64,000 nucleotides of DNA. Origin: Rhodobacteraceae bacterium Alg231-30. Lineage in GTDB: Bacteria; Pseudomonadota; Alphaproteobacteria; Rhodobacterales; Rhodobacteraceae. The position numbers and the translations under genes were made by a program. The stretch spans positions 62,001 to 126,000 of the forward strand of contig FREU01000004.1 in NCBI GenBank assembly GCA_900143615.1, read 5' to 3'. This document shows, piece by piece, positions 1-64,000 of this stretch (its first letter is position 1; every line of letters starts with the position of its first letter). Below the pieces are notes generated by a model. It did no database searches. It had not been told where the DNA came from and saw only the letters and a list, made by a program, of their open reading frames with translations.

Positions 1-1455
1 TGCTGTGCAGGCTCGCGCCTCTTGGTGCAAGAAGGTATTGCCGAGCGATTTCATACCAAGCTCAAAGCACGCATGGATGGGCTGCGGATTGGCAACCCGC
101 TCGACAAATGCATCGACGTCGGCGCGGTTGTAGATCCAGTGCAACTGCAAACCATCACCGACATGGTCGCAGCCAATACCGAAGGCGAAACTTACCAGCC
201 CACACTCGACATGCCCGTCGAAGGTTGCTTCTACCCACCAACCCTGATCACTGGCCTCGCCCCCTCTGCGCGCCTGATGCAAGAAGAAATCTTCGGCCCC
301 GTGTTGGTCTCCACCACCTTCCGCACCCCATCTGAGGCGGTGCAATTGGCAAATAACACGCGCTACGGCCTGGCCGCGACCCTGTGGTCAGAAAACGTAA
401 ATCTCGCACTGGATATTGCCCCCAAATTGGTGGCAGGCGTGGTCTGGATCAACGCCACAAATCTGTTTGATGCCGCCGCAGGCTTTGGCGGCATGCGCGA
501 GAGCGGCTATGGCCGTGAAGGCGGCTGGGAAGGGCTATCCGCTTACACCAAACCCAAAACCAGCAGCAAGCCGCTCAAACCTATCGAAGCTTTCCGCGGC
601 GACAATGGTCCGGCCGATCCACTCGATCGAACGGCAAAGCTATATATCGGCGGCAAACAAACCCGCCCCGATGGCGGCTATTCGCAAAACGTCTACAGCA
701 AATCCGGCGACTTGCTTGGCCAGGTGCCAATTGCCAACCGCAAAGATCTGCGCAACGCGGTCGAGGCCACCCAAGCCGCTAAGGGCTGGTCTAAAACCAC
801 AGGCCACCTGCGCGCACAAATTTTGTATTACATCGCTGAAAACCTATCCGCGCGAGCTGACGAATTTGCCGCCCGCATCAACGCTCTCACAGGCGCGCGC
901 AATGGGGCAAAAGAAGTTGAAGCCTCCATCAGCCGCCTTTTCACCTATGCGGCTTGGGCTGATAAATATGACGGGCAGGTGCACGGTGTGCCTATTCGCG
1001 GCGTAGCCTTGGCTATGAAGGAACCCTTGGGTGTGATCGGCGCAATTTGCCCAGACGAGGCCCCCCTCTTGGGACTCGTTTCAACCATGGCACCCGCCAT
1101 CGCCATGGGTAATCGGGTCATTCTGATAGCTTCCGAAGCTTTCCCGCTCGCGGCCACCGATTTCTATCAAGTGCTGGAAACGTCTGATGTCCCTGCCGGC
1201 GTGGTGAACATTTTGACTGGCACACATGCCGAGCTGGCCAAACCTTTGGCTGGTCACATGGATGTAGATGCGGTCTGGTCGTTCTCCTCCACCGATCTTG
1301 CGAAAGACATAGAAGCAAACAGCGCTGGAAATCTCAAACGCACTTGGGTCAACAACGCGCAGTCCCGCGATTGGGCCTCCACAGACGGCGAAACCCACAC
1401 CTTCCTACAAGCCGCAACCGACATCAAAAATATCTGGGTGCCCTACGGAGAATAA
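1..1455 (+). CDS. Tandem aldehyde dehydrogenase family protein, 5'-truncated
   Basis: The frame is open from base 1, which begins inside the ALDH active-site motif (Cys-Cys-Ala-Gly-Ser-Arg), so the N-terminal NAD-binding half lies outside the window. The first ~190 visible residues complete one ALDH domain (EEIFGPVL, then GFGGMRESGYGREGG). After a linker a second ALDH-like N-terminal region begins near residue 215 (LYIGGK, later KEPLGVIGAICP) and ends at the stop without its own catalytic Cys motif. The protein is therefore one full ALDH domain fused to an incomplete, probably non-catalytic copy. Such ~780-residue tandem ALDHs are known in Rhodobacteraceae, often near deoC; that neighbour cannot be seen here. 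The aldehyde substrate is unknown. A TTG at 22 is not the start. Confidence 0.85.
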   Translation, partial: CCAGSRLLVQEGIAERFHTKLKARMDGLRIGNPLDKCIDVGAVVDPVQLQTITDMVAANTEGETYQPTLDMPVEGCFYPPTLITGLAPSARLMQEEIFGPVLVSTTFRTPSEAVQLANNTRYGLAATLWSENVNLALDIAPKLVAGVVWINATNLFDAAAGFGGMRESGYGREGGWEGLSAYTKPKTSSKPLKPIEAFRGDNGPADPLDRTAKLYIGGKQTRPDGGYSQNVYSKSGDLLGQVPIANRKDLRNAVEATQAAKGWSKTTGHLRAQILYYIAENLSARADEFAARINALTGARNGAKEVEASISRLFTYAAWADKYDGQVHGVPIRGVALAMKEPLGVIGAICPDEAPLLGLVSTMAPAIAMGNRVILIASEAFPLAATDFYQVLETSDVPAGVVNILTGTHAELAKPLAGHMDVDAVWSFSSTDLAKDIEANSAGNLKRTWVNNAQSRDWASTDGETHTFLQAATDIKNIWVPYGE

Positions 1456-1486
1456 TCCCTGCGCGGACGACAAAACTGACCCCGCG

Positions 1487-1551
1487 ACTTTTTGGTGCTC
1501 AAAATACCTCGGGGGAATCACAAGCTTGCTTGGGATGGGGGCAGCGCCCCC
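1487..1551 (+). repeat. Dispersed intergenic repeat, copy A
   Basis: This copy starts with ACTTTTTGGTGCTCAAAATA and continues CCTCGGGGGA, then ends in a GGGGG-CAGCG-CCCCC hairpin. It lies between the 3' ends of the convergent ALDH and DUF1674 genes. The same arm recurs at 33408-33514, 48357-48415 and 56598-56664. The GC-rich hairpin could help end transcription, but no strong U-run follows it. Confidence 0.75.
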
Positions 1552-1570
1552 GCCCTCTCACCTCTTCTCC

Positions 1571-1762
1571 TCAAAAATCAATGGCGATACCTTTTTTCTC
1601 CCAATCGCCATAACGCACGGGCTCCGGTCCGTCGCGCCCGCCCAATTCTGTGGGCATATCAACTGCCTTGGCGGTACGTCGCCGTTCTTCGGCTTCCGCC
1701 AGTGCGCGCTGCGCCGCAGGTGGCAGATCAGAAATGTCGTCTTTGGATGTTTGATCGCTCAT
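1571..1762 (-). CDS. DUF1674 family protein (SdhAF4-like succinate dehydrogenase assembly factor)
   Basis: A 63-residue protein whose C-terminus (GGRDGPEPVRYGDWEKKGIA) carries the signature of the DUF1674/SDHAF4 family. In mitochondria SDHAF4 binds flavinylated SdhA and helps it join SdhB; a similar role in bacteria is inferred from the family. The N-terminal half is charged and probably flexible (DLPPAAQRALAEAEERR). It is divergent from rsmB, a neighbour often seen in Rhodobacteraceae. No membrane segment or signal peptide is present, so it should be cytoplasmic. Confidence 0.85.
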   Translation of the reverse strand: MSDQTSKDDISDLPPAAQRALAEAEERRRTAKAVDMPTELGGRDGPEPVRYGDWEKKGIAIDF

Positions 1763-1854
1763 AGCGGTTTTTCTCCGGTCGGGGTTCCTTTCGGGGGTCC
1801 CCCTTGATATACGCGCCCGTCCACCATCGGCAAGCCATCAAGGAGCCGCAGGCA

Positions 1855-3177
1855 ATGTCCAAGCCAACACAGCACAAAAACAAAGCCAATGCTGGCCCCA
1901 AAACCACGGCCAGCGCGGGAATGCAACCCCGACGTACTGCGGTCTATTTGCTGGATCAGATTCTAGGCGAAGGCCGTATGCTCTCCGAATTGATTGGATC
2001 GGGAGCGCTGGATCGGCTTGACCCCGCCGAGCGTGCCCGCGCGCAGCGGCTGACAACAGACACTTTGCGCGGCCTGGAGCGCGCAGATCGCGTTTTGCAA
2101 AAACACCTTCAAAAATCTCCGCCGCTGACCGTGCACAATGTCTTGCGCCTTGGCACGGTTGAGCTGTGTCAGGGTGGTGCCGCACATGGTGTGGTAAACG
2201 ATGCAGTCGAAATCATGGCGCGCGGCAAACGCACCAAGGCCATGAAAGGTCTTGTCAACGCCGTCTTACGCAAAGTCGCCGCCAATGGCGCTGAAACTTG
2301 GGACGCCCTGCGCGTGCCACGTCTTCCTAAATGGCTGCGTAGCCCGCTGGTCAACGCGTATGGCACAGAGGCGATGATCACCATGGAGGCGGCCCATTTT
2401 GCTGGGGCACCGCTGGATCTATCAGCCAAGGGTGACGCAGCACAGCTTGCGGAACTGGTCAACGGCACATTGCTCCCCAATGGCTCTGTCCGGTTGCTTG
2501 ACGCAGGTCAAGTCTCCACGCTCCCTGGTTTTGAAACAGGCGATTGGTGGGTCCAGGACGCGGCGGCGGCAATTCCGGTACAGGTTTTGAACCCACAATC
2601 TGGCGACTCTGTTTTGGATCTCTGCGCCGCCCCGGGTGGCAAAACCATGCAAATTGCAGCATCCGGCGCCAAGGTCACAGCGGTGGATGATAACCCGGCC
2701 CGCATGGAACGCGTGCGCGAAAACCTTGCGCGAACCGGTCTTAAGGCCGAGGTTGTGGTTGGCGATGTCATGGCGCAATCCGGCCAATGGGATGCGATCC
2801 TGCTGGATGCACCATGTTCAGCCACCGGCACGTTGCGCCGCCACCCAGACTTGCCGTTTGCCAAAGATGGCAGCGAGTTTGGCGAACTTATCGAGCTTCA
2901 ATCTGCCATGTTGGATCATGCACTTGGTCTGCTAAAACCCGGTGGGCGTCTGGTATTTTGCACCTGCTCACTGCTGCCTGATGAGGGCGAAGTCCAAGTC
3001 GAAGAAGTTCTTGAACGGCACAAAGATATCTCCGTAGACCGCGAGGCCTTGATGATAGGCGGCATTGACGCCGCGTGGATCACCGAAGAAGGCGGTTTGC
3101 GCCTGCGCCCGGACTATTGGACCGAGCTCGGCGGCATGGATGGTTTCTATGTGGCCTGTTTACGCAAAGCCGTTTAA
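1855..3177 (+). CDS. rsmB: 16S rRNA (cytosine-967-C5)-methyltransferase RsmB family
   Basis: A 440-residue RNA m5C methyltransferase. An N-terminal NusB-like helical domain (about residues 20-150, with HGVVNDAVE) precedes a Rossmann SAM domain with LDLCAAPGGKT at 254-264. Two catalytic cysteines are visible: DAPCSATGTL (Cys321) and CTCS (Cys371). The family methylates 16S rRNA C967 with SAM. I chose ATG 1855 because AAGGAG lies 9 nt upstream; the in-frame start at 1804 lacks such a site. It heads a plus-strand block with heparinase, purH and lspA, a common arrangement in this family. Confidence 0.92.
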   Translation: MSKPTQHKNKANAGPKTTASAGMQPRRTAVYLLDQILGEGRMLSELIGSGALDRLDPAERARAQRLTTDTLRGLERADRVLQKHLQKSPPLTVHNVLRLGTVELCQGGAAHGVVNDAVEIMARGKRTKAMKGLVNAVLRKVAANGAETWDALRVPRLPKWLRSPLVNAYGTEAMITMEAAHFAGAPLDLSAKGDAAQLAELVNGTLLPNGSVRLLDAGQVSTLPGFETGDWWVQDAAAAIPVQVLNPQSGDSVLDLCAAPGGKTMQIAASGAKVTAVDDNPARMERVRENLARTGLKAEVVVGDVMAQSGQWDAILLDAPCSATGTLRRHPDLPFAKDGSEFGELIELQSAMLDHALGLLKPGGRLVFCTCSLLPDEGEVQVEEVLERHKDISVDREALMIGGIDAAWITEEGGLRLRPDYWTELGGMDGFYVACLRKAV

Positions 3178-3272
3178 TGCCTTCCTAAGTATCGCCGTGA
3201 TTGAATCGGTGACTTGAGCAATTAAGCCAGCTAAGCTCTGCGCAAACGCCACAGAGCGTAGAGGCAGAGCTT

Positions 3273-5015
3273 ATGTCTAAACCAGATCGTCTTTCCGCGC
3301 GCTGGACTCGCGCAATGCACCGTGTTCACGCACGCATCAGTACGCGTGCGCGCCCTGCTACCGGGTTCACATCCATGCCTGAACCACGCACAATCGGGCT
3401 GTTTGCGCGCGGCAAACAATTGATGGCAGGTAATTTTTTGTTTGCCGGGCATCTCATTACCGCCCCTGATACCTCAATGTGGAACGTCACACCCCCCGAT
3501 AAAACATTCGCACAAGACCTGCATGGTTTTGCGTGGATGGACGATCTGGCAGCAGTAGGCGATGCCGCGGCGCGCGACCGCGCGCAAGCTTGGCTCTGGC
3601 AATGGATAGAGCAATATGGACGTGGGCATGGTCCAGGCTGGACACCTGATCTAACAGGTCGTCGCGTTATCCGTTGGATTTCACATGCTCTTTTTCTTCT
3701 ACGTGCGCGCGATGTCGATCAATCGGAAGCTTTCTTTCGCTCCCTTGCACAACAAACCATTTTTCTCAGCCGACGTTGGCAAAAAACCCTACCCGGATTA
3801 CCTCGTTTTGAAGCGTTGACTGGGCTGATCTACGCTGGTCTTGCGCTGGAAGGTATGGAGCACCACGTCGCCCCCGCCTGTAAAGCCTTGGATCGTGAAT
3901 GCCTCAGACAAATTAGTGAACAAGGCGGCCTGCCCACGCGCAGCCCCGAAGAATTGCTCGAGGTGTTCACCCTCCTGACGTGGGCAGCTTCTGCCCTCAC
4001 TGACTCCGGCCTCACCCCATCTGAAACTCTCAAACAGGCCATTGAGCGCATTGCCCCAACCCTGCGCACATTACGCCACGCCGACGGCAGTCTCGCACGG
4101 TTTCACGGTGGTGGGCGTGGCATGGAAGGACGCCTTGACCACGCACTTGCAGAAAGCGGTAACAAATCTCGTCAGGCCGACGGTTTGGCAATGGGGTTTG
4201 CTCGACTCAGCGCGGGTCGCACCAGCGTCATCATCGATGCCAGCCCGCCTCCAAACGGTGACAACTCCGTCAACGCACACGCCTCTACATTGGCATTTGA
4301 ACTCACAAGTGGTCGTCGGCCAGTTGTGGTCAATTGCGGTTCAGGCGTAAGTTTTGGCGAAGACTGGCGCCGCGCAGGCCGCGCCACACCATCGCACTCC
4401 ACCTTATCCCTAGAAGGACTTTCCAGCGCGCGTCTCGGTCAGGCCGGCGCAGGTTGGCGCGAAGAAAAACTGGTTGATGCTCCCAAGGAAGTCCCGATCG
4501 AAATGAGCCAGGCTTCGGACGGGGTACGGTTTCAAGGTGGTCACGACGGATATCTCAAAACACACGGCCTGACCCATGCCCGCACGCTCGAACTAACATT
4601 TGACGGACGCGGAATGGCGGGGGAAGACCTTTTGGTTGCGCTTGAAGATTCTGCAAAGAGGCGGTTTGACAAAGTTCTAGACGCTGGAGCACTGCAAGGC
4701 GTACCGTTTCAAATCCGCTTTCACCTGCACCCCGAGGCCGACGCTACCGTCGATATGGGGGGCGCTGCTGTTTCGATTGCACTCAAAAGTGGTGAGATTT
4801 GGGTGTTTCGCCATGACACAGTTGCGAAAATGGTGCTGGAACCCAGTGTTTTTTTAGAAAAAGGCCGATTAAAGCCCCGAGCAAGCAAACAAGTCGTTCT
4901 ATCTGGCGTAGCAATGGAGTATGCGACCCGCATCCGGTGGTCTCTCTCCAAGGCGCATGAAACGTCTATGGCGATCAGAGACCTAAACCGGGATGAGCTG
5001 GACCTGAACACCTGA
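3273..5015 (+). CDS. Heparinase II/III family protein
   Basis: A 580-residue protein. The N-terminal half is an alpha/alpha-toroid-like helical region (for example [26 protein letters not shown]). The C-terminal half is beta-rich and matches the heparinase II/III fold ([25 protein letters not shown], then [20 protein letters not shown]). Homologues occupy this position between rsmB and purH throughout Rhodobacteraceae. No clear signal peptide is visible, so its polysaccharide substrate and location are uncertain. It ends 19 nt before purH and is likely cotranscribed with it. Confidence 0.85.
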
Positions 5016-5034
5016 CGCAAGGACGCCTGACCTG

Positions 5035-6624
5035 ATGACCGAATTGTCTCCTATTCGCCGTGCACTGATTTCTGTATCCGACAAAACCGGCCTGATTGAG
5101 CTGGGCACCGCGCTCGTTGAGCGTGGCGTTGAACTGCTCTCCACCGGTGGCAGCGCCAAAGCGCTGCGCGATGCTGGCCTCGCGGTTAAAGATGTCGCCG
5201 ATATTACTGGTTTTCCCGAAATGATGGATGGTCGCGTGAAAACTTTGCACCCAGCGGTGCATGGCGGCCTTTTGGCGCTACGCGACAACGATTCTCACGT
5301 GGCAGCTATGGAAGAGCACGGTATCGGCGCAATCGATTTGCTGGTCGTGAACCTCTATCCATTTGAAGCCACCGTTGCTGCGGGAGCCGATTATGACACC
5401 TGCATCGAAAACATCGACATCGGCGGGCCCGCAATGATCCGCGCGGCCTCTAAAAATGCTGCGTTTGTGAATGTCATTGTTGATGTTGAAGACTATGACA
5501 AACTGCTGGGCGACATGGACCAGCACAACGGCGCGACCTGTGCCAAGTTCCGTCGTAAACTGTCACAGAAAGCTTATGCGCGCACCGCAGCCTATGACGC
5601 TGCCGTCAGCACATGGATGGCAGATCAGTTAGAACTCGAAGCGCCTAAGCGCCGCGCCTTTGCTGGCGAGCTAAAGCAAACTCTGCGCTATGGCGAAAAC
5701 AGCCACCAGAAAGCTGCGTTTTACACTGACGGATCAAACCGCCCCGGCGTCGCCACCGCGACACAGCTGCAGGGCAAAGAGCTCAGCTACAACAACATCA
5801 ACGACACCGATGCGGCGTTTGAGCTGGTATCTGAATTCGCCCCAGAAAACGGCCCAGCCGTGGCGATCATCAAACATGCCAACCCTTGCGGTGTCGCCGT
5901 AGGCGCAACTTTGGTCGAAGCCTACCAAAAAGCATTTGACTGCGACCGCACCTCCGCTTTTGGTGGCATCGTTGCGCTAAACCAACCACTGGACGCCGAC
6001 ACCGCCAAAAAGATCACCGAGATCTTCACCGAAGTTGTCATTGCACCGGGTGCTTCAGACGAAGCCAAAGAAATCTTTGCCGCCAAGAAAAACCTGCGCC
6101 TTCTTCTGACCGATGTGCTACCTGATCCGCGCAAACCCATCACGGCGTACAAACAGGTCGCCGGTGGCGTGTTGGTTCAGGACAAAGACGTGGGCACAGT
6201 GGCTATGGAAGACCTTAAGGTTGTCACCAAGGTTGCACCAACGGACGCTCAAATGGCTGACCTTTTGTTTGCGTGGAAAGTCGCGAAACATGTGAAATCA
6301 AACGCCATCGTTTATGTCAAAGGCGGTGCAACTGTTGGTGTTGGTGCAGGCCAGATGAGCCGCTTGGACAGCGCTAACGTCGCCGCCTCCAAAGCCGGTC
6401 GGATGGCTGCGGAACTGGGTATGGATGAGAGCCCTGCAAAAGGTTCGGCTGTTGCATCAGATGCATTCTTCCCATTCGCCGATGGCCTGCTCGAAGCCGC
6501 AGCAGCGGGCGGTACATGCGTCATCCAGCCAGGCGGCTCGATGCGCGATGAAGAAGTGATTAAGGCCGCTGACGAAGCAGGTCTGGCAATGGTCTTCACC
6601 GGCATGCGCCATTTCCGCCACTAA
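5035..6624 (+). CDS. purH: Bifunctional AICAR formyltransferase / IMP cyclohydrolase
   Basis: A 529-residue PurH, the family's usual length, catalysing the last two steps of de novo IMP synthesis. The N-terminal MGS-like IMP cyclohydrolase domain shows [13 protein letters not shown] and [14 protein letters not shown]. The AICAR transformylase domain shows [36 protein letters not shown] and [16 protein letters not shown] precedes ATG 5035. It ends with the typical [12 protein letters not shown] strong stem-loop follows the stop. Confidence 0.97.
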
Positions 6625-6640
6625 TCTGGCGTCATAACAC

Positions 6641-6667
6641 GTCCTGCGTCGGCACTTGGCGCAGGAC
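6641..6667 (+). other. Stem-loop between purH and lspA
   Basis: GTCCTGCG (6641-6648) pairs perfectly with CGCAGGAC (6660-6667) around an 11-nt loop. No U-run follows, so it is more likely an mRNA stability or attenuation hairpin than a full terminator. It lies 16 nt after the purH stop and 68 nt before the lspA start. Confidence 0.55.
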
Positions 6668-6735
6668 AACTACAAATGGGTGCAAGACCGATCAACGGTC
6701 GTGCGACCGGCAGGAAGGCAGAAAGGACGCAAACC

Positions 6736-7206
6736 ATGCGCTTGATAGTCTGGGCGGGGCTTTGGGCCTTGGTCACCGATCAGCTCAGCAAATTTGCTGT
6801 GCTGCAATGGCTGAACCTTGAACAAATCCGCCACATCGAAGTCTTTCCGCCATATCTTGAATTCCATATGGCTTGGAATTACGGCGTGAATTTTGGTCTC
6901 TTTTCCAACAGTGCCGGAGCCGCCAAGTGGCTCTTGATTGCCTTAGCTGCCGGTATCATTGCGTTTGTTCTAATATGGGTGCGTCGTGATCCCCCCGGCA
7001 AATTGGGGCTCATTTCTGCGGGCCTTTTGGTTGGTGGGGCCATTGGCAATGTTGCTGACAGGCTTATCTACGGCGCCGTTGTGGACTTTCTCAACATGTC
7101 TTGTTGTGGCATCAATAACCCCTATTCGTTTAATCTGGCAGATGTCTGGATTTTCGCAGGAGCTATTGGCTTAGCGGTCTTTGGTGGAACTAAAAGAGAG
7201 GCGTGA
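6736..7206 (+). CDS. lspA: Lipoprotein signal peptidase II
   Basis: A 156-residue inner-membrane aspartyl protease that removes signal peptides from diacylglyceryl prolipoproteins. It has about four membrane segments and the family motifs VTDQLSK, NVADR, VVDFLN and FNLADVWIF. The likely catalytic pair is Asp117 and Asp136, with the 19-residue spacing usual in the family. I chose ATG 6736, which has AAAGGA upstream, over an in-frame ATG at 6676 that would add 20 charged residues. A lipoprotein gene (DUF3035) follows directly. Confidence 0.93.
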   Translation: MRLIVWAGLWALVTDQLSKFAVLQWLNLEQIRHIEVFPPYLEFHMAWNYGVNFGLFSNSAGAAKWLLIALAAGIIAFVLIWVRRDPPGKLGLISAGLLVGGAIGNVADRLIYGAVVDFLNMSCCGINNPYSFNLADVWIFAGAIGLAVFGGTKREA

Positions 7207-7258
7207 CCTTGCGCAGACAATGCGATAAAGCTTGGCCCAAGGTTGCAGGAGGATTGCA

Positions 7259-7774
7259 ATGCGCTTGACGCGATTTCTGATTGTTGGATGTATTCTGGGG
7301 CTTTCGGCCTGCAGTAATGATGGACTTCGCCAATTAAGTCAGGACGGAGAAGGCCCGGATGAATTCCTGATTCTTCCCGGACAAGAGCTGACGCAACCGG
7401 AAAACTATACAGCCCTCCCAACACCGGTTCCCGGTGCCAGCAATCGTGCGGATGTTGACCCGCTTGGGGCGGCTTCCGCAGCGCTTGGCGGATCGTCCAC
7501 TGCACGCTTTAACACCGCATCAATCGGTAGTTCCGACGGCGCGTTGGTGAACCACACCTCTCGACTGGGGCGTGACGCCGACATTCGCAGCACATTGGCC
7601 GCTGAAGATGAAGCTTTTCGCAAGCGGCGCGGGCGTTTCACCAACATCCGCATCGTGAACTACGACGTTTATAACGAAGTTTACAAACGTGAGATCCTTG
7701 CCGCCTATGATGAATGGTGGCGTTGGCGCCGCGCAGGTGCGCGCACCCCTGCGGCCCCTCCTACGGGCGGCTGA
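7259..7774 (+). CDS. DUF3035 family lipoprotein
   Basis: A 171-residue protein with a lipoprotein signal (MRLTRFLIVGCILGLSACS; lipobox LSAC) and a Ser after the Cys. The mature region is polar, Pro/Ala-rich in the middle and ends with RIVNYDVYNEVYKREILAAYDEWWRWRR. It fits DUF3035, a family of unknown function kept between lspA and M16 peptidase genes in Rhodobacteraceae. GCAGGAGG lies just upstream of ATG 7259. The position suggests an envelope role, but no activity can be assigned. Confidence 0.8.
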   Translation: MRLTRFLIVGCILGLSACSNDGLRQLSQDGEGPDEFLILPGQELTQPENYTALPTPVPGASNRADVDPLGAASAALGGSSTARFNTASIGSSDGALVNHTSRLGRDADIRSTLAAEDEAFRKRRGRFTNIRIVNYDVYNEVYKREILAAYDEWWRWRRAGARTPAAPPTGG

Positions 7775-7869
7775 ACAGACAGTTTTCCTCACAATCCCGT
7801 ATGTCCTCTTGCGGCGTCCGGCAACGGGCGTAAGTATCACACACAGATATAGGACAGGGAGTCTCAAAC

Positions 7870-9216
7870 ATGTTGAGAACCATCACCCTAGCAATTGGGG
7901 TGGCTTGCGCCGCATTGCCGGCATTCGCCAGAGATCAGGTCTCGGATTTCACACTCGATAACGGCATGCAGGTCGTCGTAATCGAAGACCACCGCGCGCC
8001 TGTCGTCACACATATGGTATGGTATCGTGCCGGATCGGCAGACGAACAACCCGGCGTCTCAGGCGTTGCGCACTTCCTTGAACACCTTCTGTTTAAAGGC
8101 ACCGAAACCTTGGAGCCCGGTGAATTCTCAGCCACTGTTGCGGCCAACGGTGGGCGTGACAATGCCTTCACCAGCTATGACTACACAGCCTATTATCAAC
8201 GCGTTGCCGCCGATCGTCTTGAGTTGATGATGACCATGGAAAGCGATCGCATGGTCAACCTCCAACTGTCAGAAGAAGACATCCTGACAGAACGTGACGT
8301 GATCATCGAAGAGCGCAATCAAAGGGTTGAAAACAATCCCGGGGCGTTGTTTCGCGAACAAATGAGTGCCGCGCAATATCTCAATCATCGTTATGGGGTG
8401 CCTATCATCGGTTGGCGCCACGAGATGGAAACCCTCGATTTGCAGGATGCGCTGGCCTACTACACACAGTTTTACGCGCCCAACAACGCCATTCTTGTCG
8501 TCGCAGGTGACGTTCAACCCGACGAGGTTCTCGATCTCGCTCAGAAATACTATGGTACCATCCCCGCCAACCCTGATCTGCCGGAACGCACCCGCCCCAG
8601 CGAGCCACCACAGACCTCTGCGCGGCGCATGACCTTTAGCGATCCGCGCGTGGCGCAACCCTATTTGACACGTTCCTATCTTGCGCCTGAACGCAATTCC
8701 GACGACCAAAAAACCGCCGCCGCCTTAACGCTACTGGCGGAAGTCTTGGGCGGGGCGCAGACCTCCGTTTTGAACCAAAAACTGCAGTTTGAGCAGCAAA
8801 AAGTCGTTTATGTCGGAGCGTGGTACAGCGGCACCTCGCTGGACAAGACCACATTCAACCTCACCGTGGTCCCCGTGCCGGGCCTGTCGCTCGAAGAAGC
8901 GGAGCAGGAACTCGATCAAGCTGTAGCTGACTTCATCGAAACCGGTGTCGACGAGGAGCAACTAGACCGCATCAAAATGCAACTGCGCGCCAGCCAAATC
9001 TATGCCCGCGACGATGTTGAGAAGATGGCCAACCGCTATGGTCGCGCGCTCACCTCGGGTTTAACGATCGCCGATATTCAGACATGGCCCGACGTGCTTC
9101 AAGCGGTGAGTTCTGAGGAAATTATCGCGGCCGCAGAGATGGTTTTTGATAAACGCAAGTCGGTCACAGGCTGGTTGACAGCCACCGATCTGACCGCAGA
9201 GGAGATCACCCAATGA
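7870..9216 (+). CDS. M16 family zinc metallopeptidase, active subunit
   Basis: A 448-residue protein with a Sec signal peptide (cleavage near AFA-RDQ) and the inverted zinc motif HFLEH (His68, Glu71 as base, His72). A further Glu-rich segment (ERDVIIEERNQRVENNP) should supply the third zinc ligand. It belongs to the pitrilysin/processing-peptidase M16B group and should act in the periplasm on small proteins or peptides. It overlaps the next gene, a second M16 protein lacking the zinc motif, by 4 nt, so the two probably form a heterodimer. Confidence 0.92.
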   Translation: MLRTITLAIGVACAALPAFARDQVSDFTLDNGMQVVVIEDHRAPVVTHMVWYRAGSADEQPGVSGVAHFLEHLLFKGTETLEPGEFSATVAANGGRDNAFTSYDYTAYYQRVAADRLELMMTMESDRMVNLQLSEEDILTERDVIIEERNQRVENNPGALFREQMSAAQYLNHRYGVPIIGWRHEMETLDLQDALAYYTQFYAPNNAILVVAGDVQPDEVLDLAQKYYGTIPANPDLPERTRPSEPPQTSARRMTFSDPRVAQPYLTRSYLAPERNSDDQKTAAALTLLAEVLGGAQTSVLNQKLQFEQQKVVYVGAWYSGTSLDKTTFNLTVVPVPGLSLEEAEQELDQAVADFIETGVDEEQLDRIKMQLRASQIYARDDVEKMANRYGRALTSGLTIADIQTWPDVLQAVSSEEIIAAAEMVFDKRKSVTGWLTATDLTAEEITQ

Positions 9217-10523
9217 AGACTCTGGGACTGCGCACCGCGCTTGTGATCGTTGGCTTTTTCATTGCACTGCCCGCATCCGCCGAGATCGACATCAAGGAAG
9301 TGACCTCTGCGGGTGGCATCAACGCATGGCTCGTGGAAGAGCCGTCAATTCCATTCGTGGCATTGGAGCTACGCTTTCGCGGTGGCACATCGCTGGATGA
9401 AGCTGGAAAACGTGGTGCCACAAACCTGATGGTGGGTTTGCTTGAAGAAGGCGCCGGAAATCTGGACGCTCAGGGCTTTGCCCGAGAAGCCGAAGCCTTG
9501 GCCGCACAATTCAGCTACAGCAGCCATGGAGATGGCGTGTCTGTCTCGGCGCGGTTTCTAACCGAAAACCGAACCGAAGCACTAGAACTTCTGCGACTGT
9601 CTCTAATAGAACCCACCTTTCCCCAGGACGCTGTTGAACGGGTCCGCGCCCAAGTACTCTCGGGCCTGCGCTCGGGCCTCAAAGATCCCAATAAAATTGC
9701 TGGTCGCGCCCTCAACGCTCAGGTCTATGGCGACCACCCCTATGCCACCTCTGGCGATGGGACCATCGACAGCGTTAGCGCACTAACGCGCGATGATTTG
9801 GTCACAGCACATAAAAACGCTTTGGCGCTTGACCGCCTTTATGTGTCCGCGGTGGGCGACATCACCGCAGAAGAACTTGGCCCGCTGCTTGATGCCCTCT
9901 TGGGCGCACTACCAGAAACCGGTGCACCTTTGGTAGGGCCCGCGGATTTAACGCTGGCAGGTGGAACGGCGGTCGTGGATTTTGACACGCCCCAGTCTGT
10001 GGCCCTTTGGGCACAACCCGGCATTGACCGAGAAGACCCTGATTTCTTTGCAGCTTACGTGATGAACGTGGTGCTTGGTGGCGGTGGGTTTGAAAGCCGC
10101 CTGATGACCGAAGTGCGCGAAAAACGCGGCCTGACCTATGGCGTTTACTCTTATTTGGTGGGCCGTGATCAAGCCAATCTCTACATGGGCAGCGTTGCCA
10201 GCGCCAACGACCGTGTGGGAGAGGCCATCACAGTAATCCGCGACGAATGGGCCAAGCTAGCCACCGAGGGCGCAACCGAAGACGAGGTATCGCGCGCCAA
10301 AGCGCTGCTCACCGGAGCATACCCTCTGCGCTTTGATGGCAACGGTTCGATCGCGGGTATCATGGTGGGAATGCAGGTTGACGGTATGCCCATTGACTAT
10401 ATCGCTACCCGCAATGATCAAGTTAATGCAGTCACGGTCGAAGATGTAAACCGTGTTGCCAGCGACCTTCTGGACCCTGACGCGCTGACCTTTGTGGTCG
10501 TTGGCAAACCCGAAGGTATTTAA
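9213..10523 (+). CDS. M16 family peptidase-like protein, zinc motif absent
   Basis: A 436-residue M16-fold protein with a signal peptide ending near ASA-EID. Where the active paralogue has HFLEH this one reads RGATNLMVGLLEEGAGN, so it cannot bind catalytic zinc. It keeps the substrate-binding Arg/Tyr region REKRGLTYGVYSYL. This resembles mitochondrial processing peptidase, where an inactive subunit recognises substrate for an active one. Start ATG overlaps the upstream stop (ATGA), implying translational coupling. Confidence 0.9.
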   Translation: MKTLGLRTALVIVGFFIALPASAEIDIKEVTSAGGINAWLVEEPSIPFVALELRFRGGTSLDEAGKRGATNLMVGLLEEGAGNLDAQGFAREAEALAAQFSYSSHGDGVSVSARFLTENRTEALELLRLSLIEPTFPQDAVERVRAQVLSGLRSGLKDPNKIAGRALNAQVYGDHPYATSGDGTIDSVSALTRDDLVTAHKNALALDRLYVSAVGDITAEELGPLLDALLGALPETGAPLVGPADLTLAGGTAVVDFDTPQSVALWAQPGIDREDPDFFAAYVMNVVLGGGGFESRLMTEVREKRGLTYGVYSYLVGRDQANLYMGSVASANDRVGEAITVIRDEWAKLATEGATEDEVSRAKALLTGAYPLRFDGNGSIAGIMVGMQVDGMPIDYIATRNDQVNAVTVEDVNRVASDLLDPDALTFVVVGKPEGI

Positions 10524-10580
10524 ACTTTAGACCAGTTCAAATGCCGCGATGCCTTAAATGCGCATAAAACCACCAGCCAC

Positions 10581-10610
10581 TCAGCACTGGGCTCGCCCGC
10601 TCAGTGCTGA
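10581..10610 (+). terminator. Possible terminator stem-loop after the M16 pair
   Basis: A perfect 9-bp stem TCAGCACTG/CAGTGCTGA encloses a 12-nt GC-rich loop, 58 nt after the stop. It is followed by AAAAGAAG rather than U residues, so Rho-independent function is doubtful. Confidence 0.4.
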
Positions 10611-10847
10611 AAAGAAGCAGTGAAAGCGCCGAACCCTCCGCGGCGGCCTTGTCTGTTACATGATCTTAACCGCGCCCCAGACCCGAGACCGCAAATTTCA
10701 TGACTGAGAAAACCCTGCCTTTCACTATTTTCGGCAGGAGGCACGGGTGAATTGAGTTTACCACGGTTCCCGTTCACGCCTGTTCACTGCTCAACCAGGC
10801 TCTGCCGCTCTATCTACTCTGAGACAAATGGCCAGTTTGATGTTTTC

Positions 10848-10864
10848 TGTTTAGACGCTAAACA
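10848..10864 (+). promoter_or_regulatory. Dyad immediately upstream of the DUF2478 gene (candidate operator)
   Basis: TGTTTAG-ACG-CTAAACA has perfect 7-bp arms and ends 6 nt before ATG 10871, abutting the ribosome-binding site AAGAGG. A protein bound here would block translation initiation or promoter clearance. The cognate regulator is unknown. Confidence 0.45.
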
Positions 10865-10870
10865 AGAGGC

Positions 10871-11389
10871 ATGATGAAAATTGCATACACAATGGCGCAT
10901 GGGCGTGGCGAGTTGGATCTGTTGCTAGCAGAATTCGCCTTGCGCTTAAAAGATCGCGATGTGACGACCCGTGGCATCGTGCAGACGAATTCGGGTTGTG
11001 AAACCGATCATCGCTGCGACATGGATGTGCAGATCCTGCCAGATGGCGACATCATTCGAATTTCGCAATTCTTGGGTAAAGAAGCAAAGGGCTGCCGACT
11101 GGATCCAGATGCGATGGCACGTGCTGTGGCTGAGGTAGGGCGCAGCCTGAATGCGCCATATGATGTGTTTCTACTCAATAAATTTGGCAAACAAGAATCC
11201 GAGGGGCGCGGATTTCGCGACCTACTCGGAGAAGCTGTTGACAGCGGCGCAGCGGTTCTTGTCGGTACAAACCCGATGAATGCCGAGGTCTTTGAAGAGT
11301 TTTCCGGCGGTATGGCCACGCAGGTTGAGGCCAATATCGACGCTTTGTTGGCGTGGTATGACAACAGTGGCGCGACGCCAGAAGCCTAA
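10871..11389 (+). CDS. DUF2478 domain protein
   Basis: A 172-residue protein with a P-loop-like N-terminus and the DUF2478 pattern: Cys...HRCDMDVQILPDG, RISQFLGKEAKGCRLDP, then FLLNKFGKQESEGRGFRDLL and GTNPMNAEVFEEFSGG. The family is of unknown function; I recall members near molybdenum transport genes, but no such genes are seen here. Three conserved cysteines (in SGCETDHRC and KGCRLD) might bind metal. Its stop overlaps by 4 nt the stop of the convergent AI-2E gene. ATG 10874 is an equally possible start. Confidence 0.75.
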   Translation: MMKIAYTMAHGRGELDLLLAEFALRLKDRDVTTRGIVQTNSGCETDHRCDMDVQILPDGDIIRISQFLGKEAKGCRLDPDAMARAVAEVGRSLNAPYDVFLLNKFGKQESEGRGFRDLLGEAVDSGAAVLVGTNPMNAEVFEEFSGGMATQVEANIDALLAWYDNSGATPEA

Positions 11390-12507
11390 GGGGTCGGCGC
11401 GTTATCTGTTGTTGTCACAGGCCCGTCCCAGTCGGGAATTTCGCCATTGTTTGTCAGCATGATCGCCAAGGGGCGAGTCACTCGGAAGAACGACAGGATG
11501 GTCATGATCCCCGAGGTTAGGATCACCGACAGAAGCGCGCCGATGGGACCCCAAATCGCGGCCCATGAGGCCAGAGACACCATGACAATGACAGGGCTGA
11601 GGTTCATGGATTTACCCATCAAGCGGGGTTCCCAGAAATAGCCGATGCCAAATTGAGCGGTGGAAAGCGCGGCAAACAAGAGGCCAACTTCCATGCTGAG
11701 GCCAAATTTGCCAACAGCGAAGAGCATCGGCAGCGCCATCGCAATCCATGAGCCAACGTAAGGGATATAATTGAAAATCGCCGTCATGAGCGCAAAGAAG
11801 GCCGCAAATTCGACGCCAAAAACCACAAAAATGACCCAACAGATCGCGCCAAGCACCACGTTGATCAGGGTTTTGGTGACAAAATAAGTGCCGATCTGCT
11901 CGGTGATCAGATCAATTGTGCGCCAGACGTTTTCCTGAAATTTTTTGTCTGGCACAATGGCCGCGATCTTCACTGCGATGCTTTCGCGCTCGATCAAGAA
12001 CAGGATCGCATAAAGGAAAACAAGTGCCAGATATCCAGCGGAGTAACTGACCGAGTTGAGCGTGTAGCGGATCACAAATTGCAGATCTATGTTGTCAAAC
12101 ACCAGACGGTCGAGCGACTGCCACGAGGCTTCCAGTTCATAGTCATAACGCGCGGCCACATCGGACACGATGGCCGAGAGAGAATCGGCGTACTCAGGGA
12201 TGGCACGCACAACAGGTTCGAGGTTGCGCGCAAAGAAGCTGACACCTGCAATGAGCAGAATGAACAAAACCACAGTGGTCATGGTCATGCGCAGCCATCC
12301 GGGGATGATGCGCGAATAGAGCGGCACACGTTCTAGTTCACGCGAAATACCATCCATTAAAAACGCGACAAGCGCACCCAAAACGATGGGTACAATAATG
12401 GGCTGTGCGGACTTTAGGAACCAACCGACTGCAACGGTGGCAATGACCGTCAGGCTAATGGCCGTGACCCTAAGGGATATTAACTGAGAGGTCTGCGGAT
12501 CGGGCAA
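11386..12507 (-). CDS. AI-2E (PerM) family transporter
   Basis: About 373 residues with roughly eight membrane segments in the AI-2E/PerM arrangement: two N-terminal helices (ISLTVIATVAVGWFLK, IIVPIVLGALVAFLMDG), a long soluble loop, then a membrane block with FNYIPYVGSWIAMALPMLFA and WEPRLMGKSMNLSPVIVM, the family's most conserved region. Members export varied small molecules or ions; the substrate here is unknown. I chose TTG 12507 because AGGAG lies 7 nt upstream; an ATG at 12567 would add 20 residues but has no ribosome-binding site. Confidence 0.85.
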   Translation of the reverse strand: MPDPQTSQLISLRVTAISLTVIATVAVGWFLKSAQPIIVPIVLGALVAFLMDGISRELERVPLYSRIIPGWLRMTMTTVVLFILLIAGVSFFARNLEPVVRAIPEYADSLSAIVSDVAARYDYELEASWQSLDRLVFDNIDLQFVIRYTLNSVSYSAGYLALVFLYAILFLIERESIAVKIAAIVPDKKFQENVWRTIDLITEQIGTYFVTKTLINVVLGAICWVIFVVFGVEFAAFFALMTAIFNYIPYVGSWIAMALPMLFAVGKFGLSMEVGLLFAALSTAQFGIGYFWEPRLMGKSMNLSPVIVMVSLASWAAIWGPIGALLSVILTSGIMTILSFFRVTRPLAIMLTNNGEIPDWDGPVTTTDNAPTP

Positions 12508-12624
12508 TTTGCGGCTCCTGGCCAAGGGGTGCGGGCAGTGTATCGTCTCCCCCGCCCTGAGCAACATTAGATAGTCGGGAAAACAGCTCTTTCCAAACCC
12601 ATTGGAGAGTTCTTGCCTGTATGT

Positions 12625-13392
12625 CTAGCCGATCAGGGCGCGTCGGATGAGATTTAGGGCGGCAATCACCAGAATCACCAAAGTCGCTTTGCGGAAGGTA
12701 GCTTGATCAATTCGATCTTGAACCTTGCCCCCCAACCACATGCCGGCCACTGCCGGTGGCACAAGCATCAGAGAGAACAGCGCCGTATCTGCACGCAAGA
12801 TGCCGGAACCCAAATGCGCGGCTACCAACAGAACCGCGCCCAGCCCGTAGATGACTCCCTGCACACGCATCTGTTCGGTTTTTTCGGTGCCCAGAGCGGT
12901 GAGATAGGCCACAGTTGGCGGCCCCCAGACACCAGAAATACCGCCAATTACGCCCGCAAATCCGCCAACCAGAATTTCGCTGCCCAAAGTTGGTTTTTCC
13001 AAGTGAAACCGCACTCCGAAAAGCTGCATCAACGCAAATAGAGCGATTGGAACGCCGATGAGCAGTAAAAAGACATCGGCAGACACAAACCGCACGAATT
13101 GCGCGCTTATCAACAAAGTGATGGCCCCGACGCCTAGAAACACCCGAAATTGCACTACCGAGCCAGCCGCCGCCCGCAGTCCATATCGAAAAGTCTGCAT
13201 GGCGTTGGTGACAACTGTCGGCAGGATCAAGCCTGCCAGCGCCAACTCCGGGGATAGGAAACTGCTCAGCCCTGAAATCAGGATCATCGGCATTCCAAAT
13301 CCGACCATGCCTTTGATGATGCCCGCCAAAATCGCAATGATGCAGGCAACGAGTAAGAGTTCGGGAGTGAAAGAGGTGAATAAGTAATCCAT
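12625..13392 (-). CDS. TauE/SafE family sulfite/anion exporter-like protein
   Basis: A 255-residue membrane protein with about eight helices. The paired repeats contain GIIKGMVGFGMPMILI near residue 23 and GGISGVWGPPTVAYL in the second half, as expected for TauE/SafE. Family members are linked to export of sulfite, sulfoacetate or other organic anions. It diverges from mcd across a 142-bp region full of dyads, so it may share regulation with that gene. The substrate cannot be read from sequence. Confidence 0.87.
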   Translation of the reverse strand: MDYLFTSFTPELLLVACIIAILAGIIKGMVGFGMPMILISGLSSFLSPELALAGLILPTVVTNAMQTFRYGLRAAAGSVVQFRVFLGVGAITLLISAQFVRFVSADVFLLLIGVPIALFALMQLFGVRFHLEKPTLGSEILVGGFAGVIGGISGVWGPPTVAYLTALGTEKTEQMRVQGVIYGLGAVLLVAAHLGSGILRADTALFSLMLVPPAVAGMWLGGKVQDRIDQATFRKATLVILVIAALNLIRRALIG

Positions 13393-13534
13393 ACTCCGCT
13401 ATACGCCGTAAATGCTGCACCAGCAAAACTTCCGAACGCAAGAAACATTCAAATACTTAGCTTAATGAGTATTTTTGTTGCGCTGCAACTGCGAAAGGAT
13501 TATGTCACAGTGCAGCAATAGAGGAAATTGATTC
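13393..13534. promoter_or_regulatory. Divergent tauE/mcd control region
   Basis: The region holds TAAATGCTGCAC (13409-13420), a dyad AAATACT-N10-AGTATTT (13451-13474), GTTGC-GCT-GCAAC (13477-13489) and TGCAGCAATA (13511-13520). The first and last are repeated exactly upstream of the TetR gene at 15322-15341. The TGCAGCAATA copy ends 14 nt before the mcd start. Confidence 0.6.
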
Positions 13535-15223
13535 ATGGCGCATGACGGACAGGACCTGACAATGACACCTTCGGTTATTCTTCCCGAGCTGCTGAAATTG
13601 ACCGGCGCGACAATTGCCCCAGTTGAAGCAGTGCTTGAAACAGCAAAGTCACACGTACGCGAGATGGTGACTGAAGGCGAACGCGTTTCCGGCAAGCTGA
13701 TTGAACAACACCAAACTGCGGCTCATGGGCTGGCGTGGCTGGCAACTTATGCGCAATCGTTGACACAAATGCAGGCTTGGGCCGAGCGGCTGCAAGACGA
13801 CGGTAAGTTTGGGGAAATCGAGCAGATCATCCACCAAATCGCGTTTGGCGAATACCTGTGGCAGGTCTATGGCGGCATTCCCATGAGCCAAAATGAAATC
13901 ATTCGCCTGCAGGATCTTGGTCTGGGTCAGGACGAGATGCGCGCGCTGATGATCCCCGAAGTCATGACGCTGTGTGACAAAGGCAATTCGCAAGAGGCAC
14001 GCATGCGTCTTGTCGAGCTGATGCAGGAACAGGCCGCCAATGCGACCTTTGGCGCCAGCGGGCTGGATGAAGAGCTGGAAATGATCCGCGATCAATTCCG
14101 CCGCTTTGCAGCAGAGCGCGTCGCGCCACATGCCCATGAATGGCACCTAAAAGACGAACTGATCCCGATGGAGATCATCGACGAGCTGGCCGAAATGGGT
14201 GTCTTTGGTCTGACCATTCCTGAAAACCTTGGCGGCTTTGGACTGTCCAAAGCATCGATGGTGGTTGTGTCTGAGGAACTGTCGCGTGGATATATCGGCG
14301 TGGGCTCTTTGGGCACACGATCCGAAATTGCCGCTGAGTTGATCCTTGCAGGCGGCACCGATGAACAAAAAGAAAGCTGGCTGCCCCGCATTGCCAGCGG
14401 AGAAATCCTGCCCACAGCAGTGTTTACCGAGCCAAACACCGGATCCGACCTCGGCAGCTTGCGCACCCGCGCCGTGAAAACCGAAAGTGGCGATTACGAG
14501 GTCACAGGCAACAAAACATGGATCACCCACGCGGCGCGCACCCATGTGATGACCATGTTGGCGCGCACCGATCCCGACAGCAGCGACTATCGCGGGTTGT
14601 CGATGTTCCTAGCGGAAAAGACACCCGGCACTGACGAGGACCCCTTCCCCACTGACGGTATGACCGGCGGCGAGATCGAAGTCTTGGGGTATCGCGGAAT
14701 GAAAGAATACGAGCTGGCCTTTGATGGCTTTGCAATCAAAGGTGAGAACCTGTTAGGCGGTGAAGAAGGCAAAGGTTTTAAGCAGCTGATGGAAACCTTT
14801 GAAAGTGCGCGTATTCAAACCGCAGCGCGTGCGATCGGTGTGGCCCAATCTGCGATGGATGTGGGCATGCAATATGCAATCGACCGTAAACAGTTTGGCA
14901 AATCGCTGATCAACTTCCCCCGCGTTGCCAGCAAGCTGGCGATGATGTGCGTAGAGATTATGATTGCCCGTCAGTTGACCTATTTCAGTGCTTGGGAAAA
15001 AGACCACGGCCATCGCTGTGATCTTGAGGCAGGTATGGCCAAACTTTTGGGTGCGCGGGTTGCTTGGGCGTCTGCAGATAACGCGCTGCAAATCCACGGC
15101 GGTAATGGTTTTGCACTGGAGTATTCCATCAGCCGCATTCTGTGCGACGCGCGCATCCTGAATATCTTTGAGGGTGCGGCAGAAATTCAAGCGCAAGTGA
15201 TTGCACGCCGCCTGCTTGGCTAA
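13535..15223 (+). CDS. mcd: (2S)-methylsuccinyl-CoA dehydrogenase
   Basis: A 562-residue acyl-CoA dehydrogenase with an extra ~170-residue N-terminal domain before the flavin core (core from about LDEELEMIRDQFRRFAAERV). That architecture and length match Mcd of the ethylmalonyl-CoA pathway, which oxidises (2S)-methylsuccinyl-CoA to mesaconyl-CoA. The core shows TAVFTEPNTGSDLGSL and WITHA (FAD contacts), DRKQFGK and IHGGNGF. Glu546 in FEGAAEIQ sits where MCAD has its catalytic base, although some relatives place the base elsewhere. The pathway assimilates acetyl-CoA in organisms lacking isocitrate lyase. A strong terminator and a TetR gene follow. Confidence 0.87.
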   Translation: MAHDGQDLTMTPSVILPELLKLTGATIAPVEAVLETAKSHVREMVTEGERVSGKLIEQHQTAAHGLAWLATYAQSLTQMQAWAERLQDDGKFGEIEQIIHQIAFGEYLWQVYGGIPMSQNEIIRLQDLGLGQDEMRALMIPEVMTLCDKGNSQEARMRLVELMQEQAANATFGASGLDEELEMIRDQFRRFAAERVAPHAHEWHLKDELIPMEIIDELAEMGVFGLTIPENLGGFGLSKASMVVVSEELSRGYIGVGSLGTRSEIAAELILAGGTDEQKESWLPRIASGEILPTAVFTEPNTGSDLGSLRTRAVKTESGDYEVTGNKTWITHAARTHVMTMLARTDPDSSDYRGLSMFLAEKTPGTDEDPFPTDGMTGGEIEVLGYRGMKEYELAFDGFAIKGENLLGGEEGKGFKQLMETFESARIQTAARAIGVAQSAMDVGMQYAIDRKQFGKSLINFPRVASKLAMMCVEIMIARQLTYFSAWEKDHGHRCDLEAGMAKLLGARVAWASADNALQIHGGNGFALEYSISRILCDARILNIFEGAAEIQAQVIARRLLG

Positions 15224-15249
15224 GACGCCGAATTACACTCCCGACTGCT

Positions 15250-15279
15250 CCGCGCTGCCCCCTGGTGGCGCGGCTTTTT
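15250..15279 (+). terminator. Rho-independent terminator of mcd
   Basis: CCGCGCTGCC pairs with GGTGGCGCGG (two G-U wobbles) around CCCT, followed by CTTTTTG. It lies 27 nt after the mcd stop, so the TetR gene needs its own promoter. Confidence 0.85.
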
Positions 15280-15315
15280 GTGAGCTGCTGGGTAAGATGG
15301 GGTTTTCCGGCAACG

Positions 15316-15341
15316 CTGCAATGCAGCAATAAATGCTGCAC
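15316..15341 (+). promoter_or_regulatory. Overlapping TGCAGCA/TGCTGCA dyads upstream of the TetR gene
   Basis: CTGCA-A-TGCAG (15316-15326) overlaps TGCAGCA-ATAAA-TGCTGCA (15322-15340). Both halves recur in the tauE/mcd region. The TetR start is 37 nt downstream, a suitable position for autoregulation. CTGC-N3-GCAG also resembles the dyad I recall for the polyhydroxybutyrate regulator PhaR, so PhaR is an alternative binder. Confidence 0.6.
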
Positions 15342-15376
15342 TTGCGTAATACCTTAAATCACCCTACCACTAAGCT

Positions 15377-15931
15377 ATGTCAGCTAACCGTCTCTCCACC
15401 GATCTTTGGATCGCCGCCGGTTTCGAAGCCCTGATTGATCAGGGGCCGAAGACGCTGAAGGCCGAGTCTCTGGCGCGGCGATTGAACACCACCAAAGGAT
15501 CGTTTTACTGGCATTTTAAAGATGTGGCGGATTTTTATGCCGCCATGCTGTGTCAGTGGGAAAATCAGGCCAAGGCCGATCTTGAAGCGGCACAAGATGA
15601 AGATGTGCCCCCCGCACAGGCCTTGCGCACATTAAGCCAAACCATCGTCGCAGGAACCCAAACCGGCACTCAGTCCCGGTCTGCTGATGCTGCGGTGCGA
15701 GCTTGGTCGCATGATTATGCGGTGGCGGCAGAGGCCGTATCACGGGTGGATGCCGCGCGCTTGGAGCATTTGAATGCGGCCTTGATCGCACTTGATCTCT
15801 CGAACCCGGAATTGTCGCGTATTCTGTATGGCGCCAGCCTAGGCATGACTGAATTGACGCAAAATACGCAAACAAGTGACGCGGCCGCCATGGGCACCCT
15901 AGTCGATTTGATTTTGGCGCTGTATCAATAA
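15377..15931 (+). CDS. TetR/AcrR family transcriptional regulator
   Basis: A 184-residue regulator. The N-terminal TetR helix-turn-helix is clear (about residues 8-55: LWIAAGFEALIDQGPKTLKA, LARRLNTTKGSFYWHFKD). The C-terminal ligand domain is not assignable. No good ribosome-binding site precedes ATG 15377, so the transcript may be leaderless. Location after mcd and the shared dyads suggest control of mcd and itself. A TetR protein, CcrR, regulates an ethylmalonyl-CoA gene in Methylobacterium, a parallel and not proof. A META lipoprotein gene follows after 3 nt. Confidence 0.88.
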   Translation: MSANRLSTDLWIAAGFEALIDQGPKTLKAESLARRLNTTKGSFYWHFKDVADFYAAMLCQWENQAKADLEAAQDEDVPPAQALRTLSQTIVAGTQTGTQSRSADAAVRAWSHDYAVAAEAVSRVDAARLEHLNAALIALDLSNPELSRILYGASLGMTELTQNTQTSDAAAMGTLVDLILALYQ

Positions 15932-15934
15932 GCC

Positions 15935-16339
15935 ATGCGTATTTTTATTTCAGTAATTGCTTTCACCATTTTAGCTGCTTGTACCAGCGAGGATGAAACT
16001 GTCGCCGCTTATGGTGGGGACATACACACTTGGCGCCTGACCGAACTTGACGGGGTTGAGATCACTTATGCCACCCGTATGACGTTTGCCCATCAGGGTA
16101 GCGTCGATGGCGAAGGGCCGTGTAATCCGTTCACAGCTACCCAGCGCTCGCCCTATCCATGGTTTGAATTGGATCCGTTTATCTCGGTGGATGATTTCTG
16201 CAGCAAACTGGATCAAGAAACCGAGTTCTTCGACGCTTTGCAGGCAATGAGCGTGTCTGAAGTGGTTGGAGACACGATGATCCTGAGCAATGATGCCGGT
16301 CGTGAGATGGTGTTTAAGGCGACGTCAGGCGACGTTTAA
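15935..16339 (+). CDS. META domain lipoprotein
   Basis: A 134-residue protein with a lipoprotein signal ([18 protein letters not shown]; lipobox LAAC). The mature part matches the META/HslJ pattern: [11 protein letters not shown], then [22 protein letters not shown] proteins are small periplasmic or outer-membrane proteins linked to stress or motility, with no clear enzymatic role. It follows the TetR gene by 3 nt, and its 3' end overlaps the convergent recO by 26 bp. Confidence 0.75.
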
Positions 16340-17045
16340 GGAGATCGACATATCGGCCCCGTGCGTCGGGCAACGGCTTGTAGCCAATTTGAGGTGCAAG
16401 TTTTTCAGATAGAAAATATCCTGTTGTGACAAGGGCTTGCACGATCTCTTCGTCAGAAGACGCACCTTTTCCGAGCATCACTGGGGGCAATGGCAACAAG
16501 CGATCCACCCATTCTCCTGCACCTTCTGCTGATACTGCGCGACCTGACTTAGGCGAGACATAGTCCAAATGTTCATTTGTTCCGTGGACAGCGCAGGCAC
16601 TCAGGTCGAGACCAAATCCCATTTCATCGAGCAGAGCCATTTCCCAGCGCAGGTAAGCCAGCGGCCAAAGGTCGTTCTGCCCTAAAAGATCCAACAATTG
16701 TTCGCTGCGTTTATACAGATCATTAAGAGGCTCACGTTCGGGCAAGCAAAACGATAAAAGCGCTGTGACCGCATTCAGTCCTGCAAGCGCCATGCGGTCG
16801 CTCAGGACCACAGCACGCGAACGCAGCGGTTCTACTGTGAAACTGCCAATGTGATCTTCAAGTCGGGCGCGCCAGCTGACATCTAGCTGGGTGCCTGGTT
16901 GGAGAATCGGTGTCATTTTGCGCGACACGCCCCCGCGCACGATGCCCGTATGACGGCCATGCGACTGCGTGAACATCTCAAGAATGACCGAAGTCTCACC
17001 ATGTTTGCGTGTATGTAAAACAAATCCCTGATCGCGCCAGTCCAT
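16314..17045 (-). CDS. recO: DNA repair protein RecO
   Basis: A 243-residue RecO with an N-terminal OB fold ([35 protein letters not shown]) and a helical C-terminal domain containing [21 protein letters not shown]. The latter region carries a zinc-finger in some RecO proteins but only one Cys is present here. RecO loads RecA onto SSB-coated DNA with RecR and anneals complementary strands. It is the last gene of the era minus-strand block. Confidence 0.93.
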
Positions 17046-17099
17046 GTCACCTGTCCTTTGCGCTATCCAACCGTGATGCGGCGGGGATTTCCAGCTAAA

Positions 17100-17429
17100 T
17101 CATTCCGCCAAACCGGGCTCATCCAACAGATGACGCCCCGCGCGATCCTCCACCTCGATTACCCACACATCGGTGTCAAAACTGCGTTGCCGCGCTAGAG
17201 ATTGATCAACCTCTGATTCTTCCCCATCCGCCAAAACGACCCATTTTCGGGTGCCACTCATCAAATCGAATGTGCGCTGGAATACCCGAGCGTTGCCGTC
17301 AAGCGTATTGAGTTTAATCAACACTGAACCGGCTGTGTTATCACCGTGCGCGACAACAAAAGCCGGAATTTCCAATAACCGCAATCGCGCGATATAGGCT
17401 TGAACCCAGAATTCAGCAGTCAAATTCAT
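17100..17429 (-). CDS. DUF1491 family protein
   Basis: A 109-residue cytoplasmic protein matching DUF1491: WVQAYIARLRLLEIPAFVVA near the start, GDNTAGSVLIKLNTLDG, then a C-terminal VWVIEVEDRAGRHLLDEPGL. The family is alphaproteobacterial, of unknown function, and commonly found between era and recO. It lies 54 nt upstream of recO on the same strand. Confidence 0.83.
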   Translation of the reverse strand: MNLTAEFWVQAYIARLRLLEIPAFVVAHGDNTAGSVLIKLNTLDGNARVFQRTFDLMSGTRKWVVLADGEESEVDQSLARQRSFDTDVWVIEVEDRAGRHLLDEPGLAE

Positions 17430-17503
17430 GATTTCCGTACTACCCTTTAAGTAGATTTTATATTACACCTAATCCATTGCGGGAGGGGTTGGGAGAAAAT
17501 ATA

Positions 17504-17692
17504 TTGAATACTGAATTTAAAACACCACGCGGATCACGGTTTTTCATCTTTGCCGGAATGTCGCTATTTGCCTTAGATGTCACGGGGATCATTGCCCCCG
17601 AAGCACGGATTGGTGTGCGCTTTGCCATTGGCCTGTGCGGCATAATTGCCGTCGGCTGGTTTTTGGCTTCGTTCATGCGTTCCCGTCGCTGA
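17504..17692 (+). CDS. Small two-helix membrane protein, unknown
   Basis: About 62 residues from TTG 17504, chosen because GGGAG lies 8 nt upstream; TTG 17477 would add nine residues. Two hydrophobic helices (FFIFAGMSLFALDVTGIIA and VRFAIGLCGIIAVGWFLASF) flank APEAR, and the C-terminus is basic (MRSRR). It runs against era and overlaps its 3' end by 20 bp. I do not recognise a family. Good ribosome-binding site and helix pattern support it as real, but not strongly. Confidence 0.55.
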   Translation: MNTEFKTPRGSRFFIFAGMSLFALDVTGIIAPEARIGVRFAIGLCGIIAVGWFLASFMRSRR

Positions 17693-18581
17693 AATCCAAA
17701 CCCATTTCCGAATATCGTTCCTTTTCTTCAAGCCAATTCGGGCGAACTTTTACCTGCAAAAACAAATGAATACGTCGACCCAGGAACTCTTCTAGTTCCT
17801 CGCGCGCGGCTTTGGAGACCGCTTTGATGGTCTCGCCCTTATTGCCCAAAACAATGCCTTTATGCCCATCCCGCATGACATATATTAATTGGTCAATTCT
17901 AGCGGAACCGTCTTTGCGCTCTTCCCAATTTTCAGTTTCCACCGTCAATTGGTACGGCAACTCCTGATGCAGACGCAACGTCAACTTCTCACGAGTAATC
18001 TCGGCGGCGATCATGCGCATGGGCAAATCCGCGATCTGGTCCGCAGGATACAACCATGGGCTTTCAGGCAGCACATCCGCCAGCCATTTACGGAGCGCAT
18101 CACACCCAAAACCCTTTTCAGCCGAAATCATAAATGTATCGGTAAAAGGAAAACGCTCATTGAGATCTTTGGTTAATGCCAACAGAACTTCGGATTTCAC
18201 ACGGTCAATTTTATTGATCGCCAAGGCAATTTTCCGGTTTTCACCAATTTGCTCGAGGCGCTCAAGAATTTTTTCAACGCCTTCGGTAATACCACGGTGC
18301 GCTTCAACTAACAGAACAATCACATCAGCGTCCGCGGCGCCCCCCCATGCTGCGGCGACCATCGCGCGATCTAGCCGGCGGCGCGGGACAAACAAGCCAG
18401 GAGTATCCACAAACACCAGCTGGCTGTCGCCTTCAAGTGCCACGCCACGAATGCGCGCGCGCGTGGTCTGAACCTTATGGGTCACGATCGACACTTTGGC
18501 CCCCACCATCTGGTTGGTGAGAGTGGATTTGCCCGCGTTGGGCTCTCCGATCAGGGCGACGAAACCGGCGCGTGTGGTCAT
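17673..18581 (-). CDS. era: GTPase Era
   Basis: A 302-residue Era. G1 is GEPNAGKST (residues 12-20), G3 is DTPG, G4 is NKID, and the C-terminal KH domain contains IVLGNKGETIKAVSKAAREEL. Era binds the 3' end of 16S rRNA and assists 30S assembly. Arrangement after rnc and before recO is the conserved rnc-era-recO order; a 117-nt gap separates it from rnc. Confidence 0.96.
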   Translation of the reverse strand: MTTRAGFVALIGEPNAGKSTLTNQMVGAKVSIVTHKVQTTRARIRGVALEGDSQLVFVDTPGLFVPRRRLDRAMVAAAWGGAADADVIVLLVEAHRGITEGVEKILERLEQIGENRKIALAINKIDRVKSEVLLALTKDLNERFPFTDTFMISAEKGFGCDALRKWLADVLPESPWLYPADQIADLPMRMIAAEITREKLTLRLHQELPYQLTVETENWEERKDGSARIDQLIYVMRDGHKGIVLGNKGETIKAVSKAAREELEEFLGRRIHLFLQVKVRPNWLEEKERYSEMGLDFSDGNA

Positions 18582-18698
18582 AGAACAATGCCTTTGTGTG
18601 TTTGAAGCGCTGTCTGTAGCCCAAAAGAACGGCAGGGGCCAGCCTTTGTGAAAGACTCGCCAGTTAGCTACTTTTAAACATCTTGGGAAGACGAAGCG

Positions 18699-19382
18699 TT
18701 AGATTGTCTCAAGCTGCTCCAAGAGAGCTTTGGCGGCGGCCTGTTCGGCTTTGCGCTTGGAATTATCGATTGCTGAGGCCGACATGCCATTTTCAAGGCG
18801 CGCCGCAATGGTGAACACCGGCGCATGATCTGGGCCAGAGCGTTCAACCAACTCGTAACGAGGGGGCGGCAACTTGCGTGCTTGTGCCCATTCCTGAAGA
18901 GAGGTTTTAGGATCGCGCGCGTCCTCCTCGACGGCGTGCACCCGCTTGCCCCACAATCGCAGGATCATGGCGCGCGCCACATCAAATCCCCCGTCTTTGT
19001 AAACTGCCGCGATGACAGCTTCCATCGCATCCCCCAACAAGGCCTGCTTGCGACGTCCACCAGACATCATTTCGGAACGGCCGAGTTTAAGCGCGTCACC
19101 CAATTCGATCTCGCGTGCAACATCAGCACAAGCCTCTTTGCGCACCAGCGCATTGAAGCGGGGAGCAAGCTGCCCTTCGGTGGCGGATTTGTCATGCTCC
19201 AGAAGGGCTTCGGCCATCACCAGCCCAAGGACGCGATCGCCCAAGAACTCCAGCCGTTGATTGTCATCGCGATTGGGCGAGGACATCGACGAATGGGTGA
19301 CTGCGCGCACCAGAAGCTCGGGGCGGCTGAATTCATGCCCCAAGCGCAGCTGAAGTGCTTTTAAATCCGCAGATAGCTTCAC
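18699..19382 (-). CDS. rnc: Ribonuclease III
   Basis: A 227-residue RNase III: catalytic domain with signature [19 protein letters not shown] and acidic residues in [18 protein letters not shown], followed by a dsRNA-binding domain (about residues 155-225, ending [17 protein letters not shown]). It cleaves structured rRNA precursors and mRNA. The GTG start overlaps the lepB stop by 4 nt. Confidence 0.95.
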
Positions 19383-20218
19383 TCGACCCTCTTAAAGAAA
19401 CGATCCGAACGCCATGTCCAGAAGGCAAACATCGAGTTGCCCGCCGAGGAGAACATAATCCGGTCCGCGCGGCCAATCAGGTTTTCATAAGGTACGAACC
19501 CCACCCCACGCGCGGCTTGTGGTACACGGCTGTCGGTGGAATTGTCACGGTTGTCGCCCATAAAGAAGTAGTGACCTTCAGGGACGGTATAGACACCAGT
19601 GTTGTCAGAAGCCTGATTGGTGATGTTCAAGATGGGATAGGTCACGTCATTTGGCATGGTTTCCATCTTGCGCGACTTCACACAAAGCCCTCCGTCACCA
19701 ACAGGTCCATTCTCGCAGCGCGGACGCAACTGCTGTGGACCTTGCGGACCTGCGATCTCTTCGAACACGCCCGCATCTTCTTGCTTAAGTGGGTCGCCAT
19801 TGATGTGCAGCACCCCCGCGATGACTTGGATTTTGTCACCGGGTTCACCAATCAGACGTTTGATAAAGTCCAAACCTGTCACCGGATGGCGAAACACCAC
19901 GACATCGCCGCGCTCAGGCTCACCACCAAAGATGCGATTGTTGTCGCCGCCAAGCCAACCACAGATGTTTTTGGCATCAATATTGAGTCCAACTGCAGGG
20001 ATGCGCACAGATGGGCAGGACGCGTAGGAGTAGCCATAGGTCATCTTGTTGACGAAAAGGAAATCCCCGATCAACAGAGTTTCTTTCATAGATCCTGACG
20101 GAATCCAGAAGGGCTGAAAGAACAATGTACGAAATACGCCAGCGATCAGCAGGGCATAGACCACTGTTTTGATCGTCTCGACGATACCGCCGTCTTTTTT
20201 CTTGGCCTGCTCTGCCAT
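19379..20218 (-). CDS. lepB: Signal peptidase I
   Basis: A 279-residue type I signal peptidase with one N-terminal membrane anchor ([20 protein letters not shown]). The catalytic Ser43 lies in IPSGSM; the catalytic Lys lies in [14 protein letters not shown]. The C-terminal motif [11 protein letters not shown] is intact. It removes Sec and Tat signal peptides in the inner membrane. It sits between acpS and rnc and overlaps rnc by GTGA. Confidence 0.95.
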
Positions 20219-20272
20219 CGTGTCTCTCCGAATGCGTGTTGGGGCGTTACATGAGGGGGTCGGCGCGGGGTG

Positions 20273-20686
20273 TCAAGCGGAGGTGTCGTTAATCCGCCGC
20301 GCTTCTATGACGACAAAGGCCTGCGCCCAAGGATGATCGTCGGTTAGGGTGACATGTATGATGGCCTCGTGACCTTCCGGTGTCATATCCTCAAGCCGCT
20401 TTTTGGCCCAGCCTGTGACCTCCATCACCGGCTGTCCGGTACGAAGATTGCTAACCGCCATATCTTTCCAGCTGATGCCCATGCGAAGCCCTGTTCCCAG
20501 AGCTTTGGAGCAGGCTTCCTTGGCGGCCCAGCGTTTGGCATAGGTGCCTGCCACGTCGCGACGGCGCTCTGCTTTAGCTTGCTCTACATCGGTAAAGACA
20601 CGATGGCGAAATCGGTCACCAAACCTCTCAAGCGTGCGGGAGACGCGGTCTATATTGGCCAGATCGGTTCCAACGCCCAAAATCAT
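20273..20686 (-). CDS. acpS: Holo-[acyl-carrier-protein] synthase
   Basis: A 137-residue AcpS transferring 4'-phosphopantetheine from CoA to acyl carrier protein. Motifs are [12 protein letters not shown] at the N-terminus and [15 protein letters not shown] in the middle. ATG overlaps the stop of the upstream Dabb gene (ATGA), and the stop is followed by a 54-nt gap before lepB. Confidence 0.95.
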
Positions 20687-20994
20687 TTGTCAATCTCCAG
20701 GTCATAGACGCGTATGCCTTCCGCGCCACCACGACACAGCGCGACCAGACGGGCACCAAGCTTTTGATGCATAGGATGCTCCGCGTAGACTGCCAGTGCG
20801 GACGCATCCGCAGCATCAAGCGTAAAACCGTAGCTGTGATCCGGTGTTTTGTTTTCAAAGTCACGGTTTGGACCGGCGCAAAATCCGCCTAGCCCGTCAA
20901 TTGCGGCCACAAGATCCGCGAGCCCAGCCATGACGGTGGCCAATTCCGCCTCGCCGTCAGGTAGCAGGTTCAGCATGACGCAATGACGGATCAC
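20683..20994 (-). CDS. Dabb family (stress-response A/B barrel) protein
   Basis: A 103-residue protein with a ferredoxin-like dimeric alpha/beta-barrel pattern: [11 protein letters not shown] at the N-terminus, [20 protein letters not shown], then HQKLGARL. This matches the Dabb family, whose role is usually unknown. It overlaps pdxJ at its start (GTGA) and acpS at its end (ATGA), so all three are translationally coupled. Confidence 0.75.
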
Positions 20995-21725
20995 GCGCGC
21001 GCCTCTTCCATCAGACGGCGCATTTCGGCGATGGCAGGTTCCAGACCGAGGAATATCGCTTCGCCGATCAAGAAATGCCCGATGTTGAGCTCCATCACTT
21101 CAGGTAATGCAGCGATCGGCTGAACAGTTTCGTAAGTTAGCCCGTGGCCCGCATGCACCTCAAGACCCAGCGAGTGGGCAAAAGTGGCCATCTCGGTGAG
21201 ACGCGCCAACTCCGCGTCGCGCTCATCAAAACGGCCTTCGGCATGAAAATCGCAATACGCGCCGGTGTGCAACTCGATCACCTGCGCACCAATGCGGTTT
21301 GCCGCCTCGATCTGGGGGCGATCCGCAGCAATGAAGATCGACACACGACAGCCGACATCCCGCAGGGGTGCAATGAAATGTGCAAGCTTGTTTTCCTCGC
21401 GCGCCACTTCCAGCCCACCTTCGGTAGTGCGTTCTTCGCGCTTTTCCGGCACAAGACAGACCGCGTGTGGCTTATGGCGTAGCGCGATGGCCTGCATCTC
21501 GTCTGTCGCAGCTATTTCAAAGTTGAGCGGCACCGTCAGCGCCTCCATCAAACCGTCGATATCGCTGTCGGTGATGTGGCGGCGGTCTTCTCGCAAATGG
21601 GCTGTTATGCCCTCCGCTCCGGCCTCTTCGGCCAATTTCGCAGCACGCACAGGATCGGGATAGGCACTACCGCGCGCGTTTCGCACGGTGGCCACATGGT
21701 CGATATTCACACCAAGACGCAACAT
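20991..21725 (-). CDS. pdxJ: Pyridoxine 5'-phosphate synthase
   Basis: A 244-residue TIM-barrel enzyme making pyridoxine 5'-phosphate from 1-deoxyxylulose 5-phosphate and 3-amino-2-oxopropyl phosphate. Motifs include [37 protein letters not shown] and [14 protein letters not shown] 21725 has AGAAGG upstream; the TTG at 21749 would add eight residues. Confidence 0.96.
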
Positions 21726-21799
21726 ATTCAGAGCCTTCTGACAGAGCAAAGTTCAAGGTCGAACCCTATGCCGCGATAGCACTGGTGAAAACCCGTTTT

Positions 21800-22468
21800 T
21801 TAGTCGTTCGACTTTGTCTTTTGTGCATGGCGCGCCGCATGCTTGACGGCCTTTGCGCGTGCCTTGGTGATTTTTTTTTGAATTCTGGCAGCGCGGCGTT
21901 TTTGATAGGCGCGCACCAAGGGCACCGTCAGATAATAACAAACCGTTGCCGCAATGATCCCGGGGACAATTCCGCCAATCATATAAGGCCAAAGAACTTC
22001 ATCAAAAAAGCGGCTCAGCCCGCCCCAATCAGCAACTTCTTCGCTGGAAATGGCCCAAAAGTTGAACCACAAGTCCGACCCTGCATCGGCAAATTTATGT
22101 GCAAACGACAGATGCTCGCCTTCGCGAAATTCCGTCCCCAACAGGTAATGGCCCGTTTTGAGACAAATCACCCCAATCGGAACATAAGTCAAAGGATTGC
22201 CAAAAAACGTCCCCAACAAGGCCGCCAGCAAATTTCCCGACAGCAGTCGCGCCAAAATGAAGGCAATTACAAAATGCAGCCCATAAAAGGGGGTAAAGGC
22301 GGTGAACACCCCCGCCCATATCCCGCGCGCAACCGTTTCAGGCGTGCCGGGCAACCGGGTGAGCCGGTGCTTGACGTAATGAAACGCCCGCGTCCATCCA
22401 CCACGAGGATAGAAAAATTCTGCCACAGCTTTTAAGACAGATCTTCGATCGCGGCGCTTGAAAACCAA
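21800..22468 (-). CDS. DUF2062 domain membrane protein
   Basis: A 222-residue protein with DUF2062 features: GTPETVARGIWAGVFTAFTPFYGLHFVIA and GTFFGNPLTYVPIGVICLKTG, plus a second membrane part (WPYMIGGIVPGIIAATVCYYLTVP). The C-terminus is very basic. The family is widespread, of unknown function, and sits beside relA/pdxJ in many alphaproteobacteria. Translation begins at TTG 22468, 18 nt after the rsh stop. Confidence 0.87.
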   Translation of the reverse strand: MVFKRRDRRSVLKAVAEFFYPRGGWTRAFHYVKHRLTRLPGTPETVARGIWAGVFTAFTPFYGLHFVIAFILARLLSGNLLAALLGTFFGNPLTYVPIGVICLKTGHYLLGTEFREGEHLSFAHKFADAGSDLWFNFWAISSEEVADWGGLSRFFDEVLWPYMIGGIVPGIIAATVCYYLTVPLVRAYQKRRAARIQKKITKARAKAVKHAARHAQKTKSND

Positions 22469-22486
22469 GGCGTGTCTCTCTTTACG

Positions 22487-24622
22487 TCAGACGTCCGCTG
22501 AGGGGCGATCCGTCTCGGGGTTACGGTAGCGTTCGATCTCGGCGACGTCATTTTCCGCTTCTAGTGCCATCATCACTGTGTGAAGGTGTTCGGCGTCGGC
22601 CAAATCTACACTGACAAGAAGGCGGAAGAAATCGGGTTTCCGGTCAACAAACTTCAAGTCAGAGATATTGGCCTTAAGCTCGCCAATCAATGTGCAAATA
22701 CGTCCCAATACGCCTGCATCGTTGCCAATTGTCACCCACAACTGCACCGTGAAGATCGGCTTGTGTTTTCCGGCATCCCAATGGAGGTCCATCCACCGCT
22801 CGGGCTGGTCTTCAAAGTTAGAGAGCGTGTCACAATTGATGGCATGCACAACGACACCTTTGCCGCGATAGGTGATGCCAACAATACGCTCGCCCGGAAG
22901 CGGCTGACAACAGGGCGCGCGGTCAAAACTCTGACCCGGAGTGAGGCCAATCACAGCTCGCTCACCAGCAACTTCTTCGCTCTCGTCAGGCGCCAGATCG
23001 GGATAAACCGCCTGTATAACAGACTGAGTTGTGATCTCAGCCGAGCCAAGTCGGGCAAGCAGTTCGTCGCGCGAATCTAGGCGCAGCTGTTTCGCAGCGG
23101 TGCCCAGCACTTTGTCCGTGGCTTTCTTGCCAACATGTTCAAAAGCGACACGCGCAAGTTCAGCTCCAAGTTTGACAAAACGTTCGCGGTCCATCTCGCG
23201 CAGGGCGCGGCGAATGGCGGTGCGCGCTTTGCCCGTCGTGGCGATATCAATCCATGTGGCCTGCGGGGTCTGACCTTCTGCGGTGATAATCTCAACTGAC
23301 TGGCCATTTTTGATGCGCGTCCAGAGTGGCACCCGCATATGGTCGATTTTTGCACCAACACAGGCATGCCCGATACGTGTGTGGATAGCATAAGCAAAAT
23401 CCAGCGGGGTTGCGCCACGCGGCAGCTTTACCACCTCACCCTTGGGGGTGAAGCAGAACACCTGATCCGAGTACATCTCAAGTTTAACGGCCTCGAGGAA
23501 ATCCTCATGGTCCTCTTCTGCGTCAAACTGCTCGGAAAGACCCGAAATCCATTTTACCGGATCGACAGCAAAGGGGTTTTCGCCACGCACACCGTCTTTG
23601 TAGGACCAATGTGCTGCCACGCCGCTTTCGGCGACATCATGCATTTGCTGAGTGCGGATCTGCACCTCGACACGGCGGCCATTACGGCCGGAGACAGTAG
23701 TATGAATGGAGCGGTAACCGTTTGATTTCGGCTGACTGATATAATCCTTAAAGCGCCCCGGCACGGCGCGCCAGCGCTGGTGGATCGCCCCCAGAACACG
23801 ATAACAATCCTGCTCGTTGGCGGTAATGATGCGAAAGCCGTAGATGTCGGACAGGCGCGAAAAGCCTTGATCCTTTTGCTGCATTTTGCGCCAGATCGAA
23901 TAGGGTTTCTTGGCGCGCCCTACGACCTGAGCATCAATATCGCTCTTTTTCAGCTCAGATTTCATATCCGCAGTGATGCGCTCGATCACATCACCGGTTT
24001 CTTTTTGCAACGTGATAAAGCGGCGCATAATCGAGGCGCGACCTTCGGGATTGAGCACTTTGAAAGACAAATCTTCCAGCTCGTCTCGCATCCACTGCAT
24101 CCCCATACGCCCTGCCAGCGGCGCATAGATATCCATGGTTTCACGCGCCTTCTGCGCCTGCTTTTCGGTGCGCATCGCTTTGATCGTGCGCATGTTGTGC
24201 AAACGGTCAGCCAGTTTGACCAAGATCACCCGTAGATCCTTGGACATCGCCATAAATAGCTTGCGAAAGTTTTCGGCCTGTTTGGTCTGGGTCGAGCTGA
24301 GCTGCAGGTTTGTGAGTTTGGTGACACCATCTACAAGCATGGCGATTTCACCGCCAAATTGCTCGGACACGCCGCCATAAGAGGCATTGGTATCTTCAAT
24401 GGTGTCATGCAGTAGCGCAGTGACGATAGTCGCATCATCGAGGTGCTGTTGCGCCAAGATCCACGCCACCTCGATCGGGTGCGTGAAATAGGGCTCCCCC
24501 GAATGGCGGAACTGGCCCTCATGCATCGCGCGGCCATAGTTGTAGGCCGCAGCGATCAGTTTTCCGTTTGATTTCGGGTTGTAGGCGCGAATGAGCTCGA
24601 CAAGTTCGTCAGCAAGGATCAT
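22487..24622 (-). CDS. Bifunctional (p)ppGpp synthetase/hydrolase (Rsh)
   Basis: A 711-residue RelA/SpoT homologue. An N-terminal HD hydrolase domain (His72-Asp73 in LLHDTIEDT) precedes the synthetase domain (about 235-350, with YRSIHTTVSGRNG), a TGS domain (FCFTPKGEVVKLPRGATPLDFAYA) and a C-terminal ACT domain. Both active sites look intact, as expected for the sole Rsh of an alphaproteobacterium. It makes and degrades (p)ppGpp in starvation. rpoZ lies 21 nt upstream, the familiar rpoZ-spoT pairing. Confidence 0.95.
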   Translation of the reverse strand: MILADELVELIRAYNPKSNGKLIAAAYNYGRAMHEGQFRHSGEPYFTHPIEVAWILAQQHLDDATIVTALLHDTIEDTNASYGGVSEQFGGEIAMLVDGVTKLTNLQLSSTQTKQAENFRKLFMAMSKDLRVILVKLADRLHNMRTIKAMRTEKQAQKARETMDIYAPLAGRMGMQWMRDELEDLSFKVLNPEGRASIMRRFITLQKETGDVIERITADMKSELKKSDIDAQVVGRAKKPYSIWRKMQQKDQGFSRLSDIYGFRIITANEQDCYRVLGAIHQRWRAVPGRFKDYISQPKSNGYRSIHTTVSGRNGRRVEVQIRTQQMHDVAESGVAAHWSYKDGVRGENPFAVDPVKWISGLSEQFDAEEDHEDFLEAVKLEMYSDQVFCFTPKGEVVKLPRGATPLDFAYAIHTRIGHACVGAKIDHMRVPLWTRIKNGQSVEIITAEGQTPQATWIDIATTGKARTAIRRALREMDRERFVKLGAELARVAFEHVGKKATDKVLGTAAKQLRLDSRDELLARLGSAEITTQSVIQAVYPDLAPDESEEVAGERAVIGLTPGQSFDRAPCCQPLPGERIVGITYRGKGVVVHAINCDTLSNFEDQPERWMDLHWDAGKHKPIFTVQLWVTIGNDAGVLGRICTLIGELKANISDLKFVDRKPDFFRLLVSVDLADAEHLHTVMMALEAENDVAEIERYRNPETDRPSADV

Positions 24623-24643
24623 TTGGCCTCACCGTTTCAGGGC

Positions 24644-24997
24644 TTAGCCCTGCCCCTGTGCTTCCATCAGAGCGCGCAGAAGCTTCTCTTCAGATAGGTC
24701 ATCTTCGGCGGGTGCGTCCGCTTCACCACCCATCAGAAGCGCCATACGATCTTCTTCTGGTTCATCAACTTCGATCTGTGTCTGGTTGGCTTCGATCAGA
24801 CGCTCGCGCAGCTCATCCGCTGTTTGAGTTTCTTCAGCAATCTCGCGCAGCGCCACAACAGGGTTCTTATCGTTGTCACGGTCCAAGGTAATGGCAGAGC
24901 CAGCAGACACTTCACGCGCACGATGAGACGCAAGCATTACGAGCTCAAAACGGTTCGGAACCTTGTCTACACAGTCTTCTACGGTAACGCGGGCCAT
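24644..24997 (-). CDS. rpoZ: RNA polymerase omega subunit
   Basis: A 117-residue omega subunit starting [20 protein letters not shown], followed by [12 protein letters not shown] and the usual [14 protein letters not shown]. The C-terminal half is acidic and variable ([20 protein letters not shown]). It helps assemble RNA polymerase and contributes to ppGpp binding. I chose ATG 24997 rather than 25009 because the family begins MARVTVED. Confidence 0.95.
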
Positions 24998-25071
24998 CAG
25001 CCACTCCATATTTTACGATCGGGTCGGAATTGGTGTACTTAAGCGCCTTTGCCCCCCTTGACAAGCGCGTT

Positions 25072-25632
25072 TCACAAAGGCCACAGCGCTTTCTGATCGG
25101 TTTCGGGCAAATTTTCATACATTTCAGCCACAGTTAGCCCCAACAACGGGTGTTGCCAGTGCGCCGCAACGTCCATGAGCGGTCCCAGCACAAATGCACG
25201 GTCCTGAAGACGCGGATGCGGGAGAATCAGTTGCTCAGGGGTGGCACGGACCTGTTCGCTAAGAGCCAGATCGCGCCAACCTTGCTGAGTGGCCACATCG
25301 GGCAAAACCTGCGCCCCCATCGCAATAAGATCGATATCCAGTGTCCGCATCCCCCAACGCTGTTCGCGCTCTCGCCCAAACGCCGCTTCTATGCTATGAA
25401 GGTGGGATAGAAGATCGGTGGCACTAAGATGTGAACGCAGAGTTACCGCAGCATTGATATAATCGGGACCTGCACCAGCCGGAAAGCAAGGGGTTTGATA
25501 GAATCGGCTCACGGAACATAGGCGCAAGTCCGCCACATTCAGCCGTTTTAAAGCTTCTGAAATCGTGAATTCAGGCGTTCCGACCGAAGAAGGCAGGTTA
25601 CCACCCAAAGCTAACAGACAGAGTTCATTCAA
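25072..25632 (-). CDS. folK: 2-amino-4-hydroxy-6-hydroxymethyldihydropteridine pyrophosphokinase
   Basis: A 186-residue HPPK of folate synthesis, moving pyrophosphate from ATP to the pterin. Motifs are LALGGNLPSSVG, RFYQTPCFPAGAGPDYINAAV, and RTLDIDLIAMG followed by LPHPRLQDRAFVLGPL. TTG 25632 is the start, with TAGGAG 8 nt upstream. It heads the minus-strand rpoZ-rsh block, with a 74-nt gap to rpoZ. Confidence 0.94.
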   Translation of the reverse strand: MNELCLLALGGNLPSSVGTPEFTISEALKRLNVADLRLCSVSRFYQTPCFPAGAGPDYINAAVTLRSHLSATDLLSHLHSIEAAFGREREQRWGMRTLDIDLIAMGAQVLPDVATQQGWRDLALSEQVRATPEQLILPHPRLQDRAFVLGPLMDVAAHWQHPLLGLTVAEMYENLPETDQKALWPL

Positions 25633-25786
25633 CTTTTACACTCCTAACATCAATCAGCGACATTCCGCACACCTCAAACGGTTGATAATTGGGCAAATAA
25701 CACTAATTTGATACAGGTGCAGCGTCCGCACATTTTTTACTCACGGGACTTTGATCGACGCGGCACGATTAGAAAGGACATTATTG

Positions 25787-26365
25787 ATGTTTTACAAGGA
25801 CGAACGGCTTGCGCTGTTCATTGATGGGTCGAATCTGTATGCCGCAGCAAAGTCGCTGGGTTTCGATATCGACTACAAACTGCTTCGGCAAGAATTCATG
25901 CGCCGTGGTAAGTTGCTGCGTGCGTTTTATTACACCGCGTTGCTGGAGAATGACGAGTATTCGCCCATTCGCCCGCTGGTGGACTGGTTGCACTATAACG
26001 GCTTCACCATGGTGACCAAGCCGGCCAAAGAGTACACAGACTCTCAAGGCCGTCGTAAAGTCAAAGGCAACATGGACATCGAGTTGGCTGTCAACGCGAT
26101 GGAATTGGCGCCGCATGTAGACCACATTGTGCTGTTTTCGGGAGATGGGGACTTCCGGCCGCTTGTGGAAAGCCTGCAACGCCAAGGTGTACGTGTTTCG
26201 GTGGTTTCGACCATCCGCAGCCAACCTCCGATGATCAGCGACGAGCTGCGCCGTCAGGCCGATAATTTTATCGAACTTGATGGTCTGCGCGACGTCGTCG
26301 GACGACCACCACGCGATCCGATGCCGGAGCAGAGCGAACGTGAAATCGAGTTCAGCGCGAAATAA
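25787..26365 (+). CDS. NYN domain (LabA/DUF88-type) protein, predicted PIN-like RNase
   Basis: A 192-residue protein of the NYN family (PIN-like nuclease fold). Conserved acidic sites are visible: Asp13 in ALFIDGSNLY, Asp in KGNMDIELAVNAM, and Asp residues in LFSGDGDFRPLVESL. These would bind Mg2+ in an endoribonuclease, but no family member's substrate can be assumed here. AAAGGA lies 8 nt before ATG 25787. It diverges from folK and is followed by a bidirectional terminator. Confidence 0.88.
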   Translation: MFYKDERLALFIDGSNLYAAAKSLGFDIDYKLLRQEFMRRGKLLRAFYYTALLENDEYSPIRPLVDWLHYNGFTMVTKPAKEYTDSQGRRKVKGNMDIELAVNAMELAPHVDHIVLFSGDGDFRPLVESLQRQGVRVSVVSTIRSQPPMISDELRRQADNFIELDGLRDVVGRPPRDPMPEQSEREIEFSAK

Positions 26366-26367
26366 TG

Positions 26368-26399
26368 AAAAAGCGAGGCAGACACTGTCTCGCTTTTTT
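26368..26399. terminator. Bidirectional Rho-independent terminator
   Basis: GCGAG (26373-26377) pairs with CTCGC (26389-26393), extended by A-run/T-run pairing on both sides. Both strands therefore end in a U-run. It sits between the convergent NYN and cytochrome c genes and can serve both. Confidence 0.85.
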
Positions 26400-26410
26400 G
26401 TTGCGAGCGG

Positions 26411-26863
26411 TCACTTGGATGAGCGCGCATTATGCGCTTCTATAATGTGCTTTGGCCACGTGCTTTTGATATAGCCTAGCACATCGTAAATTTGCTGATC
26501 GCTCAGCACATCTCCAAACCCAATCATATTGCTTTGATAACCCTGCCCGACAATCTGGGCCGTGCCAAGTTTGGTGATGTCAAACAGCTGTTGATCAGGA
26601 TGATGCCATGTGTGCCCGCTCGCATCATGCGGTGGAGCCGGCAATAGACCGTCAGGCCCGCGTTGACGCCAGTTCGCTTCGCCTTCCAGATCCACACCAT
26701 GACAGCTGGCGCAATAGTCCTGATAGATTTCCGCCCCACGCGCGACATTTTCGGCCTTGTTGTATGGCAGTTTTGCGTTGGACGTTGCGCTCCCACTCCA
26801 TAGAACGACCGCAATTGCCGCAACGCCGGCCACACCGGAAATCCCCCAAATGATCTGCTTCAT
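26411..26863 (-). CDS. Class I c-type cytochrome
   Basis: A 150-residue protein with an uncleaved or cleaved N-terminal hydrophobic segment (IIWGISGVAGVAAIAVVLW) and one haem motif CASCH near residue 54. The likely axial Met is in QSNMIGFGDVLSDQQ. The fold resembles small mono-haem cytochromes of electron transport chains in the periplasm. GGAGGGAG lies directly upstream. Its redox partners are not evident nearby. Confidence 0.87.
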   Translation of the reverse strand: MKQIIWGISGVAGVAAIAVVLWSGSATSNAKLPYNKAENVARGAEIYQDYCASCHGVDLEGEANWRQRGPDGLLPAPPHDASGHTWHHPDQQLFDITKLGTAQIVGQGYQSNMIGFGDVLSDQQIYDVLGYIKSTWPKHIIEAHNARSSK

Positions 26864-26980
26864 TTCGCTCCCTCCTGATTGGATTTTTCCCGCCTAGAGA
26901 GTTCCCCCACTGGAAGGTCAAGCCTCTGGACGCGGCAAGCGTGAAGAATTAGGTCTGGGGCAGACTTTAAAGGACGCGCC

Positions 26981-27952
26981 ATGACCAAGCCCCCCCTAAC
27001 CATCCACCTAGCCGCCCCGCGCGGATTTTGCGCTGGCGTGGACCGCGCTATCAAGATCGTCGAAATGGCGCTGACCAAATGGGGCGCTCCTGTCTATGTG
27101 CGCCACGAGATTGTGCACAACAAATTTGTGGTCGACGGCTTGCGCGACAAAGGGGCGGTGTTTGTCGAAGAGCTGGATGAATGTCCCGATGACCGTCCGG
27201 TAATCTTTTCGGCGCATGGCGTGGCCAAAGTGGTGCCGGCGGAGGCAGAGCGGCGCAACATGGTTTATGTCGATGCCACCTGCCCTTTGGTCAGCAAGGT
27301 GCATGTCGAAGCCGAGCGCCACGCCGAGGCCGGATTGCAAATCATCATGATCGGCCACGCGGGTCATCCCGAGACAATCGGCACGATGGGACAACTGCCT
27401 GCCGGAGATGTGCTATTGGTGGAAACCGAAGCTGATGTCGCCACGGTCGATGTGCGCGATCCCAACAAGCTGGCCTTTGTCACCCAAACCACACTATCCG
27501 TGGACGACACGATTGGCATCATCGCTGCGCTGAATGCACGCTTTCCCAACATCGTCGCCCCCCACAAAGAAGACATTTGTTACGCCACCACCAATCGTCA
27601 GGAGGCGGTCAAGGCCGTTGCCCCGTTGGTGGATGCGATGCTGGTAGTTGGCGCGCCCAATTCGTCAAACTCGCGTCGTCTGGTCGAAGTCGCCTCCCGC
27701 GCGGGCTGCAAATACAGCCAGCTAGTGCAACGCGACACTGACATCGACTGGCGCGCCTTGGAAGGTATCCGCGCCTTAGGTGTCACGGCAGGCGCAAGCG
27801 CACCGGATGTGTTGATTTCAGAGGTCGTCGACGCGTTTCGCGACCGCTTTGAGGTGAGGGTCGAAGTGGTGGAGACCGCCGTGGAGAAAGTAAACTTCAA
27901 AGTTCCCCGCGTTTTGCGCGAGGTCGAACAGGCAGAAAGCGCCAAGCCATGA
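26981..27952 (+). CDS. ispH: 4-hydroxy-3-methylbut-2-enyl diphosphate reductase
   Basis: A 323-residue IspH (LytB), the [4Fe-4S] enzyme that makes IPP and DMAPP in the last step of the MEP pathway. All three cluster cysteines are present: Cys17 ([11 protein letters not shown]), Cys101 ([11 protein letters not shown]) and Cys200 (ICYATTNRQ). Other motifs include SAHGV and IGHAGHPE. Its stop overlaps the DUF3429 start (ATGA). Confidence 0.96.
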
Positions 27953-28401
27953 GAGGCGTTCCAACTTCCGCGTTGCTGCTGGGCCTTGCCGGCCTAATCC
28001 CCTTTGTTTGGGGCGCGCTCACCCAGCTGATGCCGTCACTGGCCAGCTGGGGGATGAGTAATCTCGGTGCACGCTATGTCGGCGTGTCGCTGGTCATTTT
28101 CTACGGCACCATCATTCTGGCATTCATGTCCGGCGTATTGTGGGGCTTTGCCACCAAGACCAGCGGGCTAAAGGCCACTGTCTGTTATGCGCTGTCAGTG
28201 GTTCCAGCGCTCTGGGGGTTCATCATGACCGGTTCGGGTGCAACCACGTCAGGTTTGAACCTGATCTACGGTTTTCTCGGGCTCCTTGCACTTGATTTTG
28301 CCTTTTGGTCATGGCGCTTGGCGCCAAGTTGGTGGATGCGGCTGCGCATAGTGCTCACCGTAGTGGTTGTGGCCTGTTTGGGCGTGGGGGTTTTTCTGTG
28401 A
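27949..28401 (+). CDS. DUF3429 membrane protein
   Basis: A 150-residue protein with about five membrane helices, matching DUF3429 ([15 protein letters not shown], then [17 protein letters not shown] and [16 protein letters not shown]). Function unknown. It is translationally coupled to ispH before it and the methyltransferase after it, both by 4-nt overlaps. Confidence 0.82.
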
Positions 28402-29003
28402 GTGATCGCGAAACACTATCGGTCTATGCCGAAGCAGCGAGTGAATATGCGCAGAAGTTTGCTCGCATAGATGACATCGACATGGATCAGCTTTCTGATC
28501 TAAAGGCGTTTTTCGAGGGCCTCCCTGAGGGCGGTCTAGTTTTGGACCTCGGCTGCGGGCCTGGCCAATGGGCTGCCAAGATACGGGCCGCTGGCTATAG
28601 CGTTGAAGCTATGGATGCCTCACCCGAAATGGCAAAACTGGCCAAAGATGCCTTTGACCTTGATGTCACGGTAGCCACCTTTGATGATCTGAAAACCGAG
28701 GCGCACTTTGACGGTATCTGGGCCAACTTCAGCCTGCTTCATGCGCCGCGTGCGGATTTTCCAGCCCATTTGGCGCGCATCAAACGCGCGCTCAAACCTG
28801 CTGGCAAGTTTCACATAGGTATGAAATTGGGAGCTGAAGAGGGCCGTGACAAGCTGGGCCGGTTTTATGCCTACTACGGCGAAGACGAGCTGAGCAGGTT
28901 GCTGAAAGCAGCCGGTTTCACCGTCACCCGCAGCCGGCGCGGAAATGGCGCAGGATTGGCTGGTGGTGTTGAGACTTTTGTCATACTGACCGCGCATGGC
29001 TGA
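28398..29003 (+). CDS. Class I SAM-dependent methyltransferase
   Basis: A 201-residue methyltransferase with motif [18 protein letters not shown], motif II-like [14 protein letters not shown] and a later [19 protein letters not shown]. The substrate is not assignable; the type is typical of small-molecule methyltransferases. The GTG 28398 start overlaps the DUF3429 stop (GTGA) and gives the expected length; an ATG at 28305 would lie inside the upstream gene. The end overlaps rnhA by 8 nt. Confidence 0.87.
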
Positions 29004-29454
29004 TTTGATTGCATATACTGATGGCGCTTGTTCAGGAAATCCCGGCCCGGGCGGCTGGGGGGTTTTGATGCAGGCCAAAGACGGCGACACCGTTCTTAAG
29101 ACACGCGACCTAAACGGTGGCGCGGCGGGAACAACCAACAATAAAATGGAGCTTATGGCCGCAATCATGGCGCTAGAAACGCTTGAGCGGGCCAGCAAGA
29201 TTACCATCGTGACTGACAGCAAATATGTGATGGACGGCGTGACCAAGTGGATTTTCGGCTGGAAGAAAAACGGCTGGAAAACCGCGGCGAAGAAGCCTGT
29301 CAAAAACGTCGAGCTCTGGCAGCGGCTGGATGCGGCCCAAGCCCGTCATCAGGTGACATGGGAATGGGTCAAAGGTCACGCGGGACACCCCGAGAACGAA
29401 CGCGCCGACGAGTTGGCGCGCGAAGGCATGGCACCGTTCAAACCGACAAAGTAG
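28996..29454 (+). CDS. rnhA: Ribonuclease HI
   Basis: A 152-residue RNase HI that degrades RNA in RNA/DNA hybrids. It shows [36 protein letters not shown] and the C-terminal [15 protein letters not shown]. The DEDD catalytic set is intact. It is the last gene of the overlapping ispH-DUF3429-methyltransferase-rnhA quartet. Confidence 0.95.
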
Positions 29455-29463
29455 GCTCGGCCC

Positions 29464-29700
29464 TTAGCGTCGGAAATGCGTGGGCACAATGATCAACGCG
29501 CCCACGGACGCGATGATCGCATTTAGACCTGGGCTGCCAAAGCCGATATTAAACATGCGCGAGATCATAAAGAACAAAAATGCGCCGCCGATACAGATAA
29601 TGATCGAGGGCACATAACCATTGCGGGTAAAGTTTGAGCGCTCGGCTGCGTAGCCGATGATACCCGCGATAATCACAGTGCCAAAAAACGCAAAAAACAC
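29464..29700 (-). CDS. Small membrane protein, possibly GlsB/YeaQ-like
   Basis: A 78-residue protein with three predicted membrane helices (FFAFFGTVIIAGIIGYAA, VPSIIICIGGAFLFFMI, LNAIIASVGALIIVP). Gly-rich helices and the end ASVGALIIVP resemble the GlsB/YeaQ/YmgE (transglycosylase-associated) family, but similarity is modest. It ends 9 bp from the convergent rnhA and lies directly downstream of fmt on the minus strand. Confidence 0.6.
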   Translation of the reverse strand: MFFAFFGTVIIAGIIGYAAERSNFTRNGYVPSIIICIGGAFLFFMISRMFNIGFGSPGLNAIIASVGALIIVPTHFRR

Positions 29701-29709
29701 GCGCTGCTC

Positions 29710-30615
29710 CTAGATTGTTTGCCCAGCCTTGAGAGGAAAGCCCCTCAGAAAGACATCTGCATCCTGCGCGCCTTTGCCAGCGCGTTGCAAGCGTAGAAGC
29801 TGCACAGCCCCCGATCCGCAGGCAATGGTGAGCGCATCATCCAGAAATGTGCCAGCAGTGCCCTCAGCCGGAACAAGACGCGAGGCTAGGATTTTCACAC
29901 GCTGCCCGTCGATTTCCGTATAGGCTCCGGGAAAAGGCGACAGGCCACGAATTTTGCGATCAACCTCAACTGCGGACGCGGTCCAATCGATGCGCGCCTC
30001 TGCCTTATCGATCTTTTCGGCATAGGTCACGCCGCCCTCGGGTTGAGGTTCTGGCGTTAATGTCTCAAGTTTGGACAGGGTCTCGACGATGGCCGCGCTG
30101 CCAATTTCAGAGAGGCGGTCATGTAGCTGCGCCGTGGTTTCCTGCGCCCCAATCGGGGTCGCGGCCCGCAGCAAAACAGCACCCGTATCAAGCCCCGCGT
30201 CCATCTGCATAATACACACGCCGGTTTCAGCATCCCCCGCCATGATCGCGCGATGGATGGGGGCGGCCCCGCGCCAGCGCGGCAGAAGGCTGGCGTGAAT
30301 GTTCAGACACCCTAGCTTTGGCGCGTCTAAAATAGCTTGGGGCAGGATCAGACCATAGGCGACAACAACCGCAACATCGGCGTAAAGTGCGGCGAACTCG
30401 GCCTGTGCAGCGTCGTTGCGCAAAGACACCGGATGGCGCACCTCAAGGCCCAGCGCGTCGGCCCGGGCATGCACCGGTGTAGGACGGTCTTTCTTGCCGC
30501 GCCCCGCAGGGCGGGGAGGCTGGCAATAGACCGCAGCAATTTCGTGGCCCGCATCGATCAGCGCGTCCAAAACCGACACGGAAAAGTCAGGTGTTCCCAT
30601 AAAGATAATGCGCAT
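29710..30615 (-). CDS. fmt: Methionyl-tRNA formyltransferase
   Basis: A 301-residue Fmt formylating initiator Met-tRNA with 10-formyl-THF. Motifs are [35 protein letters not shown] and [13 protein letters not shown]; a C-terminal OB-like domain follows ([20 protein letters not shown]). ATG 30615 with AGGA upstream is preferred over GTG 30618. It lies 13 nt downstream of three tandem deformylase genes, matching N-terminal formylation with deformylation. Confidence 0.96.
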
Positions 30616-30628
30616 CACGAGGTCCTTG

Positions 30629-31126
30629 TCAGTTGCGCAGCTTGCGCGCCTTTTTGATCAGCATGTCACGTTTGACCTTGCTGAGGTGGTCGAAATACAT
30701 CTTGCCATTGATGTGGTCGATCTGGTGCTGCACCGAGGTCGCCCAGAGCCCGACAAAGTCTTTCTCAACCGTCTCACCGTTCTCATCCATATAGCGCACC
30801 GTCACCGCACGAGGACGTTTGATCTTGGCGGACACCCCGACAAGATTGGGACTGGCTTCGTCATGCTCGCGCGGCTGTACCGAGGCATGCAGCACCACCG
30901 GATTGGCCAGACGGATCACCTGATCGCCCTCCTCGGAGGCATCCACCACGCAGAGCCGCAGCATCTCGCCAATTTGATTTGCACCCATACCCACGCCGGG
31001 CATGGCATACATGGTGTCGATCAGATCGGTCCAAATCTGGCGCACCTCGTCAGTGATCTCGGTGACGTCTTGTGCAGCGATGCGCAGGCGTTTGTCGGGC
31101 CATGGCAGGCAGGGGCGTACGGTCAT
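30629..31126 (-). CDS. Degenerate peptide deformylase paralogue
   Basis: A 165-residue member of the deformylase family with the active site altered. Motif I reads GVGMGANQ (44-51). Aligning on the downstream RP, the metal-binding Cys of EGCLS is replaced by Ser92 within DEASPNLVG. Motif III is HQIDH (134-138), so the catalytic Glu is Gln135. Both His ligands remain. It is probably inactive as a deformylase or has another role. The stretch is collinear and intact, not a decayed gene. It overlaps the next deformylase gene by 4 nt and precedes fmt. Confidence 0.85.
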
Positions 31127-31614
31127 GGGGCGGGGTATCCTTGCAATATCTCGGCGCGTTCTTCGCCGGAAAGATGATCCAACGTCACGCGACCATGCAG
31201 GTGGTCAATTTCGTGTTGAATACAGCGCGCGGCAAATCCGGAAAAATCCGCCTCTTGGATTTGGCCCTCCAGATTCCGCCAGCGCAGTGAAATTCGCTTG
31301 GGGCGTTCAACGGCCACCATCAAATCAGGGATCGACAGGCAGCCTTCCTCGGCGGTCTCCGTGGTTTCGCTGCGCGCAATGATGGCCGGATCTAGAAACA
31401 CCATCGGGTCCTTGTCTCCGTCTTTCCACGTGCAATCCATCACAAAGATCGCCTGCAATACACCAACCTGAGGTCCGGCCAATCCGCGACCGGGCGCGGC
31501 ATACATGGTGTCCAGCATATCACCAGCGAGCTGTTTCACATCTGCCAAACCAACCATCTCGCAGACCTGTGCCAATCGCGCGTCAGGCCACTGAACAATC
31601 GGCAGCACGCTCAT
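31123..31614 (-). CDS. def: Peptide deformylase, second paralogue
   Basis: A 163-residue deformylase with the metal site intact: Cys92 in EEGCLSIP and HEIDH at 134-138 with Glu135. Motif I is GRGLAGPQ (42-49), where the usual second Ala is Gly, a variant seen in alternative deformylases. It should remove formyl from nascent N-terminal Met, perhaps with shifted substrate range. It overlaps its neighbours on both sides by 4 nt. Confidence 0.9.
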   Translation of the reverse strand: MSVLPIVQWPDARLAQVCEMVGLADVKQLAGDMLDTMYAAPGRGLAGPQVGVLQAIFVMDCTWKDGDKDPMVFLDPAIIARSETTETAEEGCLSIPDLMVAVERPKRISLRWRNLEGQIQEADFSGFAARCIQHEIDHLHGRVTLDHLSGEERAEILQGYPAP

Positions 31615-32132
31615 CCGCGGGCCCGTTCGCGCTTCATTTTTTGCGACTTGCGCGTCATCATCTGACGCTTCATCGGCTTGAGATAATCGATGAACAGCTT
31701 GCCGTTGAGATGGTCGATCTCATGTTGCACACAGGTTGCCCAAAGCCCGTCAAAATCTTTCTCACGTGGGTTGCCATCCATGTCGATCCAGCCAACCCGC
31801 ACCGAAGCGGGGCGAGTCACATCGGCGAATTGTTCGGGAATGGACAGGCAGCCTTCTTCATAGACGTTCTCGTCATCTGAGCTGGACAGCACTTCGGGGT
31901 TGAACATCACCGTCGGCTCAGGCGTGCCCTCTTTGATGCAATCCATCACGATCAGCCGATTCAGCACGCCCACTTGTGGCGCGGCCAGACCGATGCCAGG
32001 CGCGTCATACATAGTTTCCAACATATCATCCGCCAATTTGCGCAATTCATCAGACAGATCAGTCACTGGCGCGCAGAGTTTTTTAAGGCGGGGGTCGGGG
32101 TGGATAAGAATAGGTTTGATCATGTCCTTCAT
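31611..32132 (-). CDS. def: Peptide deformylase, canonical copy
   Basis: A 173-residue deformylase with all three canonical motifs: GIGLAAPQ (46-53), EEGCLSIP (Cys95) and QHEIDHLNG (His137, Glu138, His141). It uses Fe2+ or similar metal to deformylate new proteins. The basic C-terminus (KPMKRQMMTRKSQKMKRER) may contact the ribosome. It is the first gene of the def-def-def-fmt operon on the minus strand. Confidence 0.96.
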   Translation of the reverse strand: MKDMIKPILIHPDPRLKKLCAPVTDLSDELRKLADDMLETMYDAPGIGLAAPQVGVLNRLIVMDCIKEGTPEPTVMFNPEVLSSSDDENVYEEGCLSIPEQFADVTRPASVRVGWIDMDGNPREKDFDGLWATCVQHEIDHLNGKLFIDYLKPMKRQMMTRKSQKMKRERARG

Positions 32133-32136
32133 CTAG

Positions 32137-32174
32137 GACAAGCCGCGCGTGCGCGCAACGGGGTTGCGCTTGTC
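32137..32174. other. Long inverted repeat in the def/patB divergent region
   Basis: GACAAGC (32137-32143) pairs with GCTTGTC (32168-32174), and inside it CGCAAC pairs with GTTGCG around GG. It begins 5 nt upstream of the def start and lies 48 nt before patB. It may be an operator or an untranslated-region hairpin. Confidence 0.4.
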
Positions 32175-32221
32175 TGTGGTTCGTCTAGCGTCCTGTCAGA
32201 ACAAATTAAGAGGATCTTCCC

Positions 32222-33394
32222 ATGAGTTTTGACGACATCATCGACCGCTTTGGCACCCATTCCGTCAAATGGGACATGATGGAAAAGATTTATGGCGTTC
32301 CCGCGCAAGATGGCATTTCCATGTGGGTGGCTGATATGGATTTCCGTCCCCCTGCTTGTGTCAGCGGCGCGCTGCAAGGAATGATCGATCACGGCATCTA
32401 TGGCTATTATGGCGATGAGACCGCCTATCGTGCCGCGATCTGCTGGTGGATGAAAACCCGCCACAGCTGGGACATAGACCCCGAAATGATTTTCACCACG
32501 CATGGGTTGGTCAACGGCACGTCGATGTGCATCGACACCTATACCAAACCCGGCGATGGGGTTGTGCTGATGACACCAGTCTATCATGCGTTCTCAAAGG
32601 TCATCAAAGCGTCAGGCCGCGAAGTTGTGGAATGTGAGCTGGTCAATAACGATGGCGGCTATGAGATGGATTTTGACGCATGGGATGCGCAGATGCGCGG
32701 GCATGAGACCATGTTTGTGCTGTGCTCTCCCCATAATCCGGGCGGGCGTGTCTGGACGCGCGACGAGCTGCAAGGGGTGGCGAATTTTGTCAAACGACAC
32801 GACCTGATTTTGGTGTCCGATGAAATCCATCATGATCTGGTCTATGCGGGGCACACACACATCCCGATGTCGCGCGTGGATGACAGTATCGCGGATCGAC
32901 TGGTGATGATGACCGCCACCACCAAAACGTTTAACATCGCGGGCAGCCATTCGGGCAATGTCATCATCCCCGATGAGGCACTGCGTGCAAAATTTAGCGC
33001 CCGCATGATGGCGTTGGGGATCTCGGCCAACTCATTTGGGCTTTATATGGCGGAGGCAGCCTATTCGCCGGAAGGTGCGGCCTGGGTGGATGACCTGGTG
33101 GTCTATCTGGATGGCAACCGCCAGGTTCTGGATGCGGCCATCGCCGACATTCCAGGATTGAAGTCGATGCCGCTTGAAGCAACCTATCTCAGCTGGGTGG
33201 ATTTCAGCGACACCGGCATGGCGCGGGAAGAATTCACCGATCGGGTGCAGAAAACTGCGCGTATTGCGGTGAACCACGGGCCAACTTTTGGCAAAGGCGG
33301 CGAGAATTTCCTGCGCTTTAACATCGCCACGCCGCGCGCGCGCGTTGAAGAGGCGGCACAACGTCTGGCGGCGGCTTTTGGTGATTTGCAGTAA
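32222..33394 (+). CDS. PatB/MalY-type PLP-dependent C-S lyase (cystathionine beta-lyase-like)
   Basis: A 390-residue fold-type I PLP enzyme. It begins FDDIIDRFGTHSVKWDMM and has MWVADMDF, both hallmarks of the PatB/MalY group. PLP Lys235 lies in TATTKTFNIAGSHSG; CSPHNPGGRVW and VSDEIHHDLVY supply the Asn and Asp contacts, and RFNIATPR the carboxylate Arg. Such enzymes cleave cystathionine or cysteine conjugates. It could serve methionine synthesis or detoxification. AAGAGG lies before ATG. Confidence 0.9.
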   Translation: MSFDDIIDRFGTHSVKWDMMEKIYGVPAQDGISMWVADMDFRPPACVSGALQGMIDHGIYGYYGDETAYRAAICWWMKTRHSWDIDPEMIFTTHGLVNGTSMCIDTYTKPGDGVVLMTPVYHAFSKVIKASGREVVECELVNNDGGYEMDFDAWDAQMRGHETMFVLCSPHNPGGRVWTRDELQGVANFVKRHDLILVSDEIHHDLVYAGHTHIPMSRVDDSIADRLVMMTATTKTFNIAGSHSGNVIIPDEALRAKFSARMMALGISANSFGLYMAEAAYSPEGAAWVDDLVVYLDGNRQVLDAAIADIPGLKSMPLEATYLSWVDFSDTGMAREEFTDRVQKTARIAVNHGPTFGKGGENFLRFNIATPRARVEEAAQRLAAAFGDLQ

Positions 33395-33407
33395 AAATAG
33401 GACGCGA

Positions 33408-33514
33408 AGGGGGCGCTCCCGCCCCTTTTAGCTTCATCAAAGATGAATCCTAAAAGCCTTGGGCGAGGCTCAGCTGCGCTGAGCCTGCCTTAGGTATTTT
33501 CAGCACCAAAAAGT
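33408..33514 (-). repeat. Dispersed intergenic repeat, copy B (longest)
   Basis: Read on the minus strand it begins ACTTTTTGGTGCTGAAAATA, continues CCT, then carries nested hairpins: GGCTCAG-CGCAG-CTGAGCC, then CTTTTAG paired with TAAAAG, ending with GGGGCGGGAGCGCCCC. It lies between convergent patB and a hypothetical gene. Confidence 0.75.
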
Positions 33515-33530
33515 GAAATGTTTGCGCACC

Positions 33531-33884
33531 TCAACTATCGTCGGTGAGCAGGCCAACGGGGGCGTTTTCACCACGGTAAAAATCAACCGGCGCCTGATCG
33601 GCACTGGGGGTGGCGCGTTTGAAATCATAACGCATTTCGCCGTTCAGCTCTTCGCTGGCGATGATCAGACATTGATAGAGATGTTTGCCCCCATCATAGA
33701 GATCGACAAGCCCGCGCAGGCGTGGCGTGGTTTCCGCGTCCAATGTGAACCCGTTGTCGCGAAACCTAAGAACTCGAAAGCTTGCATCATCCGCCTGCAC
33801 ACGCAAACGGTGGCGGCTTTTGAGGGCTTTTTTTCGGGCGGCATCAAGTCCGGCCTGAACTTCGGGCGGTATATAGGTGGTCAT
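33531..33884 (-). CDS. Conserved hypothetical protein
   Basis: A 117-residue cytoplasmic protein of no recognised family. The N-terminal half is basic (LDAARKKALKSRHRLRVQAD); the rest looks alpha/beta with LVDLYDGGKHLYQCLIIASE and ends acidic. I place the start at ATG 33884, with GGAG 6 nt upstream, instead of 33935. I believe similar proteins occur in related Rhodobacteraceae, but that is from memory. Confidence 0.7.
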   Translation of the reverse strand: MTTYIPPEVQAGLDAARKKALKSRHRLRVQADDASFRVLRFRDNGFTLDAETTPRLRGLVDLYDGGKHLYQCLIIASEELNGEMRYDFKRATPSADQAPVDFYRGENAPVGLLTDDS

Positions 33885-34051
33885 CAAAAGCTCCGTTGTT
33901 GTCTCTAGAGTTCCGGTTTCTGAGGCTACGGTCAAGCAACGACTTCATGACGTCGGCGGCAGTGTGCGCACACGCGCAATCCGCCTGCGCAAAGTGGCAT
34001 TTGAGAGCGGCAGCGGATGCTCTACCTTCTTGCGCGAATAAGGAGTGCGTC

Positions 34052-35026
34052 ATGGGACATCTATTGGACGGGAATTGGGTAACTGAACCCATTGATACCA
34101 AAGCTACAGGCGGTAAATTTGTGCGCTCGGCGGCGCAGTTTCGCAACTGGATTACAACAGATGGAAGCGCCGGCCCATCGGGAGGCGGCGGTTTCAAAGC
34201 TGAAAGCGGTCGCTATCATCTATTCGTGTCTTATGCCTGCCCTTGGGCGCATCGCACCCTCATTTTTCGCGCTCTGAAAGGGTTGAGTGAACATATTGAT
34301 GTGTCTGTTGTGCATCCCGACATGCTTCAAGATGGCTGGACCTTTGCACCCGATGCTGCAGGTCTTGTCAGGGATCGCCTGTTTGGTTCAGAGTTTGCCC
34401 GCGACATCTATCTGCGAGCGGATCCGCAGTATAGCGGGCGGGTCACGGTGCCAATCCTGTGGGACAAACAGCGCGCCACGATTGTATCCAACGAAAGCTC
34501 CGAGATAATCCGTATGTTCAACAGCGCCTTTAACGCGCTGACAGGCAACATCACGGATTATTGGCCACAAACGCTGCGCGGCGACATAGAGGTGGTGAAC
34601 GCGCGGATTTATAGCACGCTTAACAACGGCGTTTATAAAAGCGGTTTTGCGTCCTCCCAAGAAGCATATGAGGCCGCAGTGCACCCCGTCTTTGACACGC
34701 TGGAGTGGATTGAGGCGCGCTTGTCGCACCAGCGCTATTTAATGGGCGACACCGTGACCGAGGCCGACTGGCGGCTGTTTCCCACATTGATCCGGTTTGA
34801 TCCGGTGTACCACTTGCACTTTAAATGCAACCGCGCGCGGATCATCGATTACTCCAACCTGTGGGCTTACACACGCGAGCTGTATCAGACGGCAGGCGTG
34901 CGCAACACGGTCAATCTAGACCATATTGTGCGCCACTATCACTACAGCCATGAAAGCATCAATCCAAACCGGATTGTGCCAATCAATCCAGTTTTGGACT
35001 ATGATGCGCCGCACGGGCGCGGCTGA
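34052..35026 (+). CDS. Glutathionyl-hydroquinone reductase (Xi-class GST)
   Basis: A 324-residue protein with the Xi-class GST layout: an extended N-terminal segment, then Cys63 in SYACPWAHRTL, the catalytic residue that attacks glutathionyl-hydroquinones, and C-terminal helices containing EADWRLFPTLIRFDPVYHLHFKCN. It reduces glutathionyl-hydroquinones in the cytoplasm, recycling quinones or aiding aromatic breakdown. AAGGAG 6 nt before ATG 34052 decides the start. Confidence 0.93.
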   Translation: MGHLLDGNWVTEPIDTKATGGKFVRSAAQFRNWITTDGSAGPSGGGGFKAESGRYHLFVSYACPWAHRTLIFRALKGLSEHIDVSVVHPDMLQDGWTFAPDAAGLVRDRLFGSEFARDIYLRADPQYSGRVTVPILWDKQRATIVSNESSEIIRMFNSAFNALTGNITDYWPQTLRGDIEVVNARIYSTLNNGVYKSGFASSQEAYEAAVHPVFDTLEWIEARLSHQRYLMGDTVTEADWRLFPTLIRFDPVYHLHFKCNRARIIDYSNLWAYTRELYQTAGVRNTVNLDHIVRHYHYSHESINPNRIVPINPVLDYDAPHGRG

Positions 35027-35028
35027 GC

Positions 35029-35397
35029 CTAAGCTGCGCGTCTAAGTGTCCCGTAGTGCTCAACCATAGCGGCGAGATCGGCCGGAGGAGTTGCTGTGGG
35101 CACAAGCGCGCGCGCATTGGAACAGAAATTGAAAATTGAACCGTCCGAGAAGAATGTACTGTCGCTGACAAATACCACTTCGGTATCAGGATGGCGAAAG
35201 GACACATAGTCCGACAGGGCCAATGTCCCATTTTCCAGAACCAAATTAAGAACAATCACGTCGAAGAATTGGTCGCGCAGTAGTGACAAAGCCTGAGCTT
35301 GTGACGTCACAAGGCTAGTTTCAACACCAAGGCGCATCATATGGCGCTGCCACAATCCACCCAAATTGGCATTATGTTCCACTATAAGTGCGCGCAT
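35029..35397 (-). CDS. Stand-alone degenerate receiver (pseudo-receiver) protein
   Basis: A 122-residue single-domain protein with a CheY-like layout. The acidic pocket is Glu7-His8 (ALIVEHN), the phosphoacceptor position in VIVLNLVLENG is Asn51 rather than Asp, and the conserved Lys of the last strand is missing (ALVPTATPP). It likely works without Asp phosphorylation. SDGSIFNFCSNARALVP looks like a conserved lineage signature. It has no output domain and no kinase gene nearby. The stop abuts the convergent GST gene by 2 bp. Confidence 0.75.
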   Translation of the reverse strand: MRALIVEHNANLGGLWQRHMMRLGVETSLVTSQAQALSLLRDQFFDVIVLNLVLENGTLALSDYVSFRHPDTEVVFVSDSTFFSDGSIFNFCSNARALVPTATPPADLAAMVEHYGTLRRAA

Positions 35398-35577
35398 GGT
35401 CCCCTCCTCAATTAGTTGAGCGACTTAATCCCTCAGAAGAAGCCTATGTAGGGAGGGCGGATATGAAAAAGAAGTCAGGCCAAAATCGCGAGGCGGTTCC
35501 CCGCTAAATGCAGGGCGAAACCTTGCCAAGAGAAAGAAATTACGTTTGAACCGCCCCAACAGCTAGGAGCGCGCGCG

Positions 35578-36531
35578 ATGTCATCACCGCTTGAGAGTTC
35601 AAAAGATCGGGACCACGGTGGCGGGGTTGATGCGGCCGTGCTGAAATGGGGTGGGCAACGCTGCGACTGGCTGGATTTATCCACGGGCATAAATCCCGTG
35701 CCGTACAATATGCCGCCCATAACAGTTGCCGATTGGGCCGAATTGCCGGACAAAAGTGCCCAGAGTGCGTTGATCCAATCGGCCCGTAATTTTTGGCAAG
35801 TTCCTGAGAATGCGCACATTTTAGCCGCTCCAGGCGCGTCAGCGTTGATTGCCAAGCTCCCAAGTCTCGCCAAAATCGGACGAGTCGACATCCCCGCGCC
35901 CACCTATAGTGAGCACGCCGCCGCCTTTGCCGCGGGTGGCTGGACCGAGGCCAAGATCAACGCGGATGCGCGCGTTTTGGTGCATCCTAACAACCCAACC
36001 GGGCAGTTTTGGACCACCAAAGACCTAAACGCGCCGTTCACCATCGTTGACGAGAGCTTCTGCGACATCGCGCCTAATCAAAGCTTGATCGCGAGCACGG
36101 CCAAACCTGGTCGGATTGTGCTTAAAAGTTTTGGCAAGTTTTGGGGCTTGGCAGGCTTGCGACTCGGGTTTGCTATCGGCGCTCCAGAGCTTATCGAGCG
36201 CCTTGGCGCAATGATCGGCCCTTGGGCCGTGTCCGGTCCGGCCCTGCGTGTCGGGACCGCAGCTCTATCAGATCAGGACTGGGCGACAGCCACGCGCGCG
36301 CGGCTGAAAGACGATGCCGCCCGGCTCGATGCTTTACTGATGGCGCAAGGCGCAACCCTTGTGGGCGGTACATCCCTGTTTCGTCTGTATGAGGTGGAGA
36401 ATGCAGCCCGCTGGCAAGACAAGTTGGCTCAGGGTCACGTTTGGTCGCGCATTTTCCCCTATTCACGTACATTTTTGCGATTGGGCCTGCCTGCGCCCAA
36501 CCGCTGGGACCAGCTGGAGGCAGCCTTATGA
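35578..36531 (+). CDS. cobC: Threonine-phosphate decarboxylase (CobC)
   Basis: A 317-residue PLP enzyme of the histidinol-phosphate aminotransferase fold. It has HGGGVDAA and [12 protein letters not shown], both typical of CobC (Salmonella CobD), then [19 protein letters not shown] and Lys187 in [16 protein letters not shown]. The enzyme decarboxylates L-threonine phosphate to the aminopropanol phosphate arm of cobalamin. ATGA overlap couples it to cobD. Confidence 0.93.
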
Positions 36532-37436
36532 GCACCGCATGTATCCTTGTCTTTGCCATGCTGTTGGACGCCGCATTGGGTGAGCCACCATGGGTGTGGC
36601 GTCGCCTACCACATCCCGCTGTCTTGATGGGGCGATTGATCAGTTGGGCCGATGTCCAGTTCAACAAAGATAGCGCCCGCCAAGCCAAAGGCATTGTTTT
36701 GGTCGCTGGTTTGGTTTTGGGCGGATGGCTTCTGGGGGTCGTACTAAGTGCTTTCGGCTGGGTGGTCGAAATCCTCATTGTCGCCGTCTTGCTGGCCCAA
36801 CGCTCGCTGGTGAGCCACGTCCAAGCTGTTGGTGATGCGTTGCGGGTATCGTTGGGAGACGGGCGCCGCGCGGTTGGACAAATCGTCAGCCGCGATACGG
36901 GCGAGTTGGATGAGACAGCGGTCGCACGCTCTGCAATTGAGTCAGGCGCTGAAAACCTAAGTGATGGCGTGATTGCCCCCGCGTTTTGGTTTCTGATCGC
37001 GGGACTACCGGGTTTGTTGATCTACAAAGTTATCAATACTGCCGACAGTATGATTGGATATCGCACCGAACGGTACTCAGATTTTGGTTGGGCTGCGGCA
37101 CGGTTGGACGATGTGTTAAACTGGGTTCCCGCCCGCATTTCTGCCGCGTTGATCGCGTTGGTGCATTTGGGGCTTCGCGACTGGAAAGCCATTCGCACCG
37201 ACGCAAGCTTACATCGTTCCCCGAACGCGGGATGGCCGGAATCCGCGATGGCACGCGCCCTGAATGTGGCAGTTTCAGGACCACGCAGCTATGGTGGGCA
37301 GTTGCGTGATTTCCCTTATGTCAATGAATTTGGTCGCCGCACGTTAGGTCCGGATGACGTGGACGCAGCCTGTCGCGCGCTATGGCTCAGTTGGTCGGCG
37401 GCTCTTTGCATAGTCTTGGTCTTTTCCCTGCTATAG
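36528..37436 (+). CDS. cobD: Adenosylcobinamide-phosphate synthase (CobD/CbiB)
   Basis: A 302-residue inner-membrane protein joining aminopropanol (phosphate) to adenosylcobyric acid. Family features are [54 protein letters not shown] and [23 protein letters not shown] 36528 overlaps the cobC stop. Together the two genes supply the nucleotide-loop precursor of B12. Confidence 0.95.
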
Positions 37437-37499
37437 CGCTTGTCCGAGACGGAGGCTCTGCTAACCTTAGGGTGTATTTTCACCTGAGGTTATTGCCAC

Positions 37500-38681
37500 A
37501 TGCGTCTGCTCCCTGCCCTGTCCGCCTTTGTCCTTCCCACTCTGCTCTCCGCAGGGATGGCAGTGGCAAAAACCCCTTGTGGCGGCTCATTTAACAGCTT
37601 TGTCAACGGTTTGAAGAACGAGGCGATCTCTATGGGCCATTCGCGTGGAAGCGTGGATAAGTTCTTTGCAAGCGTGCGCCAAGACTCAGCGACAATCAAA
37701 GCCGACCGCTCACAAGGTGTGTTTCAATTGCCTTTTCTGGAGTTTTCCCAACGGCTGATCAGTCAGAACCGCATTGATGTGGGGCGCAAGAAAGCGGCGC
37801 AGTATTCTGCCGTGTTTGATCGGGTGGAGCGCCAATATGGCGTATCGCGCGGCGTGCTTCTGGCGTTCTGGGCGTTTGAAACCGATTATGGTGCCTTTCA
37901 GGGCAACTTTAACACGCTCAACTCACTGGTGACGCTATCGCATGATTGCCGCCGCCCCGAGCTGTTCCGCCCACAAGTGTTCGCGGCGCTAGAACTCTAT
38001 GAAAGCGGCAATTTCAATCCCGCCACCACCACCGGCGCGTGGGCGGGGGAGATTGGCATGGTGCAAATGCTGCCTGCGGACATCATCGAGAACGGTGTGG
38101 ATGGTGACGGTGACGGCAAGGTTGATTTGAAGAACTCCGCCCCTGATGCGCTGATGTCGGGTGGCAAAATGCTCAGTCATCTGGGCTGGCGCAAGAACGA
38201 GCCTTGGATGCAGGAAGTCACCGTGCCCCAAAATCTGGATTGGTCCAAATCGGGATTGGACCAGCAGATGAGCACCCGCGAATGGGCTCGAATGGGCGTG
38301 AAGCCACGCGAAGGAAAGCTGGCCAATCTGCCCGCGTCGCTGCTGCTGCCGCAAGGCCGCAAGGGACCTGCCTTTTTGGCCTATCCCAACTTCCACGTCT
38401 ACTTTGAATGGAACAAAAGCTTTGTCTACGTGACCACAGCGGCCTATTTCGGCACGCGGCTGGAGGGCGCGACGCGCTATGCGGCAGGCAACCCCGATCC
38501 GGCCTTTTCCGATGCCAAAATGAAAGAGCTGCAACGTAAGCTGAAATCGCACGGGCATGATGTGGGCAAGGTGGACGGAATTTTGGGCAAGCTCACCCGC
38601 GCCGCCGTGCAAAAAGAGCAAATCCGCCTTGGACTGCCCGCCGATGCGTGGCCGACACAGGATCTTCTCAACAAGCTTTAA
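37500..38681 (+). CDS. MltB-type lytic murein transglycosylase with peptidoglycan-binding domain
   Basis: A 393-residue secreted protein with signal peptide (MRLLPALSAFVLPTLLSAGM, cleavage near AVA-KT). The SLT_2 domain carries Glu127 in AFWAFETDYGAFQG and later GEIGMVQMLPADIIENGVDG. A C-terminal PGB_1 domain (about 335-393) has LQRKLKSHGHDVGKVDGILG. It cleaves murein glycan in the periplasm, leaving 1,6-anhydro-MurNAc ends. It lies 63 nt after cobD but need not be functionally linked. Confidence 0.92.
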   Translation: MRLLPALSAFVLPTLLSAGMAVAKTPCGGSFNSFVNGLKNEAISMGHSRGSVDKFFASVRQDSATIKADRSQGVFQLPFLEFSQRLISQNRIDVGRKKAAQYSAVFDRVERQYGVSRGVLLAFWAFETDYGAFQGNFNTLNSLVTLSHDCRRPELFRPQVFAALELYESGNFNPATTTGAWAGEIGMVQMLPADIIENGVDGDGDGKVDLKNSAPDALMSGGKMLSHLGWRKNEPWMQEVTVPQNLDWSKSGLDQQMSTREWARMGVKPREGKLANLPASLLLPQGRKGPAFLAYPNFHVYFEWNKSFVYVTTAAYFGTRLEGATRYAAGNPDPAFSDAKMKELQRKLKSHGHDVGKVDGILGKLTRAAVQKEQIRLGLPADAWPTQDLLNKL

Positions 38682-38801
38682 CCGAGATCACGCCAACATC
38701 GTGGCCCGCGCTTTTCATCGCAGGATGGCGCGCGGGGACCTCTTCAAAAAGCTGACGGTCGTGGCTATTTGAAGTGGAAATACGCTGTTGGGGAATGAAC
38801 C

Positions 38802-39116
38802 ATGTCACATCCGTTAAACCCCGCCATAGAAATGGCGCTGCAAGCCGCAGAGAAGGCAAACGAATTTTCTGACCTCCCGGGGGCGGGCAAGCCACTGGAG
38901 TTTCTTTCGCAACCCAAAGACGCCGTGATCGACCGGATTATGAAGGAAAACCAAGCCAAACCTCTGGCCGTTGTGTTGAAGAAAAAAGTTGCGGATCTGC
39001 GCAAAGCTTTACAGGCAGAAACGGATGAGACCGCGCGCAAAGCTTTGATGCGCGAGATTGCGGATCAACAGCTGCGGCTGGATTTGGAACTTGAAGCGAT
39101 GACCAAATACGGCTGA
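38802..39116 (+). CDS. DUF1992 (DnaJ-homologue subfamily C member 28-like) protein
   Basis: A 104-residue cytoplasmic protein with the DUF1992 pattern: NPAIEMALQAAEKANEFSDL, PGAGKPL, then a charged helical C-terminus. Eukaryotic relatives carry a J domain; this one does not. Function unknown. It lies 120 nt after the transglycosylase gene on the same strand, with possible weak hairpins between. Confidence 0.85.
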   Translation: MSHPLNPAIEMALQAAEKANEFSDLPGAGKPLEFLSQPKDAVIDRIMKENQAKPLAVVLKKKVADLRKALQAETDETARKALMREIADQQLRLDLELEAMTKYG

Positions 39117-39152
39117 GGGGTGTTGGGCTTGGAGGATTGGCCCCGCTGTGCC

Positions 39153-40079
39153 CTACAATTCGTCCGCCCAAGGGGGCTGTGCACCTGCGCGTGAAACAGT
39201 CACAGCGGCAACCTTTGCGCCATGCTCCAGCGCTTGGCGCAGCACATCCTCAGGCAAGCTGCGCAATTGATCTTTGCGCAGCGCGCCCAATTCAGAGAGC
39301 TTAGCCAAGACCCCTGCGTTAAACGTGTCGCCCGCGCCAACCGTGTCGACAACTTTGGCCTTCTGCGCCGCGACTTGCACCTGTGAGCCATCCGCAAGAT
39401 AGCCAATCGCGCCGTCACCACCGCGCGTCATCAAAACCACCGACGGCCCCTGATCCAGCAAGATATCAACCTTCTCGCCCAGCGACAGCGGTGCAGGATT
39501 AATCCAATTCAGGTCTTCATCTGACACTTTGACGATATCCGCCTTAGCGATCATCCGATCCAGTCGGGCGCGATACCGCGTGTGATCGGGAATAAACGAT
39601 GGCCGGATATTGGGATCAATCATCACCGCGCGCTCACCTGCGTGACGCTCCAAAAGGTCCGCATAGGCATCGGCACCTGGCTCACAGGCCAAGCTGATAC
39701 CGCCAAAAAATAAAGCCGAGATATCGTCGCTCAGCGCAGGCATGTCAGCGGCTTGCAACATCCGTCCCGCCGAGTTTTCATCAAAAAAGGAATAGCTGGC
39801 GTGCCCGTCGACCAGTTGGACAAAGGCCAATGTGGAAGGGCGCTCCGACAGGATCGCGCGGGAGGTGTCGACGTGGCTTGTGCGCAGCGCATTTGCAAGC
39901 AGCTCTCCGAACAAATCTCGTGACAGCCCCGTCAGCAGCCCTGCCGGAACTCCAAGGCGTCCCAAGGCGATCGCGGTGTTAAACACAGCGCCACCCGCAT
40001 GCGGGACGTACCCATCTACCCCAGAGGAGGTGGGGGTTGGGATCATATCAATCAATGCTTCGCCACAGCATAGAATCAT
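39153..40079 (-). CDS. mtlZ: PfkB-family fructokinase
   Basis: A 308-residue ribokinase-fold sugar kinase. N-terminal ILCCGEALIDMIP and GGAVFNTAIALGRLG bind sugar; the C-terminal DTVGAGDTFNAGVLAKL carries the catalytic Asp and anion hole. In the Rhodobacter polyol operon the equivalent gene is mtlZ, fructokinase making fructose 6-phosphate. ATG 40079 starts 1 nt after the mtlK stop, so it closes the operon as the last gene. Confidence 0.88.
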   Translation of the reverse strand: MILCCGEALIDMIPTPTSSGVDGYVPHAGGAVFNTAIALGRLGVPAGLLTGLSRDLFGELLANALRTSHVDTSRAILSERPSTLAFVQLVDGHASYSFFDENSAGRMLQAADMPALSDDISALFFGGISLACEPGADAYADLLERHAGERAVMIDPNIRPSFIPDHTRYRARLDRMIAKADIVKVSDEDLNWINPAPLSLGEKVDILLDQGPSVVLMTRGGDGAIGYLADGSQVQVAAQKAKVVDTVGAGDTFNAGVLAKLSELGALRKDQLRSLPEDVLRQALEHGAKVAAVTVSRAGAQPPWADEL

Positions 40080-40080
40080 G

Positions 40081-41535
40081 TCAGCGCGCCTCCTGGTCCA
40101 GATAGTCCCGCAAAACCGTGCGCGTATCAGAATGCCACAAGCGCGTAATCTGCGTTTCAAATGCGCGGGCAAATTCCGCGTCATCTATCAATGGACCAAA
40201 AATCTCGGTGAGTTCAAGAAACGCATGAGGATTGGTGAGTGAATTCTGCGCAGCTCGGCGCAACGCAACTGCGCGGGGATCATCCAGCTCCTCTTGGGTG
40301 GCGCAATAGCGGCACCAGAGTGCAACCTCTAGGGCCAAGCCTTCTATGGGACGTCCTGCCGCCAAAGCCTCAGAAATCGTTGGCAAAACAAACTTGGGCT
40401 GACGGTTCGAGCCGTCCTGACACAACCGCTCGATCGTGTCGCGCACCTCGGGGTTGGCAAAGCGTTGCATACACGTCGCCAGATAGGCGTGGTAATCCTC
40501 CCCGGGAATGGGCTCCAATATCGGGATCACTTCGCGGTGCATAAGCTGTTGCAACCACTCAGCGATATCAGCATCTTCCATGGCTTCATGCACGCACTCA
40601 AAGCCCAGCAAAGCCGCCGGATAGGCAATGGTGGCATGCCCCGCATTCAGAATGCGCAGCTTCATGGTTTCATAAGGCGTCACATCAGGGACAAACTGCA
40701 CGCCCACGTTTTCGAGCGCTGGCCGCCCAAGAGGAAAGTTATCCTCCATCACCCACTGACGGAATGGTTCGCATACAACGGGAGCAACGTCATCAATGCC
40801 CAATTCTTCACTGACACGTACTCGTTTGCTCTCCGAGGTGACGGGCGTAATCCGGTCGACCATAGAATTTGGGAACACCACGTTTTCAGACACCCAATCG
40901 CGCAGTCGAGGAGAGATCATCGCGGCCAGACCTTCGACTGCCTGGCGCGTCACATGGCCGTTTTCCGGCAGGTTGTCACACGACAGAATAGCAGGTGCTG
41001 CGATGCCACGTTTGTGGCGCAGTTGCAGCGCTGCGAGGATAATTCCGAACACTGTATTAGGCGTCTCAGGGTTCGCGGCATCGTGCACAATGTCAGGGTT
41101 GGTGGTGTCAAACCCATCCGTAGTGGCGTCGATATAATAGCCGCCTTCGGTAATGGTTAGAGACACAATCCGAATGGCAGGATCCGCCATCCGCTCGATG
41201 ATGGCATGGGTGTCGACTTCGCAGAAATCGATCATCGCTCCGGTAACGCGCGCTTCCATCTTACCGGGGCTCATTTCCACCACGGTGCCTAGCCAATCCT
41301 GTGTCGCAAGGGCTTCGCGCCGCGCGGCGTCAAACGGCATAATGCCCGCGCCAACGATGGCCCAGTCGTGATCCAGCCCTAGGTTAAACAGGTCTTCAAG
41401 ATAAGCTGCCTGATGGGCGCGGTGGAAATTCCCCACCCCGATATGCAAGATACCCGCACTTAGGCCAGAACGGTCATAGCGCGGTGTCCCCACGCGGGAA
41501 TCTAAGTCTTTCAAGATGTTATCCGACAGTTTCAT
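40081..41535 (-). CDS. mtlK: Mannitol 2-dehydrogenase
   Basis: A 484-residue long-chain polyol dehydrogenase that oxidises D-mannitol to D-fructose with NAD+. N-terminal HIGVGNFHRAHQAAYLEDL binds NAD; VVFPNSMVDRITP and KLRILNAGHATIAYPAALLG hold catalytic Lys, Asn and His residues. ATG 41535 shares its A with the SmoS stop (TAATG), so I prefer it to the start at 41571. Length matches Rhodobacter MtlK. Confidence 0.94.
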   Translation of the reverse strand: MKLSDNILKDLDSRVGTPRYDRSGLSAGILHIGVGNFHRAHQAAYLEDLFNLGLDHDWAIVGAGIMPFDAARREALATQDWLGTVVEMSPGKMEARVTGAMIDFCEVDTHAIIERMADPAIRIVSLTITEGGYYIDATTDGFDTTNPDIVHDAANPETPNTVFGIILAALQLRHKRGIAAPAILSCDNLPENGHVTRQAVEGLAAMISPRLRDWVSENVVFPNSMVDRITPVTSESKRVRVSEELGIDDVAPVVCEPFRQWVMEDNFPLGRPALENVGVQFVPDVTPYETMKLRILNAGHATIAYPAALLGFECVHEAMEDADIAEWLQQLMHREVIPILEPIPGEDYHAYLATCMQRFANPEVRDTIERLCQDGSNRQPKFVLPTISEALAAGRPIEGLALEVALWCRYCATQEELDDPRAVALRRAAQNSLTNPHAFLELTEIFGPLIDDAEFARAFETQITRLWHSDTRTVLRDYLDQEAR

Positions 41536-42308
41536 TAGCTCATCCACTGTCCGCCATCGACGTTGTAGCATTGCGCAACGACGTAGTCGGACTCACTAGA
41601 GGCCAGAAAAATGGCCATACCGCACAGGTCGTCGGCAGTGCCCATGCGCCCATAGGGCACGGCCTCGCCGACTTCGGTTTTCTTTTGCCCGGGGGCTTTA
41701 TTCTCATATTTGGCAAAGAAGGCATCGACGCCATCCCAATGCTCGCCATCCACCACACCGGGGGAAATGGCATTCACATTGATGCCGTGCTCAATCAGAT
41801 TGAGGCCTGCAGATTGGGTCAGGCTGATCACGGCGGCTTTGGTGGCACAATAGACCGCCACCAAAGCTTCGCCGCGACGCCCGGCCTGGGAGGCCATGTT
41901 GATGATTTTGCCACCGCCGCCACGTTCGATCATATGGCGTGCCACCGCCTGCATCATGAACAGAGTTCCCAAGACATTGATGTCAAACACACGCTGGGTG
42001 TCAGTGCGATCAATTTCCACCAAGGGAGCTGCGGAAAAGATCGCAGCGTTGTTGATCAGAATGTCTATCTGTCCAAGCTCGGCGATAGCACGCGCCAGCC
42101 CAGCATCAATGCTGCTCTGGATTGTTACGTCCAATTGAATGGCAAAAGCGTCCGCGCCCAAATCCTGCGCCGAGGCTTGCGCGCGGTCGATGTCTATATC
42201 GGCGATCACAACGCGCGCACCTTCGGCCACATAGGCACGGGCAAAGGCAAGGCCAATGCCGCGCGCCGCGCCGGTAATAAGCGCCGTTTTTCCCGCCAAC
42301 CGCTTCAT
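41535..42308 (-). CDS. smoS: L-iditol/sorbitol 2-dehydrogenase (SDR family)
   Basis: A 257-residue short-chain dehydrogenase with [15 protein letters not shown] (NAD binding), NNAA, the catalytic Ser in [24 protein letters not shown] and Tyr/Lys in YCATK. It matches sorbitol dehydrogenase SmoS, oxidising D-glucitol to D-fructose. Start overlaps the SmoK stop by ATGA and end overlaps mtlK by TAATG, so translation is coupled through the operon. Confidence 0.93.
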
Positions 42309-43309
42309 TCGAAGCGCAATCCAGATGAGTCGAACTTGTGGATGACGTCATCACGGGGTGTGAGATGAATGGTGTCGCCGTGACGGAACCCGACTTCGCC
42401 CCCTGCACGCACGGTGATGGTTTCAGCCAAACCCGTGTCATGCACATGGAAGAACGAGTCCGACCCAAGGTGTTCCGAGACGCTGACCACACCTTTCCAG
42501 GCACCACTGCTTGCAGAGACCTCGATATGCTCGGGGCGTACCCCAATTGTGTGTGCACCATGTTTGGCGGCCTCTTCGCCTTCGATGAAGTTCATTTTTG
42601 GCGATCCGATGAAACCGGCAACAAACTTGTTCCTTGGAGCGCGATAGAGATCAAGCGGGCTGCCAACTTGTTCAATAACACCAGCCCGCAGAACGACAAT
42701 CTTGTCGGCCATAGTCATAGCTTCGACCTGATCATGGGTCACATAGATCATCGTGGTCTGCATGCGTTCGTGCATTTCGCTGATCTCAAGGCGCATGCCA
42801 ACCCGCAGAGCCGCGTCAAGGTTTGACAGAGGTTCGTCAAACAAGAAGCCCGAGGGGTTGCGCACAATAGCCCGACCAATCGCCACACGCTGACGCTGTC
42901 CACCCGATAGGGCGGCAGGCTTACGCTCCAGATAATCATTCAGGTTCAGCGACTCCGCCGCGGCCTCGACCTTTTTGTCGATTTCGGCTTGTGGCATTCC
43001 TTCCATACGCAGCGGGAAGGCGATGTTCTTGCGCACCGACATATGCGGGTAGAGCGCATAAGACTGAAACACCATCGCCAGACCACGTTTGGAAGGTGGA
43101 ACCTGTGTCACATTCTCGCCGTCGATCTCGATATCGCCAGAGGTCAGATCCTCAAGCCCCGCGATCATGCGCAACAGGGTGGATTTCCCACAGCCCGAGG
43201 GGCCGACAAACACTGCGAACTCGCCATCTTCAATGGTCAGATCCAGCGGTGGAATAACTTCGACGTCGCCGAATTTCTTGCTGACCTTATCAAGTACAAT
43301 ACGTCCCAT
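42305..43309 (-). CDS. smoK: Polyol ABC transporter ATP-binding protein
   Basis: A 334-residue ATPase of the MalK/UgpC type: Walker [11 protein letters not shown]-loop [14 protein letters not shown], signature [19 protein letters not shown], Walker [13 protein letters not shown]-loop VTHDQ. A C-terminal TOBE/OB region (about 240-334) could mediate regulation. It powers SmoFG. The Walker B region FLFDEP instead of LLMDEP is a small, probably neutral, variant. Confidence 0.94.
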
Positions 43310-43320
43310 TGGTCTTTTCC

Positions 43321-44154
43321 TTATTTCACGGCGCCGAAGGTCAAGCCTTGGACCAGTTGTTTCTGACAGAACCAGCCCAAGACCACGATGGGTCCGACGG
43401 CGGCTGCGGAGACCGCAGAGAGGCGGCCAAAGAACAGACCTTCCGGGGCGCGGTTGCCTTCGATCAGTTTGGATAGGGTCGCGGCCTCAGTGGTGGTCAG
43501 GCGAACGGTCCAGTAAGCTTCGTTCCAGCAGAAGATGAAGCACAGAAGCGCGGTTGAAACGATCCCACCCCAGGCAAGCGGCACAAGGATCTCCTTGAAT
43601 TCACCCCAGGTGTTCACACCGTCCATCTGTCCCGCTTCGATGATATCCTTGGGGATCTCCTTGAAGTAGGTGAACAGCATCCAGACCACGATCGGCAGGT
43701 TGATGAGACTCAGCACCATGATGACCAGAAAATGGGTGTCAAACAGGCCCAAGCTTTTCGTCAGAAAAGTCATCGGATAGAGCACGGCCGCCGCTGGCAA
43801 CATCTTGGTGGACAGCATCCACATCAGCACATCTTTGGTCGCTTTGCTGGGGTTAAACGCCATTGCATAAGCACAGGGAATGCCGACAAACAGCGTAAAT
43901 ATAGTGGCCGAAACCGCGGTGATGACCGAGTTCTTGGCAAAGCGCCAATAGTCATAGTTCTCGGTCATGTTGAGATAGTTCTCAAGCGTCGGCTGGAACA
44001 CAAACAGATACTCGGGTTTGACCGCGTCTGCGTCTGACTTAAAGCTGGTCAGGATCATCCAGAAGATTGGAAAGAAGAACAGTAGTCCAACAGCCCAGGC
44101 CAGAACCGGCCGTCCGTATTTTGAGAACCTTGAAGGGGGTGCAACAATAGCCAT
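43321..44154 (-). CDS. smoG: Polyol ABC transporter permease SmoG
   Basis: A 277-residue permease with six membrane helices and the MalG-type EAA motif ([20 protein letters not shown]...ILVPLAWGG). It pairs with SmoF to form the channel. It starts 11 nt after smoF and ends 11 nt before smoK. Tail GLTFGAVK is usual for the group. Confidence 0.92.
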
Positions 44155-44165
44155 GATTGTCTCCT

Positions 44166-45104
44166 CTATTCCATCAATGTCTTGCCAATCATGCGCAGCA
44201 AGAAGATCGCTACGATGTTGGCAAGGATGACTGCAAAGATGCCCGTGGCACTTGCGGCCCCAATGTTGTTGTTGGCAAATTCACCAATCAGATACGGCAG
44301 GTTTTTGTTGCCGTTACCGCGACTTACGATTTCGATCTCGGCATAAAGTGAGAGGTGGAAAATCGCCTGGATCATCACCACGATCGCGATCGGGCGTCCA
44401 AGGTGCGGCAGCGTCAGAAAGCGGAACTGAGACCATGTGCTCGCGCCATCCAGAATGGCGGCTTCTTTCTGCTGCTGGTCCTCAGATTGCAGCGACGTCA
44501 TGAAGATCAACACTGCAAACGGGGTCCACTGCCATGTGACCATCATGATCACCGCATAGGCTGATGTCTGGGTGGCACGGAACGAGATCGGCTCAAATTC
44601 AGGCCACATCGAGAAGAACCACCCAACCAGCGGTGCGTCTCTGAGACCTTCTACCAAACTGTTGATCCCGCCGACGGCCAAACCGTTCAGGCCAAGTACC
44701 GGATCCAAAATCATGTTGATCCACAACACGGCGTTCACGGCAGGCATCACAAAGAATGGCGAGATCAAAAGGACGCGCACGATACCTTGTCCGGGGAACG
44801 TCTTGTTAATCAGGACAGCGATCAGGATGCCTAGGATAACGGTGGCAAACAGGATGCTGCAGACAATGAAAATACTGTTCTGAACGGCGAACCAGAAGTC
44901 CTTGGAGTTCAGGACAAATTCGTAGTTCCCAAGTCCGCGCCAGTTGCTAAGGCTTGGAGATGTCCATTCCGGACGACGAAGGCTGTTCAATACGTAGCGG
45001 ATAAAGGAGAAATACAGCGTCATCCCAAGTGGGACCAGCATCCAGACTAAGAGCAGCAAGACCGCGGGGGACTGAAGAAGGCGGGGGAGCGTTCTTTGTG
45101 ACAT
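44166..45104 (-). CDS. smoF: Polyol ABC transporter permease SmoF
   Basis: A 312-residue MalF-type permease with about six helices (PAVLLLLVWMLVPLGMTLYF first) and the EAA loop QQKEAAILDGASTWSQFRFLTLPHLGRP. It forms the membrane channel with SmoG. It follows smoE after a 153-nt gap containing a strong stem-loop. Confidence 0.92.
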   Translation of the reverse strand: MSQRTLPRLLQSPAVLLLLVWMLVPLGMTLYFSFIRYVLNSLRRPEWTSPSLSNWRGLGNYEFVLNSKDFWFAVQNSIFIVCSILFATVILGILIAVLINKTFPGQGIVRVLLISPFFVMPAVNAVLWINMILDPVLGLNGLAVGGINSLVEGLRDAPLVGWFFSMWPEFEPISFRATQTSAYAVIMMVTWQWTPFAVLIFMTSLQSEDQQQKEAAILDGASTWSQFRFLTLPHLGRPIAIVVMIQAIFHLSLYAEIEIVSRGNGNKNLPYLIGEFANNNIGAASATGIFAVILANIVAIFLLRMIGKTLME

Positions 45105-45219
45105 AAGACTATCCTTCCAGCAAAACGGTTTTCGTTGAGCTTGTGAAGTGTGAGTAATAATTTTCGGGTTTTGAGTGTCGCTAGATCAGCTGCATAAAAC
45201 AAGCGACTGAGGTAAAGAT

Positions 45220-45242
45220 GGGGCCCAGACCAGCCGGGCCCC
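45220..45242 (-). other. Stem-loop between smoE and smoF
   Basis: GGGGCCC and GGGCCCC form a perfect 7-bp GC stem around a 9-nt loop, 16 nt after the smoE stop. On the transcribed strand it is followed by ATCTTT, a weak U-run. It probably protects or partly terminates the smoE message so the binding protein is made in excess. Confidence 0.7.
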
Positions 45243-45257
45243 TCTTAGAACGTAAGC

Positions 45258-46541
45258 TTAGTAGTAACCTGCTTCACGCATGATCGCGTCAGCAGCGGCC
45301 TGTGATGCAGCCAAAGCGTCGTCAACCGACTTGGCACCGGACAGAGCGGCCGCCATTTCCTGAGCGACGGCAGAGCCGACTTCTGGAAACTCAGGGATCG
45401 CTGCGAACTGAACACCTACGTATGGCTTCAGATCTGTTGCTTCAGGAGCGGCAGATTCAATCGCGGCCATTTCTGCGGCTGCAAAAGATGCGGCTGCCTG
45501 GAACTCAGGATAGGCATATGTTGATGCACGTGTTCCAGTTGGAACAGAACCCCAACCGAACTCTGGGTGATCAGCAACAGCTTTGATGTACTCTTTGGAT
45601 GTGGCCCACTCGATGAAAGCATGTGCTGCTTCAGCGTTTGGTGATCCTGTTGGAACAGCCATTGCCCAAGCCCACAGCCAGTTCGCACCAACTGGATTAC
45701 CAGCGTTTGGCGACTGAGCGTAAGCTACGCCTTCAACTTCCAGGAACGAAGCTGCGATTGTGGCGTCAATCCACATGCCGCATTTGCCTTCGTTATAAAG
45801 CGCAAGGATTTCGTTGAACGAGTTACCTTCAGAACCGGGAGGGCCGTAGTTGCCCAGCAGATCAACGTAGAAGTTGATCGCCGCTTTCCACTCGTCTGAA
45901 TCGATGGTTGGTTTGTAGTCTGCATCAAACCATGCGCCACCAAAGGAGTTCACAACCGTGGTGATGAACGCCATGTTGTCGCCCCAACCGGGCTTACCAC
46001 GCAGACAGGCACCATAAACACCTTCGTCTGGGTTGTGGATTGCAGCCGCAGCAGCTTTGACGTTGTCCCAGCTGTCGTTGTCAGCAATCGAGACGCCCGC
46101 CGCGTCGGTCAGATCCTTGCGATACATGACCATCGAGCTTTCACCGTAGAACGGTGCCGCATACAGCGTGCCTTCGTGAGACAAACCGTTGCGCATAGCT
46201 GGCAACATATCGTCTACGTCGTATTCAGCACCAAATTCCAGTGGTTCGATCCATCCGGCAGCACCCCAAATCGGAGCTTCCTGCATGCCGATGTTGATGA
46301 CATCGTACTGACCACCGCCAGTTGCTGTATCTGAGGTGACCTGCTCGCGCAGAACGCCTTCTTCCAGAGAAACCCACTCAAGCTCGACACCGGTTTCAGC
46401 GGTATAAGCTTCAGCAACTTTCTGCATGTTGATCATATGGCCGTTGTTTACAATCGCGATTGTAAGACTTTCGGCGTGTACGCCACCGGCTGCAAGCAGC
46501 GATAGAGCCGTGGCTGCACGAAATGCACTCTTCAAAGACAT
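45258..46541 (-). CDS. smoE: Polyol-binding periplasmic protein
   Basis: A 427-residue solute-binding protein with a Sec signal (SAFRAATALSLLAAGGVHA-ES). It matches the sorbitol/mannitol-binding group: INMQKVAEAYTAETGVELEW, YDVINIGMQEAPIWGAAGWI, then GSPNAEAAHAFIEWATSKEY. It captures hexitols for SmoFGK. GGGAGG precedes the ATG. First structural gene after the LacI regulator. Confidence 0.92.
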   Translation of the reverse strand: MSLKSAFRAATALSLLAAGGVHAESLTIAIVNNGHMINMQKVAEAYTAETGVELEWVSLEEGVLREQVTSDTATGGGQYDVINIGMQEAPIWGAAGWIEPLEFGAEYDVDDMLPAMRNGLSHEGTLYAAPFYGESSMVMYRKDLTDAAGVSIADNDSWDNVKAAAAAIHNPDEGVYGACLRGKPGWGDNMAFITTVVNSFGGAWFDADYKPTIDSDEWKAAINFYVDLLGNYGPPGSEGNSFNEILALYNEGKCGMWIDATIAASFLEVEGVAYAQSPNAGNPVGANWLWAWAMAVPTGSPNAEAAHAFIEWATSKEYIKAVADHPEFGWGSVPTGTRASTYAYPEFQAAASFAAAEMAAIESAAPEATDLKPYVGVQFAAIPEFPEVGSAVAQEMAAALSGAKSVDDALAASQAAADAIMREAGYY

Positions 46542-46598
46542 CCGTTTCCTCCCGTAATTGGATGTTACCCCACTACGCTAGCGAAAAAGGTGCCGCGC

Positions 46599-46617
46599 CG
46601 TCAAATACTTTTTGACG
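46599..46617 (-). promoter_or_regulatory. Candidate LacI-family operator upstream of smoE
   Basis: CGTCAAATACTTTTTGACG is a dyad with perfect 7-bp arms around 5 nt. On the minus strand its right arm contains TTGACG, a plausible -35 box with TAGCGT 18 nt downstream. A repressor bound here would block the smo promoter. A related sequence (TCAATACTTGACGCGCG, 47773-47789) lies upstream of the lacI-type gene. Confidence 0.55.
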
Positions 46618-46657
46618 CGCGTAAAGTTTTGTAAATTTTCCGTTTATATACAAAAGT

Positions 46658-47689
46658 CTAGGCGGACTTTCTCATAACCAACCGGCCCTGAAACATGGTT
46701 GTTCCCCGCGCTTCGCGCCGATTCTCACTCTCGATGATCGAAAAAAGCGACTCAGCGCTAGTGCGCGCTATGGCGCTATAGTCCTGCGAAACCGTGGTCA
46801 GCCCGGGGCAGGTATAGCGCGCAAAAGGGTGATCATCATGGCCCGCGATGCGCAATGTACAATCAGGGCTAATCCCAACCTTCTCTCCCAACTCAAACGC
46901 AGCCGACAGCATTCCAATGGCCAATCGATCATTCGAACACAGGATGGTCCGGCTGGGCAAAGCCGGATCCGACAAAACCCGTGTGCCTTCGCGAAAGCCA
47001 ACTTCTTCAAAGTCCCAGCCTTCGCCCTCGACCTGTAAAAGATGCGGTGTATGTCCTAGCTTTTCCATCACCGCCATATAGGCCGTACGCCGCTTGATCG
47101 CGTTCGGGTTTGCAGGCGTTTTCATCTCAAAAAACACCGGTGGTGTGCCGGTGCGGCACAGATACTCGACGATCAGCGCGATACTTTGGTCATTATCAGA
47201 ACCAACAAAAGCTTCCCCCACGCCATCTAGATTGGCATCAAACAATACCGTTGGCACATCTTCGCAAAACGCCTTGATCCGCGCCCTATCACTTGTGCGC
47301 CCAAGCGGCGCGAGCAAAACACCCGCCGGTTTGATGGACCTGAGGCTTTCGATATTGCTCAGTTCCTGCGCAGGATCACCATGTGAGGACAGCATGATCG
47401 GACGAAACCCCGCATCAATTACCAGTGTCTCAACGTTGCGCGCGATCTCTGCAAAAAACGGATCGGCAAGATAGGGCACGACAATTCCGATGTTTTTGGT
47501 CTGCCGACGGTTCTGATTAATCGCATAGATGTTAGGGCGATAGTCAAACTTCTCCAGAGCGGCTTCGATCTTCTTGCGCGTCGAAGCACGGACACTGTCC
47601 GGATTGTTAAAATACTTTGACAGAGTTGGTCTAGAAATTCCGCTGACCGACGCAAAATCATCCATATTTCGGATTTGAGGATCATCCAT
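46658..47689 (-). CDS. LacI family transcriptional regulator of the polyol operon
   Basis: A 343-residue LacI-type repressor. The helix-turn-helix is at about 9-55 (DDFASVSGISRPTLSKYFNN and KKIEAALEKFDYRPN). The periplasmic-binding-like domain begins NIGIVVPYLADPFFAEIARN. It lies directly upstream of smoE in the same orientation, so it most likely senses a hexitol or derivative and controls the smo/mtl genes and itself. Confidence 0.9.
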   Translation of the reverse strand: MDDPQIRNMDDFASVSGISRPTLSKYFNNPDSVRASTRKKIEAALEKFDYRPNIYAINQNRRQTKNIGIVVPYLADPFFAEIARNVETLVIDAGFRPIMLSSHGDPAQELSNIESLRSIKPAGVLLAPLGRTSDRARIKAFCEDVPTVLFDANLDGVGEAFVGSDNDQSIALIVEYLCRTGTPPVFFEMKTPANPNAIKRRTAYMAVMEKLGHTPHLLQVEGEGWDFEEVGFREGTRVLSDPALPSRTILCSNDRLAIGMLSAAFELGEKVGISPDCTLRIAGHDDHPFARYTCPGLTTVSQDYSAIARTSAESLFSIIESENRREARGTTMFQGRLVMRKSA

Positions 47690-47772
47690 AACGCGCGCCT
47701 ACGTCCTTCATTCGGTCTATACCCAAGCTCAAAAGCCACGGCGGGCATCGAATTAACTTTCGCTTCCCCTTA

Positions 47773-47806
47773 TCAATACTTGACGCGCGACAATTTTTCT
47801 AGAAAA
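47773..47806. promoter_or_regulatory. Candidate control site upstream of the LacI gene
   Basis: TCAATACTTGACGCGCG (47773-47789) resembles the dyad sequence before smoE, and a perfect inverted repeat TTTTTCTAGAAAAA follows at 47793-47806. The region 47690-47920 holds no gene. Its later part is AT-rich, in contrast to the flanks. Confidence 0.4.
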
Positions 47807-47920
47807 ACCACCCGCAAGAATAAGCATTAAAATTTTACATTTAAAAACAAAGATATAGGTCGCTCTTTCGCTGCACCTTACATCCCCAAAACTCAAAATG
47901 AAGCTTCAAAAGCTGCCTGT

Positions 47921-48283
47921 CTAGGGGCGCACAGGAAACCGCGCGCCCTGATCTGTGAGCACGACCAACCTGCCATCGTTTTCCACAATTTGGTCACAGC
48001 GCTCCACCCCCGTAACAAAAGTCACGCAAACAAAACTGCCGTCTTTTACGTCCCAATACCCATACCATGTGCCCCCGCCACCATAGGTATACTGATACTT
48101 ACCGTCAGCCTGATACACCGACTGACCATCGTCAAAAAACACCAGGGTTCGCCCAGAAAGCCGCGCACTCAGCTCCGCATTCCCAAACAAAACATCCCCA
48201 TCGCGCGCCCTATAGTCCTGAGCCACCAGCGGTGTGGCCACTATAACCGCCAATAGCGCAGGCAAAACTCCAAAATATGTCAT
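47921..48283 (-). CDS. Secreted hypothetical protein
   Basis: A 120-residue protein with a Sec signal peptide (MTYFGVLPALLAVIVATPLV, cut near VA-QDY). The mature part starts with a helix/strand region (DVLFGNAELSARLSGRTLVF) and has two cysteines (SFVCVTFVTGVERCDQIV) that could form a disulfide. No family recognised. I chose ATG 48283, which has GGAGG 7 nt upstream and begins directly with the signal peptide. Confidence 0.72.
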   Translation of the reverse strand: MTYFGVLPALLAVIVATPLVAQDYRARDGDVLFGNAELSARLSGRTLVFFDDGQSVYQADGKYQYTYGGGGTWYGYWDVKDGSFVCVTFVTGVERCDQIVENDGRLVVLTDQGARFPVRP

Positions 48284-48356
48284 CCCACGTCCTCCCTGCG
48301 GCCACCTTAGCCGCAGCACCGCGCGCGCCTCTGTCACTTTGCGGTGACTTGCTCTA

Positions 48357-48415
48357 TTTGGTGCCGAAAATACCTCGGGGGAGTCGCAGCCTTGCTGCGG
48401 CGCGGGCAGCGCCCC
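48357..48415 (+). repeat. Dispersed intergenic repeat, copy C
   Basis: It begins TTTGGTGCCGAAAATACCTC, continues GGGGGAGTCGCAGCC-TT-GCTGCG and ends with GGGCAGCGCCC. It shares the arm of copies A, B and D with one base change. It lies between the start of the secreted hypothetical gene and the 3' end of smc. Confidence 0.75.
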
Positions 48416-48441
48416 TTTACGCTAAAATGGGCAGAGCCCGC

Positions 48442-51400
48442 TCAGGCGACCATCGTTTCCGCCGCCTTCAAATCGACCGAGACCAATTGGCTCACCCCTT
48501 GCTCAGCCATCGTCACCCCAAACAGGCGATCCATACGCGCCATGGTCACCGCATGGTGCGTGATAATCAAAAAGCGCGTGTTGGTGCGGCGACACATTTC
48601 ATCCAGCAGATCACAGAATCGCGTGACATTGGCGTCATCCAGTGGCGCATCAACCTCGTCCAGCACACAGATTGGCGCCGGATTGGCCAGAAACACCGCA
48701 AAAATCAGCGCCATAGCGGTCAAGGTTTGCTCCCCACCGGACAACAGGCTGAGTGTCGATAGCTTTTTACCCGGCGGCTGGCACATAATCTCAAGCCCTG
48801 CGTCCAGCGGGTCTTCACTTTCCACCAACACAAGATTGGCCTCGCCACCACCAAACAAATGTTTGAACAATAGCGAGAAATTCGAGTTCACCTGCTCAAA
48901 CGCGGTCAAAAGACGCTCGCGGCCTTCGCGATTGAGGCTGGCAATACCATTGCGCAAGGTACGAATGGCCTCTTCCAGATCGGTTTTCTCCCCGACCAAT
49001 GTGTCATGCTCTTCCTGCACGTCTTTGGCATCTTCTTCGGCGCGCAAGTTCACCGCCCCAAGGCTATCGCGTTGACGTTTTAGCCGGTTAACATCGCCCT
49101 CAACTGTCTGCGCATCCGGCATTTTTTCAGGGTCCACGTCCAAGCTCTCAAGCAAAGCAGCCGGGCTCAGCTCCTGCTCTTCCATGATCCGCTCGGCCGC
49201 ATAAGCCACGGTTTCGCGCGCCGCATCCGCACGCGCTTCAGAGCGCGCTCGGGCTTCACGTGCTTCACTGGCCAGCCGCTCCGCATCGCGCGCCGCATGT
49301 TCCGCCTCACGCGAGGCAGTTTCGGCTTCTGCCAGAGCATCCGCAGCCGTACGGCGACGACCTTCGGCTTCTTCGATGGCATCGGTCAGCTCTTCACGTT
49401 TGGCGGCGATCTCTTCAGGTGCGGCGCCCGCCTCCATCAGTTCTTCCTCTGACACCTCTTTGCGCTCGGCCAGCTCATTTGTTCGCTTTCCAGCCGTTTC
49501 CAAACGATGTCGCCATCCGCTGACTTCCTTGGTCACTTCTTGTGATCGCTTCAGCCGCGCTTCACCTTCTCGGCGCAACTCATCATGGGACGAGCGGCGT
49601 GACATCATCATGATCCGCGCGCCTTCCACGGTCATTTTAATCTCTTCAACCTGATGGCGTGCCGCGTCCAAATCCCCCAAATCGGCAATCGCGCGCTCTG
49701 CCTCTAGCAATGTGGTGCGCGCCGCCATCGCCTCTTCTTCATGGCGTGTCACGGCAAGGCCCAGCGCCTCAAGGCGACCTTCCGCCAAATTGCGATCCGC
49801 CTCAGCACGGCTCACCGCACGATTCGCATCTGCCATCGCTCGATCTGCACCGCGACGCGCTTCCCTTGCAGCTTGGTCGATTTGCGCCAATTCGCGCAGA
49901 CGCGCTTGAAGGCTTTCATGAGCATCCACTGCCCCATCTGCCCGTGCTGTGGCCTGCGCCATCGCCTGTTTCAGCTCTTCCAGACGGTTAAGCTGTTGCA
50001 GGCGCAGCGCGGCGGCACTTGGTGCATCCTCTGCCCAAGCACGATAGCCATCCCAGCGCCACAAATCACCTTCCAGAGATACCAAGCGCTGTCCCGGCTT
50101 CAACAGCGGCTGCAATCCCGGCGCATCTTCATTGGAGACAAGGCCGATTTGGCTCATGCGTCGCTCTAAAACTTCCGGCACCGACACATGCTGTACCAGC
50201 GACGTCACCCCATCAGGCAGCGCCTGATCAACATCATAGGCAGGCATGACAAACCACCCCGAAGGGCCGTCTTCTTCCACTTCCGGCGCGCGCAGATCAT
50301 CGGCAAGTGCTGCGCCCAGCGCCTTCTCAAAGCCTTGCTGAACTTGCAGGCGATCCATGATCTGCCCACCTTCGGCGGTGTCGCGTTCCACCAGTTTAGC
50401 CAATGCCGTGGTTTCTGCGCGCAAGGCATTGAGTTCACCCTCAGCCTCTGATCTCTCCGCGCGGGCATCCGCTTCACGTGACTGTGTTTCGGCGCGATCT
50501 TCTTCGGTGGCCGCCAAACGTTCCTCGGCCATCTCGGCAGCTTCAATCGCTTCCTCTTCGGCCTCACGCGACAGTTCCAACTCTTCTGCTGCGCGCTCTA
50601 GCGCGGTTTGAGACTCAGACACTGCCAGCCGCGCCTTTTCAGCTTCCGCTTCGCTTTTGTCGCGGGTTTTGTGGCTATCGTCCAACAGACGTTGCGCCGA
50701 TTGATGCCGTGCCGCCAAACGCGCCACATCTTCGGTCAACTCCGAGAGCTCGGTTTCACGCTCTTGCAGCACACTGGCGGCCTCACGGGAATCTTCAGCT
50801 GCCGCCTCAAGCCGCTCTGCCTGACCTTCGCCCGCTTTGGCCAACTCACGGTTTTCCCATTCCAACCGCTCAATGGTTTCCTCCGCATCGCGGTTCAGCC
50901 CCGCTTCGCGCTCCATATCCAGCCCGAGCTGCACAATCCGGTTCTTCAGCGTTTCAATAATCTGCAGCGCATGCGCTTCCTGATCGTTCAAACTGTCTCG
51001 CTGCACTTGCAAGCGTTGCAAAATAGCGGCTGCAATGGCCTCTTCTTCGCGCAACGGTGGCAGCGCATCATCAAGTGTCACGCGGTTTTTGGCCGCTGCA
51101 CGCGCGGCCCCTTCCGCTTGAGCGGCAAAGGTTGTGCGCTCGCGCAACTCGTCTTCGGATTTGGCACGCCCATCATCTGCTTCACGCCAGCGCCGATACA
51201 GCAACAAACCTTCGGATTGGCGCAGCTCTTCGCCAATCGCGCGATAACGTGCTGCCTGTCGGGCCTGCCGCGCCAGTTGCGCCAACTGGGTCGCCAACTG
51301 TTCAATCACGTCATCAACCCGCGCTAAATTTGTCTCCGCCCCTTTGAGCTTCAATTCCGCCTCGTGGCGTCGTTGATATAACCCTGAAATACCGGCAGCT

Positions 51401-51897
51401 TCTTCCAGAATACGCCGGCGTGCCTTGGGTTTGGCATTGATCAGCTCGGAAATCTGTCCCTGACGCACCAGCGCCGGAGAATGCGCGCCCGTCGAGGCAT
51501 CCGCAAACAGCATCTGCACATCGCGCGCACGGACGTCTTTGACATTCACTTTGTAGGCGCTGCCGACATCGCGCGTGATACGGCGCACAATCTCCAAACC
51601 GTCGTCATCATTAAAACCGGCCGGCGCCAGCCGTTCCGAGTTGTCGATCTGCAACGAAACTTCGGCAAAGTTGCGCGCCGGACGGGTGGCGGCACCCGCA
51701 AAGATCACATCTTCCATACCACCGCCGCGCATCGCCTTTGGGCGGTTCTCGCCCATCACCCAACGCAACGCTTCCAAAAGGTTAGATTTGCCGCAGCCAT
51801 TGGGACCCACCACACCTGTCAGACCATCCGCGATGATCAGGTCGGTCGGATCAACAAAGCTTTTAAAGCCGGTCAGTCTGAGTTTGGAAAAGCGCAA
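48442..51897 (-). CDS. smc: Chromosome segregation protein SMC
   Basis: About 1151 residues, typical of Rhodobacteraceae SMC. The N-terminal head has FSKLRLTGFKSFVDPTDLII and Walker A GPNGCGKSNLLEALRW. Long Glu/Ala/Arg-rich coiled coils flank a hinge near the middle (LGAALADDLRAPEVEEDGPSG region). The C-terminal head has LSGGEQTLTAMALIFAVFLA and Walker B CVLDEVDAPLDDANV. It condenses and organises the chromosome with ScpAB. I prefer TTG 51897, aligned with the usual N-terminus; ATG 51948 would add 17 residues. Confidence 0.95.
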   Translation of the reverse strand: MRFSKLRLTGFKSFVDPTDLIIADGLTGVVGPNGCGKSNLLEALRWVMGENRPKAMRGGGMEDVIFAGAATRPARNFAEVSLQIDNSERLAPAGFNDDDGLEIVRRITRDVGSAYKVNVKDVRARDVQMLFADASTGAHSPALVRQGQISELINAKPKARRRILEEAAGISGLYQRRHEAELKLKGAETNLARVDDVIEQLATQLAQLARQARQAARYRAIGEELRQSEGLLLYRRWREADDGRAKSEDELRERTTFAAQAEGAARAAAKNRVTLDDALPPLREEEAIAAAILQRLQVQRDSLNDQEAHALQIIETLKNRIVQLGLDMEREAGLNRDAEETIERLEWENRELAKAGEGQAERLEAAAEDSREAASVLQERETELSELTEDVARLAARHQSAQRLLDDSHKTRDKSEAEAEKARLAVSESQTALERAAEELELSREAEEEAIEAAEMAEERLAATEEDRAETQSREADARAERSEAEGELNALRAETTALAKLVERDTAEGGQIMDRLQVQQGFEKALGAALADDLRAPEVEEDGPSGWFVMPAYDVDQALPDGVTSLVQHVSVPEVLERRMSQIGLVSNEDAPGLQPLLKPGQRLVSLEGDLWRWDGYRAWAEDAPSAAALRLQQLNRLEELKQAMAQATARADGAVDAHESLQARLRELAQIDQAAREARRGADRAMADANRAVSRAEADRNLAEGRLEALGLAVTRHEEEAMAARTTLLEAERAIADLGDLDAARHQVEEIKMTVEGARIMMMSRRSSHDELRREGEARLKRSQEVTKEVSGWRHRLETAGKRTNELAERKEVSEEELMEAGAAPEEIAAKREELTDAIEEAEGRRRTAADALAEAETASREAEHAARDAERLASEAREARARSEARADAARETVAYAAERIMEEQELSPAALLESLDVDPEKMPDAQTVEGDVNRLKRQRDSLGAVNLRAEEDAKDVQEEHDTLVGEKTDLEEAIRTLRNGIASLNREGRERLLTAFEQVNSNFSLLFKHLFGGGEANLVLVESEDPLDAGLEIMCQPPGKKLSTLSLLSGGEQTLTAMALIFAVFLANPAPICVLDEVDAPLDDANVTRFCDLLDEMCRRTNTRFLIITHHAVTMARMDRLFGVTMAEQGVSQLVSVDLKAAETMVA

Positions 51898-52119
51898 TGT
51901 GCGGGCGGTCCTGTGATTCCTGTGTCTGAGCAAGTCTGCAAAGCCCAAATGCGCTGAGTCAACGGCAAACCACCGGATATGGCCCGGTGACGCCAGTTAT
52001 CCACAAGATATTGAAGTTTTTTCCTGCGCCCTTGGTGTGGAACACGCCGTTTGTGATGAAAACAGTGTCGGAAACAGCCTTGACCTGAACAGCACTTCAC
52101 AGGCAAACAGGAACAGTAC

Positions 52120-52305
52120 GGTTTTTCGGCGACCAAAAAATTGTCGGAAAACAGGGAATGTGGAAGAGTCATAAAAACCTTGAGCCACAGCCGCCCCCGC
52201 GACTGTATGTGGCGAGCGCGCGTTCAATACCACTGAGGCTTTGTCCTTGGGAAGGGAATGCACCGCGTCGACCCACAAGCCAGGAGACCTGCCGTGCACA
52301 CAATG
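52120..52305 (+). ncRNA. Cobalamin riboswitch
   Basis: All conserved B12-riboswitch blocks appear in order: GGGAATGTGG, GAGCCACAGCCGCCCCCGCG ending ACTGTA, CCACTG, GGGAAGG and AAGCCAGGAGACCTGCC. Boundaries are approximate. A stem CCCGTC/GACGGG (52318-52335) then lies directly before the cbtB ribosome-binding site AAAGGAG, a likely expression platform. It should lower cbtBA expression when adenosylcobalamin is plentiful. Confidence 0.95.
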
Positions 52306-52350
52306 GACCCCTAGCCGCCCGTCGGGTGTGACGGGAAAGGAGAGAAGATT

Positions 52351-52521
52351 ATGACGACTCAAACAGCGAATATCACCGCAGTCCGCAGCAATGGCTTTGC
52401 TTTCATCATGGCCCTGACAGTGGGCGTAGCTCTGCTGACCGTGTCTGGCATGGCGCAAGCCACTGTTCTGCACGACGCCGCACACGACCAGCGTCACGCA
52501 ATGGCATTCCCCTGCCACTAA
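52351..52521 (+). CDS. cbtB: Cobalt transporter subunit CbtB
   Basis: A 56-residue protein with one membrane segment (FAFIMALTVGVALLTVSGM) and a C-terminal His-rich motif (HDAAHDQRHAMAFPCH) typical of CbtB, probably binding Co2+. AAAGGAG lies upstream of ATG 52351. It is the first gene after the cobalamin riboswitch and lies 19 nt before cbtA. Confidence 0.92.
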   Translation: MTTQTANITAVRSNGFAFIMALTVGVALLTVSGMAQATVLHDAAHDQRHAMAFPCH

Positions 52522-52540
52522 GCGCGCACGCTCTGTCACA

Positions 52541-53230
52541 ATGGCCAAAAATTTGTTGTCCAGCGCTGTGTTCGCTGGCCTGATAGCAGGGCTGATTGCC
52601 GCCCTGCTACAGTTCGTTTTTGTCATCCCGCTTTTGCTGGAGGGCGAACTTTATGAAACCGGTGCTCGGGTACACTTTGGCGCCGACGGAACCCCTGTGT
52701 CTGAGCGCGGCGCACCTGGGTTGGGCGGCGAATGGGGCCGCCACATGATGACCGTGGCCTTCAACGTGGTCACCTACACCGGCTATGGCCTGCTTTTGGC
52801 AGCAGCGATGGGCTTTGCGCGCGAACGCACTGGCCTTCTGATCACTGCAAAGAATGGCCTGATCTGGGGTCTGGCCGGATTTATCGCTGTGCAACTTGCA
52901 CCAGCGGTTGGATTACCGCCGGAATTGCCCGGCACACCTGCGGCCGAGATCACACCGCGTCAAATTTGGTGGATATGCTCTATTCTGGCAACGGCAGGTG
53001 GGCTGGCGCTGATCGCCTTTGGGCAGTCTTTGCTGATGCATGTAGCGGGCCTGTTAATCATCCTTGCGCCGCAGCTGATCGGCGCGCCGCATCTGGATAC
53101 ATTCTGGGGTGTTTCTCCACCGGAACTTTCAGCAGAGTTTGTCACTCATAGCCTCGGCTATGCGGCCATAGGCTGGGCGACACTCGGATATTTCGTCGCG
53201 TTTTTCCTGGCCCGCGGCGAGACCGACTAA
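52541..53230 (+). CDS. cbtA: Cobalt transporter subunit CbtA
   Basis: A 229-residue inner-membrane protein with about five to six helices, matching CbtA: AGLIAGLIAALLQFVFVIPLLLE, EWGRHMMTVAFNVVTYTGYGLLLA, GLIWGLAGFIAVQLAPAVGLPPELPG. CbtAB is a predicted B12-regulated cobalt importer; its membership is inferred from riboswitch control and family, not from residue-level proof. Confidence 0.92.
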   Translation: MAKNLLSSAVFAGLIAGLIAALLQFVFVIPLLLEGELYETGARVHFGADGTPVSERGAPGLGGEWGRHMMTVAFNVVTYTGYGLLLAAAMGFARERTGLLITAKNGLIWGLAGFIAVQLAPAVGLPPELPGTPAAEITPRQIWWICSILATAGGLALIAFGQSLLMHVAGLLIILAPQLIGAPHLDTFWGVSPPELSAEFVTHSLGYAAIGWATLGYFVAFFLARGETD

Positions 53231-53236
53231 ATCTCT

Positions 53237-53260
53237 TGCGGGGGGGGTACCTTCCCCGCA
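53237..53260. terminator. Stem-loop between convergent cbtA and DUF1636
   Basis: TGCGGGG (53237-53243) pairs with CCCCGCA (53254-53260) around a G-rich loop, 7 nt after the cbtA stop and touching the DUF1636 stop. It has no U-run on either strand, so it is a weak or Rho-assisted terminator. Confidence 0.5.
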
Positions 53261-53611
53261 TCACACCGCCGGAATGCGGCCCGTGAGACAAAACCGCAAA
53301 CGCCCCGCCGACCGTGCATCTTCGATGACGCCATCTTTGGCCCGCGCGTATAGACGCAACAATTCCACCGCATCGGCAATATCAATTGCAGGCCGCACGC
53401 CTGAGAACAGATAAGCGACCTTGTCTGGCGCGCGCAAAGCCAGCGACAGCGGTGTATCGCACATATTCAAACAGCTCACCAAACGGACCTCGGTGTTTGC
53501 AAGATCCTGTTGATCTGCCACGCGTTCCCGCAAGGCCTGCGCGAAAGCTGCACCTTGAGGCTGCTCACCTTTTGAGCAGCATGTCTCGCAGACAAAGACA
53601 GTATCTGCCAT
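53261..53611 (-). CDS. DUF1636 family predicted metal-binding protein
   Basis: A 116-residue cytoplasmic protein with a thioredoxin-like [2Fe-2S]-ferredoxin pattern: Cys pair in FVCETCCSKGEQ and LVSCLNMCDTPLSLAL, followed by KVAYLFSGV. DUF1636 proteins are often found with B12-regulated cobalt or CobW genes, and it lies convergent to cbtA here, so a metal-handling role is inferred. The start is ATG 53611, where the family begins. Confidence 0.8.
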   Translation of the reverse strand: MADTVFVCETCCSKGEQPQGAAFAQALRERVADQQDLANTEVRLVSCLNMCDTPLSLALRAPDKVAYLFSGVRPAIDIADAVELLRLYARAKDGVIEDARSAGRLRFCLTGRIPAV

Positions 53612-53719
53612 TGCACATCCTTCTGGTTGGTTTTTCTGGACTAGCGCCCACAGCAATGCGACACAAGAGCCTCGGGCTTGCGAGACGCAAGAACTGAGGC
53701 TTTCGGGGAGGACAGCCTT

Positions 53720-54199
53720 ATGAACACCACATCACCACAGGTTCGGGTTGTTCCCGGATCTCCGCGAGAACGTCAGGCCACTGCATTGCTGCAGGCGAGC
53801 CATGCGCTGATGCAATCTCTGTTTGCGTCAGAAGACAACCACTACCTGTCGATTGACGATCTATGTGTGCCCGAAATCAGCTTTTTTATCGCCAAAGAAG
53901 GCGAGACCACATTGGGCTGCGCCGCATTGGCCAATCGCGGCAGCTATGGCGAAATCAAGTCGATGTTTGTCGATCCAAATGCCCGCGGCAAAGGCGTGGC
54001 ACACAAGCTGATGCACCGTTTGGATGCTCAGGCGCGTAGCCTTGGTCTGGCAGAGCTCAAGCTTGAGACCGGCGACAAATTGGAACAGGCCCACAGCCTG
54101 TATCGCGCCCATGGATTTGTCGATTGCGCCCCTTTTGGCGACTATGAAGCCAGCGACGCGTCCGTATTCATGACCAAAACTTTAACCGAAAACGTCTAA
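53720..54199 (+). CDS. GNAT family N-acetyltransferase
   Basis: A 159-residue acetyltransferase. The acetyl-CoA loop appears in IKSMFVDPNARGKGVAHKLM (RGKGVA in place of the usual Q/RxxGxG/A); GLAELKLETGDKLEQAHSLYRAHGF follows as the C-terminal fold motif. Substrate unknown. Starts at ATG 53720, with GGGGAGG upstream; ATG 53678 would add 14 residues. Ends overlapping the convergent lipoprotein gene by 4 nt. Confidence 0.85.
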   Translation: MNTTSPQVRVVPGSPRERQATALLQASHALMQSLFASEDNHYLSIDDLCVPEISFFIAKEGETTLGCAALANRGSYGEIKSMFVDPNARGKGVAHKLMHRLDAQARSLGLAELKLETGDKLEQAHSLYRAHGFVDCAPFGDYEASDASVFMTKTLTENV

Positions 54200-54597
54200 T
54201 CGCACTCGGCTTCCAGATACCCGGTTCTGGAGTTTTTGGGCACAAAAACATCCACAACGTCGCAATCCTGCGCGCGCACATAGGCCGCCAAAGGAAGCGG
54301 GCGCGCATCCCCCTCACAGCGTAAAATACCCAATATCTGCGCAGCATCGCCGCGCAATTCGATCACGTCACATCCACTTACAACTTCCATGGCAATCTCG
54401 GCGCGCCGTGCAATCGGCCCAAGACGTGGCGCATACTCACCGTTCAAACGTACCGCTTCCGCCAATCGGCCTTTTTGGCGCACATCAAACGTGCTGCCCC
54501 CCACCGAGATGCGCGTGGTATCCACACCGCGAAAATGCGGGCTTGGGGAATTGCACCCGAACAGACAAACAAACAGCAACAAGATCACCATACGCAT
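54196..54597 (-). CDS. Hypothetical lipoprotein
   Basis: A 133-residue protein with a lipoprotein signal (MRMVILLLFVCLFGCNS; lipobox LFGC). The mature region is beta-rich (ISVGGSTFDVRQKGR) with cysteines in SGCDVIEL, LRCEG, QDCDVVD and EAECD, perhaps two disulfides. I do not recognise a family. It is convergent to the GNAT gene and divergent from the FadR-type regulator. Confidence 0.68.
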   Translation of the reverse strand: MRMVILLLFVCLFGCNSPSPHFRGVDTTRISVGGSTFDVRQKGRLAEAVRLNGEYAPRLGPIARRAEIAMEVVSGCDVIELRGDAAQILGILRCEGDARPLPLAAYVRAQDCDVVDVFVPKNSRTGYLEAECD

Positions 54598-54678
54598 AGG
54601 CCAGCCTTGCACCTCATGGTTAATCATCGCTTACCAAGCCCCCAAACCACCCTGCCCCTTGCTCTCGCCCCGTCAACG

Positions 54679-54697
54679 TGGTCAAATCTTTTGACCA
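54679..54697 (+). promoter_or_regulatory. Dyad operator upstream of the FadR-type regulator
   Basis: TGGTCAAATCTTTTGACCA has perfect 8-bp arms around TCT, extended by CAAC/GTTG with one bulged G. TGGT...ACCA is the general form of FadR-subfamily GntR operators. It ends 18 nt before the start of the regulator, so autoregulation is likely. Confidence 0.75.
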
Positions 54698-54715
54698 GTT
54701 GCACGAGGTCTGCTT

Positions 54716-55483
54716 ATGCCATTTCAGAAAGTCCAACCCGAAAAACTCTCGACTTCTGTGGTGCGCCAGATCGAGCTGCTGATCCTGCGTGGCATCCTGC
54801 GACCCGGTGAACGTCTGCCTGCCGAAAGAGAACTCAGCGAGCGCCTTGGTGTGTCGCGACCCTCGCTGCGCGAAGCAATTTCAACGCTGCAGGAAAAAGG
54901 CCTTTTGACCTCACGTGCGGGGGCCGGGATTTTTGTGGCTGACGTTTTGGGCAGTGCGTTCTCGGAGTCTCTGGTGCAGCTATTTGCGGCTCATGACGAG
55001 GCGGTATTTGACTATATTTCATTCCGCCGCGACCTTGAGGGCTTGGCCGCTGAGCGCGCCGCGCGCCTTGCCTCGGACACTGACCTATTGGTGATTCAGA
55101 CTGTGTTTGAAAAGATGGAAGCGGCCCATCCCAAACGTAATCCGACCGACGAAGCCCGCCTTGATGCGGACTTTCACCTTGCCATCATCGAAGCCAGCCA
55201 CAACGTCATCATGTTGCACATGATGCGCTCCATGTATCAGCTGCTGCGCGAAGGGGTGTTTTACAACCGCTCGATCATGTTCAAGCAACGCACCACACGC
55301 GCCGAAATTCTCGAGCAACACCGCGCCATCAACAGCGCGCTGCAAGCACGCGACCCCGACGCCGCCCGCGCCGCAGTCACCGCGCATCTGGATTATGTGG
55401 AACAGGCGCTTTCGGACCACAAAAAATCCCGGCATAACGAAGACATTGCCAAACAGCGTTTTGAACATGAACAGAGCCGCTGA
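54716..55483 (+). CDS. FadR/GntR family regulator with FCD domain
   Basis: A 255-residue regulator: winged helix at about 10-75 (RPGERLPAERELSERLGVSR, REAISTLQEKGLL), FCD ligand domain from about 95 with DADFHLAIIEASHN and EQHRAINSALQARDPDAARAAV. It resembles the PdhR/LldR/GlcC group sensing organic acids. Its ligand and targets are unknown; the adjacent genes are convergent quinone oxidoreductase and a divergent lipoprotein. A candidate operator precedes the gene. Confidence 0.9.
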   Translation: MPFQKVQPEKLSTSVVRQIELLILRGILRPGERLPAERELSERLGVSRPSLREAISTLQEKGLLTSRAGAGIFVADVLGSAFSESLVQLFAAHDEAVFDYISFRRDLEGLAAERAARLASDTDLLVIQTVFEKMEAAHPKRNPTDEARLDADFHLAIIEASHNVIMLHMMRSMYQLLREGVFYNRSIMFKQRTTRAEILEQHRAINSALQARDPDAARAAVTAHLDYVEQALSDHKKSRHNEDIAKQRFEHEQSR

Positions 55484-55513
55484 GCCGATGCCCAACGGCT
55501 CTGATGCATTAAG

Positions 55514-56497
55514 TTAGCTGACGTCCAAAACGATCTTACCAATGTGCCCGCTGCTTTCCATGCGCTGATGCGCAGCCACGGCCTTGGATAGAAGGAAGGT
55601 GCTGTCCATCACCGGTGCGACGCGACCTGCTTCCAGTAGTGGCCAAACCTCTTTGCGCAGCGCCTGCGCGATCCGCGCTTTGGCCAGATCACTCTGGGGA
55701 CGCAGAGTTGAGCCGGTGATCGTCAACCGTCTCATCATCACTTGGGCAAAATTCAAATCCGCTTTGGGGCCCTGCAAAAACGCGATTTGCACAAGCCGTC
55801 CGTCATCCGCCAGCGATTTTACATTGCGCGCGATATAGTCGCCCCCCACCATATCAAGGATCAGATCCGCACCGCCTTCGGCACGCATCACATCGACAAA
55901 ATCCTCGGCGTGGTAGTTGATCGCACGCTCCGCACCAAGCTCAAGACAGGCAGCACATTTTTCGTCCGATCCCGCGGTGGTAAACACCCGCGCGCCCAGA
56001 ACGGACGCCAGTTGAATGGCAGTGGTGCCAATACCGCTTGAGCCACCATGCACCAAAAACCTCTCTCCTGCCTGAAGACCGCCGCGCTGAAACACGTTGG
56101 ACCACACGGTGAAGAAAGTTTCCGGCAGACAGGCGGCTTGCTTAAGCCCCATGCCACGCGGCACCGGCAGGCAATGTGCAGCGGACGTGAGCACATATTC
56201 GGCATAGCCCCCACCGGGCAGCAGTGCGCAGACTTCGTCGCCCTCAACCCAATCGGTCACACCCGCCCCGATGGCCGCGATTGTGCCCGAGGCCTCCAGA
56301 CCAGGCAGGTCAGAGGCATTGGCGGGCGGCGCATAAAGCCCCGCGCGTTGCAACACATCTGGTCGATTGACACCCGCATAAGCGACTTTGAGAAGAACTT
56401 CACCCGGCCCCGGCTGCGGGATGGGGCGATCCACCATCTGTAAGACATCCGCCGGACCCGGCTTGGAAATTTCAATGGCACGCATGGTTTGAGACAT
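55514..56497 (-). CDS. NAD(P)H-quinone oxidoreductase, zeta-crystallin/PIG3 type
   Basis: A 327-residue MDR-family protein without zinc cysteines. Features are KVAYAGVNRPDVLQRAG, GLEASGTIAAIG, HGGSSGIGTTAIQLA (cofactor motif) and GSDEKCAACLELGAERAINY. It should reduce quinones with NADPH in the cytoplasm. ATG 56497 with GGGGAGGG upstream is favoured over the start at 56545. Confidence 0.9.
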   Translation of the reverse strand: MSQTMRAIEISKPGPADVLQMVDRPIPQPGPGEVLLKVAYAGVNRPDVLQRAGLYAPPANASDLPGLEASGTIAAIGAGVTDWVEGDEVCALLPGGGYAEYVLTSAAHCLPVPRGMGLKQAACLPETFFTVWSNVFQRGGLQAGERFLVHGGSSGIGTTAIQLASVLGARVFTTAGSDEKCAACLELGAERAINYHAEDFVDVMRAEGGADLILDMVGGDYIARNVKSLADDGRLVQIAFLQGPKADLNFAQVMMRRLTITGSTLRPQSDLAKARIAQALRKEVWPLLEAGRVAPVMDSTFLLSKAVAAHQRMESSGHIGKIVLDVS

Positions 56498-56597
56498 CAA
56501 ACCCTCCCCTAAAATTCGATTGTGCTGCCTGTGTTTAACACTCACGCGGCATCATCGCACAGGACTTTTTGAATGCGGACGTGGTGAAAAGAGCAAA

Positions 56598-56664
56598 AGG
56601 GGCGTTGCCCCTCTGCGCGCCTTAGGGCGCACATTCACCCCAAGGTATTTTAGCACCAAAAAGT
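56598..56664 (-). repeat. Dispersed intergenic repeat, copy D
   Basis: Read on the minus strand it begins ACTTTTTGGTGCTAAAATAC, continues CTTGGGG and ends with hairpin AGGGGC-AAC-GCCCCT. It sits 4 bp from the COQ9 stop. The arm has the same base order as copies A and B. Confidence 0.75.
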
Positions 56665-56667
56665 CGT

Positions 56668-57360
56668 TTAAGAGGTGGGCGGTGTCCAACGTCCGGGCAT
56701 GGCGTCAGAGTTTTGCGGCGCGCTGATCTGGCCGAAGAGTTCCAAAGGCGCGGCCAACAGCTTGCCAAATGGGCTTTGCTTAAGCTGAGCTTTGACTTTC
56801 TCAAACTGCATGACATTTTCGATCCGGCGGTCTAAAAATGCCCAAGTCGCCTCGTGGCCTTCGCTGTCATCGCCCAGCCAATAGAGCACTGTGGCACCGT
56901 AAACCCCGCTGAGGGTCGCGCGTTTGGTATACCAGTTCACATCCTCCGATGTGTCGCCAATGGCGGTCCAGATGGCATCAGCCGTGCCCCAAATCAGTTC
57001 GGCGCCAGCGGCGGCATGTTGCGGCAACGAAAACAAGGTTGTGCCGCGCCGAACGGCTTCGCGATCATGGCACAGTTCTAGGCGCGCGCGCACCGCATGG
57101 GTGATTTTCTCGCGAATTTTCAGCGCAGAAATGTCATCTTCGGCCAGTTTCGCCAGCATCTTCGCATCCCCGCGTTTGTGATACGCCACGGCCAGATCAA
57201 CCGCACCGCGCGGGCAGACCGCATGTGCCACAACCGGCTCTACGCCGCTGTCCGCCAAGGCGGCTTCAAACGTAGCGTTAGACCACCCGTCAAAGGCCAC
57301 ATGAATTTCGGCGGCCTCCAAAAGGCGGGTTTTTACGTCGTCGTGGGGGGCGTTTGTCAT
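56668..57360 (-). CDS. COQ9 family protein (ubiquinone biosynthesis)
   Basis: A 230-residue COQ9-type protein with TetR-like N-terminal fold: LLEAAEIHVAFDGWSNATFE, and the conserved lipid-binding C-terminal part WGTADAIWTAIGDTSEDVNWYTKRATLSGVYGATVLYWLGD. COQ9 binds ubiquinone precursors and works with the COQ7-type hydroxylase; this role is known for eukaryotes and assumed here. ATG 57360 has AAGGAG upstream. It is divergent from rpsU. Confidence 0.93.
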   Translation of the reverse strand: MTNAPHDDVKTRLLEAAEIHVAFDGWSNATFEAALADSGVEPVVAHAVCPRGAVDLAVAYHKRGDAKMLAKLAEDDISALKIREKITHAVRARLELCHDREAVRRGTTLFSLPQHAAAGAELIWGTADAIWTAIGDTSEDVNWYTKRATLSGVYGATVLYWLGDDSEGHEATWAFLDRRIENVMQFEKVKAQLKQSPFGKLLAAPLELFGQISAPQNSDAMPGRWTPPTS

Positions 57361-57385
57361 CAACAGTCTCCTTGCGCGCACATAC

Positions 57386-57414
57386 TAGACAAGTCTGAGC
57401 CGGTTTGCTATACG
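57386..57414 (+). promoter_or_regulatory. Predicted sigma-70-type promoter of rpsU
   Basis: TAGACA (57386-57391), a 17-bp spacer and TATACG (57409-57414) fit -35 and -10 boxes with 5/6 and 4/6 consensus matches. The start codon lies 55 nt further on, leaving a short leader. Confidence 0.5.
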
Positions 57415-57468
57415 GCGCGCTCCTGCAATTTCATTGCAACTTAAACTTAGAAAGGTGGTGAAAACCAC

Positions 57469-57675
57469 ATGCAGGTTAGTGTTCGTGACAACAATGTCGA
57501 TCAGGCGCTTCGTGCCCTGAAGAAGAAGCTGCAGCGTGAAGGCGTTTTTCGTGAAATGAAGCTTAAGCAACATTTCGAAAAGCCGTCTGAGAAAAAAGCG
57601 CGCGAGAAAGCTGAAGCGATCCGTCGTGCCCGTAAATTGGCGCGCAAGAAGCTCCAGCGCGAGGGAATGCTCTAA
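57469..57675 (+). CDS. rpsU: 30S ribosomal protein S21
   Basis: A 68-residue highly basic S21: [20 protein letters not shown] at the start, [20 protein letters not shown] and a Lys/Arg-rich tail ([15 protein letters not shown]). It belongs to the 30S platform near the anti-Shine-Dalgarno. Monocistronic: its own promoter lies upstream and a terminator downstream. AAGGTGG precedes the start. Confidence 0.97.
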
Positions 57676-57709
57676 GCACACCTCTCCAGCTTTGGACACA
57701 AAATTGATG

Positions 57710-57738
57710 ACCCCCGTAGCCCTGCTTCGGGGGTTTGT
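57710..57738 (+). terminator. Terminator of rpsU
   Basis: ACCCCCG (57710-57716) pairs with CGGGGGT (57728-57734) around an 11-nt loop, then TTTGTC. It lies 34 nt after the rpsU stop. Confidence 0.8.
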
Positions 57739-57885
57739 CATTTCCTTCAGCCACCACCAATCGCCGATCCATCTACCGCCGCCCCTCTGAGCCATCTAAG
57801 GCCGCCCACGATAGGCAACGGAAAACCTGCCAAAGAACGTTCAATGTTGGAGCGCGTTCTAGCGCGCAGGGAGACAAGAGAATCC

Positions 57886-58923
57886 ATGCAAAACCGCAAC
57901 CTAAACAATTTTCTTTTTGTCATGGTCTTGGGCACGGCCATAGGCGCACTCTACGGGTATCTGGTCGAAGATCTTGTGGTCTATGGATTGGGTGTAAAAG
58001 CACTGTTTATTGGCGCTCTTCGCGGTGCGGCTGTGGTTATCTGCGCTCTGTGGCTGAGTTTTCTGGTGTCCTCCACCCCTGTTGAATCATGGCTGCGCAT
58101 GCTGCCTTTTTCTCAGGCTGTCGTCCTGCGGAGCCTCCTGCTGACCCTCGTTCTTCTCTTGGCGCTGGTAACCTCGCACCTTGGATTAACGATGCTCTTC
58201 ATCGAGGACAAAGGGCTCTATCTGCAATGGCTTCAAGGTAGTATGGTCCGGGATTTTTTTGTTGCGGCCGCAACCGGGTTTGTCATCCAGATCTTGTTAC
58301 AGGCCCGCCGCCTGATTGGCGCACGTACTTTGCGCAATTTTGTGTTTGGCCGCTACGCGCGCCCGATCCGGGAAAAGCGGATTTTTGTGCTGGGCGACAT
58401 GATGGCATCCACAGAGATGGCCGAAAAGCTGGGTGATGAGCGGGCGTTAGAACTGATTTCACGGTTTTATCTGGACATAGATCCGGCGATTTCGAAACAC
58501 GGTGGCGAAATTCACAACTATATCGGAGATGAAGTCGTCCTGAGTTGGCCGCTTCGCGAACCAAGGTCAAACGCGGCTGTCATCGCGTGCATTCACGACA
58601 TGCAAACCATCATAGCAGCCCGCTGGCCGTTCTATCTTAAGTCTTTCGGAGTGGCGCCAGATATGCGGTTTGGCGTGGCCGGAGGGTTTGTCGCCGTTGG
58701 AGAGTGCGGTTGGGAAAAACGTCAAGTTCTGCATATCGGAGACACTATCAATACCGCCAAGCGTCTGCAGGAACATTGTAAAATCACCGGAGATCGGGTG
58801 CTGATTGACGCAGAAACAGCAGGGCACATCCGCCTACCCTCCAAGCTTTTTTGGCGGGATGCAGGCGAGACCCAACTGCGCGGTCGCAGCGGGACCACGC
58901 AGTTGATGAGCTTTACGCGCTAA
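57886..58923 (+). CDS. Membrane-bound class III adenylate/guanylate cyclase
   Basis: About 345 residues. The N-terminal ~140 residues hold four membrane segments (FLFVMVLGTAIGALYGYL onward). The C-terminal cyclase homology domain keeps metal Asp171 (FVLGDMMASTEMAE) and Asp215 (YIGDEVVLSW), plus Asp286, Asn289 and Arg293 in DTINTAKRL. Sites for two-metal catalysis and transition-state stabilisation are intact, so it probably makes cAMP. The first motif FVLGDMMAS differs from the usual F-x-DI-x-GFT. ATG 57844 would add 14 residues but lacks a ribosome-binding site. Confidence 0.87.
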   Translation: MQNRNLNNFLFVMVLGTAIGALYGYLVEDLVVYGLGVKALFIGALRGAAVVICALWLSFLVSSTPVESWLRMLPFSQAVVLRSLLLTLVLLLALVTSHLGLTMLFIEDKGLYLQWLQGSMVRDFFVAAATGFVIQILLQARRLIGARTLRNFVFGRYARPIREKRIFVLGDMMASTEMAEKLGDERALELISRFYLDIDPAISKHGGEIHNYIGDEVVLSWPLREPRSNAAVIACIHDMQTIIAARWPFYLKSFGVAPDMRFGVAGGFVAVGECGWEKRQVLHIGDTINTAKRLQEHCKITGDRVLIDAETAGHIRLPSKLFWRDAGETQLRGRSGTTQLMSFTR

Positions 58924-58928
58924 ATCAG

Positions 58929-61013
58929 TTAGTGCGCGCCGCCCTTTTTCTTGGCCCCTTTTGCAGCCGCTGCACGAGCCTTGTTCTTCTTGCTGTTAGA
59001 CTTGCCTTTGGGGGGTGGTGGACCTTTGGGCTTATCACCTGGCTTGCCGCTTGTGCGCGCTTTGAACGGTGGTTTGTCTCCATCCGAGCGACGTTTGGCT
59101 GGGCCGTGGCCACCATCATTGCTGCGCGCGGGACCTGCTGATTTGTTGCGCGGTTTCTGTCCTTTGGCCGCATCACCGCCTTTTGGCTTTTTCGCGCGTG
59201 GCGCAGGATCATCGTTCCAATCAATCGGTGCTGCCGAAGGTGCCGCAGCGCGCACGGGCTTCTCAGACTTCTCAGGCTTGGGGAAAGATTTCGCGCGTGG
59301 CTTGTCGTCATATTCTGGCCGAGGCTTGCCGCGGTGCGGTTTTGCCGGACCGTTGCCGCCATAGCTCTTGCCACCTGGACCACGTGCACCGCCCGGGCCG
59401 CGACCGCCACCGGGTCCTTTGCCACCGGGGCGCGGGCCACGATCCAAAACCGGCGCTTCGTCGAGCTTTTTCACATCAGACCCTTCGACTTTCATGGCCT
59501 CGCCCAAGGTTGCGACAAATCCGGCAACGCTGGCGTCGCGGATCTGGAAGAATGTCTCGTTCTGCTGAATGCGAATCGCACCAATATCGTCTTTGGTCAG
59601 ATCGCCGGATTTGCACAGCATCGGCAACAGGCGACGCGGATCAGCGCCCGCCTCACGGCCTCCGGCCAGCGAGAACCACTGGCTCGAGCCAAAGTCCTTG
59701 CGGGCCACCGGTTTGGTGTCGACATGCGAAATCTCTTCCGGCGCAGTGTGTGCGTCGCGATAGAGTTTCAGATAGGCTGCCGCGATCTGCGTGGGCGTAA
59801 ACTGCTCAACCAATTTTTCCACGGTGGCCGCCTGCGTGTCAGACATCGCTTCAGTCCAAACCGGATCGGCCAGCATGCGCTCTTCATCACGTGCCATAAC
59901 TTCTTCAGCAGAAGGGGCACCGCCCCACTCAGCCTTCAGCTTGGCCCAGTTCAAAATGCGCTGTGCTTTCTTCTGCGACTTCTTGGTGACGATCAACGCA
60001 CTCACACCTTTGCGACCTGCACGGCCTGTACGGCCGGAACGGTGCAGCAAAGTCTCGTGGTTTGACGGCAACTCGGCATGCACAACCAGATCAAGGTTGG
60101 GCAAATCGATTCCACGCGCCGCAACATCCGTGGCCACACAAACCTGTGCCCGACCATCGCGCATCGCTTGTAGCGCGTGGGTGCGCTCAGCTTGGGACAA
60201 CTCACCTGACAGAGACACCACCTGAAACCCGCGGTTAGACAGGCGTGTGGTCAAACGGTTGACCATGGCGCGGGTGTTGCCAAACACAATCGCGTTGGGC
60301 GCTTCATAGTAGCGCAACGTGTTGATCACCGCGTTGTCGGCGTCACGCTCGGCCACTTGCATGGCGCGGTATTCGATATCTGCGTGCTGACCGGCTTCGG
60401 ATTTGGTAATCACACGTTCCGCATCGCGCTGATAGTTTTTCGCCAGCTGCGTGATCGACTGCGGCACGGTTGCGGAGAACAGCAAGGTCTGACGCTCTTC
60501 AGGTGCTTCGCCCAGAATGAACTCCAGATCTTCGCGGAATCCCAGATCCAGCATTTCGTCCGCTTCATCCAGCACCACAGCGCGCAGTTGGCTCAAATCG
60601 ATCGAACCGCGCGAGATGTGGTCGCGCAAACGGCCTGGTGTGGCGACAACAATATGTGCGCCACGTGCCAGCGCACGACGCTCATCGCGCATGTCCATAC
60701 CACCGACACAAGACGCCAGATGCGCACCTGCATTGGCATAAAGCCACTGCAACTCGCGTTTCACCTGCAACGCCAATTCGCGCGTTGGCGCGATCACCAA
60801 CGCCAGCGGCGCATGCGCGGCATCAAAAACGTCGGCGTCGCCGAGCAATGTTGGCGCAATGCTGAGACCAAAACCAACGGTCTTGCCCGATCCGGTCTGG
60901 GCCGACACCAACAGGTCACGGCCTTCCAAATCAGGGTTCAGAACAGCTTCTTGAACGGGGGTAAGTTTTTCATATCCACGCGCATCGAGCGCATCACGGA
61001 GAGCTTGTTTCAC
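58929..61013 (-). CDS. DEAD-box RNA helicase with basic, Gly/Pro/Lys-rich tail
   Basis: A 694-residue ATP-dependent RNA helicase. Q motif near LTPVQEAVL, motif I AQTGSGKT (38-45), PTRELA, DEAD (149-152), SAT (180-182), ARGIDLPN and HRSGRTGRAG. A DbpA-like RNA-binding region follows (about 460-540), then ~150 residues rich in Gly, Pro, Lys and Arg, probably disordered and RNA-binding. It may act in ribosome assembly, RNA decay or cold adaptation, as relatives do. Its stop is 5 bp from the convergent cyclase gene. Confidence 0.94.
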   Translation of the reverse strand: MKQALRDALDARGYEKLTPVQEAVLNPDLEGRDLLVSAQTGSGKTVGFGLSIAPTLLGDADVFDAAHAPLALVIAPTRELALQVKRELQWLYANAGAHLASCVGGMDMRDERRALARGAHIVVATPGRLRDHISRGSIDLSQLRAVVLDEADEMLDLGFREDLEFILGEAPEERQTLLFSATVPQSITQLAKNYQRDAERVITKSEAGQHADIEYRAMQVAERDADNAVINTLRYYEAPNAIVFGNTRAMVNRLTTRLSNRGFQVVSLSGELSQAERTHALQAMRDGRAQVCVATDVAARGIDLPNLDLVVHAELPSNHETLLHRSGRTGRAGRKGVSALIVTKKSQKKAQRILNWAKLKAEWGGAPSAEEVMARDEERMLADPVWTEAMSDTQAATVEKLVEQFTPTQIAAAYLKLYRDAHTAPEEISHVDTKPVARKDFGSSQWFSLAGGREAGADPRRLLPMLCKSGDLTKDDIGAIRIQQNETFFQIRDASVAGFVATLGEAMKVEGSDVKKLDEAPVLDRGPRPGGKGPGGGRGPGGARGPGGKSYGGNGPAKPHRGKPRPEYDDKPRAKSFPKPEKSEKPVRAAAPSAAPIDWNDDPAPRAKKPKGGDAAKGQKPRNKSAGPARSNDGGHGPAKRRSDGDKPPFKARTSGKPGDKPKGPPPPKGKSNSKKNKARAAAAKGAKKKGGAH

Positions 61014-61200
61014 AGCGAAATCTTCTTTTATCTGAGGGCATGCTCATACAACGCAACCTTCAGACCCGCACCTTGGCAGGGCCGCTCACACGTCATTTCA
61101 GAGCAACAAAGCAGGCCATCTATGACATTTGAAAGGGAATGTATAGCGCAGAAGTGTCATGACAGTGATGCGTTGATCGTTTAACTGCCTTGTACGCCTC

Positions 61201-61216
61201 TCACACAGATGTGTGA
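61201..61216. promoter_or_regulatory. Dyads in the helicase/yghU divergent region
   Basis: TCACACA-GA-TGTGTGA has perfect 7-bp arms at 61201-61216, and TGTCATGACA is a perfect 10-bp palindrome at 61155-61164. The 282-bp region has no gene. Either could bind a regulator of yghU or of the helicase. Confidence 0.4.
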
Positions 61217-61295
61217 TTGCACCGCTTCCCCCCTGCACATCCCGTTCCAAGCCGCCTAAGGTGTGCGCAAACACCATAGTGAACAGGGTCCTAAA

Positions 61296-62168
61296 ATGAG
61301 CGAAACATACACTCCCCCCAAAGTCTGGACTTGGGACAGCGAAAACGGTGGCCACTTTGCCTCCATCAACCGCCCGATCGCTGGCGCCACCCATGACAAA
61401 GAGCTTCCAGTGGGCGAACACCCTTACCAGCTGTACTCACTGGCCACCCCCAATGGCGTCAAAGTCACTGTCATGCTCGAAGAGTTGCTGGCCGCAGGTC
61501 ACAACGGTGCGGAATATGACGCATGGCTGATTAACATCGGCGAAGGTGATCAGTTCAGCTCGGGTTTTGTTGAGGTGAACCCCAACTCGAAAATCCCCGC
61601 CCTGATGGATCGCACTGGTGACGCGCCCACCCGCGTGTTTGAATCCGCGGCCATCCTGATGCATCTGGCCGAGAAATTTGACGCCTTCCTAGGTCCGGCA
61701 GAAAACCGCTCAGAAATGCTCAGCTGGCTGTTTTGGCAGATGGGCAGCGCGCCTTATTTGGGCGGCGGTTTTGGTCATTTCTATGCCTATGCACCGGAAA
61801 AATTTGAATACCCTATCAATCGCTTTGCGATGGAAACCAAACGTCAGCTGGACGTGCTGGATCGCCAGCTGGCCGAGAACACTTTTATATCAGGTGAAGA
61901 CTACACCATCGCCGATATGGCGATCTGGGCTTGGTACGGCCAGCTGGTTCTGGGCCGTCTGTATAGCGCTGCAGAATTCCTTGACGTGGAAAGCTACGAG
62001 AACGTTCAACGCTGGGCCAAAGCCATTGATGCGCGCCCTGCCGTACAACGTGGCCGCATGGTCAACCGCGCCTTTGGCGAGCTGCACACCCAGCTACGCG
62101 AGCGCCATGATGCAGGTGATTTCGACACCAAAACCCAGGACAAGCTGGAAGCCGAAGACAGCAAGTAA
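61296..62168 (+). CDS. yghU: YghU-type glutathione-dependent disulfide oxidoreductase
   Basis: A 290-residue Nu-class GST. It starts with the family's ETYTPPKVWTWDSENGG, has LYSLATPNGVKVTVMLEELL and SSGFVEVNPNSKIPALMD, an FESAAILMHLAEKF motif, and C-terminal helices (ISGEDYTIADMAIWAWYG). YghU binds two glutathione molecules and reduces disulfides such as 2-hydroxyethyl disulfide. Start ATG 61296. Terminator follows. Confidence 0.94.
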   Translation: MSETYTPPKVWTWDSENGGHFASINRPIAGATHDKELPVGEHPYQLYSLATPNGVKVTVMLEELLAAGHNGAEYDAWLINIGEGDQFSSGFVEVNPNSKIPALMDRTGDAPTRVFESAAILMHLAEKFDAFLGPAENRSEMLSWLFWQMGSAPYLGGGFGHFYAYAPEKFEYPINRFAMETKRQLDVLDRQLAENTFISGEDYTIADMAIWAWYGQLVLGRLYSAAEFLDVESYENVQRWAKAIDARPAVQRGRMVNRAFGELHTQLRERHDAGDFDTKTQDKLEAEDSK

Positions 62169-62177
62169 GCCCAAAAC

Positions 62178-62202
62178 ACAGCGCGCATATTTTGCGCGCT
62201 GT
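62178..62202 (+). terminator. Terminator after yghU
   Basis: ACAGCGCGC (62178-62186) pairs perfectly with GCGCGCTGT (62194-62202) around ATATTTT, followed by TGCCCTTCTGTCTT. The U-run is interrupted, so termination may be partial. Confidence 0.65.
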
Positions 62203-62317
62203 TGCCCTTCTGTCTTACCCTCTTGTTGCAATCCGCGATTGCTGCCACCGTGGGGCATTATTAGCCGCGAACAGAATCCGGGTGTTTTATTCCGGATCAG
62301 ACACAAGGAATTTTCAC

Positions 62318-62689
62318 ATGAAAACAGCCCAAGACTATCTCGACGAAGCCAACGCCGTTGTCCCCAAGATTTCGCCGCAAGAAGGCATCGCCAAACACCA
62401 AGCTGGCGGAACCGTATTTGTCGATGTGCGTGACAGCGGTGAGATCGCCGCCACAGGCACCATCGCAGGCGCCGAAAAAATCACCCGCGGCATGATCGAG
62501 TTCCGTGCAGATGGGTCCCACGCCTTGCACAACCCTGCCCTTCAAAAAGACGCCGATATTGTCTTGATCTGCGGTGCCGGTGGCCAAGCTGCATTAACCG
62601 GCAAGACCCTCAAAGACATGGGCTATCAGAACGTCTCAAACGTCGGCGGCTTTGCCGATTGGAAAAATGCAGGCGGCCCTGTTGAATAA
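62318..62689 (+). CDS. Single-domain rhodanese-like protein
   Basis: A 123-residue rhodanese domain. It shows FVDVRDSGE and the active-site loop with Cys85 in LICGAGGQAALTGKTL, then NVSNVGGFADWKNAGGPVE. Presence of Cys suggests a sulfurtransferase or sulfane-sulfur carrier. ATG 62318 has AAGGA upstream; the protein is cytoplasmic, with no signal peptide. It lies convergent to the Lrp gene by 6 bp. Confidence 0.88.
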   Translation: MKTAQDYLDEANAVVPKISPQEGIAKHQAGGTVFVDVRDSGEIAATGTIAGAEKITRGMIEFRADGSHALHNPALQKDADIVLICGAGGQAALTGKTLKDMGYQNVSNVGGFADWKNAGGPVE

Positions 62690-62695
62690 ACCCGC

Positions 62696-63154
62696 CTAAA
62701 CCGGCAGCGCAGTGGTCTTAAACACCGTGCGCAACGCAAAACTGGACTGCATCTGCGCCACGCCGGGCAGACGCGCCAAATGCTGGCGGTGGATACGGGC
62801 AAAGTCCTCAGTATCTTCCGCCACAACTTTCAAAAGATAATCCGCAGTGCCCGCCATCAAATGACACTCCAGAACATGCGGCACCAACGCAACGGCCTTT
62901 TCAAAGGCGTCCAGCACCTCATCTGCCTGACCGCTTAGCGTGATTTCCACAAAAACCGTCGACGGCAGCTGCATTTTGCGCGGATCCAACAACGCCACAT
63001 AATCGCGAATATAGCCTTCACTCTCGAGTCGACTGACCCGCCGATGACATGCTGAGGCCGATAGATTGACACGTTCGGAAAGCTCCGCATTGGACATCCG
63101 GCCTTGCTTTTGCAACACCGTGAGAATGCGACGATCTGTCTGGTCTATTGACAT
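62696..63154 (-). CDS. Lrp/AsnC family regulator, likely of alanine dehydrogenase
   Basis: A 152-residue Lrp-type regulator: N-terminal helix-turn-helix (DRRILTVLQKQGRMSNAELS, VNLSASACHRRVSRLESEG) and a C-terminal RAM/ACT-like amino-acid domain (VECHLMAGTADYLLKV type). It is divergent from ald by 141 bp, the usual arrangement of AldR-type regulators responding to alanine. Start ATG 63154 gives the family length; longer reading frames add a low-similarity tail. Confidence 0.9.
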   Translation of the reverse strand: MSIDQTDRRILTVLQKQGRMSNAELSERVNLSASACHRRVSRLESEGYIRDYVALLDPRKMQLPSTVFVEITLSGQADEVLDAFEKAVALVPHVLECHLMAGTADYLLKVVAEDTEDFARIHRQHLARLPGVAQMQSSFALRTVFKTTALPV

Positions 63155-63295
63155 AATAAGTACATTTCCTTTCGCGTTTTTCTGGTTTATCGCAAGATTC
63201 TTCGAAAGACCAGTTTTCAAAGCGCCCAAAAAAGCAGCACCTCCTAAAGAAGTTCCGTCATATTGGATGGATCACCAGTTTTTAGGAGACAACGA
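63155..63295. promoter_or_regulatory. Divergent lrp/ald control region
   Basis: A 141-bp AT-rich region with inverted elements CTGGTTTATCGC and GAAAGACCAG (about 63181-63213) that may be Lrp-type sites. AGGAG lies just before the ald start. Confidence 0.4.
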
Positions 63296-64000
63296 TGAAA
63301 ATCGGCTGCCCCACCGAAATCAAACCTCAAGAGTTCCGCGTCGGCATGACGCCAGATGCCGCCCGCGAAGCGGTTAACCACGGTCATGATGTGATCATCC
63401 AGAAAGGCGCCGGTATGGGCGCTGGCTTTGCGGATGAAGACTATGTTGCAGCCGGCGCTGCAATCATCGACACCGCTGAGGAAATCTTTGCCACCGCCGA
63501 CATGATCGTAAAGGTCAAAGAACCCCAAGCAGGCGAGCGCAAGATGCTGCGCGAAGGCCAGCTTCTGTTCACCTACCTGCACCTCGCACCAGACCCCGAG
63601 CAGACCCACGACCTGCTGGCCTCAGGTTGTACTGCAATCGCCTATGAAACCGTGACTGATGATCGCGGCGGACTGCCGCTGCTCTCACCGATGTCCGAAG
63701 TGGCGGGTCGTCTGGCCCCACAGGTGGGCGCATGGACCCTGCAAAAGGCCAATGGCGGCCGTGGCGTGCTGATGGGTGGCGTGCCAGGCGTGGCGCCCGC
63801 CAAAGTTGTTGTGATCGGCGGCGGTGTGGTTGGCACACATGCAGCCAAGATCGCCGCAGGTATGGGCGCAGACGTCACTGTTTTGGACCGTTCACTGCCG
63901 CGTCTCAAGTATCTTGATGACGTCTTTGGCGGCACGTTCAAAAACCAATATTCCACCGCTGGTGCCACCGCTGAACTGGTGCGCGAGGCCGACATGGTTA
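63296..64000 (+). CDS. ald: Alanine dehydrogenase, 3'-truncated by the window end
   Basis: First 235 residues of about 371. It starts [20 protein letters not shown] with Arg15, and has Lys75 (VKVKEP) and His96 (LHLAPDP), the pyruvate-binding and catalytic residues, then the NAD loop [20 protein letters not shown]. It catalyses reversible oxidative deamination of L-alanine to pyruvate and ammonia with NAD+. Divergent Lrp-type gene suggests alanine-responsive control. Catalytic residues downstream are not visible. Confidence 0.96.

Follow-up and report, generated by a model that had tools for sequence, protein, structure and literature searches.

A conserved peptide deformylase paralogue with a substituted active site in the def–fmt gene cluster of Rhodobacteraceae

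Removal of the formyl group from new proteins is near-universal in bacteria and is usually viewed as a single enzymatic step. Clustered peptide deformylase (PDF) genes are reported in 98.1% of Rhodobacterales reference species, 62.5% of these having three, an arrangement whose rationale is termed 'elusive' in the accessible text of that report (Lamberioux et al., 2025; PMC12690207). The motif II Cys and two His are the metal ligands of PDFs (PMC5591237), and the exchange E133A inactivates Bacillus subtilis DefA (PMC11194573). PDF binds L22 via its C-terminal helix in competition with MAP (PMC8712518), the contacts given for the Escherichia coli enzyme being L149, K150, R153 and K157 to uL22, and K160 and R163 to 23S rRNA (PMC12690207). 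Substituted conserved motifs are described for the type 3 PDFs of trypanosomatids, archaea and some bacteria, which are weakly active or inactive (PMC5591237, PMC12690207).

A cluster of the same kind as that reported for Rhodobacterales (PMC12690207) lies in the window analysed here, a stretch of 64 000 nucleotides from Rhodobacteraceae bacterium Alg231-30 (contig FREU01000004.1). Its features are as follows (all on the minus strand; residues numbered as in the window proteins unless E. coli is named).

31611..32132, minus strand: def1, canonical PDF, 173 amino acids (PF01327 match, E = 2.4e-36)
31123..31614, minus strand: def2, PDF paralogue, 163 amino acids (PF01327 match, E = 1.7e-47), with canonical Cys and Glu, Arg at E. 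coli Ile44 and no basic tail
30629..31126, minus strand: def3, non-canonical PDF paralogue, 165 amino acids (PF01327, 125.1 bits, E = 2.6e-51), member of a monophyletic clade
29710..30618 if the start is GTG, minus strand: fmt, methionyl-tRNA formyltransferase (TIGR00460, 281.6 bits, cut-off 201.5)
30974..30997, minus strand: Def3 motif I, GVGMGANQ (Gly44–Gln51), its Gln (E. coli Gln50) present in 137/137 Def3
30845..30859, minus strand: Def3 motif II, EASPN (Glu90–Asn94) in place of EGCLS, with Ser in 136/137 and Pro in 137/137
30851–30853 and 30848–30850, minus strand: codons of Def3 Ser92 and Pro93, respectively, inside motif II
30713..30727, minus strand: Def3 motif III, HQIDH (His134–His138) in place of HEIDH, with Gln and both His in 137/137
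30722–30724, minus strand: codon of Def3 Gln135, inside motif III
30632..30679, minus strand: Def3 basic C-terminal tail (residues 150–165), with Lys/Arg at E. coli positions 150, 157 and 160

The order is thus def1-def2-def3-fmt, with overlaps of 4 nt between def1 and def2 and between def2 and def3, and 10 nt from the def3 stop to the fmt start. A sequence-only reading had proposed three overlapping tandem PDF genes upstream of fmt, and the coordinates and PF01327 matches agree with it, as do the residues that it cited (Cys95 and HEIDH in Def1; GRGLAGPQ, Cys92 and HEIDH in Def2; Ser92 and HQIDH with Gln135 in Def3). The Pfam E-values exclude chance matches for all three genes, which were the only PDF genes found by a PF01327 search of the genome. 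Def3 covers positions 3–155 of the 156 in this profile (cut-off 22.8 bits) and also passes TIGR00079, the equivalog model for peptide deformylase (112.7 bits, cut-off 103.95), although its catalytic residues are gone, so that counts of PDF enzymes per genome are possibly inflated. It resembles type 1B PDFs (E. coli Def and Rhodobacteraceae Def1) in matching PF01327 over about its whole length and in having Gln50, both His and a basic tail, but differs from them by a fixed pattern in which Cys90, Leu91, Glu133 and Cys129 are replaced by Ser, Pro, Gln and Ser (E. coli numbering, used from here on unless stated).

The 478 PDF frames of the fetched loci gave 399 distinct proteins, of which five were dropped by length; the 394 kept (161 Def1, 80 Def2, 137 Def3 and 16 from other alphaproteobacteria) were compared together with E. 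coli Def. Def2 was defined by Arg at E. coli Ile44, a residue present in all 76 proteins that best matched the window Def2. Conservation of the substituted residues among Rhodobacteraceae homologues, proposed earlier as a check, was borne out: position 90 is Ser in 136 of the 137 Def3 proteins (Pro in the other, L195) and position 133 is Gln in all of them, Cys and Glu not being kept. Two further fixed active-site changes had been overlooked, Leu91 to Pro (137/137) and Cys129 to Ser (136/137). At other positions Def3 has Asn (127/137; Cys in nine, His in one) for Ser92, Met (137/137) for Glu41 and Trp (135/137) for Val31. Gln50, His132 and His136 are unchanged in 137/137, so that of the motif residues of active PDFs Def3 retains Gln50 while lacking the motif II Cys and the Glu of the motif III HExxH. 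Cys90, Leu91, His132, Glu133 and His136 are all present in 161/161 Def1. No Def3 protein (0/137) showed reversion of Cys, Leu or Glu, and no acidic residue replacing the Glu was found among the residues conserved in Def3. Eight of the 10 columns that are conserved but different between Def3 and Def1 lie in or beside motifs I–III in the sequence. Motif I itself varies among Def3 proteins (Leu46 in 95/137, Ala47 in 76/137), the GVGMGANQ of the window being a less canonical form. In PDFs the Leu91 backbone NH and Gln50 have an oxyanion role, and neighbouring residues contribute to the S1' pocket. 'Degenerate', as Def3 had been called, is the wrong word for a site whose altered residues hardly vary. 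An alignment artefact at motif II was considered and rejected, since EASPNLP aligns to EGCLSIP ungapped and 119/137 Def3 have at most one Cys. The whole protein is cysteine-poor, with 0–1 Cys in these 119, against at least three in 160/161 Def1 (mostly three to four), a composition that could render Def3 insensitive to thiol oxidation.

Selection on the three paralogues was compared using codon models (MG2K+F3X4). In 59 genomes of the family holding all three, omega was 0.095 for Def3, 0.097 for Def1 and 0.15 for Def2; the within-genus values were 0.066 (19 genomes), 0.062 (19) and 0.14 (13), respectively, and the within-genus medians from pairwise counting 0.074, 0.062 and 0.173. As dS exceeds 1, absolute values are rough and the comparison between paralogues is what counts. 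Purifying selection on Def3 (omega 0.066–0.095), which a dN/dS test had been expected to reveal, is hence the same as on the canonical Def1 and, together with the Ser and Gln fixed in homologues, upholds the earlier suggestion that selection has kept the catalytically altered copy. Def3 thus combines lost catalytic residues with purifying selection, as would be expected of a pseudoenzyme.

With non-Ser tips excluded, the Def3 gene tree implies 13 switches of the Ser90 codon between AGY and TCN, and an independent Def1+Fmt tree implies 12; for Ser129 the numbers are 26 and 27, respectively, although tree errors can inflate such counts. Residue changes numbered one each at Ser90 and Ser129, the mean being 16.3 per site over 153 ungapped sites. 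Codon changes that left the residue unaltered were counted at Pro91 (54), Gln133 (8), His132 (41) and His136 (35). Since AGY and TCN are not interconvertible by a single base change, serine at positions 90 and 129 of Def3 looks required rather than just tolerated.

Constraint on the catalytic cleft was assessed in 75 genomes with all three paralogues by comparing the mean entropy of 36 positions, taken as lining the cleft on the basis of PDF structure, with that of the rest of the core. The cleft was the more conserved part in Def1 (0.20 vs 0.94), Def3 (0.43 vs 0.97; p = 1.1e-5) and Def2 (0.80 vs 1.68). The Def3 cleft is therefore more constrained than its surroundings, yet less so than that of Def1 (0.43 vs 0.20). 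A relaxed cleft would be expected of a mere scaffold; that of Def3 is constrained instead.

Past the last conserved Leu, the C-terminal tail has a median of 22 residues and net charge +8 in Def1 (155/161 fitted the pattern), 17 residues and +6 in Def3 (137/137) and 16 residues and −1 in Def2 (53/80). Among the ribosome-contact positions of the E. coli enzyme, Def3 has Lys or Arg at 150 (137/137), 157 (137/137) and 160 (136/137); position 153 is usually occupied by Met in the two paralogues with a basic tail, Def1 and Def3; most Def3 lack Arg163, a contact to the rRNA, and Def2 conserves none of these positions. With the basic tail and three contact positions kept, putative ribosome binding by Def3 gains indirect support among the functions offered earlier. 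The conserved tail also sets Def3 apart from type 3 PDFs, whose C-termini are described as not conserved in length (PMC5591237).

Out of 295 Rhodobacteraceae genomes (294 genera) surveyed, 287 matched Def3 at E ≤ 0.001 and the other eight were set aside. Def3 was present in 248/287 as judged by best E-value, the weakest-scoring loci being confirmed by sequence and the sequence being read for fetched loci only. Two more genomes contain a fragment (L067, L072), and in one (L062) the contig stops short of the site. In the other 36 of the 287 genomes having a PDF match the search yielded no Def3, which is thus dispensable somewhere; of the 24 of these checked at locus sequence, 21 have Def1 only and three Def1 and Def2. 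All 18 same-genus genomes examined contain it (74–87% identity), and the closest named loci to the window Def3 are mostly from Shimia (75–86%), which makes a Shimia relative the probable source of the window; Phaeobacter and Ruegeria species also have Def3. A profile search of 385 genomes of the class gave best matches of 268–333 bits in the five from the family and no Def3-like score in the 380 others (maximum 168.8 bits); the margin is small, the most divergent verified Def3 (G034) scoring 182.7 bits. Cys and Glu are present in each of the 16 PDFs read from other alphaproteobacteria, and occurrence of Def3 outside the family was rejected on these scores and sequences, within that small margin.

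Def3 forms a monophyletic clade (SH 0.999) whose MRCA contains only the 137 Def3, with an aLRT of 100 in a set thinned to 24 per group. In trees built without type 3 sequences, Def1, Def2 and Def3 together form one clade against the 16 alphaproteobacterial PDFs and E. coli Def (aLRT 93.6); Def3 thus groups with the Def1 and Def2 of its own family. On this sequence evidence, Def3 evidently arose from a duplicated PDF. Parsimony on the Def1+Fmt tree of 188 family loci reconstructs Def3 as present at the root of the family and requires 15 gains or losses, the deep supports being weak (0.39–0.96), and Def3 accordingly looks ancestral in Rhodobacteraceae and repeatedly lost. In one genome (G253; loci L070/L208) Def3 is visibly degenerating, with motif I altered and Asp135 changed to Asn, possibly a loss in progress. 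A mobile origin was rejected: of 883 matching plasmid records one exceeded 60% identity, and all 106 phage records fell below it. The one plasmid match (68% to Def3) lies on a 1.58 Mb secondary replicon of Pseudorhodobacter turbinis (NZ_CP039965.1:1086133-1086612), a record with three PDF places. A Rhodobacteraceae def cluster was also seen in a record titled Nocardioides marinus DP1N28-1 (JAHVJD010000009.1; L156), beside Leisingera loci in tree tip order, and this record is probably misnamed or a contaminated assembly.

The 80 named loci were picked by Def3 and so all contain it: 42 have Def1, Def2 and Def3, 37 have Def1 and Def3, and one (L115) has Def2 and Def3 with a split Def1. Def2 and Def3 overlap by 4 nt in 42 of the 43 named loci with def2, and where def2 is missing the Def1–Def3 spacing ranges from −4 to 93 nt. 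The fmt gene follows downstream on the same strand in 74/80 named loci, within 233 nt in 68 of these; six loci (L127, L128, L133, L137, L150 and L163; five Salipiger and one Citreicella) have the def cluster with no fmt inside the fetched stretch. In the genus, whose genomes were chosen independently of Def3, Def1 and Def3 occur in 19/19 and Def2 in 13/19, the broken-looking copy being better kept than Def2. A full Def1 accompanies Def3 at 164/166 loci (some genomes fetched twice), the exceptions (L115, L204) being draft assemblies with Def1 split or run-on, and Def3 is therefore no replacement for Def1.

Taken together, we tentatively favour the reading that Def3 is an ancient, selected pseudo-deformylase that would dock on the ribosome, where its rebuilt pocket may bind formylated nascent ends or pace deformylation. 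The sequences show a duplicated PDF that exchanged its metal-binding Cys for Ser, Leu91 for Pro, the catalytic Glu for Gln and a second pocket Cys for Ser; purifying selection has since preserved these states as strongly as it has the canonical paralogue, and the basic tail was kept. Such a protein would be without deformylase activity and might dock at the tunnel exit via its tail, like E. coli PDF on uL22, while its pocket, which retains Gln50, the two His and a large part of the S1' site, would hold an N-formyl-Met end or related ligand without hydrolysis. Def3 could in this way pace or gate formyl removal by Def1 as well as the access that methionine aminopeptidase has to the chain, and its probable role at the ribosome is to deal with new protein ends otherwise than by cutting. 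Points against this reading are a tail shorter than that of Def1, mostly without Arg163 and, as in Def1, with Met for Arg153, a cleft less conserved than that of Def1 and the 36 genomes in which Def3 did not turn up. Strict selection for Ser, beyond 'not Cys', could equally signal a new catalytic use. It is conceivable, if rather doubtful, that Def3 is devoted to recognizing formylated nascent N-termini as they leave the ribosome, or acts on them as an enzyme of a new kind, through a rebuilt and nearly thiol-free site (Ser90, Pro91, Gln133, His132, His136 and Ser129). Were it so, Rhodobacteraceae would have divided deformylation among three proteins: Def1 would cut while bound to the ribosome, Def2, its pocket altered, would cut unbound, and Def3 would be bound without cutting and would decide which proteins retain formyl-Met or the timing of its removal.

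Of the other explanations, new chemistry is unlikely but, as Ser looks required, a serious rival: Ser92, Pro93, Gln135 and the two His (window numbering) would form a rebuilt site, with a metal bound without thiolate or a Ser/His-dependent reaction, whose substrates would be N-terminal groups, nascent or free. Where Def1 has its two Cys, Def3 has kept Ser through many codon-class switches, both His and Gln50 are invariant, and the shortage of Cys and the concentration of differing conserved columns in or near motifs I–III fit as well; Def3 has however lost the general base along with the backbone NH of Leu91, the residues conserved in it include no new acidic one for the Glu, and it was not found in 36/287 genomes. 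A regulatory partner of Def1 or Def2, acting off the ribosome as a heterodimer or metal chaperone, would suit the almost constant presence of a full-length Def1 and the 4-nt def2/def3 overlap, which suggests coupled translation. We consider it improbable, given that the invariant residues cluster in the cleft and that the tail has been retained; moreover, Def2 is no obligate partner, being absent in 6/19 genus genomes (all with Def3) and in 37/80 of the Def3-picked named loci, and Def1 from 134 Def3-bearing and 24 Def3-less loci differs only in scattered ways, uninformative as to co-adaptation.

Three explanations have still less in their favour. Def3 might moonlight in stress regulation by acting on an unrelated target, as B. 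subtilis DefA does on the kinase PtkA: the inactive E133A DefA still protects from peroxide, so that a regulatory role outlasts loss of the Glu133 equivalent (PMC11194573), and Def3, having lost thiols and the Cys ligand, could be insensitive to oxidation. DefA is an active enzyme, whereas in Def3 the loss is fixed. Linkage to def1 and fmt (def and fmt being the neighbours considered) and the ribosome-type tail point to translation, however, which makes this explanation quite improbable. We regard as equally improbable a weak or conditional deformylase, for which speak the kept fold family and His ligands and the existence of active PDFs with altered motifs, including type 3 of Trypanosoma brucei, other cofactors having been suggested under oxidative stress (PMC12690207); against it, Cys, Leu and Glu changed together with no reversion in 137 proteins, and Def3 occurs without a full Def1 at just two of 166 loci, both in draft assemblies. 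A strain lesion, sequencing error or decaying pseudogene would match the degenerating copy in G253 and the two fragments, but it is next to inconceivable for the window Def3, and lesion or neutral decay was rejected in view of fixation across the family, an omega equal to that of Def1 and a Ser kept through codon switches.

The cluster itself is already published, but the accessible text of that report does not state an invariant Ser/Pro/Gln paralogue, its ribosome-type tail or the loss of the tail in Def2 (PMC12690207). We found no description of a Rhodobacteraceae PDF with Ser/Pro/Gln, and no Tn-seq result for def3, in listings and abstract openings of the open-access literature, and the paralogue is thus apparently undescribed there. 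The Rhodobacteraceae comprise the marine roseobacters and their relatives, and most of those examined keep Def3 beside a normal deformylase. If the pseudo-deformylase reading holds, deformylation would be a regulated step in one major marine group, in which selection keeps a non-catalytic paralogue with a ribosome-type tail across a whole family; this would also help to account for the published, unexplained gene cluster.

Def2, with Arg at E. coli Ile44 in its GRGLA-type motif and an omega of about 0.14–0.15, lacks the basic tail and for that reason may be active off the ribosome on other formyl-peptides. One Def2 (L048:1004–1501) lacks the Cys of motif II (EENALS) as well as the Glu and first His of motif III (QQVMDH), so that catalytic residues have been lost a second time within the def cluster, and in another (L130) the motif scan found none of the motifs. 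Position 97 (Arg in E. coli) has been linked to weaker actinonin binding in Vibrio cholerae (PMC12690207); Def1 has Tyr (107) or Phe (54) there in all 161 proteins, and the other alphaproteobacterial PDFs have Tyr or Phe in 15/16 and Trp in 1/16.
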